Positions 1-64,000 of a stretch of DNA of 64,000 nucleotides are shown here, piece by piece. The notes beneath the pieces were generated by a model, which was given only the letters and a program-made list of their open reading frames with translations, had not been told where the DNA came from and searched no databases. This DNA is from Lentibacillus halodurans (GTDB lineage Bacteria > Bacillota > Bacilli > Bacillales > Amphibacillaceae). A program made the translations under genes and the position numbers. The stretch covers positions 156,948 through 220,947 of the forward strand of contig NZ_FOJW01000003.1 in assembly GCF_900112045.1 (NCBI RefSeq), in the 5' to 3' direction. Each line of letters opens with the position of its first letter. Positions within the stretch are counted from its first letter, which is position 1.

Positions 1-1
1 G

Positions 2-169
2 GAGATATTGCTGCTTGTTGCTCAAGGGAAATCAAATCAGGAAATAGCAAATGAATTATTCATCGCTTTAAAAACGGTTAAAGTCCATATCAGTAATATT
101 TTAGGGAAGCTTGAGGTGCAGGATCGAACACAGGCTGTTATTTATGCATTTAAACATGATTTGGTATAA
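2..169 (+). CDS. LuxR/NarL-family response regulator, C-terminal HTH (5' truncated by window)
   Basis: Only the last 55 codons lie in the window. They read [19 protein letters not shown], then [20 protein letters not shown], the classic LuxR-type helix-turn-helix with the recognition helix TVKVHISNI, ending in a short tail and TAA. Such domains close NarL/FixJ response regulators of two-component systems (LiaR, VraR, DegU types). The receiver domain and any partner kinase must lie upstream of the window, so the target genes cannot be inferred. The domain is certain; the exact subfamily is not. Confidence 0.85.
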
Positions 170-312
170 GAATAAAAGTGGAAACGCTTGGTTAGTGGCG
201 AGGGGATGAATTACGGGGATGAGGAAAGGATGATACAGCTATAGCGATGGAGCTGGCTGTGAAAGGCACTCGATTCCCTCCGCCAATTGAAATAATACGA
301 ATAAAATCATAG

Positions 313-1332
313 TCATGTTGGCTTTTGGTAATACCTTTCAACAAGATTATAAATGGAAAGAAGTTCATACAAAATAATCAGATTTGCTGGTAAATTGGCC
401 GGATGCTGTTCATTCTTAACAGTTATTGACTTATTATTTCCCCAAAATATTGCAGTTAGTTGTTTGTAGTATTCCCGGTGTTTTGGCTGTTCGTATGCAT
501 CTGGGTGTTTAAGTGATTGTGCCATTTCTGTTACAGCATTCAAAATCGTTGTCCGTTTATCTGCAGACCATTCGACCTTGTTAAATGATGTATAAACCAA
601 ATTGCCGATATGATAATGGATTAATCGTAAACGGACGAGCTGATCCTGTTCTTGCTGAAATTGTGTTCGTTCACTGCCTGCAAGTGGATGGTATTTGGAT
701 TCTTCCTTTTGAAACCGGATCAGCTGTTCTGTCTGATGAATGATTCTATCCAGCTGTTCCGCTAATTCCTGTTCAACGACAGTGACCTGGTGCTGATCAT
801 CAAGTATATCATGAAAGACCTTTTCAATGGCGATACCTGTCTTGTATGCTATCGTTTCCAGTTTTTTGGCAATCTCCTTTGTATAGTCGGGCGGAAGCAT
901 CAACATATTGACTGCGGTAGAAACAACCAGTCCGGTAGTTGTTGTTCCAAGACGAATAAAAAATGCCGTAAGGATGTTGCTGTGTATGACTTCGATCATT
1001 GCAACAGATGTCAGCGTGGCAACAAGCAGTCCCGCATGCAGCTTTAATCGGAAACATGTTGCAATGGTAAATACAGCTGCTAACGTGTATGTGAGTGGTG
1101 AGTTACCAAATAACGATATGAAAAGCACCGCATATGCAGAACCGATAGCTGAAGCCGGAAAACGTATGATTCCTTTTTTGATCGAATCTGATACTGTTGG
1201 TTCAATGGTAACAATTGCTGTAATAACAGCAAAAACAGGTGGCCACTCCAATAGAACACAAATCCATGCTGTAATGAAAATGGCGACACCGGTTTTTATG
1301 ACACGACTACCCGCCAGCCTGAAATATTTCAT
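313..1332 (-). CDS. Aromatic acid exporter (ArAE/FUSC-like, DUF939) family membrane protein
   Basis: A protein of about 339 aa. The N-terminal half has several hydrophobic segments (roughly residues 10-30, 55-75, 85-140), including the family-typical stretch TIEPTVSDSIKKGIIRFPAS. The soluble C-terminal half is helical and charged. This is the architecture of ArAE_1/FUSC putative aromatic acid exporters of Firmicutes; the substrate is unknown. The frame opens at a GTG 15 nt upstream, but the GTGAGG there works as the ribosome binding site for the ATG at 1332 (MKYFRLAGS), which I chose. It is transcribed alone on the minus strand, convergent with the response-regulator gene. Confidence 0.8.
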   Translation of the reverse strand: MKYFRLAGSRVIKTGVAIFITAWICVLLEWPPVFAVITAIVTIEPTVSDSIKKGIIRFPASAIGSAYAVLFISLFGNSPLTYTLAAVFTIATCFRLKLHAGLLVATLTSVAMIEVIHSNILTAFFIRLGTTTTGLVVSTAVNMLMLPPDYTKEIAKKLETIAYKTGIAIEKVFHDILDDQHQVTVVEQELAEQLDRIIHQTEQLIRFQKEESKYHPLAGSERTQFQQEQDQLVRLRLIHYHIGNLVYTSFNKVEWSADKRTTILNAVTEMAQSLKHPDAYEQPKHREYYKQLTAIFWGNNKSITVKNEQHPANLPANLIILYELLSIYNLVERYYQKPT

Positions 1333-1456
1333 TAATATCATCCTCACAAAATGTTTGTGCCCTAACAGGCAGCATGTCCCTCCATTTCACAGGTGCAAAT
1401 GGAAAAACTAGGTGGGAAATAACTTCTGTTCCTATTAAATACTGATTCTGCTCAAC

Positions 1457-1497
1457 GAACATTCAGTGAGAATAAAACCTCCCACTGAATGTAGTTC
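1457..1497. repeat. Palindromic intergenic repeat, copy 1
   Basis: The arms GAACATTCAGTG and CACTGAATGTAGTTC are inverted around a 14-nt centre, with a 3-nt insertion in one arm. A degenerate relative lies at 21412-21470, sharing AACAT.CAG, ACC.C and CTGAATG.AGTT in the same order. No T-run follows, so it is not a plain terminator. Confidence 0.55.
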
Positions 1498-1744
1498 TAC
1501 GATATCCCTCAGACTTCTATTTTTCCAATAATATGTTATGTTTGCAAATTTTTTTAAAAAACATTACCAGCGGGAAGTTGGTACGGGCTATTTTGATGAC
1601 GTTGCACAAGTTATTTTAAGGGGAACGTCATCAACCGGAGCCTTACAAGGATGGTCAGAAACAGAACAATTTTAACCAATCGACCATCAATTAAAAAATC
1701 CGCCTGTAACATGAATGGGTGAATTTTTTGTTTTGAAATATAAT

Positions 1745-1762
1745 TGTAATCTCTCTATTACA
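1745..1762. promoter_or_regulatory. Perfect 18-nt palindrome, possible operator
   Basis: TGTAAT-N6-ATTACA lies about 140 nt upstream of the NlpC/P60 start codon and about 30 nt upstream of its candidate -35. The half-site resembles a WalR hexamer (TGTWAH), but the two halves are inverted rather than direct and the spacer is 6 rather than 5, so a WalR assignment is weak. Confidence 0.3.
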
Positions 1763-1793
1763 TGAGTGTCATATTCCCATGATATAATTCGAA

Positions 1794-1821
1794 TTGACTA
1801 AAATTATTAAATACATAATAG
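1794..1821 (+). promoter_or_regulatory. Candidate sigma-A promoter of the NlpC/P60 gene
   Basis: TTGACT at 1794-1799 and TAATAG at 1816-1821 with a 16-nt spacer. The -10 is a poor match. It leaves an untranslated leader of roughly 75 nt. Confidence 0.3.
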
Positions 1822-1901
1822 ATAAAATAGACTACCGCAAATGAATTGGAATGTTACATAATTAAACAGTTTTGCGGTTGTGACAATGGGGGGAACAAAA
1901 A

Positions 1902-3080
1902 GTGAAAAAAACAATCGGAACAGCAGTCACTGCCGGAGCGGTGTTGGTTGGCAGTGTGTTTTTGAGCGGCTCGGTGCATGCCGAAAGATTACAGGATGTG
2001 CAGGATGAGCGTTCGGAAGTTCAATCAGATCTGTCAGATGCAGAAGCTGAAATTGCTGATGTCATGGAGGAAAAGGAAGAATTGAATGAGAAGATTGAAT
2101 CATTCACCAAAGCCCTTGATAAAAATGAACAGAAAATGGAAGAAACCGAAGAACAAATAACGGAAACGGAAGAAAAGGCTGCCGAAATTGAAGAGGAAGT
2201 AACGGCACTGGAAGAAAAGATAGAAGAGCGTAAAGCGATTTTAAAAGAGCGCCTTGTGTCCCTGCAAAAACAGGGCGGGGACATCAATTACATGGAAGTA
2301 ATTTTCGGTTCCAAGAGTTTTGGTGATATGATCAGTCGTGTATCTGCTGTTTCCAAAATTGCTGAATCTGATGAAAAACTGTTGAAGCAGCAAGAAGAAG
2401 ATAAAGCCGAACTCCAGGAAAAGAAAGATGCCAAGAAGGAAAAATTATCCGACCTCAAAGATATGAAAACAGAACTGGAAGGTATGGAGGAAACAATAAC
2501 GGCTCAGAAGGAAGAAGTTGAATCAGACAAACAGAAACTGAAAGAGAAAGAACAGGAATTAAAAGATATGAAAGCGGAACTGGAAGACGAGGATAGCAGT
2601 CTCGCAGCCATTGAACGGGAAATCAGCCAGTCTTCCGACAATTCAGATGCGGTTGGATCAGCTTCCTCATCATCAGGCGATGGCGGAGAGTTAAAACAAC
2701 TGAGTAAGTCTGGTGGAAGCTTCAGCTCTGCGATTGAAGCAGGATTCACACAGACAGGAACACCGTATGTAACAGCCGGAAAAAGCCCTGGTGGATTTGA
2801 CTGCTCTGGATTCGTATCGTGGGCATTTGGACAAGCCGGTATATCCATTCCGTCCAGTACAGCAGCGCTACAGAGTGTAGGAACAAAAGTTTCCTACAGC
2901 AATGCTCAGCCAGGCGATCTAGTATTCTTTAATACCTACAAAACAAACGGACATGTCGGAATTTACCTCGGAAATGGAGAGTTTCTTGGTGCTCAAAGCA
3001 GTACAGGGGTGGCCGTTGCTGACATGAACAGTAAATATTGGAGCAGTAACTTTAGTGGACATGTACGCCGTATTCAATAG
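1902..3080 (+). CDS. Secreted CwlO-like NlpC/P60 peptidoglycan endopeptidase with coiled-coil domain
   Basis: 392 aa. A Sec signal peptide (residues 1-27, cut at VHA/ERL) is followed by a very long Glu/Lys-rich coiled coil (about 30-235), a Ser/Gly linker, and a C-terminal NlpC/P60 domain (about 275-392). Catalytic Cys is in FDCSGFVSWAF and His in GHVGIYLGNG. CwlO/PcsB-type enzymes cut D-Glu-DAP bonds during elongation and are switched on by FtsEX acting on the coiled coil; that mode of control is inferred from the architecture. The start is GTG, preceded by GGGGGGAA at good spacing. Single gene, followed by two hairpins. Confidence 0.9.
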   Translation: MKKTIGTAVTAGAVLVGSVFLSGSVHAERLQDVQDERSEVQSDLSDAEAEIADVMEEKEELNEKIESFTKALDKNEQKMEETEEQITETEEKAAEIEEEVTALEEKIEERKAILKERLVSLQKQGGDINYMEVIFGSKSFGDMISRVSAVSKIAESDEKLLKQQEEDKAELQEKKDAKKEKLSDLKDMKTELEGMEETITAQKEEVESDKQKLKEKEQELKDMKAELEDEDSSLAAIEREISQSSDNSDAVGSASSSSGDGGELKQLSKSGGSFSSAIEAGFTQTGTPYVTAGKSPGGFDCSGFVSWAFGQAGISIPSSTAALQSVGTKVSYSNAQPGDLVFFNTYKTNGHVGIYLGNGEFLGAQSSTGVAVADMNSKYWSSNFSGHVRRIQ

Positions 3081-3099
3081 GAAAAAATATTAAAGTTTT

Positions 3100-3125
3100 A
3101 AGACCTATCTTCTCAGGTAGGTCTT
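3100..3125 (+). terminator. Stem-loop after the NlpC/P60 gene
   Basis: AAGACCTA and TAGGTCTT are inverted around 10 nt, 20 nt after the stop codon. It is not followed by a T-run, so termination may depend on the next hairpin. Confidence 0.45.
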
Positions 3126-3147
3126 GTAATATCAAATAGCATAAAAT

Positions 3148-3191
3148 AGGATGGCTTTCACTATCATAGACGTGGTGAAAACCATCCTTTT
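3148..3191 (+). terminator. Hairpin ending in T-run
   Basis: AGGATGG...TTTCAC pairs with GTG...GAAA.CCATCCT and is followed by TTTTA. Probable rho-independent terminator for the NlpC/P60 transcript. Confidence 0.6.
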
Positions 3192-3491
3192 ATGGTTAAA
3201 ATAGCCAACATTGTGATGTATAAGATGATCGGATTTTACTAAAAGTAGTAAAATAGGTCGAATATGCAAACAATCATCGATTATAGATAGAAAATATCTG
3301 GCAGAAAATGTATAATGTCTACCGTAGCATTTTTTATCAATAAAGTGGGATCATTTTTATATGTGGTTTAGAAAGAATAGATCTTTATAATCATCATCGT
3401 AATCATATAGGTGTTTCCGATACAGTTACTTGAAATGATCCATCATCCATTTGTTTTTTCCAACGCACCTGTGAAAAAGAAAGGAATTGTT

Positions 3492-4991
3492 ATGAAAAAA
3501 CATACACATCAAAATCCGGTATTTTTTGTATCAGCTATTATTGTTACCTGTTTGGTATTAACCGGGGCAATTTTTACCGAGACATTCCGTGAAACGGCAA
3601 ATGCATTATTCAGTTTTACAACCATTAACTTTGGCTGGTTCTATATGCTGGCAGTATTTATTTTTGTAATATTCTTAGTGGTTCTTTCAATTACGAAATA
3701 TGGTAAAATTCGTCTTGGCCCAAAAGGATCACGCCCTGAATACCCCTTCTTCACATGGATTGGTATGCTGTTTTCCGCAGGTTTTGGAGCGGGCCTGGTA
3801 TTCTGGGGTGTGGCAGAGCCGATGAGCCATTTTTTCACGACACCATTTACTGATTTGGAAGCGCAAACGGAAGAGTCCGCCCGTGTGGCAATGGGTTATG
3901 CCTTTTTCCATTGGGGTGTGAGTCAATGGTCTGTATTCGCAGTTGTCGGTTTGATTATTGCCTTTCTGCAGTTTAAGAAAGATAAGAAAGGACTGATTTC
4001 AACAGCAATTGAGCCGGTCGTTGGAGGCAATAGGGCTTTAGGCGGTACCATTGATACACTCGCTGTCATTGCAACTGTCATGGGAGTTGCAACATCCTTG
4101 GGGCTGGGAATTTCCCAGATGAATGGCGGATTAAAGAGTGTTTTTGATGTGCCGAATTCCATCTGGATTCAAATGATGATTGCAGCTGTTATGCTGGTTA
4201 CTTACCTGCTTTCATCCAGTACTGGCCTTAACAAAGGAATTAAATGGCTGAGTAATTTAAATTTGGGCTTATGTCTTCTTTTACTCGTGTTTGTTTTTGT
4301 GGCAGGACCTACTGTGTTTATTTTAGACACATTTGTATTAGGGCTGGGTGACTATATTACGAATTTTGTACAATATAGTTTCCGTTTGACGCCGTATTCC
4401 GAGGAAACTTGGGTGCGTGAATGGACCGTATTCTACTGGGCGTGGGCTACGGCTTGGTCGCCATTTGTTGGTGCTTTCGTTGCCCGCGTATCAAAAGGCA
4501 GGACGATTCGTGAATTTGTTTTTGGTGTTTTGGTTGTACCGCCACTGATTGCCTGTTTGTGGATCGCTGCATTTGGCGGAACAGCGATCTACAGTGATTT
4601 ATTTAATGGAAAGCAGATTGCTGAAGCGGTGAACGCTGATATGACGGTTGCGTTGTTTGAAACATTTGGCGAATTGCCAATAACAAACATCCTGTCTATT
4701 TTGGCGATTTTGCTGATTTTTACGTTCCTAGTAACCTCAGCGGACTCAGCAACCTATATTCTGGGAAGTATGACATCCAAGGGCAGCCTGAACCCGGCAT
4801 TAATGGTTAAAATCATCTGGGGTATTCTCATTACAGCTATTGCGGTGGTACTCTTGTTTGCAGGCGGATTGAATGCATTGCAGACCGCATCACTTACATC
4901 CGCACTGCCGTTTACGATCATTTTGCTGCTCATTGTGGTTGCTTTTATTCGAATGGTGAAGAAAGAGTCAGTACCGAAAAAAGATGATTGA
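3492..4991 (+). CDS. opuD: BCCT-family glycine betaine transporter (OpuD-like)
   Basis: 499 aa, about 12 transmembrane segments. Diagnostic BCCT stretches are present: FSAGFGAGLVFWGVAEPMSH in the helix-3 region and the tryptophan-rich WTVFYWAWATAWSPFVGAF followed by RVSKGRTIREFV, which lines the betaine site. The family imports glycine betaine or related compatible solutes with sodium or protons during osmotic upshift, in keeping with a halotolerant host. The frame extends 27 codons upstream, but the ATG at 3492 has AAAGGAATTGTT before it. Single gene with its own terminator. The exact substrate cannot be read from sequence. Confidence 0.92.
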   Translation: MKKHTHQNPVFFVSAIIVTCLVLTGAIFTETFRETANALFSFTTINFGWFYMLAVFIFVIFLVVLSITKYGKIRLGPKGSRPEYPFFTWIGMLFSAGFGAGLVFWGVAEPMSHFFTTPFTDLEAQTEESARVAMGYAFFHWGVSQWSVFAVVGLIIAFLQFKKDKKGLISTAIEPVVGGNRALGGTIDTLAVIATVMGVATSLGLGISQMNGGLKSVFDVPNSIWIQMMIAAVMLVTYLLSSSTGLNKGIKWLSNLNLGLCLLLLVFVFVAGPTVFILDTFVLGLGDYITNFVQYSFRLTPYSEETWVREWTVFYWAWATAWSPFVGAFVARVSKGRTIREFVFGVLVVPPLIACLWIAAFGGTAIYSDLFNGKQIAEAVNADMTVALFETFGELPITNILSILAILLIFTFLVTSADSATYILGSMTSKGSLNPALMVKIIWGILITAIAVVLLFAGGLNALQTASLTSALPFTIILLLIVVAFIRMVKKESVPKKDD

Positions 4992-4992
4992 G

Positions 4993-5027
4993 AAAAACAG
5001 CTGGAAGTGACCCTTCCAGCTGTTTTT
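4993..5027. terminator. Bidirectional terminator between opuD and the YitT gene
   Basis: AAAAACAGCTGGAAG is inverted against CTTCCAGCTGTTTTT with a loop of a few bases. It has A- and T-runs on both sides and serves two convergent genes. Confidence 0.9.
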
Positions 5028-5604
5028 ACGTCGAAAAGGATTTCGTAATGGTAAATGTCGTCAAACCAACCATTCCAACCATCACACCAGAATAAAGGAC
5101 TGTTGTTTCCTGAATAGTCAACCAGCCGAGCAGAATAACGAAACCGTCAATAATTAAAATAATAATCCCCACATTAAGCTGTATAACTTTAGTCAGCATG
5201 AGTGCTAACAGGTCACCTCCACCAGCGCTTACCTTTGTCAGCAGCATGATGCCGATTCCGCTTCCAAGCACAAAACCGCCCGTTATGGCACTGATCAGAA
5301 TGGGAGGCGTATGTAAAGCCATCAATGGGTGAAAATAATCAATAAAGAATGATGAAGCCAATACCCCGTGTATACCATTATAAAAATAAGAACGGAAGTG
5401 AAACCAAGCATAAATGTATAAAGGTAAATTTAACACAATAATTGTTAAGCCTGGCTGCAGACCTAATGTATACTTGGAAATCAGACCTAAACCGATAATG
5501 CCGCCATCGACAAGGTGATTTGGAATAATAAAATAGTTTATCCCAATAGCAATCAGCATACTCCCGATTATGATCGATGCTATTTTTTGCAGCAAGCATA
5601 TCAC
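5026..5604 (-). CDS. YitT-family membrane protein, short form
   Basis: 192 aa, hydrophobic, with the YitT (DUF161) signature IGINYFIIPNHLVDGGIIGL and the second-half repeat GGFVLGSGIGIMLLTKVSAG. It lacks the C-terminal DUF2179 domain that the larger paralog at 11660-12514 has, so it is a membrane-only version. Function of the family is not established. The start is GTG at 5604; the ribosome binding site (AGGACAAG) is weak and about 17 nt away, so the start is uncertain. Divergent from the CNNM gene. Confidence 0.75.
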   Translation of the reverse strand: MICLLQKIASIIIGSMLIAIGINYFIIPNHLVDGGIIGLGLISKYTLGLQPGLTIIVLNLPLYIYAWFHFRSYFYNGIHGVLASSFFIDYFHPLMALHTPPILISAITGGFVLGSGIGIMLLTKVSAGGGDLLALMLTKVIQLNVGIIILIIDGFVILLGWLTIQETTVLYSGVMVGMVGLTTFTITKSFST

Positions 5605-5691
5605 GCACCATATAACTTGTCCTAATAAAAAATATGCAAGGCTTAAGGAAATTATCCATGAAATTGTCTCATGAAAAGGGGGCTATTACTT

Positions 5692-6918
5692 GTGATCATT
5701 GCCATCATATTTTTATTACTGGTATCACTTTTCTTTTCGGGAAGTGAGACGGCATTGACAGCCACCAATAAGATGAAGCTGCAGACGCAATCCGGCAACA
5801 ATGATAAAAAGGCAGAAAAACTATTGGATCTGGTTTCTAAACCAAATCAGTTTATCACGACGATTTTGATTGGTAATAATATTGCAAATATCTTGCTCCC
5901 AACGCTAGTAACGACATTTGCGATTCAATATGGATTTCACGTTGGTCTTGCTTCAGCTATGTTAACCGTTACGATTATCATATTTTGCGAAGTTATACCT
6001 AAATCGGTATCAGCCGCTTTCCCTAATCGGATTGCATTTGTTATCTCTCCAGTCATACGGTTTTTCATGATGGTATTCAAGCCGATTACGATGGTACTGA
6101 ATTGGCTGACGGATTATATTACGAATACATTGGCAGGCGGGCATATAAATGATGCATCAATATCAAAAGAAGAATTGCGTACCATGGTTGATATTGCTGA
6201 CTCGGAAGGAACATTTAACGATGCGGAATCGCACCGGATCAAAGGTGCTCTGGATTTTTATAACTTAAATGTAAAAGATGTATTGACAACACCAAGAGTC
6301 GAAATCATCGCCCTTCCAAGCACGGCTTCGTTTGAGGAAGTCAGAGACGTGGTCATTCAAAATCCGTTTACCAGATACCCTGTATATGGAGAGAATATGG
6401 ATGATATTGTTGCGGTTTTTCACTCGAAGTACTTAATCTCTTGGTCGATGGAGCCGGAAAAATCATTGCAGGCATTCAGTTATTCAGATCCGCTGATCGT
6501 ATTTGAATTTCAGTCGATTGAATGGGTATTCCGGAAAATGACGAAAGAGCATAAGCATATGGCCATTGTTCTGGATGAATACGGCGGCACAGAAGGTATT
6601 CTGACACATGAAGACGTCATTGAGACCATGATCGGTTTGGAAATTGAAGATGAAATGGATTCTGAAACCGCATCAATCGTTGAAAAGCTTGCGGAAAATG
6701 AAATCATCTGCAATGGGAAAATAACATTGCACCGGCTGAATTTGCTGTTTGATACCGATATTCCGGAAGAGGAGGATGTCCTTGCCGGCTATTTACTGCA
6801 GGAATTTAATGAATTCCCACAAGAAGGGGATGCTATTGAACGGAATCATTTAACATTTAAAGTGATAGAAATTAAAGGAAAAATGATCCGTAAAGTTCAG
6901 ATTAAAAAGCAGAATTGA
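5692..6918 (+). CDS. CNNM/CorC (hemolysin-like) family membrane protein with CBS domains
   Basis: About 408 aa. The N-terminal DUF21 membrane domain has SLFFSGSETALTATNKMKLQ and NNIANILLPTLVTTFA. A tandem CBS pair follows (about 195-320, including DVLTTPRVEIIAL and LDEYGGTEGILTHEDVIE), then a C-terminal CorC/HlyC transporter-associated domain. Relatives (CorB, YhdP, MpfA) are linked to magnesium efflux. An upstream in-frame ATG at 5671 has no ribosome binding site. AAAAGGGGG stands 9 nt before the GTG at 5692, so I start there. Single gene. Confidence 0.88.
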   Translation: MIIAIIFLLLVSLFFSGSETALTATNKMKLQTQSGNNDKKAEKLLDLVSKPNQFITTILIGNNIANILLPTLVTTFAIQYGFHVGLASAMLTVTIIIFCEVIPKSVSAAFPNRIAFVISPVIRFFMMVFKPITMVLNWLTDYITNTLAGGHINDASISKEELRTMVDIADSEGTFNDAESHRIKGALDFYNLNVKDVLTTPRVEIIALPSTASFEEVRDVVIQNPFTRYPVYGENMDDIVAVFHSKYLISWSMEPEKSLQAFSYSDPLIVFEFQSIEWVFRKMTKEHKHMAIVLDEYGGTEGILTHEDVIETMIGLEIEDEMDSETASIVEKLAENEIICNGKITLHRLNLLFDTDIPEEEDVLAGYLLQEFNEFPQEGDAIERNHLTFKVIEIKGKMIRKVQIKKQN

Positions 6919-6961
6919 ATAGGAATCGAATGATTGGATTGGAAACAGTGTGCTTTAAAAA

Positions 6962-6991
6962 TTGACTGTTAGATGTCTGTTAGGATATAAT
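6962..6991 (+). promoter_or_regulatory. Sigma-A promoter of the ykkCD leader
   Basis: TTGACT at 6962-6967 and a consensus TATAAT at 6986-6991 with an 18-nt spacer, just upstream of the guanidine-I riboswitch. Confidence 0.75.
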
Positions 6992-7007
6992 GCTGTCAGT
7001 ATTAGGT

Positions 7008-7096
7008 TTTCTAGGGTTCCGTAGCAGATGCTGGACTGGTCCGAGAGAAAACGCACGGAATGTGTGCACGGCGGGACAAAAGCCCGGGAGGATATC
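7008..7096 (+). ncRNA. Guanidine-I (ykkC) riboswitch aptamer
   Basis: The leader carries the conserved ykkC-motif blocks in order: CTAGGGTTCCG, CTGGTCCGAGAGAAAACGCA, CACGGCGGGACAAAAGCCCG. The 3' end of the aptamer (AGCCCGGGAG) also forms the left arm of the terminator that follows. Known members bind guanidinium and turn on efflux genes; the SMR pair downstream fits exactly. Confidence 0.95.
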
Positions 7097-7123
7097 TGAA
7101 CGAGGATATCTTCCCGGGCTTTT
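7080..7123 (+). terminator. Riboswitch-controlled terminator
   Basis: AAGCCCGGGA-GATATC is inverted against GATATC-TTCCCGGGCTTTT. Its left arm overlaps the aptamer, so ligand binding should prevent the hairpin and allow read-through. Confidence 0.9.
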
Positions 7124-7167
7124 CGTTCGGATAATAACAATTCAGGTATAACGCTTGAGGTGATGAA

Positions 7168-7503
7168 ATGAACAAAAGCTGGAATATTTTATTTTTGGCC
7201 GGATTGTTTGAAATAGGCTGGGTTGTTGGTCTGAAACACGCCAATAGTCTTGTGACATGGACTTTGACGTCAGCGGCCATTTATCTCAGTATGCATTTAC
7301 TGATTCTTGCTTCCCAAAAACTTCCGGCAGGCACAGCATATGCTGTATTTGCCGGCATGGGGACGACAGGGACCGTCATATTGGAAATTGTTGTATTTGG
7401 TGAACCATTCCGTTTGCTTAAAATCATCCTTATTTTAATATTATTGGGCGGTGTCATCGGACTGAAAATGGTAACGGATGAGCAGGAAGGTGAGCGTTCG
7501 TGA
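7168..7503 (+). CDS. ykkC: Guanidinium efflux SMR protein, subunit 1
   Basis: 111 aa, four transmembrane segments, typical SMR length. It has LFLAGLFEIGWVVGLKHAN with the membrane-embedded Glu of helix 1 that binds substrate and protons, plus the SMR motif LPAGTAYAVFAGMGTTGTV. SMR pairs under guanidine-I riboswitches export guanidinium as heterodimers; calling this the YkkC-type subunit rests on gene order and riboswitch context. ATG start with TTGAGGTGATGAA. The last bases overlap the next gene (GTGA). Confidence 0.93.
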   Translation: MNKSWNILFLAGLFEIGWVVGLKHANSLVTWTLTSAAIYLSMHLLILASQKLPAGTAYAVFAGMGTTGTVILEIVVFGEPFRLLKIILILILLGGVIGLKMVTDEQEGERS

Positions 7504-7814
7504 GCTGGATGTACTTAATCATAGCAGGTTTTGGAGAAGTTCTTGGTGTGATGGGTATTCATAAAGTAAATCAGGAAAAAAGTCTTTTCTCCTTTACATG
7601 GCTGATTGGCGGATTTTTGTTGAGCTTTCTATTTTTGACGCTGGCAATGGAAAATTTGCCAATGGGTACTGCTTATGCGATATGGACAGGAATCGGTACG
7701 GCGGGCAGTGCAATGGCGGGTATGGTTTTTTACGATGAATCAGCTGACTGGCGTCGTATATTGTTTCTCAGTATGATTATTGCTGCAGCTGTTGGTCTGA
7801 AGTTTATTACTTGA
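7500..7814 (+). CDS. ykkD: Guanidinium efflux SMR protein, subunit 2
   Basis: 104 aa, four transmembrane helices, with the embedded Glu in LIIAGFGEVLGVMGIHKVN and the SMR motif LPMGTAYAIWTGIGTAGS. It starts at a GTG overlapping the stop of ykkC by 4 nt, indicating translational coupling as expected for an obligate heterodimer. Co-regulated by the riboswitch at 7008. Confidence 0.93.
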   Translation: MSWMYLIIAGFGEVLGVMGIHKVNQEKSLFSFTWLIGGFLLSFLFLTLAMENLPMGTAYAIWTGIGTAGSAMAGMVFYDESADWRRILFLSMIIAAAVGLKFIT

Positions 7815-8186
7815 TGTGCGGTCAAATAGTCGATCGGCGTGTCTAGTTTATATCAAAAAAAGATTAACACCTTTGTTAAAAGGCTCTTTTTGTAACTTGT
7901 GTGGCTCTTCAAGCCTCAGAGTTGATATACACTGCGACGCATTAGATGATGGTTCGACAGTTGTTCCGCAAAAACACTGGGTGCTCGTCGTGTTGCAATT
8001 TGCAGCACTCCTCGCAACTCGAAGCTTACTCGCTGGATGTTTAGCTCGTCGCTTTCCGCTGGCTCGCGATGAGGCTGAAGCGTTGCCCGCGGAAAGCCAT
8101 TTACGTCCTTTTTATAGCTTTTGTGTCAAAAACAACAGTCTTTTAGATAACAGTCTTTTTGAAATAAACTGGGAAATGCCTATTTT
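7815..8186. repeat. Intergenic region with dispersed GC-richer repeat, copy A
   Basis: No gene: the open frame through it has no ribosome binding site and an unnatural composition. From about 7978 to 8125 it holds blocks such as GTGCTCGTCGTGTTGCA, GAAGCTTACTCG and GCTCGTCGCTTTCC. These recur in rearranged form at 35660-35860. It therefore belongs to an interspersed intergenic repeat family rather than a protein. Confidence 0.6.
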
Positions 8187-8600
8187 CTACGCTTTCTGAC
8201 ATACCGGGCATAATCCGTAAATTTCAAATTTGTGATCCTCGATTGCATAGTTACCCAGAGCCTGCCGTACTTCATCCATTGGGCAAACCTCGATTTCCTT
8301 GGTTTTGCCGCAGTCCTTGCAAATAAAGTGATGGTGATGATGGTGTGTACAGCTGATCCGGAAGTGTTTTTCGCCATTCAGTTCAGTTGTTTCCAGCACA
8401 CCAACTTTATCAAATAAGTGCAAATTGCGGTAAACCGTATCAAAACTGATCCCATCATATGCCGGTTCCAGGTGGTTAATCAGGTCCTTTGCTGTCCGGT
8501 ACCCGTCAGCTTCAGCAAAGAATCGTAGCATATCTTTTCGTTTAGTAGTTGTTTTATAGCCTTGCCTCTTAATTTCTTGAACAGCTTCATTCAGTTCCAT
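8187..8600 (-). CDS. zur: Zinc uptake regulator Zur (Fur family)
   Basis: 137 aa with a winged-helix domain (TKRKDMLRFFAEADGYRTAK, then FDTVYRNLHLF as recognition helix) and a dimer domain with a six-His run and two structural zinc motifs, CKDC and CPVC. Last gene of znuA-znuC-znuB-zur, overlapping znuB by 14 nt, with AAGGAGG before ATG. The zinc-transport context and the Zur box upstream of znuA favour Zur over Fur or PerR. The operon is probably autoregulated. Confidence 0.9.
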   Translation of the reverse strand: MELNEAVQEIKRQGYKTTTKRKDMLRFFAEADGYRTAKDLINHLEPAYDGISFDTVYRNLHLFDKVGVLETTELNGEKHFRISCTHHHHHHFICKDCGKTKEIEVCPMDEVRQALGNYAIEDHKFEIYGLCPVCQKA

Positions 8601-9447
8601 GAGTTAGCCTCCTTTTCCGGGATGTGTATGAAAAACGTTTCATTCCTATCGACAGCAGCAGGATGATTATAGATACGACGACAATAGTACCTCCTGGTGG
8701 AATGCTGAAATAATAGCCTGTTATTAACCCTATGATAACAGCTAGTTCGCCAAAAACAATTGAAAATGCAATCATTTGTTTAAAACCGCGAGCAATCCGC
8801 ATGCTTGCGGCTACCGGCAACGTCATAAGTGAAGACACAAGCAAAACACCAACAACCCGGATCGATGCCGCAATAACAAGGGCGGTCAGAACGATAAACA
8901 GTAAATGAATCTGTTTCGAATGAATCCCTGAAACAACAGCATGTTCTTCATCAAATGATAAGGTAACCAGTTCCTTATAAAACAATCCGATAAGAAGTAT
9001 GATAATGATGGAAATCCCCAAAATTGAATAAAAATCCATCTGGCTGACTGCGGACACAGAACCAAACAAATAATTGAACAATTCCGTGTTGAAGCCGTCT
9101 GCCAATGCAATGAAAATAACACTGAGTCCGACACCACCTGATAAAATAATCGGGATGGCCAGCTCCTGATAGGCTTTATAGACGCCCCGCAGCTGTTCAA
9201 TAAAAATGGACCCGAGCACTGAAAAACCCATTCCACTGTACAGCGGTGCAATACCGAGAGCGAATTTCTTGTCCATAAACAGCCCGAATGCAATCCCGGC
9301 AAGTGTGACATGTGATAATGCATCGGCTATTAGGGAAAGACGCCGGACTACGATGAAAGTCCCAAGCAGTGGTGCGATGATTCCGATTAAAAGTCCAGTT
9401 AAAAATGTATGTCGTAAAAAGTCATATTCCAAAAAATCTGCTAGCAT
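8587..9447 (-). CDS. znuB: Zinc ABC transporter permease ZnuB
   Basis: 286 aa, about eight transmembrane helices, ABC-3 family (GTFIVVRRLSLIADALSHVT near residues 30-50, typical of manganese/zinc/iron permeases). Forms the membrane channel with ZnuC and ZnuA. A longer frame begins TTGGAGGAAAACATT, but that GGAGG is the ribosome binding site of the ATG at 9447 (MLADFLEYDF). Its 3' end overlaps zur. Confidence 0.9.
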   Translation of the reverse strand: MLADFLEYDFLRHTFLTGLLIGIIAPLLGTFIVVRRLSLIADALSHVTLAGIAFGLFMDKKFALGIAPLYSGMGFSVLGSIFIEQLRGVYKAYQELAIPIILSGGVGLSVIFIALADGFNTELFNYLFGSVSAVSQMDFYSILGISIIIILLIGLFYKELVTLSFDEEHAVVSGIHSKQIHLLFIVLTALVIAASIRVVGVLLVSSLMTLPVAASMRIARGFKQMIAFSIVFGELAVIIGLITGYYFSIPPGGTIVVVSIIILLLSIGMKRFSYTSRKRRLTHGTE

Positions 9448-9464
9448 AATGTTTTCCTCCAACG

Positions 9465-10220
9465 TTAATGGTCATGTGTCACGATATTTACAGGATGACC
9501 GTAAAACTTCGATAGATCTTTATTTGTTAATGTTTGGTATTCATCAGGCTCTCCGTGAAAATGCAATGTCTTGTTCAAGCATACGATGTCAGTTGCGTGC
9601 TCTGTAATCGTGCCAGTATCATGTGTGACAAGTAAAAGTGTGATATGGTGCTCATCATTCAATTGATGCAGCAAATCATAGAATCGCTGCACATTTTCCT
9701 GGTCAACACCAACCGTCGGTTCATCGAGAATCAGCAGCTCTGGATCATTGACCAGCGCGCGTGCGATAAAGACGCGCTGCTGCTGACCGCCTGACAAATT
9801 GCCGACATTTTCATACGCGTAATCTGTCATGCCGACTTGGTCGATGGATTGAAGCACTTTGCTTTTATGTTTCCTCGTAAATAATTTCAGATAACCAATT
9901 TTGCCGGTCAGCCCCATTGATACGACTTCAAAGACGGTAGCTGGGAACCCTTTGTTGAATGTGTTGGCTTTTTGCGAAACGAACCCGATTTTGCTCCAAT
10001 CTCGGAATTTATCGATGGGCTGTCCGAACAAGTGAATGGATCCATTGTCAGGTTTCGACAGGCCCAGAATAAGTTTGATTAATGTTGTTTTACCTCCGCC
10101 GTTTGGTCCGAGCATCCCCATAAATACACCTTGTGGGATTTCGAAATGAATATCATGGAGGATGGCTTTCTTTTCATATGCATAGTGGATATTTTTCATT
10201 GAAACAACCGGATCTTTCAT
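9465..10220 (-). CDS. znuC: Zinc ABC transporter ATP-binding protein ZnuC
   Basis: 251 aa ABC ATPase. Walker A GPNGGGKTTLIKLILG, signature LSGGQQQRVFIARAL, Walker B PELLILDEPTVGVD, and the switch His in LLVTHD. It energises ZnuB. The ATG at 10220 has AGGAGG 9 nt upstream; earlier in-frame starts lie within the znuA end and lack one. Lies 13 nt after znuA, 17 nt before znuB. Confidence 0.92.
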   Translation of the reverse strand: MKDPVVSMKNIHYAYEKKAILHDIHFEIPQGVFMGMLGPNGGGKTTLIKLILGLSKPDNGSIHLFGQPIDKFRDWSKIGFVSQKANTFNKGFPATVFEVVSMGLTGKIGYLKLFTRKHKSKVLQSIDQVGMTDYAYENVGNLSGGQQQRVFIARALVNDPELLILDEPTVGVDQENVQRFYDLLHQLNDEHHITLLLVTHDTGTITEHATDIVCLNKTLHFHGEPDEYQTLTNKDLSKFYGHPVNIVTHDH

Positions 10221-10233
10221 TGCTGTATGCCTC

Positions 10234-11220
10234 CTACTCAGTTGCCTGATCAAGTATGTCGAGGTTGTGCTTCATTAATGACAGGTAATCCTCTCCGTTC
10301 TCGATATCACCTTCTGTTAAAACGGAAAGATTATGAATTTGCAAGCTTTGAGCCCCGACTTGATCCTGAATGATTTCTGATATACGATCAGAGCTGTTTT
10401 GTTCAAAGAGAACATAGTCCAGATTGTGCTCTTCTGCTTGATCAATGATATTGGTCAGTTCTTTTTGAGATGGTTCATCGCTTGACGATAATCCGCTGAT
10501 GGCAATCTGTTCAATACCGTATCGTTCTTCCCAATATCCGTATGCAGCATGGGAGACGAGTATTTTCTTATTTTCTTTGGATTCCAGCGTTTCCTGAAAT
10601 TGCTGGTCCAGTGCCAGTAAATCGTCTTTTAAAACATTGAAATTTTTTGTGTATTGTTCTGAGCTTTCCGGATTCAATTCAATTAACTTATCTTTAATGA
10701 TGCTGGCCATGTCCATCATCCGTTCCGGGTCAAGCCAAATGTGCGGATTGTGGTCATGGTGATGATGCGTCTCATTTTCTTCCTGCTCATGGGTATACTC
10801 TTCGTCGTGATGATCCCCATCTCCATGATCGTGTGTATCATGGTCGTTTGTATCCATATGAAATAGCTCTTCATTTGCTCCTATTTCAACTAACGCAGCA
10901 TCTTGAGAATCCAATGCTTGAGCAGCGGTTTCTGCAAATCCTTCCATTCCGGCACCAAGATAAATAAATGCATCTCCCTCGGCAATGGAGGCCATTTCTT
11001 TGGATGACGGTTCATAAGTGTGTGCATCAACACCAGGCGGATAAACAGATTCAGCGTCAACGGAATCGCCGCCAATTCTTTCAACTGCATATTGAATGGG
11101 ATATATCGATGTATATATGGTTAAATCAGCCCCATTGTTCGTTTCAGATTTGGTCGTGGCACAACCTGCTACGATAAACAATGATATCAATAATAGAATC
11201 AGTGGCTTGTAATTTTTCAT
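10234..11220 (-). CDS. znuA: Zinc-binding lipoprotein ZnuA
   Basis: 328 aa. Lipoprotein signal with lipobox VAGC (Cys20), then a cluster A-I periplasmic-type metal-binding fold (YPIQYAVERIGGDSVDAESV, PPGVDAHTYEPSSKE). A long His/Asp/Glu-rich loop lies around residues 120-165, with the zinc ligands nearby in HNPHIWLDP and in ILVSHAAYGYWEERYG. It captures zinc outside the membrane and passes it to ZnuB. First gene of the operon and preceded by a Zur box. An inactivated paralog lies at 24632-25675. Confidence 0.95.
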   Translation of the reverse strand: MKNYKPLILLLISLFIVAGCATTKSETNNGADLTIYTSIYPIQYAVERIGGDSVDAESVYPPGVDAHTYEPSSKEMASIAEGDAFIYLGAGMEGFAETAAQALDSQDAALVEIGANEELFHMDTNDHDTHDHGDGDHHDEEYTHEQEENETHHHHDHNPHIWLDPERMMDMASIIKDKLIELNPESSEQYTKNFNVLKDDLLALDQQFQETLESKENKKILVSHAAYGYWEERYGIEQIAISGLSSSDEPSQKELTNIIDQAEEHNLDYVLFEQNSSDRISEIIQDQVGAQSLQIHNLSVLTEGDIENGEDYLSLMKHNLDILDQATE

Positions 11221-11253
11221 GCTTCAAGTCCTTTCCAATAAGATAGTTTTATA

Positions 11254-11274
11254 ATATCGTAATGATTACGATTT
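11254..11274 (-). promoter_or_regulatory. Zur box upstream of znuA
   Basis: The palindromic core TCGTAATGATTACGA, with flanking A/T, matches the Bacillus Zur operator. It starts 34 nt upstream of the znuA start codon. A partial half-site, GTTACGATTTA, follows at about 11288. Confidence 0.9.
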
Positions 11275-11619
11275 GTAAATAGGAATAGTTACGATTTAGA
11301 TTGATTTTACGTAATTTTGAAGCATTATACATCAAGGTAACGATATCAAGATGAACTTTGGTGCGTTTGCTTGTATGATTGCGACATTGTTGAGCCGAAA
11401 AAATTCCTTTAGATACGTTTTGACGCGTTCCACTGCTGAACAGCGACTGTAAATGTCTTGTCAGGCCTTTGACCCCCAATCTGTCGCTGTGAAGTCTAAT
11501 GGTGAAAAATAGAGGTCGATGAAGATGGCCGGGATATGAGTAAGTCGGAAAGCATTTATTCGGCAACTTTCAAATATCAAAGTAAGCAAGATATGACTGA
11601 TGGGTCCCTTTTAATAAAG
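11275..11619. other. Intergenic region, nothing recognised
   Basis: About 340 nt between the znu operon promoter and the terminator of the next gene. No frame has a ribosome binding site or a family I recognise. Confidence 0.5.
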
Positions 11620-11641
11620 AAATCGGCGTGACAGCCGATTT
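11620..11641 (-). terminator. Terminator of the YitT/DUF2179 gene
   Basis: AAATCGGC and GCCGATTT are inverted around 6 nt. On the minus strand the stem is followed by CTTTATT, 18 nt after the stop codon of the gene at 11660. Confidence 0.7.
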
Positions 11642-11659
11642 CCTCTTATGCATAACTTT

Positions 11660-12514
11660 TTAAAATTTCTGCCCGTAGTATTTATCCAGAGAGAATCCCC
11701 GTCCCAAAACTTCTGAGGCATTGATAAAGACAACAAATGACGTCGGCTCTTCATCTTGCAGCATTTTTTTCAATTTTATAGCTTCCTGCTGATCAGCAAC
11801 ACAAAGAATCATGGTTTTATTCAGATTGGAATAACCGCCGATGGTCCGGACCTTTGTCAAGCCGCGGTCAATTTGGTCATTGATCATATCTTGAACTTTT
11901 ATTTCATTTTCGGTAATGATCATCACCAGTTTAGCAGCTGACGTGCGCAACTGTACGATATCAATCGTTTTGCTTGTAATATAAATGCACATCAGGGCAA
12001 ATAGTGTAAGTTCGAGATTGAATACAATGACTGATGAAATGACAACAATTCCGTCAACGATCAGCTGGGAATAACCACTAGACAAACCGGTGAATTTTTT
12101 AACAACTTGGGCGATAGCTGCAGTTCCGCCTGTAGACCCTTGCCCCTTGTAAACTGTACCAAGACCAATACCAAGAACGATACCGCCATAGATGGCGCCC
12201 AATAGAGGGTTTGATACAGTATAAGGAAAGTCCGCCGTCAGATAGATCATGAACGGAACCCAAAACGTACCGAGCAGTGTTTTCCAACTGAAATCTTTTC
12301 CCAGCACAATCCAGCCTACGATAAAGATGGGAAGGTTAATCAAAAACTGTGTCAGCGCAGGGCTCAGTTTATATAGTTCAAAAAGAATCGTACTGATCCC
12401 GGATATTCCACCTGCAGCAAGTTTGGACGGCAAGAGAAGCAGGTTATAGGATAATGCGACAAGTGAAGCACCGATTATGATCTGAGCATATTCTGTTAAA
12501 AATTTTTTGTTCAT
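11660..12514 (-). CDS. YitT-family membrane protein with C-terminal DUF2179
   Basis: 284 aa. Five to six transmembrane segments with the YitT repeats (LLLLPSKLAAGGISGISTIL, GIGLGTVYKGQGSTGGTAAI), then a soluble DUF2179 domain (about 200-284; TKVRTIGGYSNLNKTMILCV). Function of the family is unproven. I start at the ATG at 12514 because AAAGGA precedes it by 10 nt; the longer frame begins with a TTG inside that region. Divergent from fadN. Confidence 0.88.
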   Translation of the reverse strand: MNKKFLTEYAQIIIGASLVALSYNLLLLPSKLAAGGISGISTILFELYKLSPALTQFLINLPIFIVGWIVLGKDFSWKTLLGTFWVPFMIYLTADFPYTVSNPLLGAIYGGIVLGIGLGTVYKGQGSTGGTAAIAQVVKKFTGLSSGYSQLIVDGIVVISSVIVFNLELTLFALMCIYITSKTIDIVQLRTSAAKLVMIITENEIKVQDMINDQIDRGLTKVRTIGGYSNLNKTMILCVADQQEAIKLKKMLQDEEPTSFVVFINASEVLGRGFSLDKYYGQKF

Positions 12515-12776
12515 AGCGTGCAAATCCTTTCTTTATAAGTCAGGAAGTATAAATGATGACAGATGTTGTATGGAAAACTCCGGAACTCGCTATGAGACGA
12601 GGCTGAGCTTTCCCAAAGCAAACCTTTACTATTTTAACGCAGTTTGGGCAGTCTTGAAAGCCCTGCCGTTTATTTCATTTAAAAATACCACCTATTTTTA
12701 TTGCGAACTATCAGAATATAATTTATACTAATAAATAGATGGATAGGCGACTATCTTTTATTTTTGTAAGTAAAAA

Positions 12777-12794
12777 TGAATGATCATTCATTCA
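12777..12794 (+). promoter_or_regulatory. FadR-like operator upstream of fadN
   Basis: TGAATGATCATTCATTCA has perfect inverted heptamer arms (TGAATGA/TCATTCA) around TCAT. It matches the B. subtilis FadR box TGAATGANTANTCATTCA with one mismatch, 23 nt before the fadN start codon. It is expected to repress the operon until long-chain acyl-CoA releases FadR; fadR itself is not in the window. Confidence 0.85.
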
Positions 12795-12817
12795 AAGCAA
12801 GGATAGGGGGAGAAAAT

Positions 12818-15217
12818 ATGAAACGAACGATCAAGCGTGCTGCCGTACTGGGCTCCGGTGTGATGGGATCTGGAATTGCTGCACACTTGGCAAACGTGGG
12901 AATTCCGACCATCATGCTTGATATCGTACCGCGTGAACTAACTAAAAAGGAAAAAGCGAAAGGTCTGACACTGGCAGATCGCGCTGTACGAAACCGGATG
13001 GCTGCTGATAGCAAAAAAGCTCTATTAAAGCAGAAACCATCACCGATTACATCCAAACAAAGCCTTGATTTAATTGAAGCAGGCAACATGGAAGATGATA
13101 TTGAAAGATTAGCAGACGTCGACTGGATCATTGAAGTTGTCGTTGAGAACCTGGACATTAAGCAAAAAGTTTTTGCTAACGTTGATAACCATCGGAAAAA
13201 AGGAACTATCATCAGTTCCAATACATCCGGGATTTCTGTGGAGGACATGGCTGAGGGACGTTCAGAAGATTTCCGCAAACATTTTCTCGGCACACACTTT
13301 TTCAATCCGCCGCGCTACCTGAAGCTGCTGGAAGTCATCCCGACAAAAGATACCGACCCGGAAGTGCTGGCATTCGTGAAAACGTTTGGTGAAGACGTAC
13401 TGGGCAAAGGTGTCGTCGAGGCAAAAGATACGCCGAATTTTATTGCCAATCGGATTGGCACGTACGGCTTGCTCGTAACAGTACAGCAAATGCTGAAAGG
13501 TGGATACAGTATCGGTGAAGTAGATTCCGTCACCGGACCGATGATTGGACGGCCGAAAAGTGCCACATTCCGTACATTGGATGTGGTTGGATTGGATACG
13601 TTCATTCATGTCGCCAACAATGTACATGATCAGGTCGAAGGCGCAGAAAAAGATGTATTTAAGGTACCTGAATTCATGCTGAAAATGCAGGAAAAAGGCT
13701 GGCTCGGGGCAAAGAGCGGCCAGGGATTTTTCTTAAAGAAAAAAGGAAAAGACGGAAGCATGATCTATGAATTAAATCCGGAAACATTGGTGTATGAAGA
13801 CCGCAAAAAACTGAAAACGGATGCAACTGAAATGGCTAAGCAGGAAAAGGGCTCCAGACGTAAATTGAAAGCGCTTGTAAAAGTTAAAGGTGACAAGGCC
13901 GGTGATCTCGTGTGGTCCGTCCTAAAACCGGTACTCATTTATTCAGCAGAGCTTACCGGTGAAATTGCTGACGATATTGTATCAATTGATGAGGCGATGA
14001 AATGGGGATTCGGCTGGGAAATCGGACCGTTTGAAACGTGGGATGCAATTGGCCTCCGAAAATCTGTCGAGCGCATGCAGGCAGAAGGGGCTGAAGTACC
14101 TGACTGGGTTCTCAACATGCTTTCATCCGGAAAGGAATCATTCTATCAAACTAAAAACGGAAATGTATATTACTACGACAATGGCACATATAAGCAGCAG
14201 CAATTCAACCCGAAAGAAATCAATCTGAAGCGCTTAAAGGATGAAAAAGGGGTTATTAAAAAGAATACTGGGGCCAGTTTAATCGATTTGGGTGACGGTG
14301 TTGCCGGACTGGAATTCCATTCACAGGGAAATGCGATCGGCCTAGATATTATCAAAATGGTGAATGATGCACTTGAGGAAGTGGATGAAAACTATGAAGG
14401 GCTGGTTATCGGGAACCAAGGGAAAAATTTCTGTGTTGGTGCTCATCTCGGCATGATGCTGATGGCAGCACAGGATGAGGATTTCTTTGAACTGGATATG
14501 GTTATCCGCCAGTTTCAAAATATGGCGATGAACATTAAATATGCCGGAAAGCCGGTTGTCACCGCACCATTTAATATGACCGTCGGGGGCGGTGCTGAAG
14601 TATCCCTGCCGGCAGCATCCATCCAGGCATCAGCGGAAACATATATGGGATTGGTTGAATTTGGTGTCGGCCTGATTCCAGGCGGCGGCGGAACGAAAGA
14701 ATTTTATTTGAAAGAACTGCGCAATCTGCCTAGTGGTGTTGATTTTGATCTGACGAAAGTTGCCAATGATGTGTTTGAAAAAGTGGCTATGGCCAAAGTA
14801 TCAACATCAGCGGAAGAAGCTTTTGACAATGGATTTTTGGACAGTGGTGATGCCATCAGCGTAAATCCGGATCACCTGCTGCATGATGCCAAGCAAAAAG
14901 TGCTGGCACTTGTTAAAGAGGGCTATCAGGCACCAAAACGCGAAAAAATCCCTGTTGTCGGGGATGCAGGATATGCTGCCATGCTGCTTGGAGCAAAATC
15001 ATTACAGTTCGGCGGTTATGCTTCAGAACATGATTTGAAAATCGCTGAAAAGCTGGCATATGTTTTATCAGGAGGCCGGATTAAAGAAGGAGCGCTAATT
15101 GATGAACAAGTGATGCTTGATCTGGAACGTGAGGCATTCCTGAGTTTGATTGGTGAACCATTAACACAACAGCGGATGCAGCACATGCTCTTAAAAGGAA
15201 AACCATTGCGTAACTAA
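12818..15217 (+). CDS. fadN: 3-hydroxyacyl-CoA dehydrogenase / enoyl-CoA hydratase FadN
   Basis: 799 aa bifunctional beta-oxidation enzyme. The N-terminal NAD-binding fold starts with AAVLGSGVMGSGIAAHLANV. The dehydrogenase C-terminal domain includes HFFNPPRYLKLLEVIPT and DTPNFIANRIGTYG. The crotonase-type hydratase region lies around 490-690 (GNQGKNFCVGAHLGMMLMAA, GLIPGGGGTKEFYL). Hydrates enoyl-CoA and oxidises 3-hydroxyacyl-CoA. Start at 12818 with AGGGGGAGAAAAT; the 14 upstream codons lie across the FadR-like box. First gene of fadN-fadA-fadE. Confidence 0.95.
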   Translation: MKRTIKRAAVLGSGVMGSGIAAHLANVGIPTIMLDIVPRELTKKEKAKGLTLADRAVRNRMAADSKKALLKQKPSPITSKQSLDLIEAGNMEDDIERLADVDWIIEVVVENLDIKQKVFANVDNHRKKGTIISSNTSGISVEDMAEGRSEDFRKHFLGTHFFNPPRYLKLLEVIPTKDTDPEVLAFVKTFGEDVLGKGVVEAKDTPNFIANRIGTYGLLVTVQQMLKGGYSIGEVDSVTGPMIGRPKSATFRTLDVVGLDTFIHVANNVHDQVEGAEKDVFKVPEFMLKMQEKGWLGAKSGQGFFLKKKGKDGSMIYELNPETLVYEDRKKLKTDATEMAKQEKGSRRKLKALVKVKGDKAGDLVWSVLKPVLIYSAELTGEIADDIVSIDEAMKWGFGWEIGPFETWDAIGLRKSVERMQAEGAEVPDWVLNMLSSGKESFYQTKNGNVYYYDNGTYKQQQFNPKEINLKRLKDEKGVIKKNTGASLIDLGDGVAGLEFHSQGNAIGLDIIKMVNDALEEVDENYEGLVIGNQGKNFCVGAHLGMMLMAAQDEDFFELDMVIRQFQNMAMNIKYAGKPVVTAPFNMTVGGGAEVSLPAASIQASAETYMGLVEFGVGLIPGGGGTKEFYLKELRNLPSGVDFDLTKVANDVFEKVAMAKVSTSAEEAFDNGFLDSGDAISVNPDHLLHDAKQKVLALVKEGYQAPKREKIPVVGDAGYAAMLLGAKSLQFGGYASEHDLKIAEKLAYVLSGGRIKEGALIDEQVMLDLEREAFLSLIGEPLTQQRMQHMLLKGKPLRN

Positions 15218-15237
15218 TGAGAAGAGGGGGAGAAAAC

Positions 15238-16413
15238 GTGAAGGAAGCAGTAATTGTTGCGGGTGCAAGAACCCCTGTGGGAAAGGCGAACAAAGGGTCA
15301 CTGGCCAATACAAGGCCGGATGATCTGGCAGCATTGACAATAAAGGAAACGTTGAAACGGGCAGATGATTATGACGGTAATATCGATGACGTCATTATTG
15401 GCTGTGCGATGCCGGAAGCAGAGCAGGGCATGAACATGGCGCGAAACATTGCCGGGCTTGCAGGACTTAACAAAGATGTACCCGGTATCACAATCAACCG
15501 CTACTGTTCATCAGGACTGCAAAGCATCGCGTATGCGGCAGAACGTATCATGATTGGGGCAAGTGATACGATCATCGCCGGTGGAGCAGAGTCCATGAGT
15601 CTGATCCCAATGGGCGGCCATGTGATCAAGCCAAATTCGAAACTTGTCCAGCATGCATCAGGCTATTATATGCAAATGGGGCATACGGCTGAAGAAGTCG
15701 CCAACAGGTTTGACATTTCACGTGATGATCAGGATGAATTTGCTGTTCGCAGTCATCAGCGTGCCGCAGAAGCACTTGAAGAAGGGAAGTTCAAAGATGA
15801 AATTGTCCCGGTCAAAGTGACAGAGCGGGTGATCGGGGAAAAAAATAAAGTTGAAGAGAAAACGTCCATGTTTGAGATCGATGAAGGTGTACGGCCGGAA
15901 ACAACCAAAGACATTCTTGGTAAATTGAAGCCGGCATTTTCCGCCGCCGGATTGGTGACAGCAGGTAACGCGTCACAAATGAGTGATGGTGCCGGCTCTG
16001 TTCTGGTCATGGACCGTGAAAAAGCGGATTCAGAAGGACTGAAGCCGCTCGCCAAATTCCGTTCATTTGCTGTGGCAGGTGTGGAACCGGAAATTATGGG
16101 AGTAGGCCCGGTTGAAGCAGTTCCAAAGGCATTGAAAATCGCTGGATTGAAACTGTCTGATGTTGGCCTGATTGAACTGAACGAAGCATTCGCGTCACAG
16201 TCTGTCCGCGTCATTCAGGCGCTTGATCTGGATCCGGAAATTGTCAATGTTAACGGCGGTGCAATTGCCCTAGGCCATCCGCTTGGCATGACTGGAACGA
16301 AACTGACGCTGAGCCTCATTCATGAAATGAAGCGCCGCAATGTGCAGTATGGTGTCGTCACGATGTGTATCGGCGGTGGTATGGGTGCAGCAGGTGTGTT
16401 TGAACTGATGTAA
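15238..16413 (+). CDS. fadA: Acetyl-CoA C-acyltransferase (3-ketoacyl-CoA thiolase) FadA
   Basis: 391 aa, the usual thiolase length. Nucleophilic Cys is in [20 protein letters not shown] (about residue 90), the His in [14 protein letters not shown] and the second Cys in [13 protein letters not shown]. Releases acetyl-CoA in the last beta-oxidation step. The frame opens 21 nt earlier, but GAGGGGGAG is the ribosome binding site of the GTG at 15238. It lies 20 nt after fadN, so it is co-transcribed. Confidence 0.95.
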
Positions 16414-16459
16414 ATATAAGTGTACTTTGGATCGCTGATAAGCCTCAAAAAGTGAAAAA

Positions 16460-16542
16460 CGTTAAAGTTCGATAGAGGATCGCTAAAGTTCACAACAACA
16501 TGATAAAGTGCACAATGAAATTACTTAAGTTCAGCCTAACAT
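16460..16542 (+). repeat. Degenerate 21-nt tandem repeat in the fadA-fadE gap
   Basis: Four consecutive units of 20-21 nt begin CGTTAAAGTTCG, CGCTAAAGTTCAC, GATAAAGTGCAC and TACTTAAGTTCAG; each ends in an A/T-type tail, and three of the four end in or near CAT/GAT. A lone relative, ATAAAGTTCGG, lies at about 19341. Function unknown. Confidence 0.6.
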
Positions 16543-16620
16543 GTGGCAGATTTGCGAAGCTGAAAAGTGCAAATCATCCGGATAAATTTAACAATTCCAA
16601 AATAGAAAGGAACGATTCAC

Positions 16621-18405
16621 ATGAGTGAAACAAAAGAAAAACTGTTTAAAGGTGGCGGATTTTTAACAGAAGATCTCACAGCCGACGATGTGGTAACTCC
16701 CGAAGATTTTACAGAAGAGCATAAGATGATCGCCAAGACTACCGAAGATTTTGTTGATGGCGAAGTTTTACCGAAAATTGATCATCTTGAAAACCATGAA
16801 TTTGAGTATTCCGTCGATCTGCTCAAAAAAGCAGGAGAGCTGGGACTGCTTGGTGCTGATGTTCCGGAAGAATATGGCGGCCTTGGGCTTGATAAAATCA
16901 GCTCGTCATTAATTACTGAGAATTTCTCACATGCTGGTGGCTTTTCGATAACACATGGCGGACATGTCGGCATCGGCTCTTTGCCAATTGTATTTTTCGG
17001 GAGTGACCAACAGAAGGAGAAATATTTACCGAAGCTGGCAACGGGAGAAATGCTTGCTGCTTATGCGCTGACAGAGCCAAGCTCAGGTTCAGATGCTTTG
17101 AGTGCCAAAACAACGGCTAAATTGAATGAAGCTGGTACCCATTACATTTTAAATGGTGAAAAACAATGGATTACCAACTCAGCGTTTGCGGATGTGTTCA
17201 TTGTATACGCTAAAATTGACGGAGAGCACTTCACGGCATTTATTGTCGAGCGTGACTTCCCGGGCGTATCGACTGGTCCGGAAGAAAAGAAAGTGGGAAT
17301 TAAAAGTTCTTCAACCCGCACATTGATTTTGGAAGATGCAGAAGTACCCGTGGAAAATCTATTGGGCGAGAAAGGAAAAGGGCATAAAATCGCCTTCAAT
17401 ATACTGAATGTTGGGCGTTATAAATTAGCCATTGGGGGTGTCGGCGGCTCTAAACGCGGTATTGAAGTCGCAACGAAATATGTTAACGAACGTAAGCAAT
17501 TCAATACACCCATCTCCAGTTTTTCACTGACACAGGAGAAACTGGCAACGATGGGGGCCAGAACATATGCAAACGAAAGTGCTGTTTACCGTACAGTTGG
17601 TCTCTTTGAACAGCGGATGGGCTCATTGACAGATGAACAATTGAAGAATGGCAAGGAAGTGGCAAAAGCGATTGCCGAGTATCAGATTGAATGTTCCATG
17701 AATAAATACTCTGCAACAGAGTGCTTGGATTATGTTGTTGATGAAGCAGTTCAGCTTCACGGCGGCTATGGTTTCATGGAGGAATATGAAGTGGCCAGAA
17801 TGTACCGTGATTCACGCATCAATCGCATTTTTGAAGGTACAAATGAAATCAACCGTTTGCTTGTGCCGGGCACGCTGTTGAAAAAAGCCATGAAAGGTGA
17901 ATTGCCGCTTCTGCAGCAGGCACAAAACCTGCAGGAAGAACTCATGATGATGATGCCGGAAGAAGTCGGAGAGGGTAAGTTGGAGCAGGAAAAATATCTG
18001 CTTAAAAATGCCAAGAAAATGATATTGCTTGGTGCAGGTCTGGCTGCTCAAAAATATCAGCAAAAACTGGAAAACGAGCAGGAAATTTCGGTGAATCTGG
18101 CGGATATGGTGAATGAAGTTTACAATATGGAATCAGCTATTCTGCGTACGGCAAAAGCGATCAACCAAGACGGGGAGAATAAACACAAGCAAAAACTTCT
18201 TTACACACAAGTATATGTGCAGGAAGCCTTCAACCGCATTGAAGCAGATGCAAAAGAATCGCTCATCGCCGTTGAGGAAGGCGATAAACTAAGAATGATG
18301 CTGTCATCATTGCGTAAGCTGACTCGCCATACACCGACAAATGTAATTGCTAAAAAACGCGAGATCGCCGCGAAAATCATTGAGGAAGAAAAATATGTTG
18401 TCTGA
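16621..18405 (+). CDS. fadE: Acyl-CoA dehydrogenase FadE
   Basis: 594 aa, the longer VLCAD-like form. Acyl-CoA dehydrogenase domains at about 30-420 contain AYALTEPSSGSDALSAKTTA and ILNGEKQWITNSAFADVFIV. The catalytic-Glu motif is MYRDSRINRIFEGTNEINRL and the substrate loop is LHGGYGFMEEYEVARMYRD. A helical C-terminal extension follows. FAD-linked first step of beta-oxidation. ATG preceded by GAAAGGAACGATTCAC. Third gene of the fad operon, separated from fadA by about 200 nt containing a tandem repeat. Confidence 0.94.
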   Translation: MSETKEKLFKGGGFLTEDLTADDVVTPEDFTEEHKMIAKTTEDFVDGEVLPKIDHLENHEFEYSVDLLKKAGELGLLGADVPEEYGGLGLDKISSSLITENFSHAGGFSITHGGHVGIGSLPIVFFGSDQQKEKYLPKLATGEMLAAYALTEPSSGSDALSAKTTAKLNEAGTHYILNGEKQWITNSAFADVFIVYAKIDGEHFTAFIVERDFPGVSTGPEEKKVGIKSSSTRTLILEDAEVPVENLLGEKGKGHKIAFNILNVGRYKLAIGGVGGSKRGIEVATKYVNERKQFNTPISSFSLTQEKLATMGARTYANESAVYRTVGLFEQRMGSLTDEQLKNGKEVAKAIAEYQIECSMNKYSATECLDYVVDEAVQLHGGYGFMEEYEVARMYRDSRINRIFEGTNEINRLLVPGTLLKKAMKGELPLLQQAQNLQEELMMMMPEEVGEGKLEQEKYLLKNAKKMILLGAGLAAQKYQQKLENEQEISVNLADMVNEVYNMESAILRTAKAINQDGENKHKQKLLYTQVYVQEAFNRIEADAKESLIAVEEGDKLRMMLSSLRKLTRHTPTNVIAKKREIAAKIIEEEKYVV

Positions 18406-18423
18406 TTAAGACAGGCAGAAAGC

Positions 18424-18462
18424 ATCCCCGGGCTTGTTTAAAGGTAGGTCCGGGGGATTTTT
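18424..18462 (+). terminator. Terminator of the fad operon
   Basis: ATCCCCGGGC is inverted against GTCCGGGGGAT, followed by TTTTT, about 20 nt after the fadE stop. Confidence 0.85.
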
Positions 18463-18570
18463 GCCATTTTATCGACGGCGATCCGGAACATCCCGAAGTT
18501 ACAAGGGAATGTTCGATGTTCATGATAAATACCCCGAACTTAAACCATATATTCGGTTCGTCCACCTGAG

Positions 18571-19167
18571 CTAATCTTTCAATTCTGGGACATTGTCCAT
18601 AATATCTTTCATCGCAAACGATACACACGTCATATTCGGAGAGGAGATCGGTTCATCGTCGTAGAAGACGTTGCTAATGTCATACTGATGGCCGATTAGG
18701 ATATATTGCTCTAGCATGCCAGTGTTCGGTTCTACAATCCAATATTCAGGGATTTTGTAACGTGCATATATATCCAGTTTGTCGATCTTATCCCGCTTCA
18801 ATGTTGACGGCGAAAGAATCTCGATAACCAGATCAGGAGCCCCTTCAATTCCCCGTTTGCGCATAAGATGTTTCCTTTCCCGATGAATCAGGACAATATC
18901 CGGCTGTCGGACTTCATCGGTTGATAGAATCAGATCAACCGGTGCATATAAAATAATATAGTCACCTTCACAACTTTGTGACAATCTTTTCTGCAGTTCA
19001 AAACTGATCATTTGATGATTAACTAAAGGCGCAGGACTCATCAATTCCAGCTTCCCTCCGGCTAATTCATACCGGTTGCCGTCATCGATAGCGGCATAGT
19101 CATCATACGTGAGCCCGGTCTCTTTTAAAAGGTCATGAGTTGGTTTGCGGCTTTTATCATAGCGCAT
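18571..19167 (-). CDS. Uma2 (DUF820) family nuclease-fold protein
   Basis: 198 aa. Shows the Uma2 restriction-endonuclease-like core: YELAGGKLELMSPAP, then the PD-(D/E)XK pieces EVRQPDIVLI and GAPDLVIEILSPSTLKRDK, and YWIVEPNTGMLEQY. Biological role of the family is not established; members are common, often mobile, and usually solitary as here. The frame opens at 19203, but ATGGAGGTGGCCAGT places a strong ribosome binding site before the ATG at 19167. Convergent with fadE. Confidence 0.85.
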   Translation of the reverse strand: MRYDKSRKPTHDLLKETGLTYDDYAAIDDGNRYELAGGKLELMSPAPLVNHQMISFELQKRLSQSCEGDYIILYAPVDLILSTDEVRQPDIVLIHRERKHLMRKRGIEGAPDLVIEILSPSTLKRDKIDKLDIYARYKIPEYWIVEPNTGMLEQYILIGHQYDISNVFYDDEPISSPNMTCVSFAMKDIMDNVPELKD

Positions 19168-19370
19168 ACTGGCCACCTCCATGATTTGAATCTCTGTTTT
19201 CATTGTAAGGCAGCTTTATAAAGATTGGTAGTATTTTTTCTGAATTGGCTGAAGTTCCCCATTCTGACTCAAATGTTCACAATTACATCGACTTCCGATT
19301 GTGAAACTTCGAAGCACACGACAAATCCCCCCTAAAACTCATAAAGTTCGGTCGCCCCTCATCAGTATAT

Positions 19371-19380
19371 TTGCTATAAT
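19371..19380 (+). promoter_or_regulatory. Extended -10 promoter of yusI-gcvH
   Basis: TTGCTATAAT carries TGN next to a perfect TATAAT. No good -35 is seen. It lies about 35 nt before the yusI start codon. Confidence 0.5.
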
Positions 19381-19414
19381 GAATATAGACTATTAAAAGT
19401 AAGGAGAGAAGAAC

Positions 19415-19777
19415 ATGGCGTTAACGTTTTACTGGTACCCGAATTGCGGAACTTGCCAAAAAGCAAAGAAGTGGCTGGATGAACATGAAATCGATTATAC
19501 GAGTATACATATAGTGGACGAGCCGCCAACAAAAGAACAGCTGCTTTCCTTTATTTCCAAAAGTGATTTGCCTGCAAAGAAGTTTTTCAATACAAGCGGA
19601 AAAAAGTATCGTGAGCAGAATATAAAAGATAAAATGAAGGATGCCAGCCCAGAAGAAATGGCAGAAATGCTGGCTTCTGATGGCATGCTGATCAAGCGTC
19701 CGATTATAACGGATGGTAAAAAAGTAACCGTGGGATTCAAGGAAGAAACGTTCACTGAAACTTGGCTTCAAAAATAA
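19415..19777 (+). CDS. yusI: ArsC/Spx-family thioredoxin-fold protein (YusI-like)
   Basis: 120 aa with the N-terminal CxxC YPNCGTCQKAKKWLDEH and the ArsC-family RPII motif (LIKRPIITDGKKVTVGF). Related to Spx/MgsR and to glutaredoxin-type arsenate reductases; no arsenic genes are near, so reductase activity should not be assumed. It directly precedes gcvH, the same order as yusI-yusH in B. subtilis, which supports orthology. AAGGAGAG before ATG. Confidence 0.88.
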   Translation: MALTFYWYPNCGTCQKAKKWLDEHEIDYTSIHIVDEPPTKEQLLSFISKSDLPAKKFFNTSGKKYREQNIKDKMKDASPEEMAEMLASDGMLIKRPIITDGKKVTVGFKEETFTETWLQK

Positions 19778-19850
19778 AATACTAGCAAAAAGAACAATGG
19801 CCTAGTATAGTTAAGATAACATCTGCAATGATTGAATGGAGGGACTTTAA

Positions 19851-20237
19851 ATGAGCTTACCGAAAGATTTGTATTATACAGAAGAGCATGAATGGGTAAA
19901 GAAGGAAGAAGGAAAAGTACGGATTGGCATCACTGATTTTGCACAGGATGAACTTGGTGATATTGTATTTGTGGAGCTGCCAGAAGTTGGTGATCAAGTC
20001 GAAGCGGATGAGCCGTTTGGAAGTGTCGAATCCGTAAAGACCGTTTCAGAATTATATGCTCCTGTCAGCGGGAAAGTGGTTGAAATCAACAAGGAGCTTG
20101 AAGACAGTCCGGAATTTGTCAATGAGTCACCATATGACAAAGCATGGATGGTTGTTGTCGAGCCGTCAAATCCATCAGATGTTGATCAATTGTTATCGGC
20201 AGAACAATACGAGGAAGCTATTAATCAAGATGAATAA
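19851..20237 (+). CDS. gcvH: Glycine cleavage system H protein
   Basis: 128 aa. Begins with the family motif [20 protein letters not shown]. The lipoyl-lysine lies in [16 protein letters not shown] (Lys63). The C-terminus [12 protein letters not shown] is typical. Carries the aminomethyl group in glycine cleavage and in Bacillus also acts as relay for lipoate assembly. gcvT and gcvP are not in the window. GGAGGGACTTTAA before ATG, 73 nt after yusI. Confidence 0.96.
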
Positions 20238-20246
20238 CAAATAATG

Positions 20247-20289
20247 GAAAAAGCTGACTGGCTCTTCAGGAGAAAAGTCGGCTTTTTTT
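20247..20289 (+). terminator. Terminator after gcvH
   Basis: AAAAAGCTGACT is inverted against AGTCGGCTTTTTTT, with one bulge, 10 nt after the stop codon. Confidence 0.85.
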
Positions 20290-20369
20290 ATATGGATGAT
20301 TGATTGAAAACATCATATAATAATGTCTATACCTTTTACATGGCTGTTTCTCTAAGGAGTGCAATATAA

Positions 20370-20726
20370 ATGACACATAACGCAGAAAAAGTTATCATTG
20401 TAGAAGGATTAACCGATAAAAAACAAATTAAAAAAGTGATCACAGATGATGATGCTGAAATTGTCTGTACAAATGGAACACTTGGGGTGGAGAAGTTTGA
20501 TGAACTTCTTGACAGGTATGACCTGGACAATCGGGATGTCTATATTTTTGTTGACGAGGACAGTCCCGGCATCAAGCTGCGTCACCAGCTGTCACGTGAA
20601 CTCCCGCATGCGGAGCATATTTATGTGAGCAGTGAATTTCGTGAAGTGGCAACAACGCCTGAGAATATATTGGCTGCTGAGTTAGCCGGAAAAGGAATAG
20701 CGGTTAATCCGATTTTTCTAATTTAG
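20370..20726 (+). CDS. yusF: Toprim-domain protein YusF
   Basis: 118 aa, a stand-alone Toprim domain: the start KVIIVEGLTDKKQIKKVI contains the conserved Glu, and IFVDEDSPGIKLR has the DxD metal site. Toprim proteins of this size (RNase M5-like, YusF) bind or cut nucleic acids; the role of YusF is not known to me. AAGGAGTGCAATATAA before ATG. Between gcvH and yusE as in B. subtilis, though yusG is missing here. Confidence 0.85.
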   Translation: MTHNAEKVIIVEGLTDKKQIKKVITDDDAEIVCTNGTLGVEKFDELLDRYDLDNRDVYIFVDEDSPGIKLRHQLSRELPHAEHIYVSSEFREVATTPENILAAELAGKGIAVNPIFLI

Positions 20727-20735
20727 GGTGATATT

Positions 20736-21050
20736 TTGCAGCAAATAAATGATGAAGTGTTGAAAGAAGATTGTTATCTATTATATATTTATACACCATT
20801 ATGCGGTACCTGTGCTCTGGCGCGGACAATGCTCGATAAAATTGAGTCGGTCCATCAGCAGGATATCTTCTATGAAATGAATGCATCACTTAACTCTGAC
20901 TTTTTACAGGAAACAAAAATAGAAAGTGTCCCTTGCCTTTTGATTAAGGAAGGTGGCGAAATCAGGGAAAAAGTGTATGCCTTTAAGTCAATTCCAAATA
21001 TATACAGTTATTTAATGGAATACAAACCGGATCTGTTTGTCAAAAGTTAG
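20736..21050 (+). CDS. yusE: Thioredoxin-family protein YusE
   Basis: 104 aa, thioredoxin-like fold with the active-site pair in YTPLCGTCALARTML (CGTC) and the cis-Pro region IESVPCLLIKEGGE. A thiol-disulfide role is likely; the partner is unknown. The start is TTG, supported by AGGGTGATATT just upstream; no ATG fits. Lies 9 nt after yusF and is probably co-transcribed with it. Confidence 0.85.
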   Translation: MQQINDEVLKEDCYLLYIYTPLCGTCALARTMLDKIESVHQQDIFYEMNASLNSDFLQETKIESVPCLLIKEGGEIREKVYAFKSIPNIYSYLMEYKPDLFVKS

Positions 21051-21054
21051 GACG

Positions 21055-21083
21055 TTGACAACCTAAACGAAACGTGTTACTAT
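21055..21083 (+). promoter_or_regulatory. Sigma-A promoter of the met leader
   Basis: Perfect TTGACA at 21055-21060 and TACTAT at 21078-21083 with a 17-nt spacer, about 30 nt upstream of the S-box aptamer. Confidence 0.85.
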
Positions 21084-21116
21084 CTTTATTATCGATTTAA
21101 AATGAATACGAATCAT

Positions 21117-21227
21117 CTCTTATCCAGAGCGGTGGAGGGGCTGGCCCTGTGAAACCGCGGCAACCTCAAACGAAATGTGTTTGAAAGGTGCCAATTCCTG
21201 CAGAGCGGATGCTTTGGCAGATAAGAG
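21117..21227 (+). ncRNA. SAM-I (S-box) riboswitch
   Basis: P1 stem CTCTTATC/GATAAGAG encloses the conserved S-box blocks CCAGAGCGGTGGAGGG, TGAAACCGCGGCAACC and AAGGTGCCAATTCCTGCAG. Class members bind S-adenosylmethionine and cause premature termination. The methionine ABC transporter downstream is a standard target. Confidence 0.96.
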
Positions 21228-21247
21228 AACGTAAAGACAGTATATAT

Positions 21248-21281
21248 ACGTCTTTCTGTTCTCTTGCAGAAAGGCGTTTTT
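21248..21281 (+). terminator. S-box controlled terminator
   Basis: ACGTCTTTCTG is inverted against CAGAAAGGCGT, followed by TTTT, 20 nt after the aptamer. Expected to form when SAM is bound. Confidence 0.85.
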
Positions 21282-21569
21282 CTAGTTTATCCCGCATGTA
21301 ACGAGCGGTAAGAATATTGACTATGCTGGCTGATTATATACAAATGGGATTAATTGCCAGTTCGATCATAACGCGACGTCCTGGCGTTGTAAGTGTCCGA
21401 TAAGTTCAATTAACATGCAGCGGGATGACCCCTTGCTGAATGAAGTTTCACTTTAAGGGATATTTGCTGATTCTCAATATCCGGACCCCAGTCTCTGCAA
21501 AAGAAAGATTCAATGGCTGTACATCCGTAAAAATGGGGCATTATAGCAAGTGAATGAAGGAGGATAACG
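21282..21569 (+). other. Long met leader segment with palindromic repeat, copy 2
   Basis: About 290 nt separate the S-box terminator from metN. No coding frame is convincing. At 21412-21470 it carries AACATGCAG, ACCCC, CTGAATGAAGTT in the same order as the palindromic element at 1457-1497, in degenerate form. The rest is unremarkable. Confidence 0.5.
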
Positions 21570-22601
21570 TTGATATCAATTAAGGGTTTAAGCAAAATAT
21601 TTACAACAGCGAATAACCAGATAACAGCAGTAGATGATTTAACCCTTGATATTCAGGAAGGTGACATATTTGGCGTGATAGGTTACAGCGGTGCCGGAAA
21701 AAGCACGTTTGTAAGACTGTTAAACAGGCTGGAGGAACCATCCGGCGGAAGCGTTGTTATCGATGATCAGGAGATAACTTCTCTAACTGCGAATCAGCTG
21801 CGAGTCACCCGCCAGGAAATCGGGATGATTTTTCAGCATTTTAATCTGCTGTGGTCTCGGACAGTGAAAGATAATATTGCCTTTCCATTAGAGATCGCAG
21901 GTGTACCGAAACGTGAACGGGATAAACGCGTGCTCGAACTAATCAAGCTTGTCGGGTTAGCCGGACGTGAAAATGCCTATCCGTCACAGTTAAGCGGCGG
22001 TCAAAAGCAGCGGGTCGGGATTGCCAGAGCACTTGCAAACAAGCCCAAAGTTTTGCTGTGTGATGAGGCGACATCAGCACTTGATCCGGAAACGACGAAT
22101 GCGATTCTCGATTTGCTTGTTGATATTAATGAACGGTTAGGTCTGACGATTATTTTGATTACCCATGAAATGCACGTCATCCGTAAAATTTGCAGACAGG
22201 TTGCAGTCATGGAAGAGGGAAAAATCGTCGAGCAAGGTGATGTTCTGGATGTGTTTTTACGTCCCAAACAGCAAGTCACCAAAAAGTTTGTGGAACAGGT
22301 AATGGGAACAAACGATGAAGATAACGGTGTTGAGCAATTGATCAGCACGTACGCCAATGGGAAAATTATGCGGTTGCACTTTGTCGGCGAGACGGCAAAC
22401 CAGGCACTTATTAGTCATATAGCGAAGACATTTCAGATTGATATCAATATTTTACAGGGAAAAATTTCTCAAATGCAGCATGGCGCATATGGCACACTAT
22501 TTGTTCAAATTGATGGGCAAGCAGATGAAATCAATCGGGCGGTAACCTATATAGCGGATGAAACCTCGGTAGAAGTGGAGGTGGTCCGTGATGTGGAATA
22601 G
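21570..22601 (+). CDS. metN: Methionine ABC transporter ATP-binding protein MetN
   Basis: 343 aa. Walker A GYSGAGKSTFVRLLNRLEEP, signature LSGGQKQRVGIARAL, Walker B VLLCDEATSALDPET, and a C-terminal NIL regulatory domain (about 270-343) as in MetN. Drives uptake of D/L-methionine. The start is TTG with AGGAGGATAACG before it. It overlaps metP by 11 nt. Controlled by the S-box upstream. Confidence 0.95.
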   Translation: MISIKGLSKIFTTANNQITAVDDLTLDIQEGDIFGVIGYSGAGKSTFVRLLNRLEEPSGGSVVIDDQEITSLTANQLRVTRQEIGMIFQHFNLLWSRTVKDNIAFPLEIAGVPKRERDKRVLELIKLVGLAGRENAYPSQLSGGQKQRVGIARALANKPKVLLCDEATSALDPETTNAILDLLVDINERLGLTIILITHEMHVIRKICRQVAVMEEGKIVEQGDVLDVFLRPKQQVTKKFVEQVMGTNDEDNGVEQLISTYANGKIMRLHFVGETANQALISHIAKTFQIDINILQGKISQMQHGAYGTLFVQIDGQADEINRAVTYIADETSVEVEVVRDVE

Positions 22602-23259
22602 TCTGCTTCCGAACATTGAGATGCAGGATTTGTGGGTGGCGACTTACGAAACGTTTTATATGACGATTCTTGCTTTAATTGGCACATTTATTTTTGGCAT
22701 TTTGCTTGGTTTGCTCCTCTACCTGACAATGAAAGGGGGGATCTGGCAAAACAAGGTACTGAATTTTATCGTAGCATCGATTGTCAACATTTTCCGGGCT
22801 ATCCCTTTCATTATCTTGATTTTGCTATTGTTCCCGTTTACGGATTTTCTGATTGGCACGATCCGTGGCCCGAATGCGGCATTGCCTGCTTTAATCATCG
22901 GATCGGCACCATTTTACGGACGACTCGTTGAGATTGCCTTAAAGGAAGTTGATAAAGGTGTCATAGAAGCAGCAAAGGCAATGGGCGCGAAAACACGGAC
23001 CATTATTTTACGGGTATTGCTTCCGGAATCGATGCCAGCACTTATATCGGGTCTGACAGTGACTGCCATTGCATTAATCGGTTATACGGCCATGGCTGGT
23101 GTAATTGGTGCTGGCGGACTTGGAAATTATGCATACTTCTTCGGGTTCCAGCGCCGTGAATTTGATGTCGTATTTATTTGTACCGTATTTATTGTACTCA
23201 TTGTATTTTTATTCCAATTCATTGGCGATTTTATTTCGAACAAATTGGATAAACGATAA
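22591..23259 (+). CDS. metP: Methionine ABC transporter permease MetP
   Basis: 222 aa, about five transmembrane helices. The binding-protein-dependent permease loop EVDKGVIEAAKAMGAKTRTI (EAA motif) and GYTAMAGVIGAGGLGNYAY are typical of MetI/MetP. A GTG lies 3 nt upstream, but GGAGGTGG is best spaced for the ATG at 22591. Translationally coupled to metN. Confidence 0.95.
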   Translation: MWNSLLPNIEMQDLWVATYETFYMTILALIGTFIFGILLGLLLYLTMKGGIWQNKVLNFIVASIVNIFRAIPFIILILLLFPFTDFLIGTIRGPNAALPALIIGSAPFYGRLVEIALKEVDKGVIEAAKAMGAKTRTIILRVLLPESMPALISGLTVTAIALIGYTAMAGVIGAGGLGNYAYFFGFQRREFDVVFICTVFIVLIVFLFQFIGDFISNKLDKR

Positions 23260-23272
23260 GGAGAGGATTCAT

Positions 23273-24094
23273 ATGAGGAAATTATTCATGTTTTTAGCAG
23301 CATTATCGGTTCTTTTATTGGCAGCATGCGGAACTTCCGGTGAAGGGGATACCGACGAAATCAAAGTTGGTGCTTCCAGTACCCCGCATGCGATCATTCT
23401 GGAAGAAGCTAAACCGCTTCTTGAGGAAGAAGGTATTACATTAACGGTTGAGGAGTTTGAGGATTACGTACTGCCGAATGATGCACTGGAGAGTGGTGAA
23501 ATTGACGCGAACTATTTTCAGCATATCCCGTATTTAGAACAGCAAATTGAAGAAGTTGGCTATGACTTCACACATATTGGCGGCATTCATATCGAACCGA
23601 TGGGTATCTACTCCAAGGATTTCAACAGTCTTGATGAAGTCCCAGAAGGTACGGAAGTATTGATGAGCCGATCCGTTGCTGATCATGGCCGTGTTCTTTC
23701 ATTACTTGAGCGTGAAGGCCTGATTCAATTGGATGAGAATGTTGATAAGGTTGACGCGACTCCGGAAGATATCGTGGAAAACCCGAAAAATTTAACATTC
23801 TCTTATGATTATGATGCAGCCTATTTGCCTGAATTGTACGAGACAGAAGAAAACACACTTGTTGCCATCAACACAAACTACGCTATAGGAGCAGATTTAA
23901 ATCCGATGGAGGATGCACTCATTCTGGAAGGCGAGGAGTCTCCATACGTAAATGTGGTGGCTGTAAACAAGGGTGATGAGGACAACGAAGCATTGAATAA
24001 GCTGGTAGATGTACTGCACTCTGAAGAAATCCAGGACTTCATTTTGGAAGAATTTGATGGTGCCGTTGTTCCAGTGGATGGTGCACCTGAGTAA
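23273..24094 (+). CDS. metQ: Methionine-binding lipoprotein MetQ
   Basis: 273 aa. Lipoprotein signal with lipobox LAAC (Cys19), then the NlpA/MetQ fold: KVGASSTPHAIILEEAKPLL, EFEDYVLPNDALESGEIDAN and NYAIGADLNPMEDALILEGE. Binds methionine outside the membrane for MetNP. The frame extends 56 codons into metP, but AAGGAGAGGATTCAT fixes the ATG at 23273. Last gene of metNPQ. Confidence 0.95.
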   Translation: MRKLFMFLAALSVLLLAACGTSGEGDTDEIKVGASSTPHAIILEEAKPLLEEEGITLTVEEFEDYVLPNDALESGEIDANYFQHIPYLEQQIEEVGYDFTHIGGIHIEPMGIYSKDFNSLDEVPEGTEVLMSRSVADHGRVLSLLEREGLIQLDENVDKVDATPEDIVENPKNLTFSYDYDAAYLPELYETEENTLVAINTNYAIGADLNPMEDALILEGEESPYVNVVAVNKGDEDNEALNKLVDVLHSEEIQDFILEEFDGAVVPVDGAPE

Positions 24095-24518
24095 TTTATT
24101 TTCAGCGAATTTTAGCGCATTTAGAACATTCGGCTATCAATGTAACGAAAATAGGCTTCAATTCTGACAAACAGTATATACAGTCCCCAAAAAATGGCTA
24201 AAGTGCCGCATAAAAATAATATTGATTCTATTCCTAGAAATAAAGCATTAAAATTGTCTCTCATTTAATTGGAAGCAATTTTTTTATGCCATTCGTGGTA
24301 TGTGTATATCTCGTGTTTATAATGCTCGGCAGTTATCATGATCGGCCCGATTCGCAATACATCGATCTGCATTTGTGCATGACATTATGGACTTATATTG
24401 TTCTTGATACAGCAAGGCATTCTGATATCGTTATGAATAAAATCCAGTAATAGATCATTCGCAATAGTTTATCCAGGCGTGTTTGTCTGAATGAAGTGAT
24501 ACATGAAAATAATATCAT
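24095..24518. other. Intergenic region, nothing recognised
   Basis: About 420 nt, AT-rich. An ATG-initiated 54-codon frame at about 24287-24451 has no ribosome binding site and no family I recognise. No terminator with a clear T-run was seen after metQ. Confidence 0.4.
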
Positions 24519-24539
24519 AAATCGTAACCATTACTATTT
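24519..24539 (+). promoter_or_regulatory. Zur-like box 1 upstream of the znuA pseudogene
   Basis: ATCGTAACCATTACTAT is an imperfect match to the palindromic Zur operator; the left half is good, the right half degenerate. Confidence 0.65.
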
Positions 24540-24541
24540 AC

Positions 24542-24562
24542 AAATCGTAATGGCTACGATAA
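24542..24562 (+). promoter_or_regulatory. Zur-like box 2
   Basis: AATCGTAATGGCTACGAT keeps both half-sites with two centre mismatches. Starts 23 nt from box 1. Confidence 0.75.
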
Positions 24563-24572
24563 ACTTATTTAT

Positions 24573-24593
24573 AAATCGTAATGATTACGATTT
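24573..24593 (+). promoter_or_regulatory. Zur box 3, perfect palindrome
   Basis: Both 10-nt arms (AAATCGTAAT and ATTACGATTT) are perfect around a central G, the same core as the znuA operator at 11254. It ends 38 nt before the pseudogene's ATG. Confidence 0.92.
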
Positions 24594-24631
24594 ATAAATG
24601 CTTAACCACATTATAATTTGGAGGGAAAAAG

Positions 24632-25675
24632 ATGAAATTTTTCAAGTACTGTTTTGCATTCTTATTTGTTGTATTATTTACCATCGGCTGTTCATCGTCT
24701 GATCGAGATACATCAGAAAACGAGGGTAGTGATGGAGATTCAATAATTACTGTGTATACAACGATATACCCATTTCAATTTACGGTAGAACACATCGGCG
24801 GTGAAACGGTTGATGCAGAAACAATTTATCCGCCTGGGGTAGATGCCCATACATATGAGCCTACATCTAAAGAAATGTCTGAAATTGCTGATGGAGATTC
24901 ATTTATTTATTTAGGATCAAATATGAAGGTTTTGCAGAAAGTGCAGCTGATGCACTTTCATCTGAAGATGTTCAGTTATTAGAAATTGGCAAGCATGAGG
25001 ATCTTTTTGCCAAAGCCAGTCACTCGCACCGTCATGAACATGGGGATGAACATGATCACGAGCATGACTCAGGCGAGTATGGGGATGAGCACTATTCAGA
25101 TGAGCATGATTCAGGCGAGCATGGAGATGAACATGACCATCACCACCATTATGGCGATAAGGATCCGCATATTTGGTTAGATCCATTAAGGATAATTGAA
25201 GTGGCTGACATTATAAAAGAACATTTAATTGAATTACGTCCTGAACATGAGAATTTATATCAAGATAACTTTGAGGAACTTAAAGAGAATTTAGCTGCTC
25301 TGGATGAAACGTTTAAAGAAACATTGAAAGAGAATGAAAATAAGGAAGTTATTGTTTCACATGCAGCTTATGGGTATTGGGAAAAACGGTATGACATTAA
25401 TCAAAGACCTATAAGTGGGCTTTCACCGAGTGAGGAACCGTCTCAAAACAATTGACTGAGATTGTTGATGTTGCAGAAGAGTATAATCTGAAATCGTTAT
25501 TTTTGAGTAAAACGTATCTAACAAGGTTGCCAAGACAATTCAGAAAGAAATTAATGCTGAAACACTTCAAATTCATAATTTGTCTGTATTAACCGAAGAA
25601 GATATTGAAAATGATGCGGATTACTTTTCTTTAATGGAATCTAATTTAGACGTTCTTGAAAAAGTTGTTCAGTAA
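24632..25675 (+). pseudogene. Inactivated zinc-binding lipoprotein gene (second znuA copy)
   Basis: The three reading frames together spell a full ZnuA paralog: lipoprotein signal with lipobox TIGC, YPFQFTVEHIGGETVDAETI, PPGVDAHTYEPTSKEMSEIA, a His/Asp/Glu-rich loop, DPHIWLDP, VIVSHAAYGYWEKRYD, and the ending LQIHNLSVLTEEDIE. Comparison with the intact copy at 10234-11220 shows single-base losses near 24925 (ATG-GAA expected), 25447 and 25501, plus a stop codon at 25508-25510 where the paralog has CAA-type Gln. Promoter-side Zur boxes and a ribosome binding site (GGAGGG) are intact, so decay is probably recent. All three losses are in short homopolymers, so sequencing error must be excluded, but the nonsense codon argues for true decay. 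Confidence 0.88.
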
Positions 25676-25961
25676 TTAATTTATTTTGCCGGGGAACCGG
25701 GGGTTAACTTATGGTCATTCTTTTTTATGCTAAAACACTGTTTGTATTAACATACGAACCTGACGATGAGTCATTTTAAAGAAAATGACAGTAATTCGTT
25801 CTATGTTTTAATGAGATGTTGCTGAACCGATTAGAGTATTTTATGTATGCTTTCTTCCGCTTTGAAAAGGTCATATGCTTTTTGTTTCGATAATCGTTGA
25901 TATGATATCCTTGGTATTGTAATAAACGAAAGGATGGTTCACTATTCATAGTGGAATAAAA

Positions 25962-26132
25962 ATGCACTATACGCTTGAGATGGAGAAGGCGATGCAGCAA
26001 TCGCACAAAATGGGTTATGTAGAGTACAAACGGAAACTGAATAACCGCATAGCCGTGGAAAAAAGGCGACAGCAAGAATACGAGCAGTGCAAACGGATGG
26101 TAGCAAAAATTGATAGTAACATTAAAACATGA
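25962..26132 (+). CDS. Small charged helical protein, unknown
   Basis: 56 codons. The product is Lys/Arg/Glu-rich and helical (MHYTLEMEKAMQQSHKMGYV, then KRKLNNRIAVEKRRQQEYEQ) with one Cys. No family recognised. Support: a consistent coding composition and a strong terminator starting 7 nt after the stop. Against: the ribosome binding site (GTGGAATAAAA) is weak. It could be a small Bacillaceae-specific protein. Confidence 0.55.
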   Translation: MHYTLEMEKAMQQSHKMGYVEYKRKLNNRIAVEKRRQQEYEQCKRMVAKIDSNIKT

Positions 26133-26138
26133 TAAATA

Positions 26139-26180
26139 AAAATCCGGTACCTCTTCTGGAGGAAGGGGACCGGATTTTTT
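26139..26180 (+). terminator. Terminator after the small protein gene
   Basis: AAATCCGGT is inverted against ACCGGATTTTTT with an inner stem of CC/GG. Confidence 0.85.
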
Positions 26181-26303
26181 ATGATGATGTGACACCATTA
26201 AATTCATCCGAATAAAAGGATTATCTGTCCCTGAAATAGAATACATACTTAGATAATTAATTTGGTAAAAAAAGAATCGTGATCTTACAGGGAGGTACTT
26301 GAC

Positions 26304-27236
26304 ATGAAATTATTGAGCTACAAAATAAAAGGAAGTCCTGGACCATTAAGGATGGGCTTTATGCTTGGCGAAAAGATAGTCGATTTGCAGGAAACGTGGC
26401 GAAAATTACAACAAGCCGCGGATAATATTGATTCCGCAAATGCTGCGGAAACCCTTTTCCCTGCTGATCCAACACAATTTTTCGCAGCAGGCGATCGAGT
26501 GATCGAACAGGCACAAGATGTCCTGGCATTTGCAAAAGCGAATGATGTGGAAGATATCAGCTTCCAGCGAGGGGAGGTCTATCTTGGTCCCCCAATCCCG
26601 TCTCCGTCCAAAATCATATGTGTCGGAAAAAATTATGCAGCGCATGCGGCAGAAATGCATAGCAATGTTCCAGAATATCCGGTGCTGTTCGCCAAATTTG
26701 CGAATGCGCTGATTGGCCCTGAAGCTCTGATTGAAAAATCGGAGAAAGCTAAAAATCTGGATTATGAAGCTGAGCTTACAGCAGTCATCGGAAAAGAAGC
26801 ATCACATGTAAAACGGGAGAAAGCACTTGATTATATTGCCGGTTATACCATTGGCAATGACATTTCAGCTCGTGATCTGCAAAAGCGGACACCGCAATGG
26901 CTGCAGGGAAAAACCCTGGATCGCACGACACCCATCGGCCCGTGGGTTGTGACCGCTGATGAAATGGGGGATCCAGGCCATTTAGCAATACGTTCAACTG
27001 TCAATGGAGAAGAACGGCAATCCGCAACGACTGAACAGCTCATTTTTACTATCCCTTTTCTGATTGAATTCATTTCAGAGCTAATCACCTTAAATCCGGG
27101 AGACATCATCATGACGGGTACACCTGAGGGAGTCGGCATGGGAATGAAGCCGCCTCAGTATTTAAAGGATGGGGATATCACAGCATTGGAGATTGAAAAC
27201 ATCGGCCGGCTCGAAAATAGAGTAAAAGCAGTTTAG
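26304..27236 (+). CDS. Fumarylacetoacetate hydrolase family protein
   Basis: 310 aa. C-terminal FAH fold: KIICVGKNYAAHAAEM, then the metal ligands in LDYEAELTAVIGKEA and IGNDISARDLQKRTPQWLQG, and the end motif PGDIIMTGTPEGVGMG. Homologs are fumarylpyruvate/acylpyruvate hydrolases, oxaloacetate decarboxylases or hydroxyhepta-dienedioate isomerases; no aromatic-degradation genes adjoin, so the substrate stays open. ATG with GGGAGGTACTTGAC. Single gene with its own terminator. Confidence 0.9.
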   Translation: MKLLSYKIKGSPGPLRMGFMLGEKIVDLQETWRKLQQAADNIDSANAAETLFPADPTQFFAAGDRVIEQAQDVLAFAKANDVEDISFQRGEVYLGPPIPSPSKIICVGKNYAAHAAEMHSNVPEYPVLFAKFANALIGPEALIEKSEKAKNLDYEAELTAVIGKEASHVKREKALDYIAGYTIGNDISARDLQKRTPQWLQGKTLDRTTPIGPWVVTADEMGDPGHLAIRSTVNGEERQSATTEQLIFTIPFLIEFISELITLNPGDIIMTGTPEGVGMGMKPPQYLKDGDITALEIENIGRLENRVKAV

Positions 27237-27280
27237 TATTTACCGGATAATGATCGTCAAAAAAGGATATGCATATGAAT

Positions 27281-27310
27281 ATACGGACCATCATCTGGTT
27301 CGTATTTTTT
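27281..27310 (+). terminator. Terminator after the FAH-family gene
   Basis: ATACGGACCA is inverted against TGGTTCGTAT, followed by TTTTT. Confidence 0.85.
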
Positions 27311-27342
27311 AATGTCAGCGAAAAAATTTTCACTAAAGTTAT

Positions 27343-27366
27343 TGCATTAATATAAAATATAATGCA
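27343..27366 (+). promoter_or_regulatory. ArgR-type operator candidate upstream of carA
   Basis: TGCATTA and TAATGCA are inverted around 10 A/T bases, about 70 nt before carA. ARG boxes are AT-rich palindromes with TGAAT/ATTCA-like arms, so this is plausible from position and context rather than exact match. A TATAAT overlaps it (27358-27363). Confidence 0.4.
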
Positions 27367-27435
27367 TAATAATACAACAATATTTTATTTTTATACATGT
27401 AATACAGATGCTGCACACTAGATTGGAGTGATGAT

Positions 27436-28530
27436 ATGAAGGAAAAAACAGGCTATCTTCTGCTGAGCACGGGTGATGTCCTGGAGGGGAAGTGGCTTGG
27501 ATCAGAGCAGGCAACGGAGGGTGAACTTGTTTTTAATACATCTATGACAGGTTATCAGGAAGTCATGACCGACCCCTCTTATGCAGGCCAGATTATCACC
27601 ATGACTTATCCGCTGATCGGCAATTACGGTTTTAACCATGTGGATAATGAAAGTATCAAGCCATTTTTAAATGGGTTGGTTATCGCACATCCCAGTCACC
27701 ATCCAGATCATTATCAATTGCGCGATACATTGGAAGAAATGGCTATAAAGCATGGAATTCCCGTATTATACGATATTGATACACGGGCAGTGACCCGCAT
27801 TATACGCAAAAATGGGGAAGTTTACGGCAAAATAACATCAGATAAGCAAGATTTTCCAACCAAATTGGCAGTTGCCCGGGACATTGTGAATAACGTTTCA
27901 GTTCAACGTATCACGCCACTCAAGGCAAACAGTAATTATGCCGGTTCATCTAACTGTCATGTTGTCTTATGGGATTTCGGTTATAAACAGTCGATTACGA
28001 GAACATTGAAATCACTTGGCTGTGATGTGACAGTCGTTCCTTACGATACGCCTTCGGGAACTATAAAGGAGCTTCATCCTGATGCCGTTATCCTCAGTAA
28101 CGGACCAGGTGACCCGGAAAGTCTATCCCATTTGGCGGGGAATATAAAAACGATAGCCGAATGCTATCCCGTTTTAGGGATCTGTCTCGGTCATCAGCTG
28201 ATAGCATCAGCATACGGGGCTGCGACAAAACGTCTCCCATACGGTCACCGTGGCAGTAATCACCCAGTCAGAAATACGGCACAGGGTAAGGTCATGATAA
28301 CGTCTCAAAACCACGGATATGTGGTTGATGATGAAACGATTGATAAAACAATCTGGGACATTTCATATATCAATATAAATGATGCATCGATTGAAGGACT
28401 TAAGCACAGACAAAAGCCGGTTGTGACTGTGCAATTCCATCCGGAGGCACACCCTGGACCAAGTGATGCGCACACCATTTTTGAAGAATTTTTCAGCACG
28501 ATACTAAAAAGGGAGGCACAGTATGCCTAA
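27436..28530 (+). CDS. carA: Carbamoyl-phosphate synthase small subunit
   Basis: 364 aa. N-terminal CPSase small-chain domain (GELVFNTSMTGYQEVMTDPS) and a class-I glutamine amidotransferase domain: catalytic Cys in VLGICLGHQLIASAYGA, with partners in VQFHPEAHPGPSDA. Supplies ammonia to CarB. Its linkage to argF-argG-argH, not to pyr genes, marks the arginine-specific set. TTGGAGTGATGAT before ATG; overlaps carB by 8 nt. Confidence 0.95.
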   Translation: MKEKTGYLLLSTGDVLEGKWLGSEQATEGELVFNTSMTGYQEVMTDPSYAGQIITMTYPLIGNYGFNHVDNESIKPFLNGLVIAHPSHHPDHYQLRDTLEEMAIKHGIPVLYDIDTRAVTRIIRKNGEVYGKITSDKQDFPTKLAVARDIVNNVSVQRITPLKANSNYAGSSNCHVVLWDFGYKQSITRTLKSLGCDVTVVPYDTPSGTIKELHPDAVILSNGPGDPESLSHLAGNIKTIAECYPVLGICLGHQLIASAYGAATKRLPYGHRGSNHPVRNTAQGKVMITSQNHGYVVDDETIDKTIWDISYININDASIEGLKHRQKPVVTVQFHPEAHPGPSDAHTIFEEFFSTILKREAQYA

Positions 28531-31500
28531 ACTGCAGTACATCCGGAAAGTTCTTGTGATCGGGTCAGGTCCGATCATTATTGGGCAGGCGGCTGAATTT
28601 GATTATTCGGGAACACAGGCTTGCCTCGCATTAAAAGAAGAAGGGGTTGAGGTGATCCTCGTCAACAATAATCCGGCAACCATCATGACTGATCATACAA
28701 CTGCCGATCGCGTATATTTCGAGCCATTGACACTGGAATCGCTCACCTCCATTATCCAAAAGGAACGACCTGAAGGGATATTGCCGACACTTGGCGGACA
28801 AACGGGTTTGAATCTGGCAGTGTCATTGTCCGAAGCGGGTGTGTTGGAACAGTATGATGTAGAACTGCTGGGAACCCCGCTGAATACGATCCAAAAAGGA
28901 GAAGATCGTGATATTTTCAAATCGATGATGAAAACGATCGGTCAACCTGTTCCGGAAAGTTTATCTGTAACTTCGGTGGAAGAGGCGGTCGCTTTTTCCG
29001 AGAAGGCAGGATTTCCGGTTATCGTCAGGCCGGCATATACATTAGGCGGTGCCGGTGGCGGGATAGCCGAAAATGAACAGGAACTGATATCCGCGATAAA
29101 GCATGGACTTGACGTGAGTCCGGTTGCCCAAGTGCTTGTTGAACAAAGCATCAAAGGCTGGAAAGAAATTGAATATGAAGTCATTAGGGATGCCAATGAT
29201 ACATGTATCATCGTTTGTAATATGGAAAATATTGATCCGGCCGGCATCCATACGGGGGACAGTATTGTCGTCGCGCCTTCACAGACATTGAATGACCGGC
29301 AGTATCAAATGCTCCGCACTGTTTCCTGTAACGTGATACGGGAGCTCGGTGTGGTTGGCGGGTGCAATATCCAATTTGCTCTGAATCCGGAGAGTGATGA
29401 GTATGTCATTATCGAGGTCAATCCACGGGTCAGCCGTTCCAGTGCACTTGCCTCAAAAGCGACTGGTTATCCGATTGCCAGAATTGCCGCCAAAATAGCC
29501 GTGGGCTACTATTTGGATGAATTGGTCAATCCGATAACAGGCAATACGTATGCAAGTTTTGAACCGGCACTTGACTATATTGCTGTCAAAGTACCGCGTT
29601 GGCCATTAGACAAATTCAGGAATGTTGACAGAACACTGGGAACTCAAATGAAGGCTACGGGCGAAGTGATGGCACTTGCACGTAATTTTCCGGCTGCATT
29701 GAATAAAGCGATTCAGTCACTGGACTTGGGCATGGATCATCTTCCTTGGCTGAAGGATTGGACGAATGAAGCCATTGAAAAGGCTCTTATTAAAGCAACA
29801 GATGAGCGGCTATTTGTGACAGCAGAAGCTATCAGGCGTGGTTATTCACTTGATGGCATACATGAATTGACAGGAATCAACCGGTTTTTCTTGAATGAAA
29901 TAGCCGCCATGACGGATGTGGAGAAACAATTGACAGGAAAAAAACTTGATGTCATCAGCCAGGACGAATGGAAAAAGGCGAAAACAATGGGCTTTTCCGA
30001 CAAGACACTGGCCTCTATTCTACAAAAGGACGTCCGTGCGGTACGGGAACAGTATAGCGATTTGGGAATAGCTCCTTCCTATAAGACGGTTGACACATGT
30101 GCGGCAGAATTTTCGGTGGAAACGGGCTATTTTTACAGTACGTGGAATGAAGTAAATGAAACAATGCCGCTTGAGGGTCAAAAGATTGTCGTCCTGGGGG
30201 CAGGCCCAATCAGGATTGGTCAAGGCGTTGAGTTTGACTACTGTTCCGTTCATGCGGCGATGTCATTGCAGTATCAGGGTGTCAAAGCCATTGTCATCAA
30301 CAATAATCCGGAAACCGTCAGCACAGATTTTAATACAGCCGATCACCTTTACTTTGAACCGTTGACAGCGGAGGATGTATTAGCTGTTATGCAAAATGAA
30401 AAAGCAGACGGTGTAATGGTGCAATTCGGCGGGCAGACAGCGATCAATCTTGCAGAGGAATTAAGCCGGTCTGATGTTCATGTGTATGGCACTTCAATTT
30501 CAGCAATCAACGCTGCTGAAGATCGTGATGCGTTTTATCAGCTGCTGCAAAAGCTGGAGATTCCACATATTCCCGGCAAAATGGTGACAGATCTATATGA
30601 AGCCGTCAGTACAGCTGCTGAAATAGGTTATCCGGTTTTGGTGCGCCCTTCCTATGTTATAGGCGGAAGCGGGATGGTCGTTCTGCATGATGAATCAGAA
30701 CTGACAACCTATTTAAACGGACTGAAATCAGAAGCGCCTGTATCAGCTGTTTTCCCGCTGCTGATCGACCGCTTTATTCCAGGCCATGAGTTTGAGGTTG
30801 ATGCTGTCTGTGACGGCAAAGACATACTGATTCCCGGTGTGTTTCAGCATATTGAAAAGGCGGGCGTCCATTCGGGTGACAGTATCGCGGTTTTTCCGGC
30901 CCCGGATATCGCCGGCTGGCAAAAGCAGCTGATTGAAACATACACAACATCAATCTCATCGGCATTGAATCTGAAAGGCATGGTCAATATCCAGTTTGTC
31001 CTCAGTGAAGACAGAGAGGAATTATATGTACTGGAGGTTAATCCGCGTGCATCACGGACAGTTCCGATTGCCAGCAAGGTCACCGGTGTTCCGCTGATTG
31101 ACCTGGCTGTTCGGGTGCAAATGGGGGCGTCGTTGAAAGGACAGTCATGGAAACTTGGTCTGCATGATGACATTCCGTATTATGCTGTCAAAATGCCCAT
31201 CTTTTCATCTGCAAAACTTCCGGGAGCCGATCCGTATTTGGGGCCGGAGATGCAATCAACCGGGGAAACTATCGGATTGGGAACGACTGTCAGTCAGGCA
31301 TTGGCAAAAGCGTGCGGCTGGACTGAAGGCAGTCTATTGGATATGACAACTCAAAAGTCAGTTTATCTATCATTTGGGCCATCAGTTGCCGGGCTGCCAC
31401 ACAAACTGCTGTCCTTGCTTTCAGACTTGCCCGTCCCGATTACAGCAGATTCGGAAACAGCTGCTGCACTTGGCAAAGCAGGTGTTGATGTTGATTGTGA

Positions 31501-31762
31501 AATGGGTATTTCGGAAGCTCGTACAGCTTGCTCGGAAAATGGCTTTGAACTCGTTTGTGATACTCAAAAATCGTTTCTGGCGGATGATCACACACGGCTG
31601 AGGATGGATGCGCTCGCGATGAATATGACGTGTCTCACATCGGCCGAAACACTCTTGGCCTATTTGGAGGCGTCCCTACAGGCAAAGGAAGCACCTGTTC
31701 CAATAAATGAATATTTGCATACGAAGCGGGGATTGAATCGAAGAAAGGAGCATGTGATGTGA
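28523..31762 (+). CDS. carB: Carbamoyl-phosphate synthase large subunit
   Basis: 1079 aa, two homologous ATP-grasp halves: IGSGPIIIGQAAEFDYSGTQ near the start, repeated as GAGPIRIGQGVEFDYCSVHA near residue 560. A C-terminal MGS-like allosteric domain follows at about 940-1060. Makes carbamoyl phosphate from bicarbonate, ammonia and two ATP. GGGAGGCACAGT before ATG. The stop overlaps the argF start (TGATG). Confidence 0.95.
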   Translation: MPKLQYIRKVLVIGSGPIIIGQAAEFDYSGTQACLALKEEGVEVILVNNNPATIMTDHTTADRVYFEPLTLESLTSIIQKERPEGILPTLGGQTGLNLAVSLSEAGVLEQYDVELLGTPLNTIQKGEDRDIFKSMMKTIGQPVPESLSVTSVEEAVAFSEKAGFPVIVRPAYTLGGAGGGIAENEQELISAIKHGLDVSPVAQVLVEQSIKGWKEIEYEVIRDANDTCIIVCNMENIDPAGIHTGDSIVVAPSQTLNDRQYQMLRTVSCNVIRELGVVGGCNIQFALNPESDEYVIIEVNPRVSRSSALASKATGYPIARIAAKIAVGYYLDELVNPITGNTYASFEPALDYIAVKVPRWPLDKFRNVDRTLGTQMKATGEVMALARNFPAALNKAIQSLDLGMDHLPWLKDWTNEAIEKALIKATDERLFVTAEAIRRGYSLDGIHELTGINRFFLNEIAAMTDVEKQLTGKKLDVISQDEWKKAKTMGFSDKTLASILQKDVRAVREQYSDLGIAPSYKTVDTCAAEFSVETGYFYSTWNEVNETMPLEGQKIVVLGAGPIRIGQGVEFDYCSVHAAMSLQYQGVKAIVINNNPETVSTDFNTADHLYFEPLTAEDVLAVMQNEKADGVMVQFGGQTAINLAEELSRSDVHVYGTSISAINAAEDRDAFYQLLQKLEIPHIPGKMVTDLYEAVSTAAEIGYPVLVRPSYVIGGSGMVVLHDESELTTYLNGLKSEAPVSAVFPLLIDRFIPGHEFEVDAVCDGKDILIPGVFQHIEKAGVHSGDSIAVFPAPDIAGWQKQLIETYTTSISSALNLKGMVNIQFVLSEDREELYVLEVNPRASRTVPIASKVTGVPLIDLAVRVQMGASLKGQSWKLGLHDDIPYYAVKMPIFSSAKLPGADPYLGPEMQSTGETIGLGTTVSQALAKACGWTEGSLLDMTTQKSVYLSFGPSVAGLPHKLLSLLSDLPVPITADSETAAALGKAGVDVDCEMGISEARTACSENGFELVCDTQKSFLADDHTRLRMDALAMNMTCLTSAETLLAYLEASLQAKEAPVPINEYLHTKRGLNRRKEHVM

Positions 31763-32724
31763 TGAAAACTGAAACGTATCTTACCGGTCACCATCTGAAA
31801 GGGAAAGACTTTTTAAAACTTGGCGATTTTACTGAAACCGAACTGTTTTATTTGCTGCAGCTGGCTCAACAGATGAAAAAGCATTACAAATCGGGGAAAC
31901 AAGAACAGCCTCTCAAAGGAAAAACGCTTGGTATGCTGTTTGAAAAGGCATCAACGAGAACACGCGTTTCCTTTGAAGCAGGTATTTTTCAGCTGGGGGG
32001 TACGGGTATTTTCCTAAATGCAGATCATATGCAATTAGGGAGAGGCGAGACGACAGCGGATACAGCAAAAGTCTTGTCAGGATATGTTGATGCGGTCATG
32101 ATCCGTTCGTTTTCGCAGAATGTGCTGGAAGAATTCGCTGAAAATGCTATGATTCCGGTTATTAATGGGCTGACAGATATGTACCATCCTTGTCAGGTGC
32201 TCGCTGATCTGCTGACAATCCAGGAAATAAAAGGCGGATTGCAAGGTGTGAAAGTTGCTTATGTCGGTGATGGCAACAATATGGCACATTCACTGCTGAT
32301 TGGAGCGGCCATGACCGGCATGCATATCAGCATTGCTGCACCAGGTCATTACCAGCCTAACAGTTCCATAGTCAAAGAGGCTCAACAAATCGCAAGCCAT
32401 TCAGGAAGCAGCGTGGAAATGACGCCAGATCCTCATGCTGCTGTCCGGAAGGCTGATGTGATTTATACTGATGTCTGGGCGAGTATGGGGCAGGAAGCGG
32501 AACAATCCGCAAGAATACAAGCGTTCTCCGGTTTTCAGGTAAACGCTGAACTTTTATCATTAGCGAATCCCGATGCCATTTTCATGCACTGTTTGCCGGC
32601 TCACAGGGGTGAAGAAGTGACTGCTGATGTCATGGATGGAAGTCAATCGGTTGTGTTTCAGCAAGCAGAAAACAGGTTGCATGCCCAGAAAGCGCTGATG
32701 ACAGTACTGATGGGCCAAAAATAA
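31762..32724 (+). CDS. argF: Ornithine carbamoyltransferase
   Basis: 320 aa. Carbamoyl-phosphate motif FEKASTRTRVSFEAG, MYHPCQVLADLLTI, ornithine-side DVWASMGQEAE and the Cys loop FMHCLPAHRGEEV. Converts ornithine plus carbamoyl phosphate to citrulline. The frame opens at a GTG one codon earlier; I prefer ATG 31762, which overlaps the carB stop and has AAAGGAG at about 11 nt. No arginine-deiminase genes adjoin, so a biosynthetic role is more likely than a catabolic one. Confidence 0.93.
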   Translation: MKTETYLTGHHLKGKDFLKLGDFTETELFYLLQLAQQMKKHYKSGKQEQPLKGKTLGMLFEKASTRTRVSFEAGIFQLGGTGIFLNADHMQLGRGETTADTAKVLSGYVDAVMIRSFSQNVLEEFAENAMIPVINGLTDMYHPCQVLADLLTIQEIKGGLQGVKVAYVGDGNNMAHSLLIGAAMTGMHISIAAPGHYQPNSSIVKEAQQIASHSGSSVEMTPDPHAAVRKADVIYTDVWASMGQEAEQSARIQAFSGFQVNAELLSLANPDAIFMHCLPAHRGEEVTADVMDGSQSVVFQQAENRLHAQKALMTVLMGQK

Positions 32725-32790
32725 TCCAGCTGATTTCTCAGCGTCAGAAAAGTAATTATCATGGTTGACCTTATAAGAAAAAATTCCGGC

Positions 32791-32825
32791 ACTCGATCTA
32801 GAACGAGGCTCCATGTCGAGTTTTT
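32791..32825 (+). terminator. Weak terminator-like hairpin between argF and argG
   Basis: ACTCGA and TCGAGT are inverted around about 19 nt and run into a T-run. Its left half also resembles a stretch at 12571-12605. It may be an attenuator or part of a repeat. Confidence 0.4.
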
Positions 32826-32865
32826 CCATCGTTGAACATAAAATCATTTATAGGGAGAGGATAAT

Positions 32866-34119
32866 ATGAGTAAAGAAAAAATTGTACTCGCATATTCAGG
32901 AGGGCTGGATACATCTGTTGCCGTCAAATGGCTGCAGGATAAATATGGTTATGATGTGATTGCTGCAGCAATTGATGTCGGTGAAGGCAAGGACCTGGAA
33001 TTTGTTAAGAAAAAAGCGCTTGACGTCGGTGCAATAAAGTCATATGTAGTCGATGCCAAATCATTGTTCGCCAATGAATATGTCTTACCGGCATTGCAGG
33101 CCCATTTATTATATGAAGGAAAGTATCCGCTGATTTCTGCCCTGTCGAGACCACTCATCGCCAAACTGCTTGTTGATATTGCAGAGAAGGAAGGTGCATC
33201 AGCTGTCGCCCATGGATGTACCGGAAAAGGCAATGATCAGGTCCGGTTTGATGTTGCGTTTTCCGGATTGAACCCGAATCTCGATGTTGTGGCCCCCGTA
33301 AGAGAATGGTCGATGTCACGGGAAGAAGAAATTGCATTTGCAAAAGAGCATCATATCCCGATTCCGGTTGATGTGGACAGTCCGTACAGCATTGATGAAA
33401 ATTTATGGGGACGCAGTAATGAATGCGGCATTTTAGAGGACCCTTGGACTGAACCGCCGAAAGATGCCTATGATCTGACAGTGGATCCGACCGATGCCCC
33501 TGATGAACCGGAAGTTATTGAAATCACGTTTCATCAGGGTAAGCCGGTTGCACTGGATGGAAAAAAGCTGCCACTGGATGAACTGATTTTATCGTTAAAC
33601 AAAATAGCGGGCAAGCATGGCGTCGGACGGATTGATCATGTCGAAAACCGTCTTGTCGGTATTAAATCGAGGGAAATTTATGAAGCACCAGCAGCAACTG
33701 TCCTGCTGGCGGCTCATCAGGAGCTGGAGTCACTGACATTAACTCGCGAAACTTCTCGGTTTAAGCCGTCCGTCGAACAGAAATTTTCGCAAATGGTTTA
33801 TGATGGTCTGTGGTATTCACCGTTAACAGATGCACTTAAGGCTTTCATGAACGAAACCCAGCAGTATGTATCCGGAAACGTCAAAATGAAATTGTTCAAA
33901 GGTCATACGCACACGGTTGGCCGTAAGTCGCAGCATTCCCTTTACGACTTGAACCTGGCAACTTATAACAACGATGATGCATTTGATCATGAAGCAGCCC
34001 AGGGTTTCATAAAGCTCTGGGGTCTGCCGACGAAAGTGCATTCATCCGTCAACGAATCTCATGAAAAAATGCAGCCAGAGATAAAAAAAGACATTGCAGA
34101 AAAGGAAGTATCCAGCTAA
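32866..34119 (+). CDS. argG: Argininosuccinate synthase
   Basis: 417 aa. PP-loop ATP site [20 protein letters not shown] at the N-terminus, [16 protein letters not shown] and [18 protein letters not shown]. Joins citrulline and aspartate using ATP. About 10 residues longer than usual, with an acidic/basic tail after the tetramer arm. GGGAGAGGATAAT before ATG. Overlaps argH by one base (TAATG). Confidence 0.96.
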
Positions 34120-35528
34120 TGAAGCTATGGGGCGGGAGATTTACAAAACCGACGAACCAATTAGTGGATGAGTATACGGCATCGATTCATTTTGATGAGA
34201 AACTGGCGAAATATGATATCCAGGGAAGTCTGGCACATGTCAAAATGCTCAAAAAATGCGGCATCATACCGGAAGATGACGCAAATATGATTGCTGACGG
34301 CTTGCAATCTGTTGCTTCTAAAATTGAAAATGGTGAAACGGTCTTGCGTGAAGAACATGAAGATATTCATATGAATGTCGAAAAGCTGCTGACGGACGAA
34401 ATCGGCCCGGTTGGCGGGAAACTGCATACAGGAAGAAGTCGCAATGATCAGGTGGCACTGGATATGCGGCTGTACTTGCGGGAGACCATTGCAGAACTGA
34501 CTCAATTATTGACAGAAGTCCAGAGAGCGCTTTATAAACAGGCTGAAACCAATATGGACACGATACTGCCGGGCTATACCCATTTGCAGCGGGCACAGCC
34601 TGTATTGTTGTCCCATCATATGCTGGCCTATGCGTTTATGTTCCAGCGTGATGTGGATCGGCTCGCCGATAGCTGGAAACGCGTCAATCAAATGCCGCTT
34701 GGAGCCGGGGCACTGGCGGGAACAACTTTCCCGATCGATCGTGAATACGTTGCTCGGGAGCTTTCCTTTGATGGCCTTTGTGAAAACAGCCTGGATGCTG
34801 TCAGTGATCGTGACTTTGTTCTAGAGTTTTTATCGAATGCCTCTATGATTGCTATGCATTTATCTAGGCTGTGTGAGGAACTGGTGCAGTGGTCCAGTGC
34901 CGAGTTTGACTTTATTGAACTGGATGACGCTTTTTGTACAGGGAGCAGCATGATGCCGCAGAAGAAAAACCCGGATGTGGCAGAACTAGTACGAGGAAAG
35001 ACAGGAAGGATTTATGGTCACCTGACAGGAATGCTGACAACGCTAAAAGGTTTGCCGCTTGCCTATAACAAGGATATGCAGGAAGATAAAGAAGGTATGT
35101 TCGATACTGCCGAAACATTACGAGGAGCTCTCGCCTTATTCGCACCAATGATCGAAACAATGCATGTCAAAAAAAACTCGATGTATCAGGCGGTCAGCCA
35201 GGATTATTCCAATGCTACCGATTTGGCGGATTATCTGACTGACAAAGGAATGACATTCAGGGAATCACATGAGGCAGTCGGAAATATTGTGCTTTATTGT
35301 ATTGATCATGATAAATATTTGCTGGATTTAACGCTGGCAGAATATCAGTCTTTTTCAAAATTAGTCGAATCGGATATATTTGAGGCATTAAGTCCCGAAG
35401 CAGTGGTGAATGCACGTGAGGCCCCCGGTGGAACTTCCAAAGAAAGCGTTACGGAACAATTGAAAAAAATAGCTGCATTGCTGAAAGAAAACGATGAATG
35501 GTGCAAGGTGAAAACCAAAAATATATAA
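34119..35528 (+). CDS. argH: Argininosuccinate lyase
   Basis: 469 aa fumarase/aspartase superfamily enzyme. Start [40 protein letters not shown], and the signature [19 protein letters not shown] with the catalytic Ser. Splits argininosuccinate into arginine and fumarate. Translationally coupled to argG and followed by a terminator, so it closes the cluster. argCJBD are absent from this locus. Confidence 0.96.
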
Positions 35529-35538
35529 CGTTGTACAG

Positions 35539-35569
35539 TGTCCGGTTAGAGAAAACCGGGCATTTTTTT
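35539..35569 (+). terminator. Terminator of the arginine cluster
   Basis: TGTCCGGTT is inverted against AACCGGGCA and followed by seven T, 10 nt after the argH stop. Confidence 0.88.
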
Positions 35570-35649
35570 GTTTACGGATCATATTTAACGCACTTTACCT
35601 GATATATTATAATGAAGGAAAAGACTTTTTTTGTATGATTGTTGTTTAA

Positions 35650-35860
35650 TCCATAGCCCGAAAAGACGTGCTCGTCGCGTTGCAGCTTATTCGGTGGATG
35701 CTTTGCTTGGTGCTCGTCGCGTTGCAGGTTGATTCGGTGAAGCGTACGCTCCTCGCAGGTTGCAGCTTACTCGGGATATTCCGCTTGTCGCTTTCCTTGG
35801 ATGTCCCGTGAACATCCTCGCTCGTACCTCGGAGCTACTGAAAAAGACGTTTTTTCACGA
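35650..35860. repeat. Dispersed GC-richer intergenic repeat, copy B
   Basis: Contains GTGCTCGTCGCGTTGCAG twice in a near-direct repeat (about 35670 and 35712), then GCAGCTTACTCGG and TTGTCGCTTTCCTTGG, ending in a run with CCTCGCTCGTACCTCGG. Several blocks match copy A at 7978-8125. No coding frame in the region. Confidence 0.6.
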
Positions 35861-35927
35861 TGGATCAATTCAACGAAAAAGATTGCTAACATGACTTCAA
35901 TAATCTATATCGAATAGCCTTTGAGAG

Positions 35928-35956
35928 TTGATAATACATTCGAAATGATTTAAGAT
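35928..35956 (+). promoter_or_regulatory. Candidate promoter of the suf operon
   Basis: TTGATA at 35928-35933 and TAAGAT at 35951-35956 with a 17-nt spacer, about 80 nt before sufC. The overlapping GATAATAATGAGAA resembles a Fur box loosely. Confidence 0.4.
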
Positions 35957-36037
35957 AATAATGAGAATAGATTGAGAATGGATGATTACATATCCATTTC
36001 CAACAATAACATAATAACAGTAATTGGAGGTATCGAT

Positions 36038-36820
36038 ATGGCAGGATCAACACTAGAGATAAAGAATCTTCATGTTGAAATTGAAGGTAACGAGATATTA
36101 AAGGGTGTTAACCTTACGATAAAAGGTGGCGAATTCCATGCGGTAATGGGACCGAACGGAACTGGCAAATCAACGCTTGCGTCTGCGATCATGGGCCACC
36201 CCCATTATGAAATCACAGAAGGCAGTGTACTCCTTGATGGGGAAGATGTTCTGGAAATGGAAGTAGATGAGCGTGCGCGCGCCGGGCTCTTCCTTGGCAT
36301 GCAATATCCAAGTGAAATCAGTGGTGTTACAACATCTGACTTCCTTCGTTCTTCCATTAATGCACGCCGTGAAGAAGGCGATGAGATTTCACTGATGAAA
36401 TTCATTAAAGAAATGGATAACGTGCTGGATTACCTGGAAATTGACAAAAACATGGCTCAGCGTTATCTGAATGAAGGTTTCTCAGGCGGAGAGAAAAAAC
36501 GTAATGAAATTTTGCAGTTAATGCTCTTAAAACCGGAAATTGCCATTCTGGATGAAATCGACTCCGGATTGGATATTGACGCATTAAAAGTCGTTTCAAA
36601 AGGGATCAACAAATTGCGTGATGAGCAATTCGGTTGCTTGATCATTACACACTATCAGCGCTTGCTTAACTATATCACGCCTGACAAAGTGCACGTTATG
36701 ATGCAAGGGCGTGTTGTTAAATCCGGCGGGCCGGAACTGGCACAGCGTCTCGAAGCTGAGGGTTATGACTGGATTAAAGAAGAGCTGGGAATTGAAGATG
36801 AACTCGAGCAAGAAGTCTAA
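36038..36820 (+). CDS. sufC: Fe-S cluster assembly ATPase SufC
   Basis: 260 aa ABC-type ATPase. Walker A GPNGTGKSTLASAIMGHPHY, signature FSGGEKKRNEILQLMLL, Walker B PEIAILDEIDSGLDIDALK, switch His in IITHYQRLL. Powers the SufBCD scaffold. The frame opens 22 codons upstream, but ATTGGAGGTATCGAT fixes ATG 36038. First gene of sufC-D-S-U-B, the usual Bacillus order. Confidence 0.96.
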   Translation: MAGSTLEIKNLHVEIEGNEILKGVNLTIKGGEFHAVMGPNGTGKSTLASAIMGHPHYEITEGSVLLDGEDVLEMEVDERARAGLFLGMQYPSEISGVTTSDFLRSSINARREEGDEISLMKFIKEMDNVLDYLEIDKNMAQRYLNEGFSGGEKKRNEILQLMLLKPEIAILDEIDSGLDIDALKVVSKGINKLRDEQFGCLIITHYQRLLNYITPDKVHVMMQGRVVKSGGPELAQRLEAEGYDWIKEELGIEDELEQEV

Positions 36821-36837
36821 AAGCTAGGAGGGGTAAT

Positions 36838-39792
<2,955 letters not shown>

Positions 39793-39829
39793 GCAGCCAA
39801 TGGTATAACACTTTTAAGGAGGTATTTTC

Positions 39830-41227
39830 ATGGCAAAACAAATGCCAGATATGGGAGAGTACAAATATGGCTTTCATGATAAAGACGTTTCGGTATTTCG
39901 TTCCGGAAAAGGGTTGACACGTGAAGTTGTTGAAGAAATCTCACGAATGAAAGAAGAACCCCAATGGATGCTCGATTATCGCCTGAAAGCATTGGAACAA
40001 TTTTATAAAAAGCCAATGCCGCAATGGGGCGGAGACCTGTCCGAACTTGACTTTGACGAAATTGTCTACTATGTCAAACCGTCAGAGCATCAGGGCAGAA
40101 CATGGGATGAAGTACCTGATGAAATCAAACAGACGTTTGATAAATTGGGTATTCCGGAAGCTGAGCAGAAATACTTGGCAGGTGTTTCGGCACAATATGA
40201 ATCTGAAGTTGTTTACCACAACTTAAAAGAAGACTTGGAAGAACTGGGTATCATTTTCAAAGATACAGACACAGCCCTTAAAGAAAACGAAGAACTGTTC
40301 AAAAAATACTTCGGTAAAGTCATTCCGCCATCTGATAATAAATTTGCTGCTCTGAACTCAGCAGTTTGGTCCGGTGGTTCATTCATCTATGTTCCAAAAG
40401 GTGTCGAAGCCAAAACACCGCTTCAAGCCTACTTCCGGATTAACTCGGAAAACATGGGACAGTTTGAACGTACCCTGATCATTGCGGATGAAGGTTCTTC
40501 CGTACATTATGTGGAAGGCTGTACTGCACCAGTGTACACAACGAATTCATTGCACAGTGCGGTCGTTGAAATCTTTGTCCACAAAGATGCCTATTGCCGT
40601 TATACAACGATCCAAAACTGGGCCAATAACGTTTATAATCTGGTTACGAAACGTGCAACAGCAGGCGCAAATGCTACGATGGAATGGATTGACGGCAACA
40701 TCGGTTCCAAACTGACGATGAAATATCCTTCTGTCCTGCTAAGAGGTGAAGGTGCTCGCGGCAACACATTATCGATCGCAATTGCGGGCCGTGGACAGCA
40801 TCAGGATGCAGGTGCCAAAATGCACCATCTGGCACCAAACACGTCCTCCAGTATCGTTTCCAAATCGATTTCCAAACAGGGCGGAAAAGTGACCTACCGT
40901 GGAATCGTTCACTTCGGACGCAAAGCAACCAACGCCCGTTCGAACATAGAGTGTGACACGTTAATCATGGATAGTGAATCGACATCCGATACGATTCCGT
41001 ACAATGAAATAAACAATGACAACATTTCATTGGAGCATGAAGCCAAGGTTTCCAAAGTGTCTGAAGAGCAGCTCTTCTATCTGATGAGCAGAGGTCTTGG
41101 TGAAGAAGAGGCAACGGAAATGATCGTCATGGGCTTCATCGAGCCATTTACAAAAGAACTGCCAATGGAATACGCAGTCGAAATGAACCGTCTGATTAAA
41201 ATGGAAATGGAAGGTTCCATCGGCTGA
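39830..41227 (+). CDS. sufB: Fe-S cluster assembly scaffold SufB
   Basis: 465 aa. Suf scaffold core: [40 protein letters not shown] with the conserved Cys, [20 protein letters not shown] and [20 protein letters not shown]. Assembly site of the nascent cluster with SufC and SufD. AAGGAGGTATTTTC before ATG. Last gene of the operon, with a terminator after it. Confidence 0.97.
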
Positions 41228-41245
41228 GTGAAAAAACTGAAAGTC

Positions 41246-41275
41246 AAAGAGCTCGCTTCTTGGCGGGCTCTTTTC
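41246..41275 (+). terminator. Terminator of the suf operon
   Basis: AAAGAGCTCGC is inverted against GCGGGCTCTTTT around a 5-nt loop. Confidence 0.88.
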
Positions 41276-41460
41276 ATGTATACCTTCACTATTACAATTG
41301 TTTGTTGTTGAATAAAAGTGGCATTAAAAAAATTAAGTTTTTTCGTGCCACTTTTGTAAATCTGGGTACGATAGTAATAGTGAAAGGAGATTAAAATATA
41401 CAATGTTAATCCAACTCGTGCTAGTATAAAATTGGACATTCAATGATGGAAGGGATTATA

Positions 41461-42234
41461 TTGATTTATCTGGTTTGTATCATTGTAGCATTTGTTGCTG
41501 CATTTACCGGCAGTCTTGTCGGTTTGGGCGGTGGTGTTGTTTTAATTCCGAGCATGCTATTTTTGCATCATTATACAGATGCGTTTGCCTGGGCCACCCC
41601 ACAAGTGATTGTCGGGATATCATTGATTACGATGGTATTCACGGCTTTCTCATCTACTATTTCCTATTATAAAACCGGTCGGATTCACGTGAAAATCGGA
41701 TTACTTTTTTTAACGGGCAGCATTCCCGGAAGCATATTGGGAGCATGGCTGAATCAATTTGTGAATGCCGATCATTTTTCACTGTATTTTGGCTTTTTAA
41801 TGATTGTGCTGGCATTTCTTTTTCTGATTAATCGAAAGGGCCCGGCTGATCATAAATTTACCAGGCAAAGCAATCCGGTGGTGTCGGTATTTATCGTTTC
41901 ATTGATTGTCGGAGGTATATCCGGTTTGTTTGGTATTGGCGGTGGCGCGATTATCGTACCAGCCATGATTTTTCTTTTTGGCTTATCGATTCACACGGCC
42001 GCAGCCACCTCCATGTTTGTTATTTTATTTATCAGTATTATCAGTGCCGGGACACATATTGTTTTAGGCCATATCACCTGGGAGTATATATTACTTTTCA
42101 TCATTGGTGCATGGATTGGTGGAACACTGGGAGCTAAAGTCAATCAAGTGGTTAAAAGTAATACACTTGAGTGGATACTGCGGCTGCTATTGATCATTAT
42201 CGGAATCAGACTGATTATAGAGGGAATGATGTAA
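41461..42234 (+). CDS. TSUP (TauE/SafE) family transporter, YunE-like
   Basis: 257 aa, about eight transmembrane helices in two repeats, with GSLVGLGGGVVLIPSMLFL and again GLFGIGGGAIIVPAMIFLFG, the duplicated glycine-rich motif of anion exporters (sulfite, sulfoacetate and others). Substrate unknown. Start is uncertain: two ATGs at 41443 and 41446 lack a ribosome binding site, whereas GGAAGGG stands 6 nt before the TTG at 41461. It precedes yunD, as yunE neighbours yunD in B. subtilis. Confidence 0.85.
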   Translation: MIYLVCIIVAFVAAFTGSLVGLGGGVVLIPSMLFLHHYTDAFAWATPQVIVGISLITMVFTAFSSTISYYKTGRIHVKIGLLFLTGSIPGSILGAWLNQFVNADHFSLYFGFLMIVLAFLFLINRKGPADHKFTRQSNPVVSVFIVSLIVGGISGLFGIGGGAIIVPAMIFLFGLSIHTAAATSMFVILFISIISAGTHIVLGHITWEYILLFIIGAWIGGTLGAKVNQVVKSNTLEWILRLLLIIIGIRLIIEGMM

Positions 42235-42245
42235 GGAGCATATCA

Positions 42246-43646
42246 ATGCAGGAAAAGCTTTACTTTTACTATACAAATGATTTACATAGCAATTTTGACA
42301 ACTGGCCACAGGTTGCTGGATTTTTAAAGGGAGCGAAAGAGAAACGGCTGGCTGAGAATCAAGCTTGCTGGCTGATTGACATTGGCGACCATGTTGACCG
42401 GGTCCATCCGATTGCTGAAGGCTTTATGGGCAAGGCCAATGTCCAGTTAATGAACGATGTCGGCTATGATCTGGTCACAATCGGCAATAATGAAGGAATT
42501 ACCATGGACCACGATGATCTTCACCACCTCTATGATGAAGCCGATTTCCAAGTCGTTTGTGCCAACCTGCATAGTCTGACGGATGCAGAACCGGCTTGGC
42601 TTCAAACAACTGTTCATATCCAGTCGAATAACGGTGTGAAGGTTGGTGTGATCGGATTGACCGCTCCGTTTAATGCATTTTACGAATTGTTGAATTGGCA
42701 TATATCCGCTCCGATTCATACGTTGGAAAAACATATCAGCCATTTAAAGGAAGCGGCCGATATCATTATTTTAATGTCACATTTGGGTCTCAGTGAAGAT
42801 CAGGAAATTGCCCGCCGCTTTGATGATATCGATGTCATTATCGGCGGACATACACACCATTTGCTGCGGACAGGCGAAAATGTCAATAATACGATCATCA
42901 CAGCTGCCGGCAAGCATTGTGCGTATGCCGGTGAAGTGGTGTTAACGTGGGATCATATGCGCAGGAAGCTCGTTGACAAGAAGGCTGCCGTTTACGATAT
43001 GACAGAATTGGCAAAGGACTTAAACACGGAGCAGACATTGCATGATTTGACGAAAAAAGCAGAAGCCTTGCTTGGGCAGTCTGTTATTCAGCTGAAGAAA
43101 CCGATTCATGTTAAATGGTTCCAGCATACCGACATCATGCAAAAACTTACGGATACATTGCGGGAATGGACGGAAGCAGATGTTGCCATGCTGAACGCCG
43201 GTATATTATTGGATCAAATTCCGGCAGGACAGGTTACTTACCGGGAAATTCATCGTATTTGTCCACATCCTATTAACCCTTGTGTGGTGAGGCTTGATGG
43301 CAACGAGCTGACAGAAGTGGTTCGGGCTTCTGTCTCCAAGGAACTGACGGAATTAAAATTGAAGGGCTTTGGGTTCCGTGGAGAAGTACTCGGCAAGATG
43401 ATTTGCGCCGGTATGGAAGTTGAGACATGTTTCCGGGAAGATGGAAGTGAATATGTCAGGGCCATTCAATATCATGGCGAGCCGCTTGATCCGAATCGGA
43501 CATATAAAGTGGCCACCGCTGATACATTTACATTTGGTCGCTTGCTTCCGGAAATCGCCAAATCTGAAGTCAAGCACTATTTTGTTCCAGAATTCTTGCG
43601 CGATTTGCTGGCGTATACATTACGGCATAAATGGGAGGATTATTGA
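42246..43646 (+). CDS. yunD: Metallophosphatase/5'-nucleotidase YunD
   Basis: 466 aa. Calcineurin-like phosphatase domain with metal motifs YYTNDLHSNFDNW, LIDIGDHVDR, IGNNEG, LMSHLGLSED and IIGGHTHH, followed by a C-terminal 5'-nucleotidase domain (about 290-466). No signal peptide, so it acts in the cytoplasm, unlike secreted 5'-nucleotidases. The frame opens 25 codons upstream; AAGGAGCATATCA fixes ATG 42246, 11 nt after the TSUP gene. Confidence 0.92.
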   Translation: MQEKLYFYYTNDLHSNFDNWPQVAGFLKGAKEKRLAENQACWLIDIGDHVDRVHPIAEGFMGKANVQLMNDVGYDLVTIGNNEGITMDHDDLHHLYDEADFQVVCANLHSLTDAEPAWLQTTVHIQSNNGVKVGVIGLTAPFNAFYELLNWHISAPIHTLEKHISHLKEAADIIILMSHLGLSEDQEIARRFDDIDVIIGGHTHHLLRTGENVNNTIITAAGKHCAYAGEVVLTWDHMRRKLVDKKAAVYDMTELAKDLNTEQTLHDLTKKAEALLGQSVIQLKKPIHVKWFQHTDIMQKLTDTLREWTEADVAMLNAGILLDQIPAGQVTYREIHRICPHPINPCVVRLDGNELTEVVRASVSKELTELKLKGFGFRGEVLGKMICAGMEVETCFREDGSEYVRAIQYHGEPLDPNRTYKVATADTFTFGRLLPEIAKSEVKHYFVPEFLRDLLAYTLRHKWEDY

Positions 43647-43711
43647 ACTTGTGACATTTCTCTCTCTGGGTGCATAACATATCGTGTACTTGGTGAGGGA
43701 GGCATTGAATA

Positions 43712-44014
43712 ATGATTACGGTGAATCCATTGGAAGTGGAAGGAATGCATTTTACTGCTGTAACGGTGGAATTGCCTAAAACAAATTTACTGATGATTTC
43801 CAATGAAGTCGGCTATATCATGTGTGGTGCACTGGATGTCGATGTGTTAAATGATGTTCTGGCAGACAGAAAGGTGATTGCCGGCCGTGCCACAGGTGTC
43901 AAGACAATTGATCAGCTGCTGCACGCGCCACTCGAAAAGATCACTGATGCTTCAAGAGAATACGGCTGGGAACCGGGCATGATCGGGAAGGATGCCTTGC
44001 TTCGAATCGCCTGA
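43712..44014 (+). CDS. yunC: YunC-like DUF1805 protein
   Basis: 100 aa, single DUF1805 domain: LLMISNEVGYIMCGALDVDV, VIAGRATGVKTIDQLLHAPL. Function unknown. GAGGGAGGCATTGAATA before ATG. Position between yunD and yunB matches B. subtilis. Confidence 0.88.
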   Translation: MITVNPLEVEGMHFTAVTVELPKTNLLMISNEVGYIMCGALDVDVLNDVLADRKVIAGRATGVKTIDQLLHAPLEKITDASREYGWEPGMIGKDALLRIA

Positions 44015-44106
44015 GTAGATGCCAGACGATTTTAATCGGGACAGAAGCATCATAACCGCGACTTCATATCAACAGAGAAGGAGCAGAATCAAATATTCCA
44101 TTCTAA

Positions 44107-44146
44107 CCCCCTTAGAACAAGCATAGGTTGTTTTAAGGGGGTTTTT
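44107..44146 (+). terminator. Strong hairpin directly upstream of yunB
   Basis: A 14-bp stem, CCCCCTTAGAACAA with TTGTTTTAAGGGGG (one G-T pair), closes a 7-nt loop and is followed by five T. It ends only 15 nt before the yunB ATG, so besides ending the yunC transcript it leaves no room for an ordinary yunB promoter downstream of it. Confidence 0.85.
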
Positions 44147-44161
44147 ACGTTGAGGAAACGC

Positions 44162-44947
44162 ATGGTATTTAACAAAAGAAAAATATCCAAAACACCGCCT
44201 CCATTACAAAGTATTGTTGCCATCACATTGATTATTTTTGTGTTGATGGTTTTTGTCAGTATCCAGATTATTGACAAAGGCATTACACCAACATTAATGG
44301 ATATAGCCGAAAGAAGAACAGATGAATTTGCTACACGCGGTATCAATACGGCTGTGAGGTTTGCGGAAAATTACAATTATGATGATTTATTGAATATTAC
44401 ATATGATGATGAAGGGAATGTTGCAACATATAATTGGAACTCTGCTGTTGTCAGTGAAATTAATCGTGTGGCAACTGACCGGGTGGAGGAGTATTTCCGG
44501 TATATGAATACAGGTGAGCCGCCTGATTATGAAAATTCATTGTTTGAACCGGAAGAGTTTGAAGATACGACCGAAAACCTTCCCCAGAAAGATCCGACTG
44601 TTATCGAGATCCCGATAGGCCAGGCAACCGGCAATTCAATTCTGGCCAACCTCGGCCCGAGAATTCCGGTTAATTTTGAAATTGTCGGCAATGTACGGAC
44701 CAATATTGTGCGAGAAAATGAGCCGCTCGGTTTAAACGGTTCATGGGTGTCTTTATATGTACATGTTGAAGCTGATGTTCAGATTGTCATCCCATTTATG
44801 ACGGATGTGACAACTGTCGCGACAGAAATTTATATAGACGGCGGTGCACTGATGGGAGATGTTCCTGACTTTTACGGTGAAGGAGGTGGTGAAGGACCAT
44901 CAATCGCGGTGCCGAAAGATGATATTACGGATGAGGAGGATGAATAA
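44162..44947 (+). CDS. yunB: Sporulation protein YunB
   Basis: 261 aa. One N-terminal transmembrane segment (SIVAITLIIFVLMVFVSIQI), then an extracytoplasmic domain with the family stretches TRGINTAVRFAENYNYDDLL and PIGQATGNSILANLGPRIPV, and an acidic tail. In B. subtilis YunB is a mother-cell protein needed for efficient sporulation. Start: GAGGAAACGC precedes ATG 44162; a TTG at 44150 is possible but abuts the terminator. Confidence 0.92.
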   Translation: MVFNKRKISKTPPPLQSIVAITLIIFVLMVFVSIQIIDKGITPTLMDIAERRTDEFATRGINTAVRFAENYNYDDLLNITYDDEGNVATYNWNSAVVSEINRVATDRVEEYFRYMNTGEPPDYENSLFEPEEFEDTTENLPQKDPTVIEIPIGQATGNSILANLGPRIPVNFEIVGNVRTNIVRENEPLGLNGSWVSLYVHVEADVQIVIPFMTDVTTVATEIYIDGGALMGDVPDFYGEGGGEGPSIAVPKDDITDEEDE

Positions 44948-45278
44948 AATGCGTCCACCAGTCATCAAGGTGGAAGTTGTAGTAAATGTAACGTGAATTT
45001 TCAATCAGTGCGGGGCATTCTTGCCTACTGATTGTCAGATGTACCTATTCGAACATATATGGCGCAAGGACATACCAATACAGTCGTTGCGACAGGACAA
45101 GGCGTCATATCCACCACACGAAGAGAAAGTGTATTACGTTTACGAAGTCGACGAGAAGCCAGTTTGCCTGGCAGTAGCTCTCTATAGCTGCATGCATTTC
45201 GCTGCTGAATACAACTAGGGGTCTTACTGCTAGTTATATGCGGGATTAAATTAAATACAGAAAAATTTTAATATATCT
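44948..45278. other. Intergenic region without a supported gene
   Basis: A 65-codon frame at 45021-45218 has no ribosome binding site and a composition unlike a protein of this genome. The end of the region resembles interspersed intergenic repeat DNA. Nothing else seen. Confidence 0.5.
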
Positions 45279-45307
45279 TTGACATAGGAATAAAGTACCG
45301 GTATAAT
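45279..45307 (+). promoter_or_regulatory. Consensus sigma-A promoter of the NSS transporter
   Basis: TTGACA at 45279-45284 and TATAAT at 45302-45307 with a 17-nt spacer: a perfect match, about 60 nt before the start codon. Confidence 0.9.
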
Positions 45308-45367
45308 AACATACGTAAATATCAGAAAAAAACAAACAATTCGAAAGACTATGGGGAGGTTTTGGTA

Positions 45368-46906
45368 TTGGAAACACGGTCTCAATGGGGGACAAGAGCA
45401 GGTTTTATTTTAGCTGCAGTAGGTTCTGCAATCGGGCTGGGTAATATTTGGCGTTTCCCTGCGACAGCGTTTGAAAATGGCGGTGGAGCATTTATGGTAC
45501 CGTACCTGATTGCGCTGCTGACAGCAGGGATCCCGATTTTGATCATGGAATTCACCATGGGGCATAAATATCGCGGGTCATCGCCATTATCATTCAGCCG
45601 GATGAACAAGAAATCAGAATGGGTAGGCTGGTGGGGCGTACTGGTTGCTTTCGTCATTTCGACCTATTACTCTGTCATTATTGCCTGGGCAATATCCTAT
45701 TCGATTTTCTCATTCAATCTGAACTGGGGATCAGATACGGAAGGCTTTCTGTTTGGGAACTATCTTGAAGTAGCTGATCCGGGTCAGTTTAACGGCTTCG
45801 TGCCTGGCGTACTTATACCATTAATAATTGTTTGGCTCGTTGTTTTAGGTATTCTGTTCAAAGGGGTTAAAAAAGGAATCGAAGTTGCAAACCGGATTTT
45901 TATCCCGACACTGGTTGTTGTCTTTCTTATTATTGTTATCCGGGCAATTACGCTTCCTGGAGCGTTCGAAGGACTGAATACATTTTTTACGCCTGATTTT
46001 GGAGCGCTCGCCAATCCTGATGTCTGGGTTGCCGCTTATGGACAAATATTCTTCAGTCTGTCTATCGCATTTGCCATCATGATTACCTATTCGAGCTACC
46101 TGCCGAAGAAATCGGACATTACCAATAACGCATTTATCGTCGGTTTTGGTAATTCCAGTTTTGAATTATTATGTGGTATCGGAGTTTTCTCGGTACTTGG
46201 TTTCATGGCAGTGAATCAGGGTGTTGCAGTTGACGATGTAGTTGCCGGTGGTGTAGGGCTTGCATTTGTGGTATTCCCGCAGATCATCAATCAATTCCCG
46301 GCACTCAATGAATTGTTTGGATTTCTGTTTTTTGCATCACTCGTTTTAGCCGGGTTGTCATCGCTCATTTCTATCATCGAAACGTATGTAGCGGGATTGT
46401 CTGATAAATTTAATATTTCCCGTCAAAAAGCTGTTATATTCGGTGGTGGATTTGCGGCAATCGTTTCATTAATTTTTGCAACAAGGGGCGGATTGAATTT
46501 CCTTGATGCAGCGGACTATTTCATCAATCAGTTTGGTGTAGCAGCCCTCGGATTAGTTGAGGTCGTGGTGATCGCCTGGTTCCTGCGTAAACTGAATGAC
46601 CTTAAAACACATGCCAATGAGATTTCGGACATAAAAATCGGACCCTGGTGGAATGTCAGTCTGATGGTGATCACACCGATTGTACTTGGCTATAACATGA
46701 TCATTTTACTCAGACAAAATCTGTTTCAGCAATTTGATACAGAAACCGGTAACTATGAGGGATATCCGGATTCGTTTATCCTGTATGGTGGATGGTTCGT
46801 TGCCGGTGGTGCATTATTAGTTGGTATTATCATGGCTCTCATAAAATGGAAAGCGTCTAAGAACGCCAATGAGAATGAATCACAAAATTCCTGGGAGGCG
46901 AAATAA
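45368..46906 (+). CDS. NSS-family sodium-dependent amino-acid transporter
   Basis: 512 aa, about 12 transmembrane helices of the LeuT fold. Helix 1 has AAVGSAIGLGNIWRFPATAF with the unwound sodium/substrate site and FENGGGAFMVPYLIAL. Most similar in type to bacterial transporters that travel with a MetS subunit (methionine/alanine uptake, MetP-MetS of Corynebacterium). The start is TTG at 45368, 7 nt after GGGGAGG. The next gene encodes the small subunit, one base after the stop. Confidence 0.9.
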   Translation: METRSQWGTRAGFILAAVGSAIGLGNIWRFPATAFENGGGAFMVPYLIALLTAGIPILIMEFTMGHKYRGSSPLSFSRMNKKSEWVGWWGVLVAFVISTYYSVIIAWAISYSIFSFNLNWGSDTEGFLFGNYLEVADPGQFNGFVPGVLIPLIIVWLVVLGILFKGVKKGIEVANRIFIPTLVVVFLIIVIRAITLPGAFEGLNTFFTPDFGALANPDVWVAAYGQIFFSLSIAFAIMITYSSYLPKKSDITNNAFIVGFGNSSFELLCGIGVFSVLGFMAVNQGVAVDDVVAGGVGLAFVVFPQIINQFPALNELFGFLFFASLVLAGLSSLISIIETYVAGLSDKFNISRQKAVIFGGGFAAIVSLIFATRGGLNFLDAADYFINQFGVAALGLVEVVVIAWFLRKLNDLKTHANEISDIKIGPWWNVSLMVITPIVLGYNMIILLRQNLFQQFDTETGNYEGYPDSFILYGGWFVAGGALLVGIIMALIKWKASKNANENESQNSWEAK

Positions 46907-47014
46907 ATGACTGCAGGAGCTATTACGTTCATGATCATCTCCATGCTGATTATTTGGGGAGGATTAACAGCAAGCATTACGAACGCTGTGAAAAAAAGTG
47001 CAAACAGAGATTAA
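46907..47014 (+). CDS. metS: MetS-family small subunit of the NSS transporter
   Basis: 35 aa: one transmembrane helix (AITFMIISMLIIWGGLTASI) and a short basic tail. Length, hydrophobic pattern with WGG, and its place immediately after an NSS transporter match the MetS accessory-subunit family, required for transport in Corynebacterium glutamicum. Ribosome binding site GGGAGGCGAAATAA lies in the end of the transporter gene, so the two are translationally linked. Confidence 0.85.
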   Translation: MTAGAITFMIISMLIIWGGLTASITNAVKKSANRD

Positions 47015-47075
47015 CTTCATACATGCCATCCATAATGTGAGGGATACACAGCAAGATTTGGCTGACGTTAAATTG

Positions 47076-47109
47076 AAAGAGCCTTTACCTTTGTGGTAGA
47101 GGCTCTTTA
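47076..47109 (+). terminator. Terminator after metS
   Basis: AAAGAGCCTTTACC is inverted against GGTAGAGGCTCTTT, one mismatch, 5-nt loop. Serves convergent lytH too. Confidence 0.88.
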
Positions 47110-47189
47110 ATCAGCCAAAAGTCATCATCGGTTCGCAGATAAATGGGCAGCGATCGAAGGGAAAAACTCCCTGAAATCTGAGTAGTAGC

Positions 47190-48155
47190 TTAGTCTTTTT
47201 TCATCTGTTCCCATCTGCGTAGATAGGGGTATGGATCGAATGACCATTCACTGTATCCGTTATCCTGATACATGCCATAGTGCAAATGTGGCGGGAATTT
47301 ACCTGATGTACCTGGCGGGCCGTAGCCAGTTGACCCAACATTGCCGATGATATCACCGGGCTTGACGACTTGGCCGATTTTAATATCATCATTATAGCCG
47401 CTCATATGTGCGTAATAATGATAAATATTGTTGATATCACGTATGCCGAGCCGCCAGCCGCCGTATAAGTTCCACCCCTTCATTTCAATGACGCCATATG
47501 TTGTAGATTTTACTGGTGTGCCGTAATCCGCAAAGATGTCTGATCCCTCATGTATCCTCAACCCTCCAAATCCACGGCGGTCTCCCCAATTGTTGTTGTA
47601 GCTGTAATTATAATTAGTGTCGACGGGGAAATCCCGGTCCGTCAATTTTATCCGGTTAAATTTTTTGAAAACCTTTGCTGTATTCATGATCGTCTGGACG
47701 GTCAAATCACGGTTATAAAAATTCCAAAGTGCAATTTTTACTTCATCCCGGGAAGAGCCGTATTCCAGCAAAATATTGGCCATTGTGTAAAGCACATCTT
47801 CCGGATTTTCATGATCCGCTTTATGATCGCCGTTACCATCTTTTCCTTTTCCCTGAAAAAACTGGATCATGCTTTCATCTTTGATCATTGAACTATTTCC
47901 AAGACCATACCATATTTCATCAGGAATGGATATGGATACAAGTTGATCATCCTTGTTTTCTTCAGAACTATTTCGCTCATACTGGTCAATTGCTGCAATG
48001 TAGTACCACGGAATTTGGGTTAAAGTTTCCGTTTTTTGGTATAAGGCCATTCGTTTTTCGTGTAAATCTTGTTCATCGTCTTCTGCATGTACAGGGTATG
48101 TGTATATACCGAGCATCAAGAATACTGACAACAGGACGGTCATTTTTTTCAACAA
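47190..48155 (-). CDS. lytH: LytH-like M23 peptidase (spore cortex L-Ala-D-Glu endopeptidase)
   Basis: About 321 aa. Signal peptide/anchor (MTVLLSVFLMLGIYTYPVHA), a helical middle region, then a C-terminal M23 (LytM) domain with the zinc-site pieces GGLRIHEGSDIFADYG and PPHLHYGMYQDNG. LytH trims peptide stems in the spore cortex. Its neighbours (yunB, yutC-like, yutD) match the B. subtilis yunA region. Start uncertain: a GTG at 48164 is too close to AGGAGG; the TTG at 48155 is 10 nt away and chosen. Confidence 0.88.
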   Translation of the reverse strand: MLKKMTVLLSVFLMLGIYTYPVHAEDDEQDLHEKRMALYQKTETLTQIPWYYIAAIDQYERNSSEENKDDQLVSISIPDEIWYGLGNSSMIKDESMIQFFQGKGKDGNGDHKADHENPEDVLYTMANILLEYGSSRDEVKIALWNFYNRDLTVQTIMNTAKVFKKFNRIKLTDRDFPVDTNYNYSYNNNWGDRRGFGGLRIHEGSDIFADYGTPVKSTTYGVIEMKGWNLYGGWRLGIRDINNIYHYYAHMSGYNDDIKIGQVVKPGDIIGNVGSTGYGPPGTSGKFPPHLHYGMYQDNGYSEWSFDPYPYLRRWEQMKKD

Positions 48156-48199
48156 TTGGGTCACACCTCCTGACGAATGGGACTAACAAAATACAGTTA

Positions 48200-48793
48200 T
48201 TAATCCTGCATTTGGCTATCTTCCGTTCCCTGTGGTGACTGCTGCATTCTGTCAATGATCTGGTTGATCGTATTATCGTAGTTATCATCCTGTATGCTGG
48301 AGTTGTGTAAACTTTGGATGTCCTGTATCAGTGCTTCATTTTCCGATACATATACGTCAAAGTATCCCGGCAAAATGGAAACGGCAGTCTTTTTGGCAAT
48401 GTCCGCACCTTTATCCGCTTCCAAATCATCTGTTTTACCGTAAGCGATGAGTGCTTTGTCATCTGTAACAAGTGTTGCTGCTTCATCAAAGCCGTCATTG
48501 CGTAAAATAATGCGTGTGATCATATTAGCCAGGCTGGTTCTGTCAATATTCACGGTATGCTCTTCTTCATTTTCACTATTAATTTGTTCTCTTGTATAAT
48601 GCACAAAACCCAGTTTATCATCTCCGGAAGGGTTGGATGGTGTGATTTCCTGTTCGGGATTCAGTTCATCAACGATTTGATTGCGCTCCTCAGGCTGCTG
48701 GCGCTCGTCATCTGCTGCATTGTCTGCACCGCCGCATCCTGCAAGTATGATGACTATCAGCAATGAGCTTAAAAAAAGTAATTTCCTGTTCAT
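48200..48793 (-). CDS. yutC: YhcN/YlaJ-family sporulation lipoprotein (YutC-like)
   Basis: 197 aa. Lipobox LAGC (Cys20), acidic linker, and a YhcN/YlaJ domain with SLANMITRIILRNDGFDEAA, VTDDKALIAYGK and a C-terminal helical tail. Family members are made in the forespore and found in the spore inner membrane. ATG 48793 has GAGGAGGACAGTC before it; the longer frame begins inside that site. Lies 44 nt upstream of lytH on the same strand, likely one transcript. Confidence 0.85.
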   Translation of the reverse strand: MNRKLLFLSSLLIVIILAGCGGADNAADDERQQPEERNQIVDELNPEQEITPSNPSGDDKLGFVHYTREQINSENEEEHTVNIDRTSLANMITRIILRNDGFDEAATLVTDDKALIAYGKTDDLEADKGADIAKKTAVSILPGYFDVYVSENEALIQDIQSLHNSSIQDDNYDNTINQIIDRMQQSPQGTEDSQMQD

Positions 48794-48931
48794 GACTGTC
48801 CTCCTCATACATCAAGATTTCTTCCCGCCTTAGTTTGCTGCACGCCACCAAATTCATACAGCAATTTTGTCAAAAATATTGGTTGGATCCTGTCGAACTA
48901 TGATAAACTTATGGTGTAATGGGGTGATGTC

Positions 48932-49207
48932 ATGATCGAAGTACAGGGAAAAACATACGAGGTTATTGAAAATGAAAAAAATGGCTTTCATGAAGAACAT
49001 GTAAAAGAACGATTTTCCGATATTTTGTCTAAATATGATTTTATTGTCGGTGATTGGGGATATGATCAGCTGCGACTCAAAGGATTTTATGATGATCAAA
49101 ACCCAAGAGCTGGTTTTGATACAAAAATAAGCACATTGGATGATTATTTATATGAGTATTGCAATTTTGGTTGTGCCTATTTCATTATAAAGAAAGTAGA
49201 TCAATAA
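48932..49207 (+). CDS. yutD: YutD family protein (DUF1027)
   Basis: 91 aa. Conserved core KYDFIVGDWGYDQLRLKGFY and FNFGC-like end (YCNFGCAYFIIKK). Function unknown. Slightly shorter than B. subtilis YutD. GGGGTGATGTC before ATG; divergent from the yutC-like gene. Confidence 0.9.
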   Translation: MIEVQGKTYEVIENEKNGFHEEHVKERFSDILSKYDFIVGDWGYDQLRLKGFYDDQNPRAGFDTKISTLDDYLYEYCNFGCAYFIIKKVDQ

Positions 49208-49208
49208 G

Positions 49209-49240
49209 AGAGCAGTAGTTCAGCTAAGGACTACTGCTCT
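49209..49240. terminator. Bidirectional terminator between yutD and the small conserved protein
   Basis: AGAGCAGTAGT and ACTACTGCTCT are perfectly inverted around 10 nt, followed by TCTTCTTT on the plus strand. The stop codon of the convergent gene (49231) lies inside the stem. Confidence 0.8.
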
Positions 49241-49509
49241 TCTTCTTTCTCTGAATGTGTATTACCTGGTTCATCGTGAATCGGATGTGCTCCAGGCGCC
49301 TGTCTCGGCAAGTCGTCATGAAGCGCTTTATTAGGAAATACGAATGCACTTTCCCGCTTTTGTCCCTCTCGCCATGGGGTTGATTTGCTTCCTTTTAGTT
49401 CTTCATCATTTATTTCCGACCCGAACGGCCCTTCCGGAAATTCTTCAGGAATTAGATTTTGCTGGTTTGTAACATTTGAGAAATTGCTGTATTTTTTTTC
49501 CCTGGACAT
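49231..49509 (-). CDS. Small conserved acidic protein, unknown
   Basis: 92 aa, soluble, rich in Pro, Glu and Asn: MSREKKYSNFSNVTNQQNLI, PEEFPEGPFGSEINDEELKG, STPWREGQK, LPRQAPGAHPIHDEPG. I believe it is one of the small conserved Bacillaceae cytosolic proteins of unknown role but cannot name the family. ATG 49509 has AAAGGGTGAAAGCA before it. Low complexity suggests disorder. Confidence 0.75.
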   Translation of the reverse strand: MSREKKYSNFSNVTNQQNLIPEEFPEGPFGSEINDEELKGSKSTPWREGQKRESAFVFPNKALHDDLPRQAPGAHPIHDEPGNTHSEKEEEQ

Positions 49510-49871
49510 TGCTTTCACCCTTTCCTGCTAGTTATTTTCTCTCATTTTGTAGAAATTACAATTCCAAAATATGTAAAATTTAGTCTGAATTCAAAATAAA
49601 TGTAAAATATTTCAAAAAATGAATCGTTATATCTATGAACTGTAATATATGTTACTAATTATTGCCAATTATATGGGTCTTATGCCCCTCGAACAATGAC
49701 TTGTTTGAAATTAATTTCTCTATATTATATGTGGTTATATAGATCAGATGGCCTATTATAAAGTTACTGTTTTCTATCACAAAATTGACATATTCTCCAT
49801 TTTTGCGATGATAGTGACAGATTTATCCCCACTAAAATATTAACTGCATAAAGAAAGAGGGTTCACCGTAA
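49510..49871. other. AT-rich intergenic region upstream of the Tad locus
   Basis: About 360 nt, clearly AT-rich, no gene. The Tad operon promoter should lie here. TTGACA at 49785-49790 is the best -35, with GATGAT or ATGATA 16-17 nt later as a poor -10, so an activator may be needed. Confidence 0.5.
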
Positions 49872-50612
49872 ATGCTGGAATCGAAGCGGAGAGCAATTAT
49901 ATTTTTTTTATTGGCGATTTTATTGGCTGCAGTTTCCGGTTTCCTGGTATTAAAAAAAGTTCAGGCACTAAATACAGATTTGGGAACAATGGTAACGATT
50001 TACACGGCCGATAAAGAAATTCCATCAAGAAAAGTCGTAACGCCTGATGATGTAACAACTGATGAAATACCACAGCAATATCTTCGTGATGAACATATTA
50101 CAGATGTTGAAGAGCTGGTAAACAAAGTTTCCGTTGTACCATTGTCAGATGGTGATATCATAACCAGAAACATTTTAAAAGAAGCTTCAGCCGTAACAGA
50201 AGCTAACAACCGGCTTGTATCGATGTTGAGATCGGAAAAAGTATCATTTGATGAGGAAATGATTGCATTGGATCGTGCAGATATCATTGTTTCACATAGT
50301 TTTGAAGAAGAGCCGCTTACGGAAGTTTTTATGGAGGATATAAAGGTAGCAAGGGTAGCGCATAACGAAGAAGGGGAGTTTTCAGGTGTTCAACTGGAAA
50401 TTCCATATGAAAGAGTTTCAGAACTTATACATATGCAAAATTATGCAGACAGCTTACGTGTTGTTAAAGCAAATGTAGCAGAAGATCAACGGCGGGAAGA
50501 AACAGAACAGGGAACAGAGACTTCCGAGGACAAAAATTCAACTAATGGTGAGTCCGGAAATGAGGAAGAAGAATCCGAACAATCGAATGATAGTAATGAG
50601 AATAATGATTAA
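49872..50612 (+). CDS. cpaB: Flp pilus assembly protein CpaB/RcpC-like (SAF domain)
   Basis: 246 aa. One N-terminal transmembrane helix (AIIFFLLAILLAAVSGFLVL), a SAF domain (about 40-105: DKEIPSRKVVTPDDVTTDEI, VVPLSDGDIITRNIL), a second small domain, and an acidic Ser/Asn/Glu-rich tail. In Tad systems CpaB is an envelope protein of the pilus machine. No secretin exists here, so it presumably faces the cell wall. First gene of the locus; GAGGGTTCACCGTAA before ATG. Confidence 0.85.
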   Translation: MLESKRRAIIFFLLAILLAAVSGFLVLKKVQALNTDLGTMVTIYTADKEIPSRKVVTPDDVTTDEIPQQYLRDEHITDVEELVNKVSVVPLSDGDIITRNILKEASAVTEANNRLVSMLRSEKVSFDEEMIALDRADIIVSHSFEEEPLTEVFMEDIKVARVAHNEEGEFSGVQLEIPYERVSELIHMQNYADSLRVVKANVAEDQRREETEQGTETSEDKNSTNGESGNEEEESEQSNDSNENND

Positions 50613-50641
50613 TATTACAGTAATGCACTTGGAGGAACCGA

Positions 50642-51772
50642 ATGAGTAAAGTCAACGATATTTATGTAATAGGGGAAAATGAAGACTTGGCAGTGACATT
50701 AAAGGAACAAGTAAATGAATCGTTTCAGTTGAATTTTCATGGTGCCACTGATGTGAAAAAGGTAGATGCGCCAATAATTCTGATTATGAATAACGGAGAG
50801 ACTGCCACAGATGATGCACAAATGGTTTTATCCGAACATCCTGATTCATGGATTATTTGCTTGAGTGATGAAGAAAACTTTAATCTGCTGAGAAGCTTGA
50901 ACCAATTGGGGATAACAGACTTTTACGTGCTTCCCGGTGAAGAACTGATTTTTATGGAACGTCTGGAAGCTTTGGCAGAAGAAGTCAGTACGAAAAACGA
51001 AAAAGTATCTGAAACAAGTTTTAGACGTGGTGGTGGAAAGATTTTCGCTTTTTACAGCGGAAGCGGGGGTACTGGCAAATCCTTAATCAGCACGACATTT
51101 GCGCAGACATTGAAACTGGAATCGACTGCCAAAGTACTATATATTGATTTGAATTTGCATTATGGGGGGGCTGAAACATTCCTTGGAATTGACAGTAATC
51201 GCTCGATAATCGATTTATTGCCTGTTATGGATGAACTTGGTGAACACCATATCCGCAATGTATCAGAAAAGGAGGAGCATTCGGATTTACATGTGCTTGT
51301 AAGTCCAATGGATGCTGAATTGGCCGAGAAAATAACAGATGACTTTGTTGTTAAACTTCTTCGGGCCAGTAAACGGCATTATGATTTTATTGTAGTAGAT
51401 TTACCAGTCTGGATGGATGAAAGAACAGTAACTGTTCTGGAAGAAGCCAATCGGGTTTACTACACGATGAATCTTGATACGGTTGCTATCCGTGTGCTGA
51501 AAAGTGTCGAAAACCTATTCCAACGATTGGGTGTTATCACACAGGATCGCTTAGAGTTTGTCATTAATTTTAAAGGAAAGGATAATGAACTGACCAAAAA
51601 AGACTTAGAACGCTTTTCAACTTATCCGGTAGCTTCAGAAATCAGGAAGGATATCAAGAATGTTCAAGCATATATTAATCAGGGTGAGCCAATAAGGAAA
51701 GAACCCCGGGAAAAGAAGCTGCACCCATTTTCCAAAGATATTCATAAATGGGTTCATTCAATGTTGAAATAA
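50642..51772 (+). CDS. tadZ: TadZ/CpaE-like ParA-MinD family protein
   Basis: 376 aa. An N-terminal receiver-like domain (about 1-120; no clear phospho-Asp pocket) is followed by a MinD-type P-loop domain: Walker A region FYSGSGGTGKSLISTTFAQT, then AKVLYIDLNLHYGGAET and FIVVDLPVWMDE. The first Lys of the deviant Walker A (KGGxGKS) is replaced by Ser, as reported for some TadZ proteins. Localises the Tad machine to its site. 29 nt after cpaB. Confidence 0.85.
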   Translation: MSKVNDIYVIGENEDLAVTLKEQVNESFQLNFHGATDVKKVDAPIILIMNNGETATDDAQMVLSEHPDSWIICLSDEENFNLLRSLNQLGITDFYVLPGEELIFMERLEALAEEVSTKNEKVSETSFRRGGGKIFAFYSGSGGTGKSLISTTFAQTLKLESTAKVLYIDLNLHYGGAETFLGIDSNRSIIDLLPVMDELGEHHIRNVSEKEEHSDLHVLVSPMDAELAEKITDDFVVKLLRASKRHYDFIVVDLPVWMDERTVTVLEEANRVYYTMNLDTVAIRVLKSVENLFQRLGVITQDRLEFVINFKGKDNELTKKDLERFSTYPVASEIRKDIKNVQAYINQGEPIRKEPREKKLHPFSKDIHKWVHSMLK

Positions 51773-51790
51773 TCAAATGGTGGTGGTATC

Positions 51791-53161
51791 GTGTCTCTTT
51801 TTCAAAGAAATGCAAAAGTACAGTCAGAAAACGACATAGATGCCGGGTTTGTTTCCAATTCCGGATATTTGGATGAACTGGTTGAACATTATAAATCCAG
51901 GCTGTTGACTGAAGTGAATCTGGATCAGATAACTAGTCTGGATGATTCTGATAAACGGTTGAAGATTGAACGATTTATCAATCAGTTCATGTCTGAGGAA
52001 AAAGTGGTTATCCCAAGACAGGATAAAGAACGAATGCTAACCATGTTAATTGATGAGAGTGTTGGCTTCGGCCCATTGGAACCATTGCTGAAAGACGATT
52101 CAGTCACGGAAATATTGGTGAATAATCCGAAAGAAGTTTATGTTGAAAGAAATGGCAATCTTGAGAGAATTAATATATCATTCAAGGACGAGGCACATGT
52201 TAAGCATATCGTAGACAGAGTTGTAGCCCCACTTGGAAGAAGGATCGACGAAAGTTCTCCGATGGTTGATGCTCGTTTGCCAGACGGTAGCCGTGTTAAC
52301 GCTGTTATTGAACCTATAAGTCTGGGAGGAACACTTCTCTCAATTCGGAAATTCCGAAAGACTCCATTTATGATGGATGATTTAAAGGATATTGGTACCT
52401 TTACAAATGCAATGTCTACCTTCATGCAAGCGTTGGTGGAAACAAAATTGAGTTTGCTTATTTCTGGCGGTACCGGCAGCGGGAAAACAACATTGCTGAA
52501 TGCACTGGCCAAATCAATTCCCAATGGTGAACGTGTTGTCACGATTGAGGATTCAGCTGAATTAAAGTTCGATCGGCCGAATGTCGTTGGCATGGAAGCT
52601 CGGCCGCCTAACGTGGAAGGCAGTGGTGAGGTGACCATCAGACAGTTAGTGAAAAATTCCCTCCGTATGCGCCCCGACCGTATTCTTGTCGGGGAAGTAC
52701 GCGGGGCAGAAGCGTTCGATATGCTTCAGGCCATGAACACAGGTCACGAAGGCTCGCTGACAACTGTTCACGCGAATACACCGTTTGATGCGATTAATCG
52801 TGTTGAAGGAATGGTTGTCATGGCCGGAATGGATTTGCCTACACACGTGATACGCGACTATATCGCCGGTGCACTTGACTATATTGTGCAAGTACAGCGC
52901 CTGACGGATGGAACACGAAAAATCACGAATATATCTGAAGTGGAAAAAACAGGGGAAAACCGGATTGAGGTTAGAGACATCTTCCGGTTTCAGCGTACTG
53001 GTGTCGATGGTGAAGGTAATGTCAGGGGATATTTTACCCCAACAGGCGTTATTCCAAAATGTTTGCCGCATTTAGAGGTATTCGGTATTGATTTGGATAA
53101 AGAGCTGTTTGAACCGAGGGAGGGAAGCAGCTATGAATCTGGCAGTATCTATACTTTATAG
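51791..53161 (+). CDS. tadA: Tad pilus secretion ATPase TadA/CpaF
   Basis: 456 aa. Type II/IV secretion ATPase: Walker A LLISGGTGSGKTTLLNALAK, Asp box VVTIEDSAELKFDRPNVVGM, Walker B MRPDRILVGEVRGAEAFDML, His box GHEGSLTTVHANTPF. Powers pilin assembly. The start is GTG; the ribosome binding site (GGTGGTGG) is modest. Its 3' end overlaps tadB by 29 nt. Confidence 0.95.
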   Translation: MSLFQRNAKVQSENDIDAGFVSNSGYLDELVEHYKSRLLTEVNLDQITSLDDSDKRLKIERFINQFMSEEKVVIPRQDKERMLTMLIDESVGFGPLEPLLKDDSVTEILVNNPKEVYVERNGNLERINISFKDEAHVKHIVDRVVAPLGRRIDESSPMVDARLPDGSRVNAVIEPISLGGTLLSIRKFRKTPFMMDDLKDIGTFTNAMSTFMQALVETKLSLLISGGTGSGKTTLLNALAKSIPNGERVVTIEDSAELKFDRPNVVGMEARPPNVEGSGEVTIRQLVKNSLRMRPDRILVGEVRGAEAFDMLQAMNTGHEGSLTTVHANTPFDAINRVEGMVVMAGMDLPTHVIRDYIAGALDYIVQVQRLTDGTRKITNISEVEKTGENRIEVRDIFRFQRTGVDGEGNVRGYFTPTGVIPKCLPHLEVFGIDLDKELFEPREGSSYESGSIYTL

Positions 53162-54062
53162 TTTAGGAGTTTTGTCGTTTCTGTTATTTGTCTATTACTT
53201 TCTTGGATACAGATCCCAGAAGAAAGAATGGAAGCAAAAGGTGGAAGAATGGTTTCCAGAAGAAGAACGCAAAAGTCTTATCAGTAAATGGGGAGACCGA
53301 TTTGATGAAAAGGAGTCTTCGGAGAAATTAAGAAATAAACTGCATCATGCGAATCTCAAATTACTGCCATCGGAATATCTGGGGATCTTAATTGTAGGGT
53401 ACCTTGTATTATTCGTTATGTTTTATTCCATTTTTGGAATGCCGTTACCGCTGAGTATAGCTTTACCGATATTATTGTTATTTGTATCTAACTATCTATT
53501 ATTCTATTTTCGGAAAAATAGCTATGAACTGCGTTTTAATGATCAATTGAGTGAAGTTTGCCGGATCCTTGGCAGTGCAGCCAGATCAGGTTTAACAATC
53601 AACCAGGGAATCGATATTGTTGCCCGAGAAGTTGCTGCCCCTGCAGGAGAGGAATTTAAACGAATCTCCAATGAACTGAAGCTCGGAGTTAATTTAGAAT
53701 CGGCATTTCGGTCTGTCCAAAAACGAAATACATCACGCGATTTTAACTTGTTTATTGCTACGTTGCTTATTCAGAAAAAAACAGGCGGGAATTTGGCACT
53801 GACTCTGGATACTATGGCAAATACGTTTGAAGACAGAAAAGTACTAAACCAGATTATTAAAACAATGACATCCGAACAAAAATATATATCGTTTATTGTA
53901 CCAGCGTTACCTGTATTTTTGCTGCTTGTGATGAATAATGTGATAGATGGATTTATTGAACCTTTATGGTCAGGTTTTGGATTGGTTATTTTAATTATAT
54001 TTATAACAGCTATTGTTTTATCATTTTTTCTCATACGTAAAATTACAAATATTAAGGTGTAG
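53133..54062 (+). CDS. tadB: Tad inner-membrane platform protein TadB
   Basis: 309 aa. T2SS-F domain (about 140-270: LSEVCRILGSAARSGLTINQ, GGNLALTLDTMANTFEDRKV) between N-terminal and C-terminal transmembrane helices. Works with TadC as platform for the ATPase. The frame opens upstream, but GGGAGGGAAGCAGCT fixes ATG 53133, inside the end of tadA. Confidence 0.92.
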   Translation: MNLAVSILYSLGVLSFLLFVYYFLGYRSQKKEWKQKVEEWFPEEERKSLISKWGDRFDEKESSEKLRNKLHHANLKLLPSEYLGILIVGYLVLFVMFYSIFGMPLPLSIALPILLLFVSNYLLFYFRKNSYELRFNDQLSEVCRILGSAARSGLTINQGIDIVAREVAAPAGEEFKRISNELKLGVNLESAFRSVQKRNTSRDFNLFIATLLIQKKTGGNLALTLDTMANTFEDRKVLNQIIKTMTSEQKYISFIVPALPVFLLLVMNNVIDGFIEPLWSGFGLVILIIFITAIVLSFFLIRKITNIKV

Positions 54063-54065
54063 CTT

Positions 54066-55001
54066 ATGGATGCATTAATTATTTTATCAACTATTGCTTT
54101 CTGGTTCTGCATATTGCTTTGCTTGAAACATTTTTGGTCCTTTTTGAGCGAGAAGCGTGATATGTTAGGGCATGTATCAGATGTTAGCCATGTTGACCCG
54201 TTTGAAAAAAAGGAAAAAAAGAAAAACAGACGTGCTCAAATCTTCAGCCGTGTCACGAAATATGCTGATGATTTCACTGATTTGGGGCAGCGTATCAATT
54301 TCTTCAGTGAAAACCACATGGTTGAAGAATGGCTCAAAAAATCTGGGAATCCCTTGAAGTTGACGGTTGCCCGGTTCCAGGGTCTGAAAATATTTTTGCT
54401 GATTGTTGGATTTTTCACCGGTATCCTGGCCATTATCATGGGGCTTCCGTTCTCACAATATATGCTTGTATTTAACCCAATTATTGGTTATTTCATACCC
54501 ATTGTATTGATAAGGAGGGAGGTCAAGAAAAGACAGCAGCAAATCAGATCTAAATTGCCAGATTTTATGGACACTGTCAGTACCAGCCTGCAAGCTGGTG
54601 TGAGTCTGGATAATGCTTTAAGGGAGGTGATTCGATATTTCGATGGTCCGATCCGTGAAGAGTTCTCGCGTTTCAATCAGGAAATTGATCTTGGAGTTCC
54701 CCGGGAAAAAGCCTATCGTGAACTCTTGAAAAGAAATGAAAACCAAGAATTCCAGTCACTGATAAAGGCACTAATACAAGGGATGGATCTCGGAATACCG
54801 ATAGCGAAGACATTTCAAATCCAAGCTGAAGAGTTGCGCGAAATACGTCAAGAGCAAGTGAAGGAATTGGCAGCAAAAGCTTCGCCAAAAGTTACGCTGG
54901 TCACAACATTTTTGATTGCACCCGTGTCCATATTGATGATTGCTGGATTGATGATCATGAATATGTTGATGGGAGAAAATAACATTTTTAATATGTTTTA
55001 A
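54066..55001 (+). CDS. tadC: Tad inner-membrane platform protein TadC
   Basis: 311 aa. T2SS-F domain (about 160-285: KLPDFMDTVSTSLQAGVSLD, ALIQGMDLGIPIAKTFQIQA) with transmembrane helices at the start, in the middle (two, about 95-145) and at the end. Partner of TadB. AAGGTGTAGCTT before ATG, 3 nt after tadB. Confidence 0.92.
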   Translation: MDALIILSTIAFWFCILLCLKHFWSFLSEKRDMLGHVSDVSHVDPFEKKEKKKNRRAQIFSRVTKYADDFTDLGQRINFFSENHMVEEWLKKSGNPLKLTVARFQGLKIFLLIVGFFTGILAIIMGLPFSQYMLVFNPIIGYFIPIVLIRREVKKRQQQIRSKLPDFMDTVSTSLQAGVSLDNALREVIRYFDGPIREEFSRFNQEIDLGVPREKAYRELLKRNENQEFQSLIKALIQGMDLGIPIAKTFQIQAEELREIRQEQVKELAAKASPKVTLVTTFLIAPVSILMIAGLMIMNMLMGENNIFNMF

Positions 55002-55023
55002 ATTTTAAAGGAGGAGTTTCAGT

Positions 55024-55233
55024 ATGAACTTTATTAAAGGATTGTATGCAAAAGCTATTAACAATGTGGAGGCTATGAAAAATGATGAAAGAGGTTCACA
55101 GACTTTGGAGTGGTTGGGCATTGCGGCCGTGATTGTAATTATTGTAGGGATCATTTCTAATGCATTTGATGATAGTTTGGGAGATACAGTTAAAGAAAAA
55201 TTTGAGGAATTTATCGATAACATTGGCGGGTAA
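55024..55233 (+). CDS. flp: Flp-type prepilin
   Basis: 69 aa. A basic leader ends in Gly24, followed by SQTLEWLGIAAVIVIIVGII: Glu at +5 after the cut and a hydrophobic helix, the class III prepilin pattern. Mature length about 45 residues, right for Flp pilins. Placed directly after tadC, with AAAGGAGGAGTTTCAGT before ATG. No prepilin peptidase gene is in the window. Confidence 0.9.
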   Translation: MNFIKGLYAKAINNVEAMKNDERGSQTLEWLGIAAVIVIIVGIISNAFDDSLGDTVKEKFEEFIDNIGG

Positions 55234-55288
55234 TAAAAACGGTTCGTATTAAAACATTCCATAATGAAAAGTTACAGGAGAGTTCTTT

Positions 55289-56704
55289 ATGAGATATAAG
55301 TTGTTAATAAGCTCTATAATGTTCTTGACAGTACTATTGATCGGGTGTACGGGTGAAGAGGATCCGGATCAAGATTCAATTCAAAATGAAGAAGATACAG
55401 CAGAGGCTGATAATGAAAAAAAGAACTCGGATGACCCTAGTTCGATTCAAGAGAATAAAGTAGAAGATAATCAAAATTTGAGTTTCTTAAAAGATGTACC
55501 TGAAGTACCAAACGATACAGCAGGTTTTATAAATCAAGCTGCAGGACCTTATGCAGGAATTGATGTAAGAGATGAAAGTGTTGTGGATGATGTTAAGGAA
55601 GATCTTTTTAAACTTGATTCGCTACCTGAAGATGCCAATGAAGAGCAGTTGAATGCATATTATCAGTATATATATTCGCTGGTTGCTGAAGATTTTCCTG
55701 ATCCTCAGGACACTATAAAAAAATGGGAGTTTGGATCCTTTGGTAACCCTGATTTACCAGATGCACGCTATCACTTCAAAGAAAATTACAACGTTGAAGT
55801 ATTACTTGATGCCAGTGGAAGCATGGGCAACTATATTGGCGATAAAACAATGATGCAGATTGCCAAGGAATCCATTAATGACTTTATGAAGCAGGTACCC
55901 GAGGAAGCAAATGTGTCTTTTCGGATTTACGGGCATAAAGGAACCGGTTCTGATAGTGATAAAGAGATGTCTTGTGGAGCTATTGAGCAAGTTTACGGTT
56001 ACGCTCCATATGAAGAAGATGAGTTTCAGCAAGAACTGGACAAAATAGAACCGGCAGGCTGGACGCCATTGGCTGATGTACTGAAAGAAGCAGAGAATTC
56101 GCTTTCAGAATTTGATGCTGAAAAGAATACGAACCTTATTTATGTTGTCAGTGATGGGATCGAAACATGTGATGGCGATCCTGTTGAAGTTGCTAAATCA
56201 CTATCCGATTCAAACGCACAACCCATCATGAATATTATTGGCTTCAATGTCGACTCTGATGCTCAGGAACAACTGAAAGAGATGGCAGATGTGTCAGATG
56301 GTATTTTTGCAACAGCCAACAATCAGGATGAACTAGAAGAGGAGTTCAACAGGGCAGAGGAAGTATTAGAAGCTTGGGAGGATTGGAAAGAAGACGCATT
56401 AGATGATGCTGAGCATGCCAAAGTTACCAACAATTTTGATATTTTAAGTGTTACTAATGATTGGGGGCAAAAAGATACTTTACAATCCAATAATATTTCA
56501 CGTTTGGTGAACATGCTCCAAAATGCAGATATAATAAATAGCCAACAAAAAAGTGAGATTAGATCCATGAGAGATGAAGATCGTGAGTTAATAAAGGAAT
56601 CAAAGGCTGAAGTTGAAGAACAATTGAATGATATTAGCGCAGAGAAAGTAGAAGAAATGAAACAATCAATCAAAGAAAGATACAATCAGCAAACTCAGAA
56701 TTAA
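55289..56704 (+). CDS. VWA-domain lipoprotein of the Tad locus
   Basis: 471 aa. Lipobox LIGC (Cys20), acidic linker, von Willebrand A domain at about 165-350 with a complete metal site: DASGSMG (Asp174, Ser176, Ser178), Thr259 in GWTPLADVL and Asp289 in VVSDG. A helical, Glu/Lys-rich C-terminal part follows (about 350-471). An intact MIDAS suggests metal-dependent ligand binding at the cell surface; many pilus systems carry a VWA adhesin, so a pilus-associated adhesin or assembly factor is plausible. 55 nt after flp. Confidence 0.88.
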   Translation: MRYKLLISSIMFLTVLLIGCTGEEDPDQDSIQNEEDTAEADNEKKNSDDPSSIQENKVEDNQNLSFLKDVPEVPNDTAGFINQAAGPYAGIDVRDESVVDDVKEDLFKLDSLPEDANEEQLNAYYQYIYSLVAEDFPDPQDTIKKWEFGSFGNPDLPDARYHFKENYNVEVLLDASGSMGNYIGDKTMMQIAKESINDFMKQVPEEANVSFRIYGHKGTGSDSDKEMSCGAIEQVYGYAPYEEDEFQQELDKIEPAGWTPLADVLKEAENSLSEFDAEKNTNLIYVVSDGIETCDGDPVEVAKSLSDSNAQPIMNIIGFNVDSDAQEQLKEMADVSDGIFATANNQDELEEEFNRAEEVLEAWEDWKEDALDDAEHAKVTNNFDILSVTNDWGQKDTLQSNNISRLVNMLQNADIINSQQKSEIRSMRDEDRELIKESKAEVEEQLNDISAEKVEEMKQSIKERYNQQTQN

Positions 56705-56722
56705 CACTCCGTATAAGAAAAT

Positions 56723-58069
56723 TTGAAAAGGGTGATAAAAATTGGTAAATGGTTAAGAAAAAGCTTATTACTAGCTACCGTACTCTTAATTACCTTTTTT
56801 CCAGTATTGACCCCTACGGTATTTGCTGTAAGTTCATGGACTGGTGAGTCATGGGAAGGAGAATCCTGGGATGGTTCACCATGGGATGGGTCTAACCTGG
56901 AATGGGATGGCAATACATGGCAAGGTGATTCCTGGGAAGGTGAAGGAACTGAAGGGCCTTCAGTTGGAAATGGTGCTGATGGGAGTGTTGATTGGTCCCA
57001 TATCCCTTGGTATTTAGAGGGCTGGTATGCGGATGACTGGTCTGAGGATGGGTATTCCGGCAATCCGTGGGCTCAACCCGGATTTAATGGGGATGGTACA
57101 ACCGGAGATCCATGGAACCGGGATGGATTCAATGGAGATAGAACGAATGGCAGTCCATGGATGCAAGATGAATTTCAAGGTGATAGTTACTCCGGTAATC
57201 CTTGGTCACAGGATGGCTATCAAGGAAGTCCTTATGACGGCAGTCCATGGTCTCAGAACGGTTTTAATGGAAACGATACGAATGGCCAAGGAACAAATGG
57301 TAATGGCACCAATGGAAATGGAACGAAAGCAGAGATAACAAAGTTTGGTGTTGTTGATGTAATGGGTGGTACTGCTTCCTTTATAGAAGCTGGTTTAAGA
57401 CATCAACGATACCAGGATGTCGGGAGATTAGGTTCAGGTTTTGGCTCAACTGCATTTAGTACATACGGTGGCATCCTTGCAAATGGGCTAAAATTGGCCG
57501 GGGTGGATAATACATTTACAGATGGATTAGATGCAGGTACAAAAATTAATGATGGCGTTAAAGGATATAAAAAAGTTAGAGATGCAAAAGACTTCAGGAA
57601 AACCTCAACACCAGGTGGAAGAGATATATCCACTGGTTCAAAGTCCACAAAACTTTCTAAACCGGGAGGAGTTGAAAAAGCATTATCTAAGTTTAATGTA
57701 GCCACTGCAGCAGTAGGTACGGCGTATTCAGGAGTTGAGACTTTTAATAAATGGCAAAGTGCTTCTGAAGTGATGGACAGTAATGCAAGTGGGGCAGAAA
57801 AAACTGCCGTAGCGGCTGATGTAGGAGAAAGTGCAGGTAATACACTTATGAGTGCCGGCGTTGTTACCTCTGCTGTCCCCCTACCAGGTGCAAGAGTTGC
57901 TGGAGGAGTAATGGTAGTTGGTGGAGCTGTCCTTTGGGGAGCCTCAAAACTTACAAAAACGGTTGCTAACAACTGGAATTCCATCAAAGATACAGGTAAA
58001 AAAGTCTGGGAAGGAACGAAAAATGTTGCTAAAAAAGGCTGGGACGCTGTGACAGGTTTATTTAGTTAA
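56723..58069 (+). CDS. Secreted tryptophan-glycine repeat protein, copy 1 (unknown family)
   Basis: 448 aa from TTG 56723. Parts: Sec signal ending TPTVFA; a W-x-G repeat region (about 37-75: SWTGESWEGESWDGSPWDG, period near 5); a looser repeat with SGNPW/NGSPW units to about 190; an Asn-Gly-Thr linker; and a roughly 250-residue Gly/Ala-rich C-terminal domain with hydrophobic stretches, ending GWDAVTGLFS. The C-terminal domain is shared with the protein at 59746. No family recognised; adhesin, pilus-linked surface protein or membrane-active effector are all possible. Start is odd: AAAAGGGTGATAAAA points to an ATT at 56741, which would give the cleanest signal peptide. Confidence 0.8.
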   Translation: MKRVIKIGKWLRKSLLLATVLLITFFPVLTPTVFAVSSWTGESWEGESWDGSPWDGSNLEWDGNTWQGDSWEGEGTEGPSVGNGADGSVDWSHIPWYLEGWYADDWSEDGYSGNPWAQPGFNGDGTTGDPWNRDGFNGDRTNGSPWMQDEFQGDSYSGNPWSQDGYQGSPYDGSPWSQNGFNGNDTNGQGTNGNGTNGNGTKAEITKFGVVDVMGGTASFIEAGLRHQRYQDVGRLGSGFGSTAFSTYGGILANGLKLAGVDNTFTDGLDAGTKINDGVKGYKKVRDAKDFRKTSTPGGRDISTGSKSTKLSKPGGVEKALSKFNVATAAVGTAYSGVETFNKWQSASEVMDSNASGAEKTAVAADVGESAGNTLMSAGVVTSAVPLPGARVAGGVMVVGGAVLWGASKLTKTVANNWNSIKDTGKKVWEGTKNVAKKGWDAVTGLFS

Positions 58070-58100
58070 CAGAAATGAGCCATAGCTCATTTCTGTTAAC
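58065..58100 (+). other. Perfect 16-bp hairpin on the stop codon of the repeat protein, copy 1
   Basis: GTTAACAGAAATGAGC is perfectly inverted after the loop CATA. The TAA stop (58067-58069) is inside the left arm. No T-run follows, so it looks less like a terminator than an RNA stability, processing or partial-attenuation element separating copy 1 from its partner gene. Confidence 0.8.
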
Positions 58101-58131
58101 CATATTTCAATGACTGAAGAGAGTGAATGGT

Positions 58132-58959
58132 ATGAAGTATGATGATCCACTTGTTGCGAAAGAAGCAAAAAAACATAAAAAACTTTTCGAAACGTTTAAC
58201 ATTAACCCGGGTTCCTATCGAATAAACAATCATGATTATTTTTTTATAAATTATTACAAATGGAATAAAATTACCGATTGTGCAGTAGTTTCTCCAACTT
58301 CTCATGCTGGGAGAGACGAGTATCTCGAGGCATTTGATGCACTATTGGAATATGCACAGATAACAACATTAATTTTGACTCATGGTGGGGAAAAAGCGAG
58401 TGCTGATATGCATGCCTTTACTACAATGGAAAGGTTTCTGTCGGATGTTTTATATGAAGCTGGAAACGATTTAACAAAAGAAATCAGAAGTGTCTTAAAT
58501 TATTGTCTTGAAAGAATCAAATTAATTACGAGCCTGCAGGAGCGACTGGTCGAAATATATCATGATTTTCAACAAAAAAATCAGAAATTACATGATAAAG
58601 AAAAAGAAAACTTTACGATACAAGATCTAAAAGAAGCAGCCCATTATCTTGGTGAGCTAGACTATATTCAATACAGGCAAATTGTAGCAATCTATGAATA
58701 TATCCCTAAATTTAAATATATTAAAAAAATAAATAATCAAGAGGTAAAAAAACATATGACTACAGCTGTTAAAAGGTATCTGGTTGAGTTTTCAAAAGGT
58801 GAAGAGGAGCAGCGTAAAAGTATAGAAAGCGTTAAATTCCAATCGAATATGGAAGAATTAACAAGAGAAGAACATATTGAAGGTGCAAAAAAGGGTTTTT
58901 ATAAAAACTTAGCAGAGACAAACGCATCAACGCGAAAATTATTGAGATACCCTAAATAG
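58132..58959 (+). CDS. Cytosolic helical partner protein, copy 1 (unknown family)
   Basis: 275 aa, no signal peptide or transmembrane segment, charged and mostly helical. N-terminus EAKKHKKLFETFNINPGSYR and C-terminus RKLLRYPK match the protein at 61020 (RAKKHKKLFEKYWIEPNHLY; IKNLRYPTLG), as does the middle (GELDYIQYRQ against AEMDYIQFTQ). It follows the repeat protein in both copies, so a chaperone, secretion adaptor or immunity-like role for it is inferred. Start at ATG 58132 (GAGAGTGAATGGT) rather than GTG 58123. Confidence 0.8.
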   Translation: MKYDDPLVAKEAKKHKKLFETFNINPGSYRINNHDYFFINYYKWNKITDCAVVSPTSHAGRDEYLEAFDALLEYAQITTLILTHGGEKASADMHAFTTMERFLSDVLYEAGNDLTKEIRSVLNYCLERIKLITSLQERLVEIYHDFQQKNQKLHDKEKENFTIQDLKEAAHYLGELDYIQYRQIVAIYEYIPKFKYIKKINNQEVKKHMTTAVKRYLVEFSKGEEEQRKSIESVKFQSNMEELTREEHIEGAKKGFYKNLAETNASTRKLLRYPK

Positions 58960-59012
58960 ACTACACTAAACTTAACATAATAATAAGGATTAAAAGTGAC
59001 AAGGAGAATACC

Positions 59013-59729
59013 ATGGAAAAACCGCTTAAATTTACATGGGAAATATACACAGGCAAATTCGAAAAAATATTAGTACTTATGCTGACAACAACTCTGCCAT
59101 TGTTGATGGTACATTCATATGTGACAAATTACATATATGCAATTACACCAAATGATTCAGCTATTTATTCAGTCGCCGATATTTATTATGGTCTTATTAC
59201 ACTACTATTATATCTTTATGCGCAAATACCTTATATTCGTTTCATATATAACGAATATAAAGGCGTTGAAAACAATTTACGAAACTCAATTTACCATTTT
59301 CTGGTTAACGGTTTTACGGTATTCGTTTTTGCTTGTATTGTTTCCATCATAAGTACTGTAGGTTTTATGTTTTTAATATTACCGGGGCTAGTTTTCCTTG
59401 CACTGGTATTCCCGGTACCATATATAAGTGTTTTTGACGGCAAATCTGTCTGGAAGTCATTTAAAGAAGGGTTTCGAATCGGCAAAAAGAAATTCTTTAA
59501 AATTATGTTAATCGTTATACTGGCAGGATCGGCGGAACTCTTATTCGGCATTTTCGTAACATATCAGCTATTTAATGTTACATCCTCATTTGCTGCACAG
59601 ATTATCACCCAGATGACGCTCAATATAATTATTTATCCTTTTGTTATTATGATGTTGACTTCATACATACTTAAATGGCGTGAAGCGCTTGAAACACTTG
59701 AAGTTAAGGCTAATACAAATGATGGTTAA
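59013..59729 (+). CDS. Six-helix membrane protein between the module copies (unknown)
   Basis: 238 aa, about six transmembrane helices (near 17-36, 55-75, 95-115, 117-137, 160-185, 197-221). Segment FDGKSVWKSFKEGFRIGKKK before helix 5 is like DUF975/glycerophosphodiester-phosphodiesterase-type membrane domains, but I cannot assign a family. AAGGAGAATACC before ATG. Its stop is 16 nt before the second repeat-protein gene, so it is part of the operon. Could be an export or protection component. Confidence 0.78.
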   Translation: MEKPLKFTWEIYTGKFEKILVLMLTTTLPLLMVHSYVTNYIYAITPNDSAIYSVADIYYGLITLLLYLYAQIPYIRFIYNEYKGVENNLRNSIYHFLVNGFTVFVFACIVSIISTVGFMFLILPGLVFLALVFPVPYISVFDGKSVWKSFKEGFRIGKKKFFKIMLIVILAGSAELLFGIFVTYQLFNVTSSFAAQIITQMTLNIIIYPFVIMMLTSYILKWREALETLEVKANTNDG

Positions 59730-59745
59730 GAGAGCAGGTGTGTGC

Positions 59746-60987
59746 ATGAATCGATTGTTAAAAAGAGTTTTAGCTTTGTTAGCCATTGTCATTATTGCTG
59801 TACAGCCCGTATTTGTGCCTGCTGTATATGCAGTAGATTCTTGGACCGGTAACCCATGGGAAGGTGAATCGTGGGAAGGAACGCCGTGGAATGGAACTGA
59901 TCTACAATGGCAAGGTGAGTCGTGGGAAGGCAATTCGTGGCAAGGTAATGACACTGAAAGCCCAGCACCCTGGTCAGGACAAAATTGGAATCAACAAGAT
60001 GGCATGAATGGTAATCCAGGGTCAAGTGATGGATATTCCGGGGACGGGACCTCACCGGGGGGGCCATGGAACATGCCTGGCTATCGCTATGGTCCAGGTG
60101 GTATCGGAAATCCATGGCTGACACCTGACTTCGAAGGTAATGGGACGGATAGTGACAGTCTCGATGGAAATGGTACAAATGGAAATGGTACGAGTGGAAA
60201 TGAAACAGAAGGCGATCCGACATCACTTGAGGACTTTTCATCACTGCCTTATGGCTATGATGTGGGTAAATATATTGTCAAAGACATTATGATGGGGCAG
60301 GCCGGGCTGATTGGTGATCTACAAACCTATCAAAATATGCAGGATATGGGCTATAACGCCAAAATGAATTATGGTGGCAGATTTTACTCAAATGTGTTTA
60401 TGAACGGCCTGAAACTGGGTGTTGGTGATAATATAGCCTTTGATTCCTATGATACATATACGCATGTATCTGATGGTATTGGTGGTATTAAGGACTACAA
60501 CTATATTCGAAATGCTCAAAAGACAACTGATACGGCGGGCGATTTGGCTAGTGCATCAAGTAAAATTTCCGGTAAGACTCCACCAGCGTCTTCAGTTGGT
60601 GCTTTATCCAAGTTTAATATAGCTGCCGCAGCAGTAGGAACGGGTATTTCTGCTTTTGAAACAGGATTTAAATCGGCAAAAGCTGTTGATGTTCTCACTA
60701 GTGATGCCTCAGGAGCTGATAAAACATCTGCGGTTGCAGATGCGACTGCCAGTTTGGGAGATACCATAATGAATGCAGGTGTTGTTACAACTGCTATTCC
60801 CGGTGGTCAGGCAATAGGTGCTGGTATGGTAGCTGTCGGAGCAGGTGTTTGGGCAGTATCTAAAGGTGTTAAGTTTGTGGCCGACAATTGGAAAGGAAAC
60901 TTGGCAGATACAGGCAAGGCCATGTGGAATAAAACAAAAGATACAGCTAAAAAAGCCTGGGATACTGTAACTGGGTGGTTCTCATAA
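59746..60987 (+). CDS. Secreted tryptophan-glycine repeat protein, copy 2 (unknown family)
   Basis: 413 aa. Signal peptide (LALLAIVIIAVQPVFVPAVY-A), W-x-G repeats (DSWTGNPWEGESWEGTPWNG, then WQGESWEGNSWQG), a Gly/Asn/Pro linker, and a C-terminal domain clearly homologous to the 56723 protein: ALSKFNIAAAAVGTGISAFE, DASGADKTSAVADATASLGD, MNAGVVTTAIP, ending KKAWDTVTGWFS. The linker is more diverged than the two ends. Start ATG 59746 with GCAGGTGTGTGC; the frame extends 22 codons into the membrane-protein gene. Confidence 0.82.
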   Translation: MNRLLKRVLALLAIVIIAVQPVFVPAVYAVDSWTGNPWEGESWEGTPWNGTDLQWQGESWEGNSWQGNDTESPAPWSGQNWNQQDGMNGNPGSSDGYSGDGTSPGGPWNMPGYRYGPGGIGNPWLTPDFEGNGTDSDSLDGNGTNGNGTSGNETEGDPTSLEDFSSLPYGYDVGKYIVKDIMMGQAGLIGDLQTYQNMQDMGYNAKMNYGGRFYSNVFMNGLKLGVGDNIAFDSYDTYTHVSDGIGGIKDYNYIRNAQKTTDTAGDLASASSKISGKTPPASSVGALSKFNIAAAAVGTGISAFETGFKSAKAVDVLTSDASGADKTSAVADATASLGDTIMNAGVVTTAIPGGQAIGAGMVAVGAGVWAVSKGVKFVADNWKGNLADTGKAMWNKTKDTAKKAWDTVTGWFS

Positions 60988-61019
60988 GTTTAACCAATAA
61001 GTGTGGAGGAATGCTATAA

Positions 61020-61850
61020 ATGAAAGCGATAGAAGAGACTCTGCAGAATAGGGCTAAAAAGCATAAAAAACTATTTGAGAAATATTGGATCGAACCCAAT
61101 CATTTATATTTTAAAGGCTCCCATTTTTATTTGTCTTTTTATGAGAGGTTTCAGAAGACAGAAATAGGAATCTTGTCAACACAATCCGAAGTTTCCAATG
61201 CGGATTATAAAGAAGCATTTGAATGGCTAGTCATCCTTATGAATAGGATGGCTGCTATTCAAGAAGTTGGTATGGAACGCAAAAACATTAATATGAAGGG
61301 GTTTTACAAAACAAGAGCTTATTTGGAGAAAACGCTTGAGTATGCAACATTGTCCTCAAATGAAAAAAATATAATTGATCAATGTCTCCACTCAATGAAT
61401 GATGCTATTTCATTACAAAACCGGATGGTTGCACTTATGGACGAGTTCGAACAGTTTAGAGAAAAAAAGGAAACAGAAGGGAATGAATTCTCCGTACCAG
61501 AGGTTGAAGAAGTACATGACTTTCATGCTGAAATGGATTATATTCAGTTTACTCAGGGGCAAATATCCTATAAATCTGTTGATTTTTTTGCATCTTTAAA
61601 TCAAATAATTAATCAAAATGAAACCATTAAAAGTATAGTTAATTTCGAGGAGGTTAAACAATATATCGAGGAATTTTCACGTGGGAAGGATATGTTAAAA
61701 TCGTCCCTTGATGAGGCTACTTATGTGGATAATTTAGATCAACTGTCAAAAGAACAATTTATGAAGACAGTACAAGAGGACTATATAAAAAGACAGAAAG
61801 AATCCAACAAGTCATTAATCAAGAATCTAAGGTATCCAACTCTGGGTTAA
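61020..61850 (+). CDS. Cytosolic helical partner protein, copy 2 (unknown family)
   Basis: 276 aa, homolog of the 58132 product over its whole length: RAKKHKKLFEKYWIEPNHLY at the start, EMDYIQFTQGQISYKSVDFF in the middle, NLDQLSKEQFMKTVQEDYIK and LIKNLRYPTLG at the end. Soluble and helical. GTGGAGGAATGCTATAA before ATG, 32 nt after the repeat protein. Pairing of each copy with its own repeat protein suggests specific interaction. Confidence 0.82.
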   Translation: MKAIEETLQNRAKKHKKLFEKYWIEPNHLYFKGSHFYLSFYERFQKTEIGILSTQSEVSNADYKEAFEWLVILMNRMAAIQEVGMERKNINMKGFYKTRAYLEKTLEYATLSSNEKNIIDQCLHSMNDAISLQNRMVALMDEFEQFREKKETEGNEFSVPEVEEVHDFHAEMDYIQFTQGQISYKSVDFFASLNQIINQNETIKSIVNFEEVKQYIEEFSRGKDMLKSSLDEATYVDNLDQLSKEQFMKTVQEDYIKRQKESNKSLIKNLRYPTLG

Positions 61851-61928
61851 ATCAATGCAGGAATTATAAAAACGATCGTAACGTTTCTGGTCTGCTCGGT
61901 ATTTCGATACACAGGAGTTGTTTAATCA

Positions 61929-62330
61929 ATGAAACGATGGAAAAGAAAATTTAAAAATGAAGACGGCTCGGCTACAATTGAATTTTTGGGGATTTTACCA
62001 TTAGCTTTGCTATTACTCATGATTATTTGGCAGTTTATTGTGGGAATTAATGGTGTTTTAGTTACACAGTCTGCAGCTAATGAATACGCAAAAGTGTATT
62101 CTATAACCAATAGTGACAGTGAGGCAAGTACGGCGGCTAACAACATTCTTTCAACTACCGGTAGTTACTTGCAAAATCAGGGTGTTACGGGATCTAACCT
62201 TGGAAATAAAAAGTTTACTGCTGAAGCCAATGTAAATATACGTCTCGTTTTTTTACCCAGAGAATTATTTGGGTATCAAGTTCCCTCCATCCCATATGCA
62301 GCAACAGCCAGCAGCAGGGTGATTGAATGA
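61929..62330 (+). CDS. tadE: TadE-like pseudopilin
   Basis: 133 aa. Prepilin-type start KFKNEDGSATIEFLGILPLA: cleavage after Gly, Glu at +5, then a hydrophobic helix (about 18-45), the TadE pattern, with a short extracellular domain. Minor pilin or priming subunit of the Tad pilus. No strong ribosome binding site; GGAGTTGTTTAATCA precedes ATG. The stop overlaps the next gene (ATGA). Confidence 0.87.
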   Translation: MKRWKRKFKNEDGSATIEFLGILPLALLLLMIIWQFIVGINGVLVTQSAANEYAKVYSITNSDSEASTAANNILSTTGSYLQNQGVTGSNLGNKKFTAEANVNIRLVFLPRELFGYQVPSIPYAATASSRVIE

Positions 62331-62998
62331 TGCTGAAGCAACGGTTTCAGAACGAAGACGGTAACATTGCACTGTTTGTACTCGGTATGTTAAGCCTCAT
62401 TATGATTTTACTGATTTTTGTTGTGAACCTTGGCGGTGCTTTGGCTACAAAGGAACAATCGGGAACCACTGTACAGCAGGCAAGCATGGCAGCATCCAGT
62501 GTATTATATGAGGAAGTCCAACGGGTTGTATATGAATATGAGGATGAAACTTTGGAAGGAGCCCTTCAGACGTTTTTCGAGGATATCGATCAGATGGTAG
62601 ATGAAAGGGTAGAGGAATTATCGAGCATGGGAAATTATGCTGATTGGACATCAAATGAAATAGAGTTGGAAGCGTTCGACCAGGTTTTATCAGAGGAACT
62701 TAATAAAGACGTTGTAAGAAGTAAATTAATTGAATTGCTGGAAGATGAAGATATTGAAACAGAAGTCATCAATACAACTAAGAATGCTATTGTTGCCAAT
62801 GAAGGCGTATTAGAAGGCGCACAATTGACCATACGGAACGACCGTTTTCATGTACGTGCTGCTAATGAACTGGAATCCGTTTCATTTGATGGATATATGG
62901 AAGGAATACAGGAAAATGTTTATCAAGAGTCGGCAGGTCCTAAAATTGATTTTCTGGATGTAGTTTGGGACGGGGATCAAGTGATTGCACTCGATTAA
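62327..62998 (+). CDS. TadG-like pilus assembly protein
   Basis: 223 aa. TadG-type N-terminus RFQNEDGNIALFVLGMLSLI with a single transmembrane helix and the following GGALATKEQSGTTVQQASMA, then an extracellular acidic domain (about 55-223). Shorter than proteobacterial TadG, which carries a VWA domain; here the VWA domain is on the separate lipoprotein at 55289. AGCAGGGTGATTGA before ATG; translationally coupled to tadE. Confidence 0.82.
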   Translation: MMLKQRFQNEDGNIALFVLGMLSLIMILLIFVVNLGGALATKEQSGTTVQQASMAASSVLYEEVQRVVYEYEDETLEGALQTFFEDIDQMVDERVEELSSMGNYADWTSNEIELEAFDQVLSEELNKDVVRSKLIELLEDEDIETEVINTTKNAIVANEGVLEGAQLTIRNDRFHVRAANELESVSFDGYMEGIQENVYQESAGPKIDFLDVVWDGDQVIALD

Positions 62999-63020
62999 TA
63001 TTTTTGAAAAGGATGATAAA

Positions 63021-63530
63021 ATGAAACGGCATTTACTGTTGTTTGGATGTATAGCAGTATTATTGCTGCTTGCTGCATGTACCTCAGCAGAGACAGAAGA
63101 ATTAATGGATTACCACAATGGTTATGTTGATCATGTGAACAGTAAAATAACGGAAATCAACACTCTTAGTGAAAAATCACTAAGTTCAGCGTCTTTTGAG
63201 GAAGCACTTGATATTCAAACCAATGAATTACTGCCACTTGTGAACGAAATTAAGGATTATATGGATTCACAGGAGCCTGAGTCAAATGTTGTAAAAGAAT
63301 ATCATTCATTAAGATCTGATCAAGTTGACACCTGGTATGAAGCGTTTCAAATGAAATATGATGTCCTGGAAAAGATGGTGAATGAATCGATTAGTGAAGA
63401 GGAAGCCGATGAAATTATTATGGATGCTGATAATAATTTCATGGAAGCAGGAGAAAAGGCACAAAAAGCAGATAAGAAAATAGAAGATCTGGCTGATGAA
63501 CATAATCTAGAGCTTGAGGAAGAAAGTTGA
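63021..63530 (+). CDS. Small helical lipoprotein, unknown
   Basis: 169 aa. Lipobox LAAC (Cys20), then an acidic, helical body likely to form a coiled coil (MDYHNGYVDHVNSKITEINT, then EKMVNESISEEEADEIIMDA). No family recognised. AAAAGGATGATAAA before ATG 63021; the frame opens 12 codons earlier inside tadG. 22 nt after tadG, so probably in the Tad operon. Confidence 0.78.
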   Translation: MKRHLLLFGCIAVLLLLAACTSAETEELMDYHNGYVDHVNSKITEINTLSEKSLSSASFEEALDIQTNELLPLVNEIKDYMDSQEPESNVVKEYHSLRSDQVDTWYEAFQMKYDVLEKMVNESISEEEADEIIMDADNNFMEAGEKAQKADKKIEDLADEHNLELEEES

Positions 63531-63551
63531 TCAATGTAAGGGGTGATACGA

Positions 63552-63761
63552 ATGTCCAAAACTGAGAAGCGTTGGAAAAGATTTTATCTGATCTTAATGG
63601 TTTTTATATATGCTATTTATGTGCCGGTAACGGCTTTTGAGTGGCTGTCAGGGACTGGAGGATTTCCATTGACAGCTATTGTTGTAGGGGTGGGGCTTCC
63701 TTTAGCCCGAATAAATCACATACGTGCTATACGGGAGAAAGAAGAAAAAGACGCTGTTTAA
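63552..63761 (+). CDS. Small two-helix membrane protein, unknown
   Basis: 69 aa: basic N-terminus, two hydrophobic segments (FYLILMVFIYAIYVPVTAF and GFPLTAIVVGVGLPLARI), charged tail. AAGGGGTGATACGA before ATG 63552. 21 nt after the lipoprotein gene; perhaps the last gene of the Tad operon. Confidence 0.65.
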   Translation: MSKTEKRWKRFYLILMVFIYAIYVPVTAFEWLSGTGGFPLTAIVVGVGLPLARINHIRAIREKEEKDAV

Positions 63762-64000
63762 GTCTGGTTTGCAATTTAATTAAGAACCGGGCAATCTGGC
63801 CGAATAACTGGATATGACACGATTGCAGCTTGTAGAAAAAGCTAATATAAAATCATTGTTAATAACTTGGATAAATTGTTTTCAAAGCGTTATTGGAAGA
63901 TATCGAAATACTTAACTAATTACGGATTAACTGGAAAATGCCCATGATACTGCTTGTCGTTATAACAGCAGGCAATGTTGTGGTAAATGGCTATCTATCA
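63762..64000. other. Window end, nothing recognised
   Basis: About 240 nt without a supported gene or clear terminator before the window stops. Confidence 0.4.

Follow-up and report, generated by a model that had tools for sequence, protein, structure and literature searches.

The region described here probably comprises two modules of a polymorphic toxin-immunity system that in Bacilli is linked to Tad loci. In this system, the C-terminal domain shared by two secreted proteins (CT1) would be membrane-active and the soluble protein encoded next to each of them would be its cytosolic immunity protein. The window analyzed was a 64,000-nt stretch of the 3.67-Mb genome of Lentibacillus halodurans. 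The CT1-partner system is not local to this window; it was found across the order and extended into the class sample. Literature searches found no earlier description of these families.

A Tad set (ATPase, TadB/TadC, TadZ, CpaB, pilin, TadE, and TadG) was recognized at the locus by Pfam matches and position, with all genes on the + strand. The upstream part contained a CpaB/RcpC-like protein with a SAF domain (49872..50612; SAF 2.2e-5, ChapFlgA 4.7e-7), a TadZ/CpaE-like ATPase (50642..51772; AAA_31 1.7e-12, plus position), the secretion ATPase TadA/CpaF (51791..53161; T2SSE 1.5e-65), TadB (53133..54062; T2SSF 3.6e-18), TadC (54066..55001; T2SSF 5.3e-20), a 69-aa Flp-like pilin (55024..55233), and a VWA-domain lipoprotein (55289..56704; VWA_2 6.1e-7). 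The pilin had no match in the Pfam scan and was judged by eye from its translation, which shows a G/SQTLE pilin-like hydrophobic-helix start; its relatives were present in 55 of 95 loci. The downstream part contained the minor pilin TadE (61929..62330; TadE 2.1e-5), a TadG-like minor pilin (62327..62998; Tad 3.2e-5), and a small lipoprotein (63021..63530) with relatives in 17 of the 95 loci, this locus counted.

Both modules lie between flp and tadE. WxG-A (56723..58069, with an uncertain start that may be the ATT at 56741) was delimited by alignments and sequence features as a signal peptide, a stalk of W-x-G pentads, a spacer, and CT1, and is adjoined by the soluble partner A (58123..58959; alternative start ATG 58132). 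A polytopic membrane protein, MEM (59013..59729), follows; it is weakly UPF0259/YciC-like (sub-threshold matches in Pfam, 0.0021, and in NCBIfam, 4.1e-4). WxG-B (59746..60987) has the same architecture, with CT1 in approximately its last 130 residues, and is adjoined by the soluble partner B (61020..61850); the listed ORF start of WxG-B, 59680, overlaps the preceding gene, and 59746 was taken instead. The first-pass annotation had described two secreted W-x-G proteins with a shared Gly/Ala-rich C-terminal domain, soluble homologous partners of approximately 276 aa, and a membrane protein between the copies, and this description held at these coordinates.

WxG-A and WxG-B were 43% identical overall and 53% identical across the C-terminal domain, and partners A and B were 28% identical. 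Both W-x-G proteins have an N-terminal hydrophobic signal, and in both the Trp spacing begins 5,5,5,7,5,5. The alignment of 29 stalks (two from the window and 27 from relatives) had 11 invariant columns, six of them Trp, of which only the later columns are independent, since the rows were chosen by a pattern in which the initial two Trp and the initial Gly were obligatory. The raw number of W-x-G motifs in WxG-B (nine) exceeded all 10,000 composition shuffles (mean 2.4, maximum 8); the eight motifs of WxG-A did not (mean 3.6, maximum 11). Because the WxG-A count fell within its shuffles, the claim of a repeat rests on regular spacing and conservation, not on the count. WxG-A and WxG-B types also occurred in other genomes: one locus had both (L032), and others were nearest to A (L043) or to B (L037), with WxG-B reference sequences that lacked their first one or two residues. 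On this distribution, a recent duplication was rejected; the two rather resemble ancient paralogous types that have been retained together. The earlier term "duplicated" is to be read with this qualification.

CT1 is a Gly/Ala-rich helical domain whose conservation exceeded that of the mid-protein region (0.65 vs. 0.47). In WxG-A and WxG-B, Pfam and NCBIfam returned no known toxin domain, and Pfam returned no LXG domain. GxxxGxxxG was not enriched in 72 CT1 proteins (mean 0.31 vs. 0.30 expected), whereas CT2, the alternative, glycine-zipper type of cargo, had GxxxGxxxG in 17 of 17 proteins (mean 1.9 vs. 0.6), although GxxxG alone exceeded 95% of shuffles in only four of the 17. A remote relative of CT1 ends an LXG (type VII) protein, in two copies scoring 24.0 and 16.0 bits against a maximum of 9.6 bits in 4000 shuffles; among the proteins scanned, LXG was found by Pfam only in the one at L122, which the L245 and L246 proteins resemble. 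Because CT1 has neither a known toxin domain nor an excess of GxxxG, its membrane action is argued by analogy, and we read CT1 as a putative membrane-active domain on that basis.

The identity of the next gene followed the C-terminal domain. CT1 was followed by the partner in 75 of 78 cases, and with CT2 the next gene encoded a membrane protein in 16 of 17, without crossing; these counts include gene fragments, the profiles of CT1 and of the partner were built by iteration over matches from loci also counted, and the profiles for CT2 and its membrane partner had seven seed loci each, likewise among those counted. The choice of ORFs can miss genes under longer spurious ORFs, as with the expected partner in L237 and L239. 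Adjacent CT1 proteins and partners co-diversified (r = 0.706, reached by one of 5000 within-locus swaps), which supports, in the evolutionary sense, the earlier proposal that they work as a pair. Partners outnumbered CT1 copies in 17 of 63 loci, and 19 of 54 partner-bearing genomes had no CT1 match; in G521, five partners were found and no CT1 match. These orphans may represent one old retention, because 12 of the 19 genomes belong to one family (f25) and six of these have the gene at a similar site. Conversely, the partner profile found nothing in eight of 43 CT1 genomes, and the iterated profile recovered a partner in six of these eight loci.

Partners A and B had no transmembrane-like segment. 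The predicted model of partner B (pLDDT 94.5) consists of a helix, a three-stranded sheet, and a long helical bundle, with no significant fold match in structure comparison. Neither partner matched DUF5085 at E ≤ 1 in Pfam; a scan of 39 partner-family members gave 38 weak families, 25 of them listed. The partner is read as a candidate cytosolic immunity protein for CT1.

Within the order sample (397 genomes), close orthologs of TadC (E ≤ 5.1e-94), which define this Tad type, were found in 55 genomes, 40 of them with CT1 and the other 15 with CT2 cargo. The Tad type was present in 40 of the 43 CT1 genomes; the remaining three (G127, a remnant; G362, the LXG case; and G354) had no TadC match even at 1e-20, and in G354, an assembly of 480 contigs, tadE and tadG adjoin CT1. 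Ten further CT1 genomes in the class sample, left out of the 95-locus counts, had tad genes beside CT1 in seven cases (L235, L237-L241, and L244); in G620, tadC lay just past the fetched stretch, in G618 it was on another contig, and in G554 there was none. CT1-partner pairs scattered without tad genes, an outcome that would have told against the first-pass annotation, were limited to G554 and the G127 remnant, and scattering was rejected on the 40 of 43 and seven of 10 genomes above. Lone partners occurred without this Tad type in 17 genomes.

Every one of the 55 sampled Tad loci of the type had a cargo gene, CT1 or CT2, which resembles a core component more than a patchy toxin, and MEM and the VWA lipoprotein were each present in 63 of 63 loci in which tadC, tadE, and a cargo could all be seen. 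These frequencies, together with the conservation of CT1 and a soluble, adjacent partner, would suit CT1 and CT2 proteins that are core structural parts of the Tad pilus (tip-associated, anchoring, or wall-spanning), with the partner as a dedicated chaperone that maintains the solubility of the hydrophobic domain until it is exported, and with lipase- or nuclease-bearing forms as specialized cargo versions of the scaffold, much like the evolved VgrG proteins of type VI secretion. We regard this as rather unlikely, given the partner arrays, the partners found in genomes that lack any CT1 match, the membrane proteins (not soluble partners) that follow CT2, and the CT1-like domain in an LXG protein.

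The W-x-G stalks carried other C-termini besides CT1: CT2 in one protein (L045), Lipase_3 in three (L045, L046, and L051), and Tox-SHH in one (L087; 1.3e-30, with the pre-toxin domain PT-TG), the only known toxin domain among the relatives. The gene after that of the Tox-SHH protein encodes a SUKH-1 immunity protein (1.7e-10), and the lipase stalks were followed, in the two of three loci where the next gene was in view, by a protein of 344/349 aa whose N-terminal half is hydrophobic. Lipase and nuclease versions amounted to four proteins among the 95 loci, a small number that speaks against the toxin reading. Away from Tad loci, an OmpA-like lipoprotein (L218) likewise bore a W-x-G stalk. Two marks of polymorphic toxins were observed, namely a common N-terminal module with exchangeable C-termini (CT1, CT2, Lipase_3, and Tox-SHH) and a downstream gene that changes with the C-terminal domain, the latter with profiles partly seeded from the counted loci.

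Gram-positive Tad pili are mostly regarded as adhesion filaments. The first-pass annotation had offered, first, a pilus-associated adhesin or coat together with a dedicated chaperone, and second, a secreted membrane-active effector with a protective partner. The former, taken here as having no antibacterial activity, keeps some standing because a cargo gene accompanies every sampled Tad locus of the type, and a secreted, repetitive, Trp-rich stalk within an adhesion-pilus locus, as well as the stalk at L218, would agree with it; it is nevertheless improbable, since such stalks bear lipase and Tox-SHH domains, the latter with SUKH adjoining, and since orphan partners and the LXG relative exist. 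The effector with a protective partner was the best fit to the comparative evidence (lipase and Tox-SHH stalks, a partner that tracks the C-terminus, orphan and tandem partners, and the LXG relative). That CT1 instead forms a pore through which other effectors delivered by Tad enter across the target membrane, and is not itself the killing part, is very improbable: the four lipase or nuclease versions do sit in loci that also have CT1 cargo, but they are only four among 95 loci, and a second effector was absent from view in most loci.

The toxin-immunity reading has parallels in known systems. The glycine-zipper LXG toxins EsxX, with ExiAB and ExiCD (Staphylococcus aureus), and TelE, with TipE (Streptococcus gallolyticus), share a membrane-active C-terminal domain (as presumed for CT1) and loci that encode a soluble cytosolic immunity protein as well as polytopic membrane proteins (PMC12744356 and PMC10434224, both in part). 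EsxX is neutralized by soluble ExiAB in the cytoplasm and by polytopic ExiCD outside, and DUF5085 immunity proteins are described with an SHS2/GyrI-like fold (PMC12744356, in part). Unlike glycine-zipper LXG toxins, the proteins here have a Sec signal and a pentad stalk in place of LXG, and Tad in place of a T7SS; CT1 is without the zipper motif, whereas CT2 has it, and the window partners are not DUF5085 by Pfam. Polymorphic toxin systems resemble this one in a shared N-terminal module, varied C-termini whose downstream genes match them, the pairing of Tox-SHH with SUKH, and lone partner genes; the words tad and pilus are absent from the portion of that article examined (Zhang et al. 2012, PMC3482391). 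The Kil system, a Tad-like predation pilus of Myxococcus, has in common the Tad apparatus, which there serves contact-dependent killing with minor pilins customizing the tip, but belongs to a diderm predator with a needleless T3SS (PMC8460266 and PMC12075869, both in part). Its toxin was still to be discovered according to the available part of the 2021 article (PMC8460266), and the word immunity is absent from the main text of the 2025 article, as far as available (PMC12075869). T7SSg/T7SSh loci of Gram-positives share the Tad neighborhood, and the available text leaves the T7SS-Tad link open (PMC11217815, in part); the WxG proteins differ in having Sec-type signals, and no T7SS gene was recognized by the scans made at 48-64 kb of the window.

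Under the toxin-immunity reading, the WxG protein would be exported by Sec, as its signal peptide indicates, and its disordered repeat stalk would span or decorate the cell wall. In related bacteria brought into contact, CT1 would then act on the membrane, and the 276-aa partner would bind and neutralize its cognate CT1 in the producer cytoplasm. The partner may also protect carriers that lack the toxin; what is shown for it is pairing, partner switching, and orphan distribution. MEM, the membrane partner common to both cargo classes, possibly shields the outer face or aids export. The Tad pilus, the VWA lipoprotein, and TadE/G, which co-occur with the cargo, would give contact and perhaps delivery.

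The analysis suggests that the secreted proteins are probably membrane-damaging, that the partners are likely protective, and that the pilus has a part in bacterial warfare. More tentatively, and with considerable doubt, the Tad pilus of many Bacilli may be a contact-dependent antibacterial machine that brings stalked, Sec-exported effectors to a target, whose membrane CT1 or CT2 would depolarize or open, sometimes admitting lipase or nuclease effectors that share the stalk, while soluble or membrane immunity proteins, frequently gathered in arrays, would distinguish kin from competitors. The 68 CT1-partner pairs, some in Lentibacillus kapialis and Piscibacillus halophilus, are ready for direct functional testing. 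If true, the toxin-immunity reading would mean a new mode of trafficking for polymorphic toxins and a single-membrane parallel to the Kil pilus of Myxococcus.

The Tad locus spans 49.9-63.5 kb of the window (Pfam scans and translations), in the order CpaB-like, TadZ, TadA, TadB, TadC, a 69-aa Flp-like pilin, a VWA lipoprotein, WxG-A (56723-58069), partner A (58123-58959), the polytopic membrane protein MEM (59013-59729), WxG-B (59746-60987), partner B (61020-61850), TadE, a TadG-like protein and a small lipoprotein (63021-63530). Checked on the window's ORFs and domain scans, the coordinates, gene order and description of the duplicated module in the first-pass annotation were all correct. The closest named relative among those found was Lentibacillus kapialis JCM 12580; the source genome has 3.67 Mb. 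The small lipoprotein matched no family in a Pfam search and had relatives in 17/95 loci, with L046 and L047 each carrying two copies. At 56723-56745, a Shine-Dalgarno-like GGGTGAT is followed by an in-frame ATT at the expected start of WxG-A, likewise in some relatives, and GTG, ATA and ATG overlap the ribosome site; the rare start codon ATT may be used here.

WxG-A and WxG-B share one layout: signal peptide, A-V-x-S-W, W-x-G pentads, Gly/Asn-rich spacer, variable middle and CT1, a Gly/Ala-rich C-terminal domain of approximately 130 residues. Their Trp spacing (5,5,5,7,5,5) was identical. Conservation over 25 aligned sequences, taken as the column-wise frequency of the most frequent residue, averaged 0.70 for the stalk, 0.65 for CT1, 0.52 for the spacer and 0.47 for the middle. 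In the predicted structure of WxG-B, the stalk was disordered and residues ~301-390 formed helices in a row (pLDDT 80-87). The final helix (residues 385-411, largely of low confidence) was amphipathic (moment 0.43, net charge +2), in line with the amphipathic C-terminal end proposed earlier for AKKAWDTVTGWFS. GxxxG motifs were no more common in CT1 than in shuffles (72 proteins), and a search of CT1 for a recognised toxin domain returned none. The W-x-G unit was not universal in CT1 proteins, the more distant ones having other pentads (e.g., L104-L107). A lipoprotein-like protein (L218:6761-7492, minus strand) has W-x-G units followed by a domain that by eye resembles the OmpA-type peptidoglycan-binding domain, and no tad gene was present in the fetched stretch; the pentads may be a general wall-spanning stalk.

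Relatives of WxG-B were found in 20/159 genomes of the family, and CT1 profile matches in 43/397 genomes of the order and 11/131 of the class sample (own genome included in every count). Across those 397 genomes, a search with the window's TadC gave 73 matches at E ≤ 1e-60; 55 at E ≤ 5.1e-94 define this Tad type, and the other 18 lay between 4e-70 and 5e-61. The first-pass annotation had asked whether the pair always neighbours tadE/flp. This Tad type was present in 40 of the 43 CT1 genomes (Fisher test, phylogeny ignored, P = 9e-39). In the class sample, locus L242 (genome G554) carries a CT1-partner-MEM module in a genome without a TadC match at 1e-20. The three CT1 genomes lacking this Tad type were G127 (remnant), G354 (fragmented assembly, with tadE/tadG adjoining CT1) and G362. 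Of the 63 loci in which tadC, tadE and a cargo gene (CT1 or CT2) were all in view, 63 had MEM and a VWA lipoprotein; a cargo sat inside the tadC-tadE interval in 52 of these loci and downstream of tadE in 16. In L048 and L050, Tad-side and module genes were broken into several ORFs, through decay or assembly errors.

Each of the 15 genomes with this Tad type but without CT1 encoded, in its Tad locus (L203-L217), a protein of 488-591 aa that ends in a second type of C-terminus, CT2; its gene immediately follows the VWA gene in 14/15 and comes after tadG in L206. All seven CT2 proteins examined in full had P-G pentads instead of W-x-G, and GxxxGxxxG occurred in 17/17 CT2 proteins. With CT1 in 40 genomes and CT2 in 15, one or the other was therefore present in 55/55 of this Tad type. 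This constant presence of a cargo gene, like the good conservation of CT1, speaks against a toxin and would fit a possible alternative, a structural cargo with its chaperone.

The downstream gene tracked the C-terminus across a set of 95 loci, from which L034 and L085 were excluded because they duplicate L032 and L033. After 75/78 CT1 genes, the next same-strand gene was of the partner family, the exceptions being L106 (MEM next) and two LXG-type genes of L122. It was a polytopic membrane protein, TM2, after 16/17 CT2 genes; in the 17th locus (L215), a 201-aa protein missed by the TM2 profile came next. No crossing (CT1 with TM2, or CT2 with a partner, as next gene) was found in these loci. 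The W-x-G module was joined to other domains in four proteins in total. Three were Lipase_3/Mbeg1-like (L045, L046 and L051), with similar 344/349-aa proteins next to the lipase versions in L045 and L051 and the next gene out of view in L046. The fourth (L087) carried a Tox-SHH nuclease (1.3e-30) and pre-toxin PT-TG (3.3e-7) and was followed by a SUKH-1 gene (1.7e-10); the 2012 polymorphic-toxin survey includes a table pairing Tox-SHH with Imm-SUKH (PMC3482391).

Distances over the last 240 residues of CT1 proteins and over whole partners were correlated (r = 0.706; 68 adjacent pairs, 54 loci). Because phylogeny alone inflates such a correlation, partners were swapped only within the 13 multi-module loci: mean r was 0.644 (SD 0.019), and one of 5000 swaps reached the observed value. 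The partner adjacent to the nearest CT1 was also the nearest partner in 23/27 cases. Both results indicate that A and B of the window most likely work each with its own neighbour.

Partners A and B are predicted to be soluble, and a hydropathy scan found a transmembrane-like segment in 0/139 family members of at least 180 aa. The model of partner B (pLDDT 94.5, pTM 0.90) comprised a helix, a three-stranded sheet and a long helical bundle. A conserved L-R-Y-P motif ends the family, which had no convincing relative in Pfam, NCBIfam or PDB. Partner profile matches occurred in 54/397 genomes of the order, 19 of them without a CT1 match, and no CT1 was found in the fetched stretches of those 19. 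Conversely, 8/43 CT1 genomes had no partner at the profile threshold; an iterated profile found one in six of those eight loci, L106 and L122 excepted. Partners outnumbered CT1 genes in 17 of the 63 loci, equalled them in 30 and were fewer in 2, with neither in 14 (CT2 loci). In genome G521, which lacked a CT1 match, a CT2-type Tad locus had five partners downstream of it; in G433, with a single CT1 match, the fetched stretch contained nine whole or partial partner genes. One family, f25, contributed 12 of the 19 orphan genomes, which may represent one event. In six of them, without CT1 or this Tad type, a lone partner gene occupied much the same chromosomal position, close to what by eye is an acetyltransferase-like gene (L184, L185, L186, L188, L190 and L193); the same neighbour was seen beside a partner gene in L200, from CT1-bearing G382. 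Some orphans adjoined VWA lipoproteins away from Tad genes (L189, L194, L196, L201 and L202), as if VWA proteins also paired with partner genes. Orphans favour an immunity role, because a chaperone lacking its client is difficult to explain, unlike a lone immunity gene.

In L122, an LXG protein (LXG 3.7e-55) ended in a CT1-like domain. A DUF5344 gene lay upstream of it, and downstream came a hydrophobic protein (at most 267 aa), a fragment with the C-terminal part only and a second hydrophobic paralogue. The two copies scored 24.0 and 16.0 bits for CT1, vs. a best of 9.6 in 4000 shuffles; the relation is remote and covers approximately the last 100 residues. Full-length relatives, with two such downstream genes, were present in 2/35 congeners (L245 and L246); L122 may itself have contributed to the iterated profile that gave their CT1 match.

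PMC12744356 and PMC10434224 describe the LXG toxins EsxX and TelE, whose C-terminus is membrane-active and which soluble DUF5085 proteins neutralise in the cytoplasm; a polytopic protein pair protects the outer face against EsxX. The window likewise has a secreted C-terminal helical domain, a soluble partner and polytopic MEM, whereas its N-terminus, partner family and zipper motif status differ from those accounts. By analogy, its layout could work like EsxX-type toxin-immunity, and we infer that CT1 acts on membranes. Against a toxin, CT1 lacks a recognised toxin domain, and the lipase and nuclease versions number those four proteins. Among the matches listed in open-access full-text literature (most subscription journals and all preprints lying outside), there was no description of these proteins and no Tad-linked toxin-immunity locus in Bacilli. 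In Myxococcus, killing on contact depends on a Tad-like apparatus (PMC8460266, PMC12075869), and T7SSg/h loci adjoin Tad genes (PMC11217815), so a killing Tad pilus would have some precedent. Given domain swapping, partner switching and orphans, our preferred reading is a polymorphic toxin-immunity system linked to a Tad pilus.
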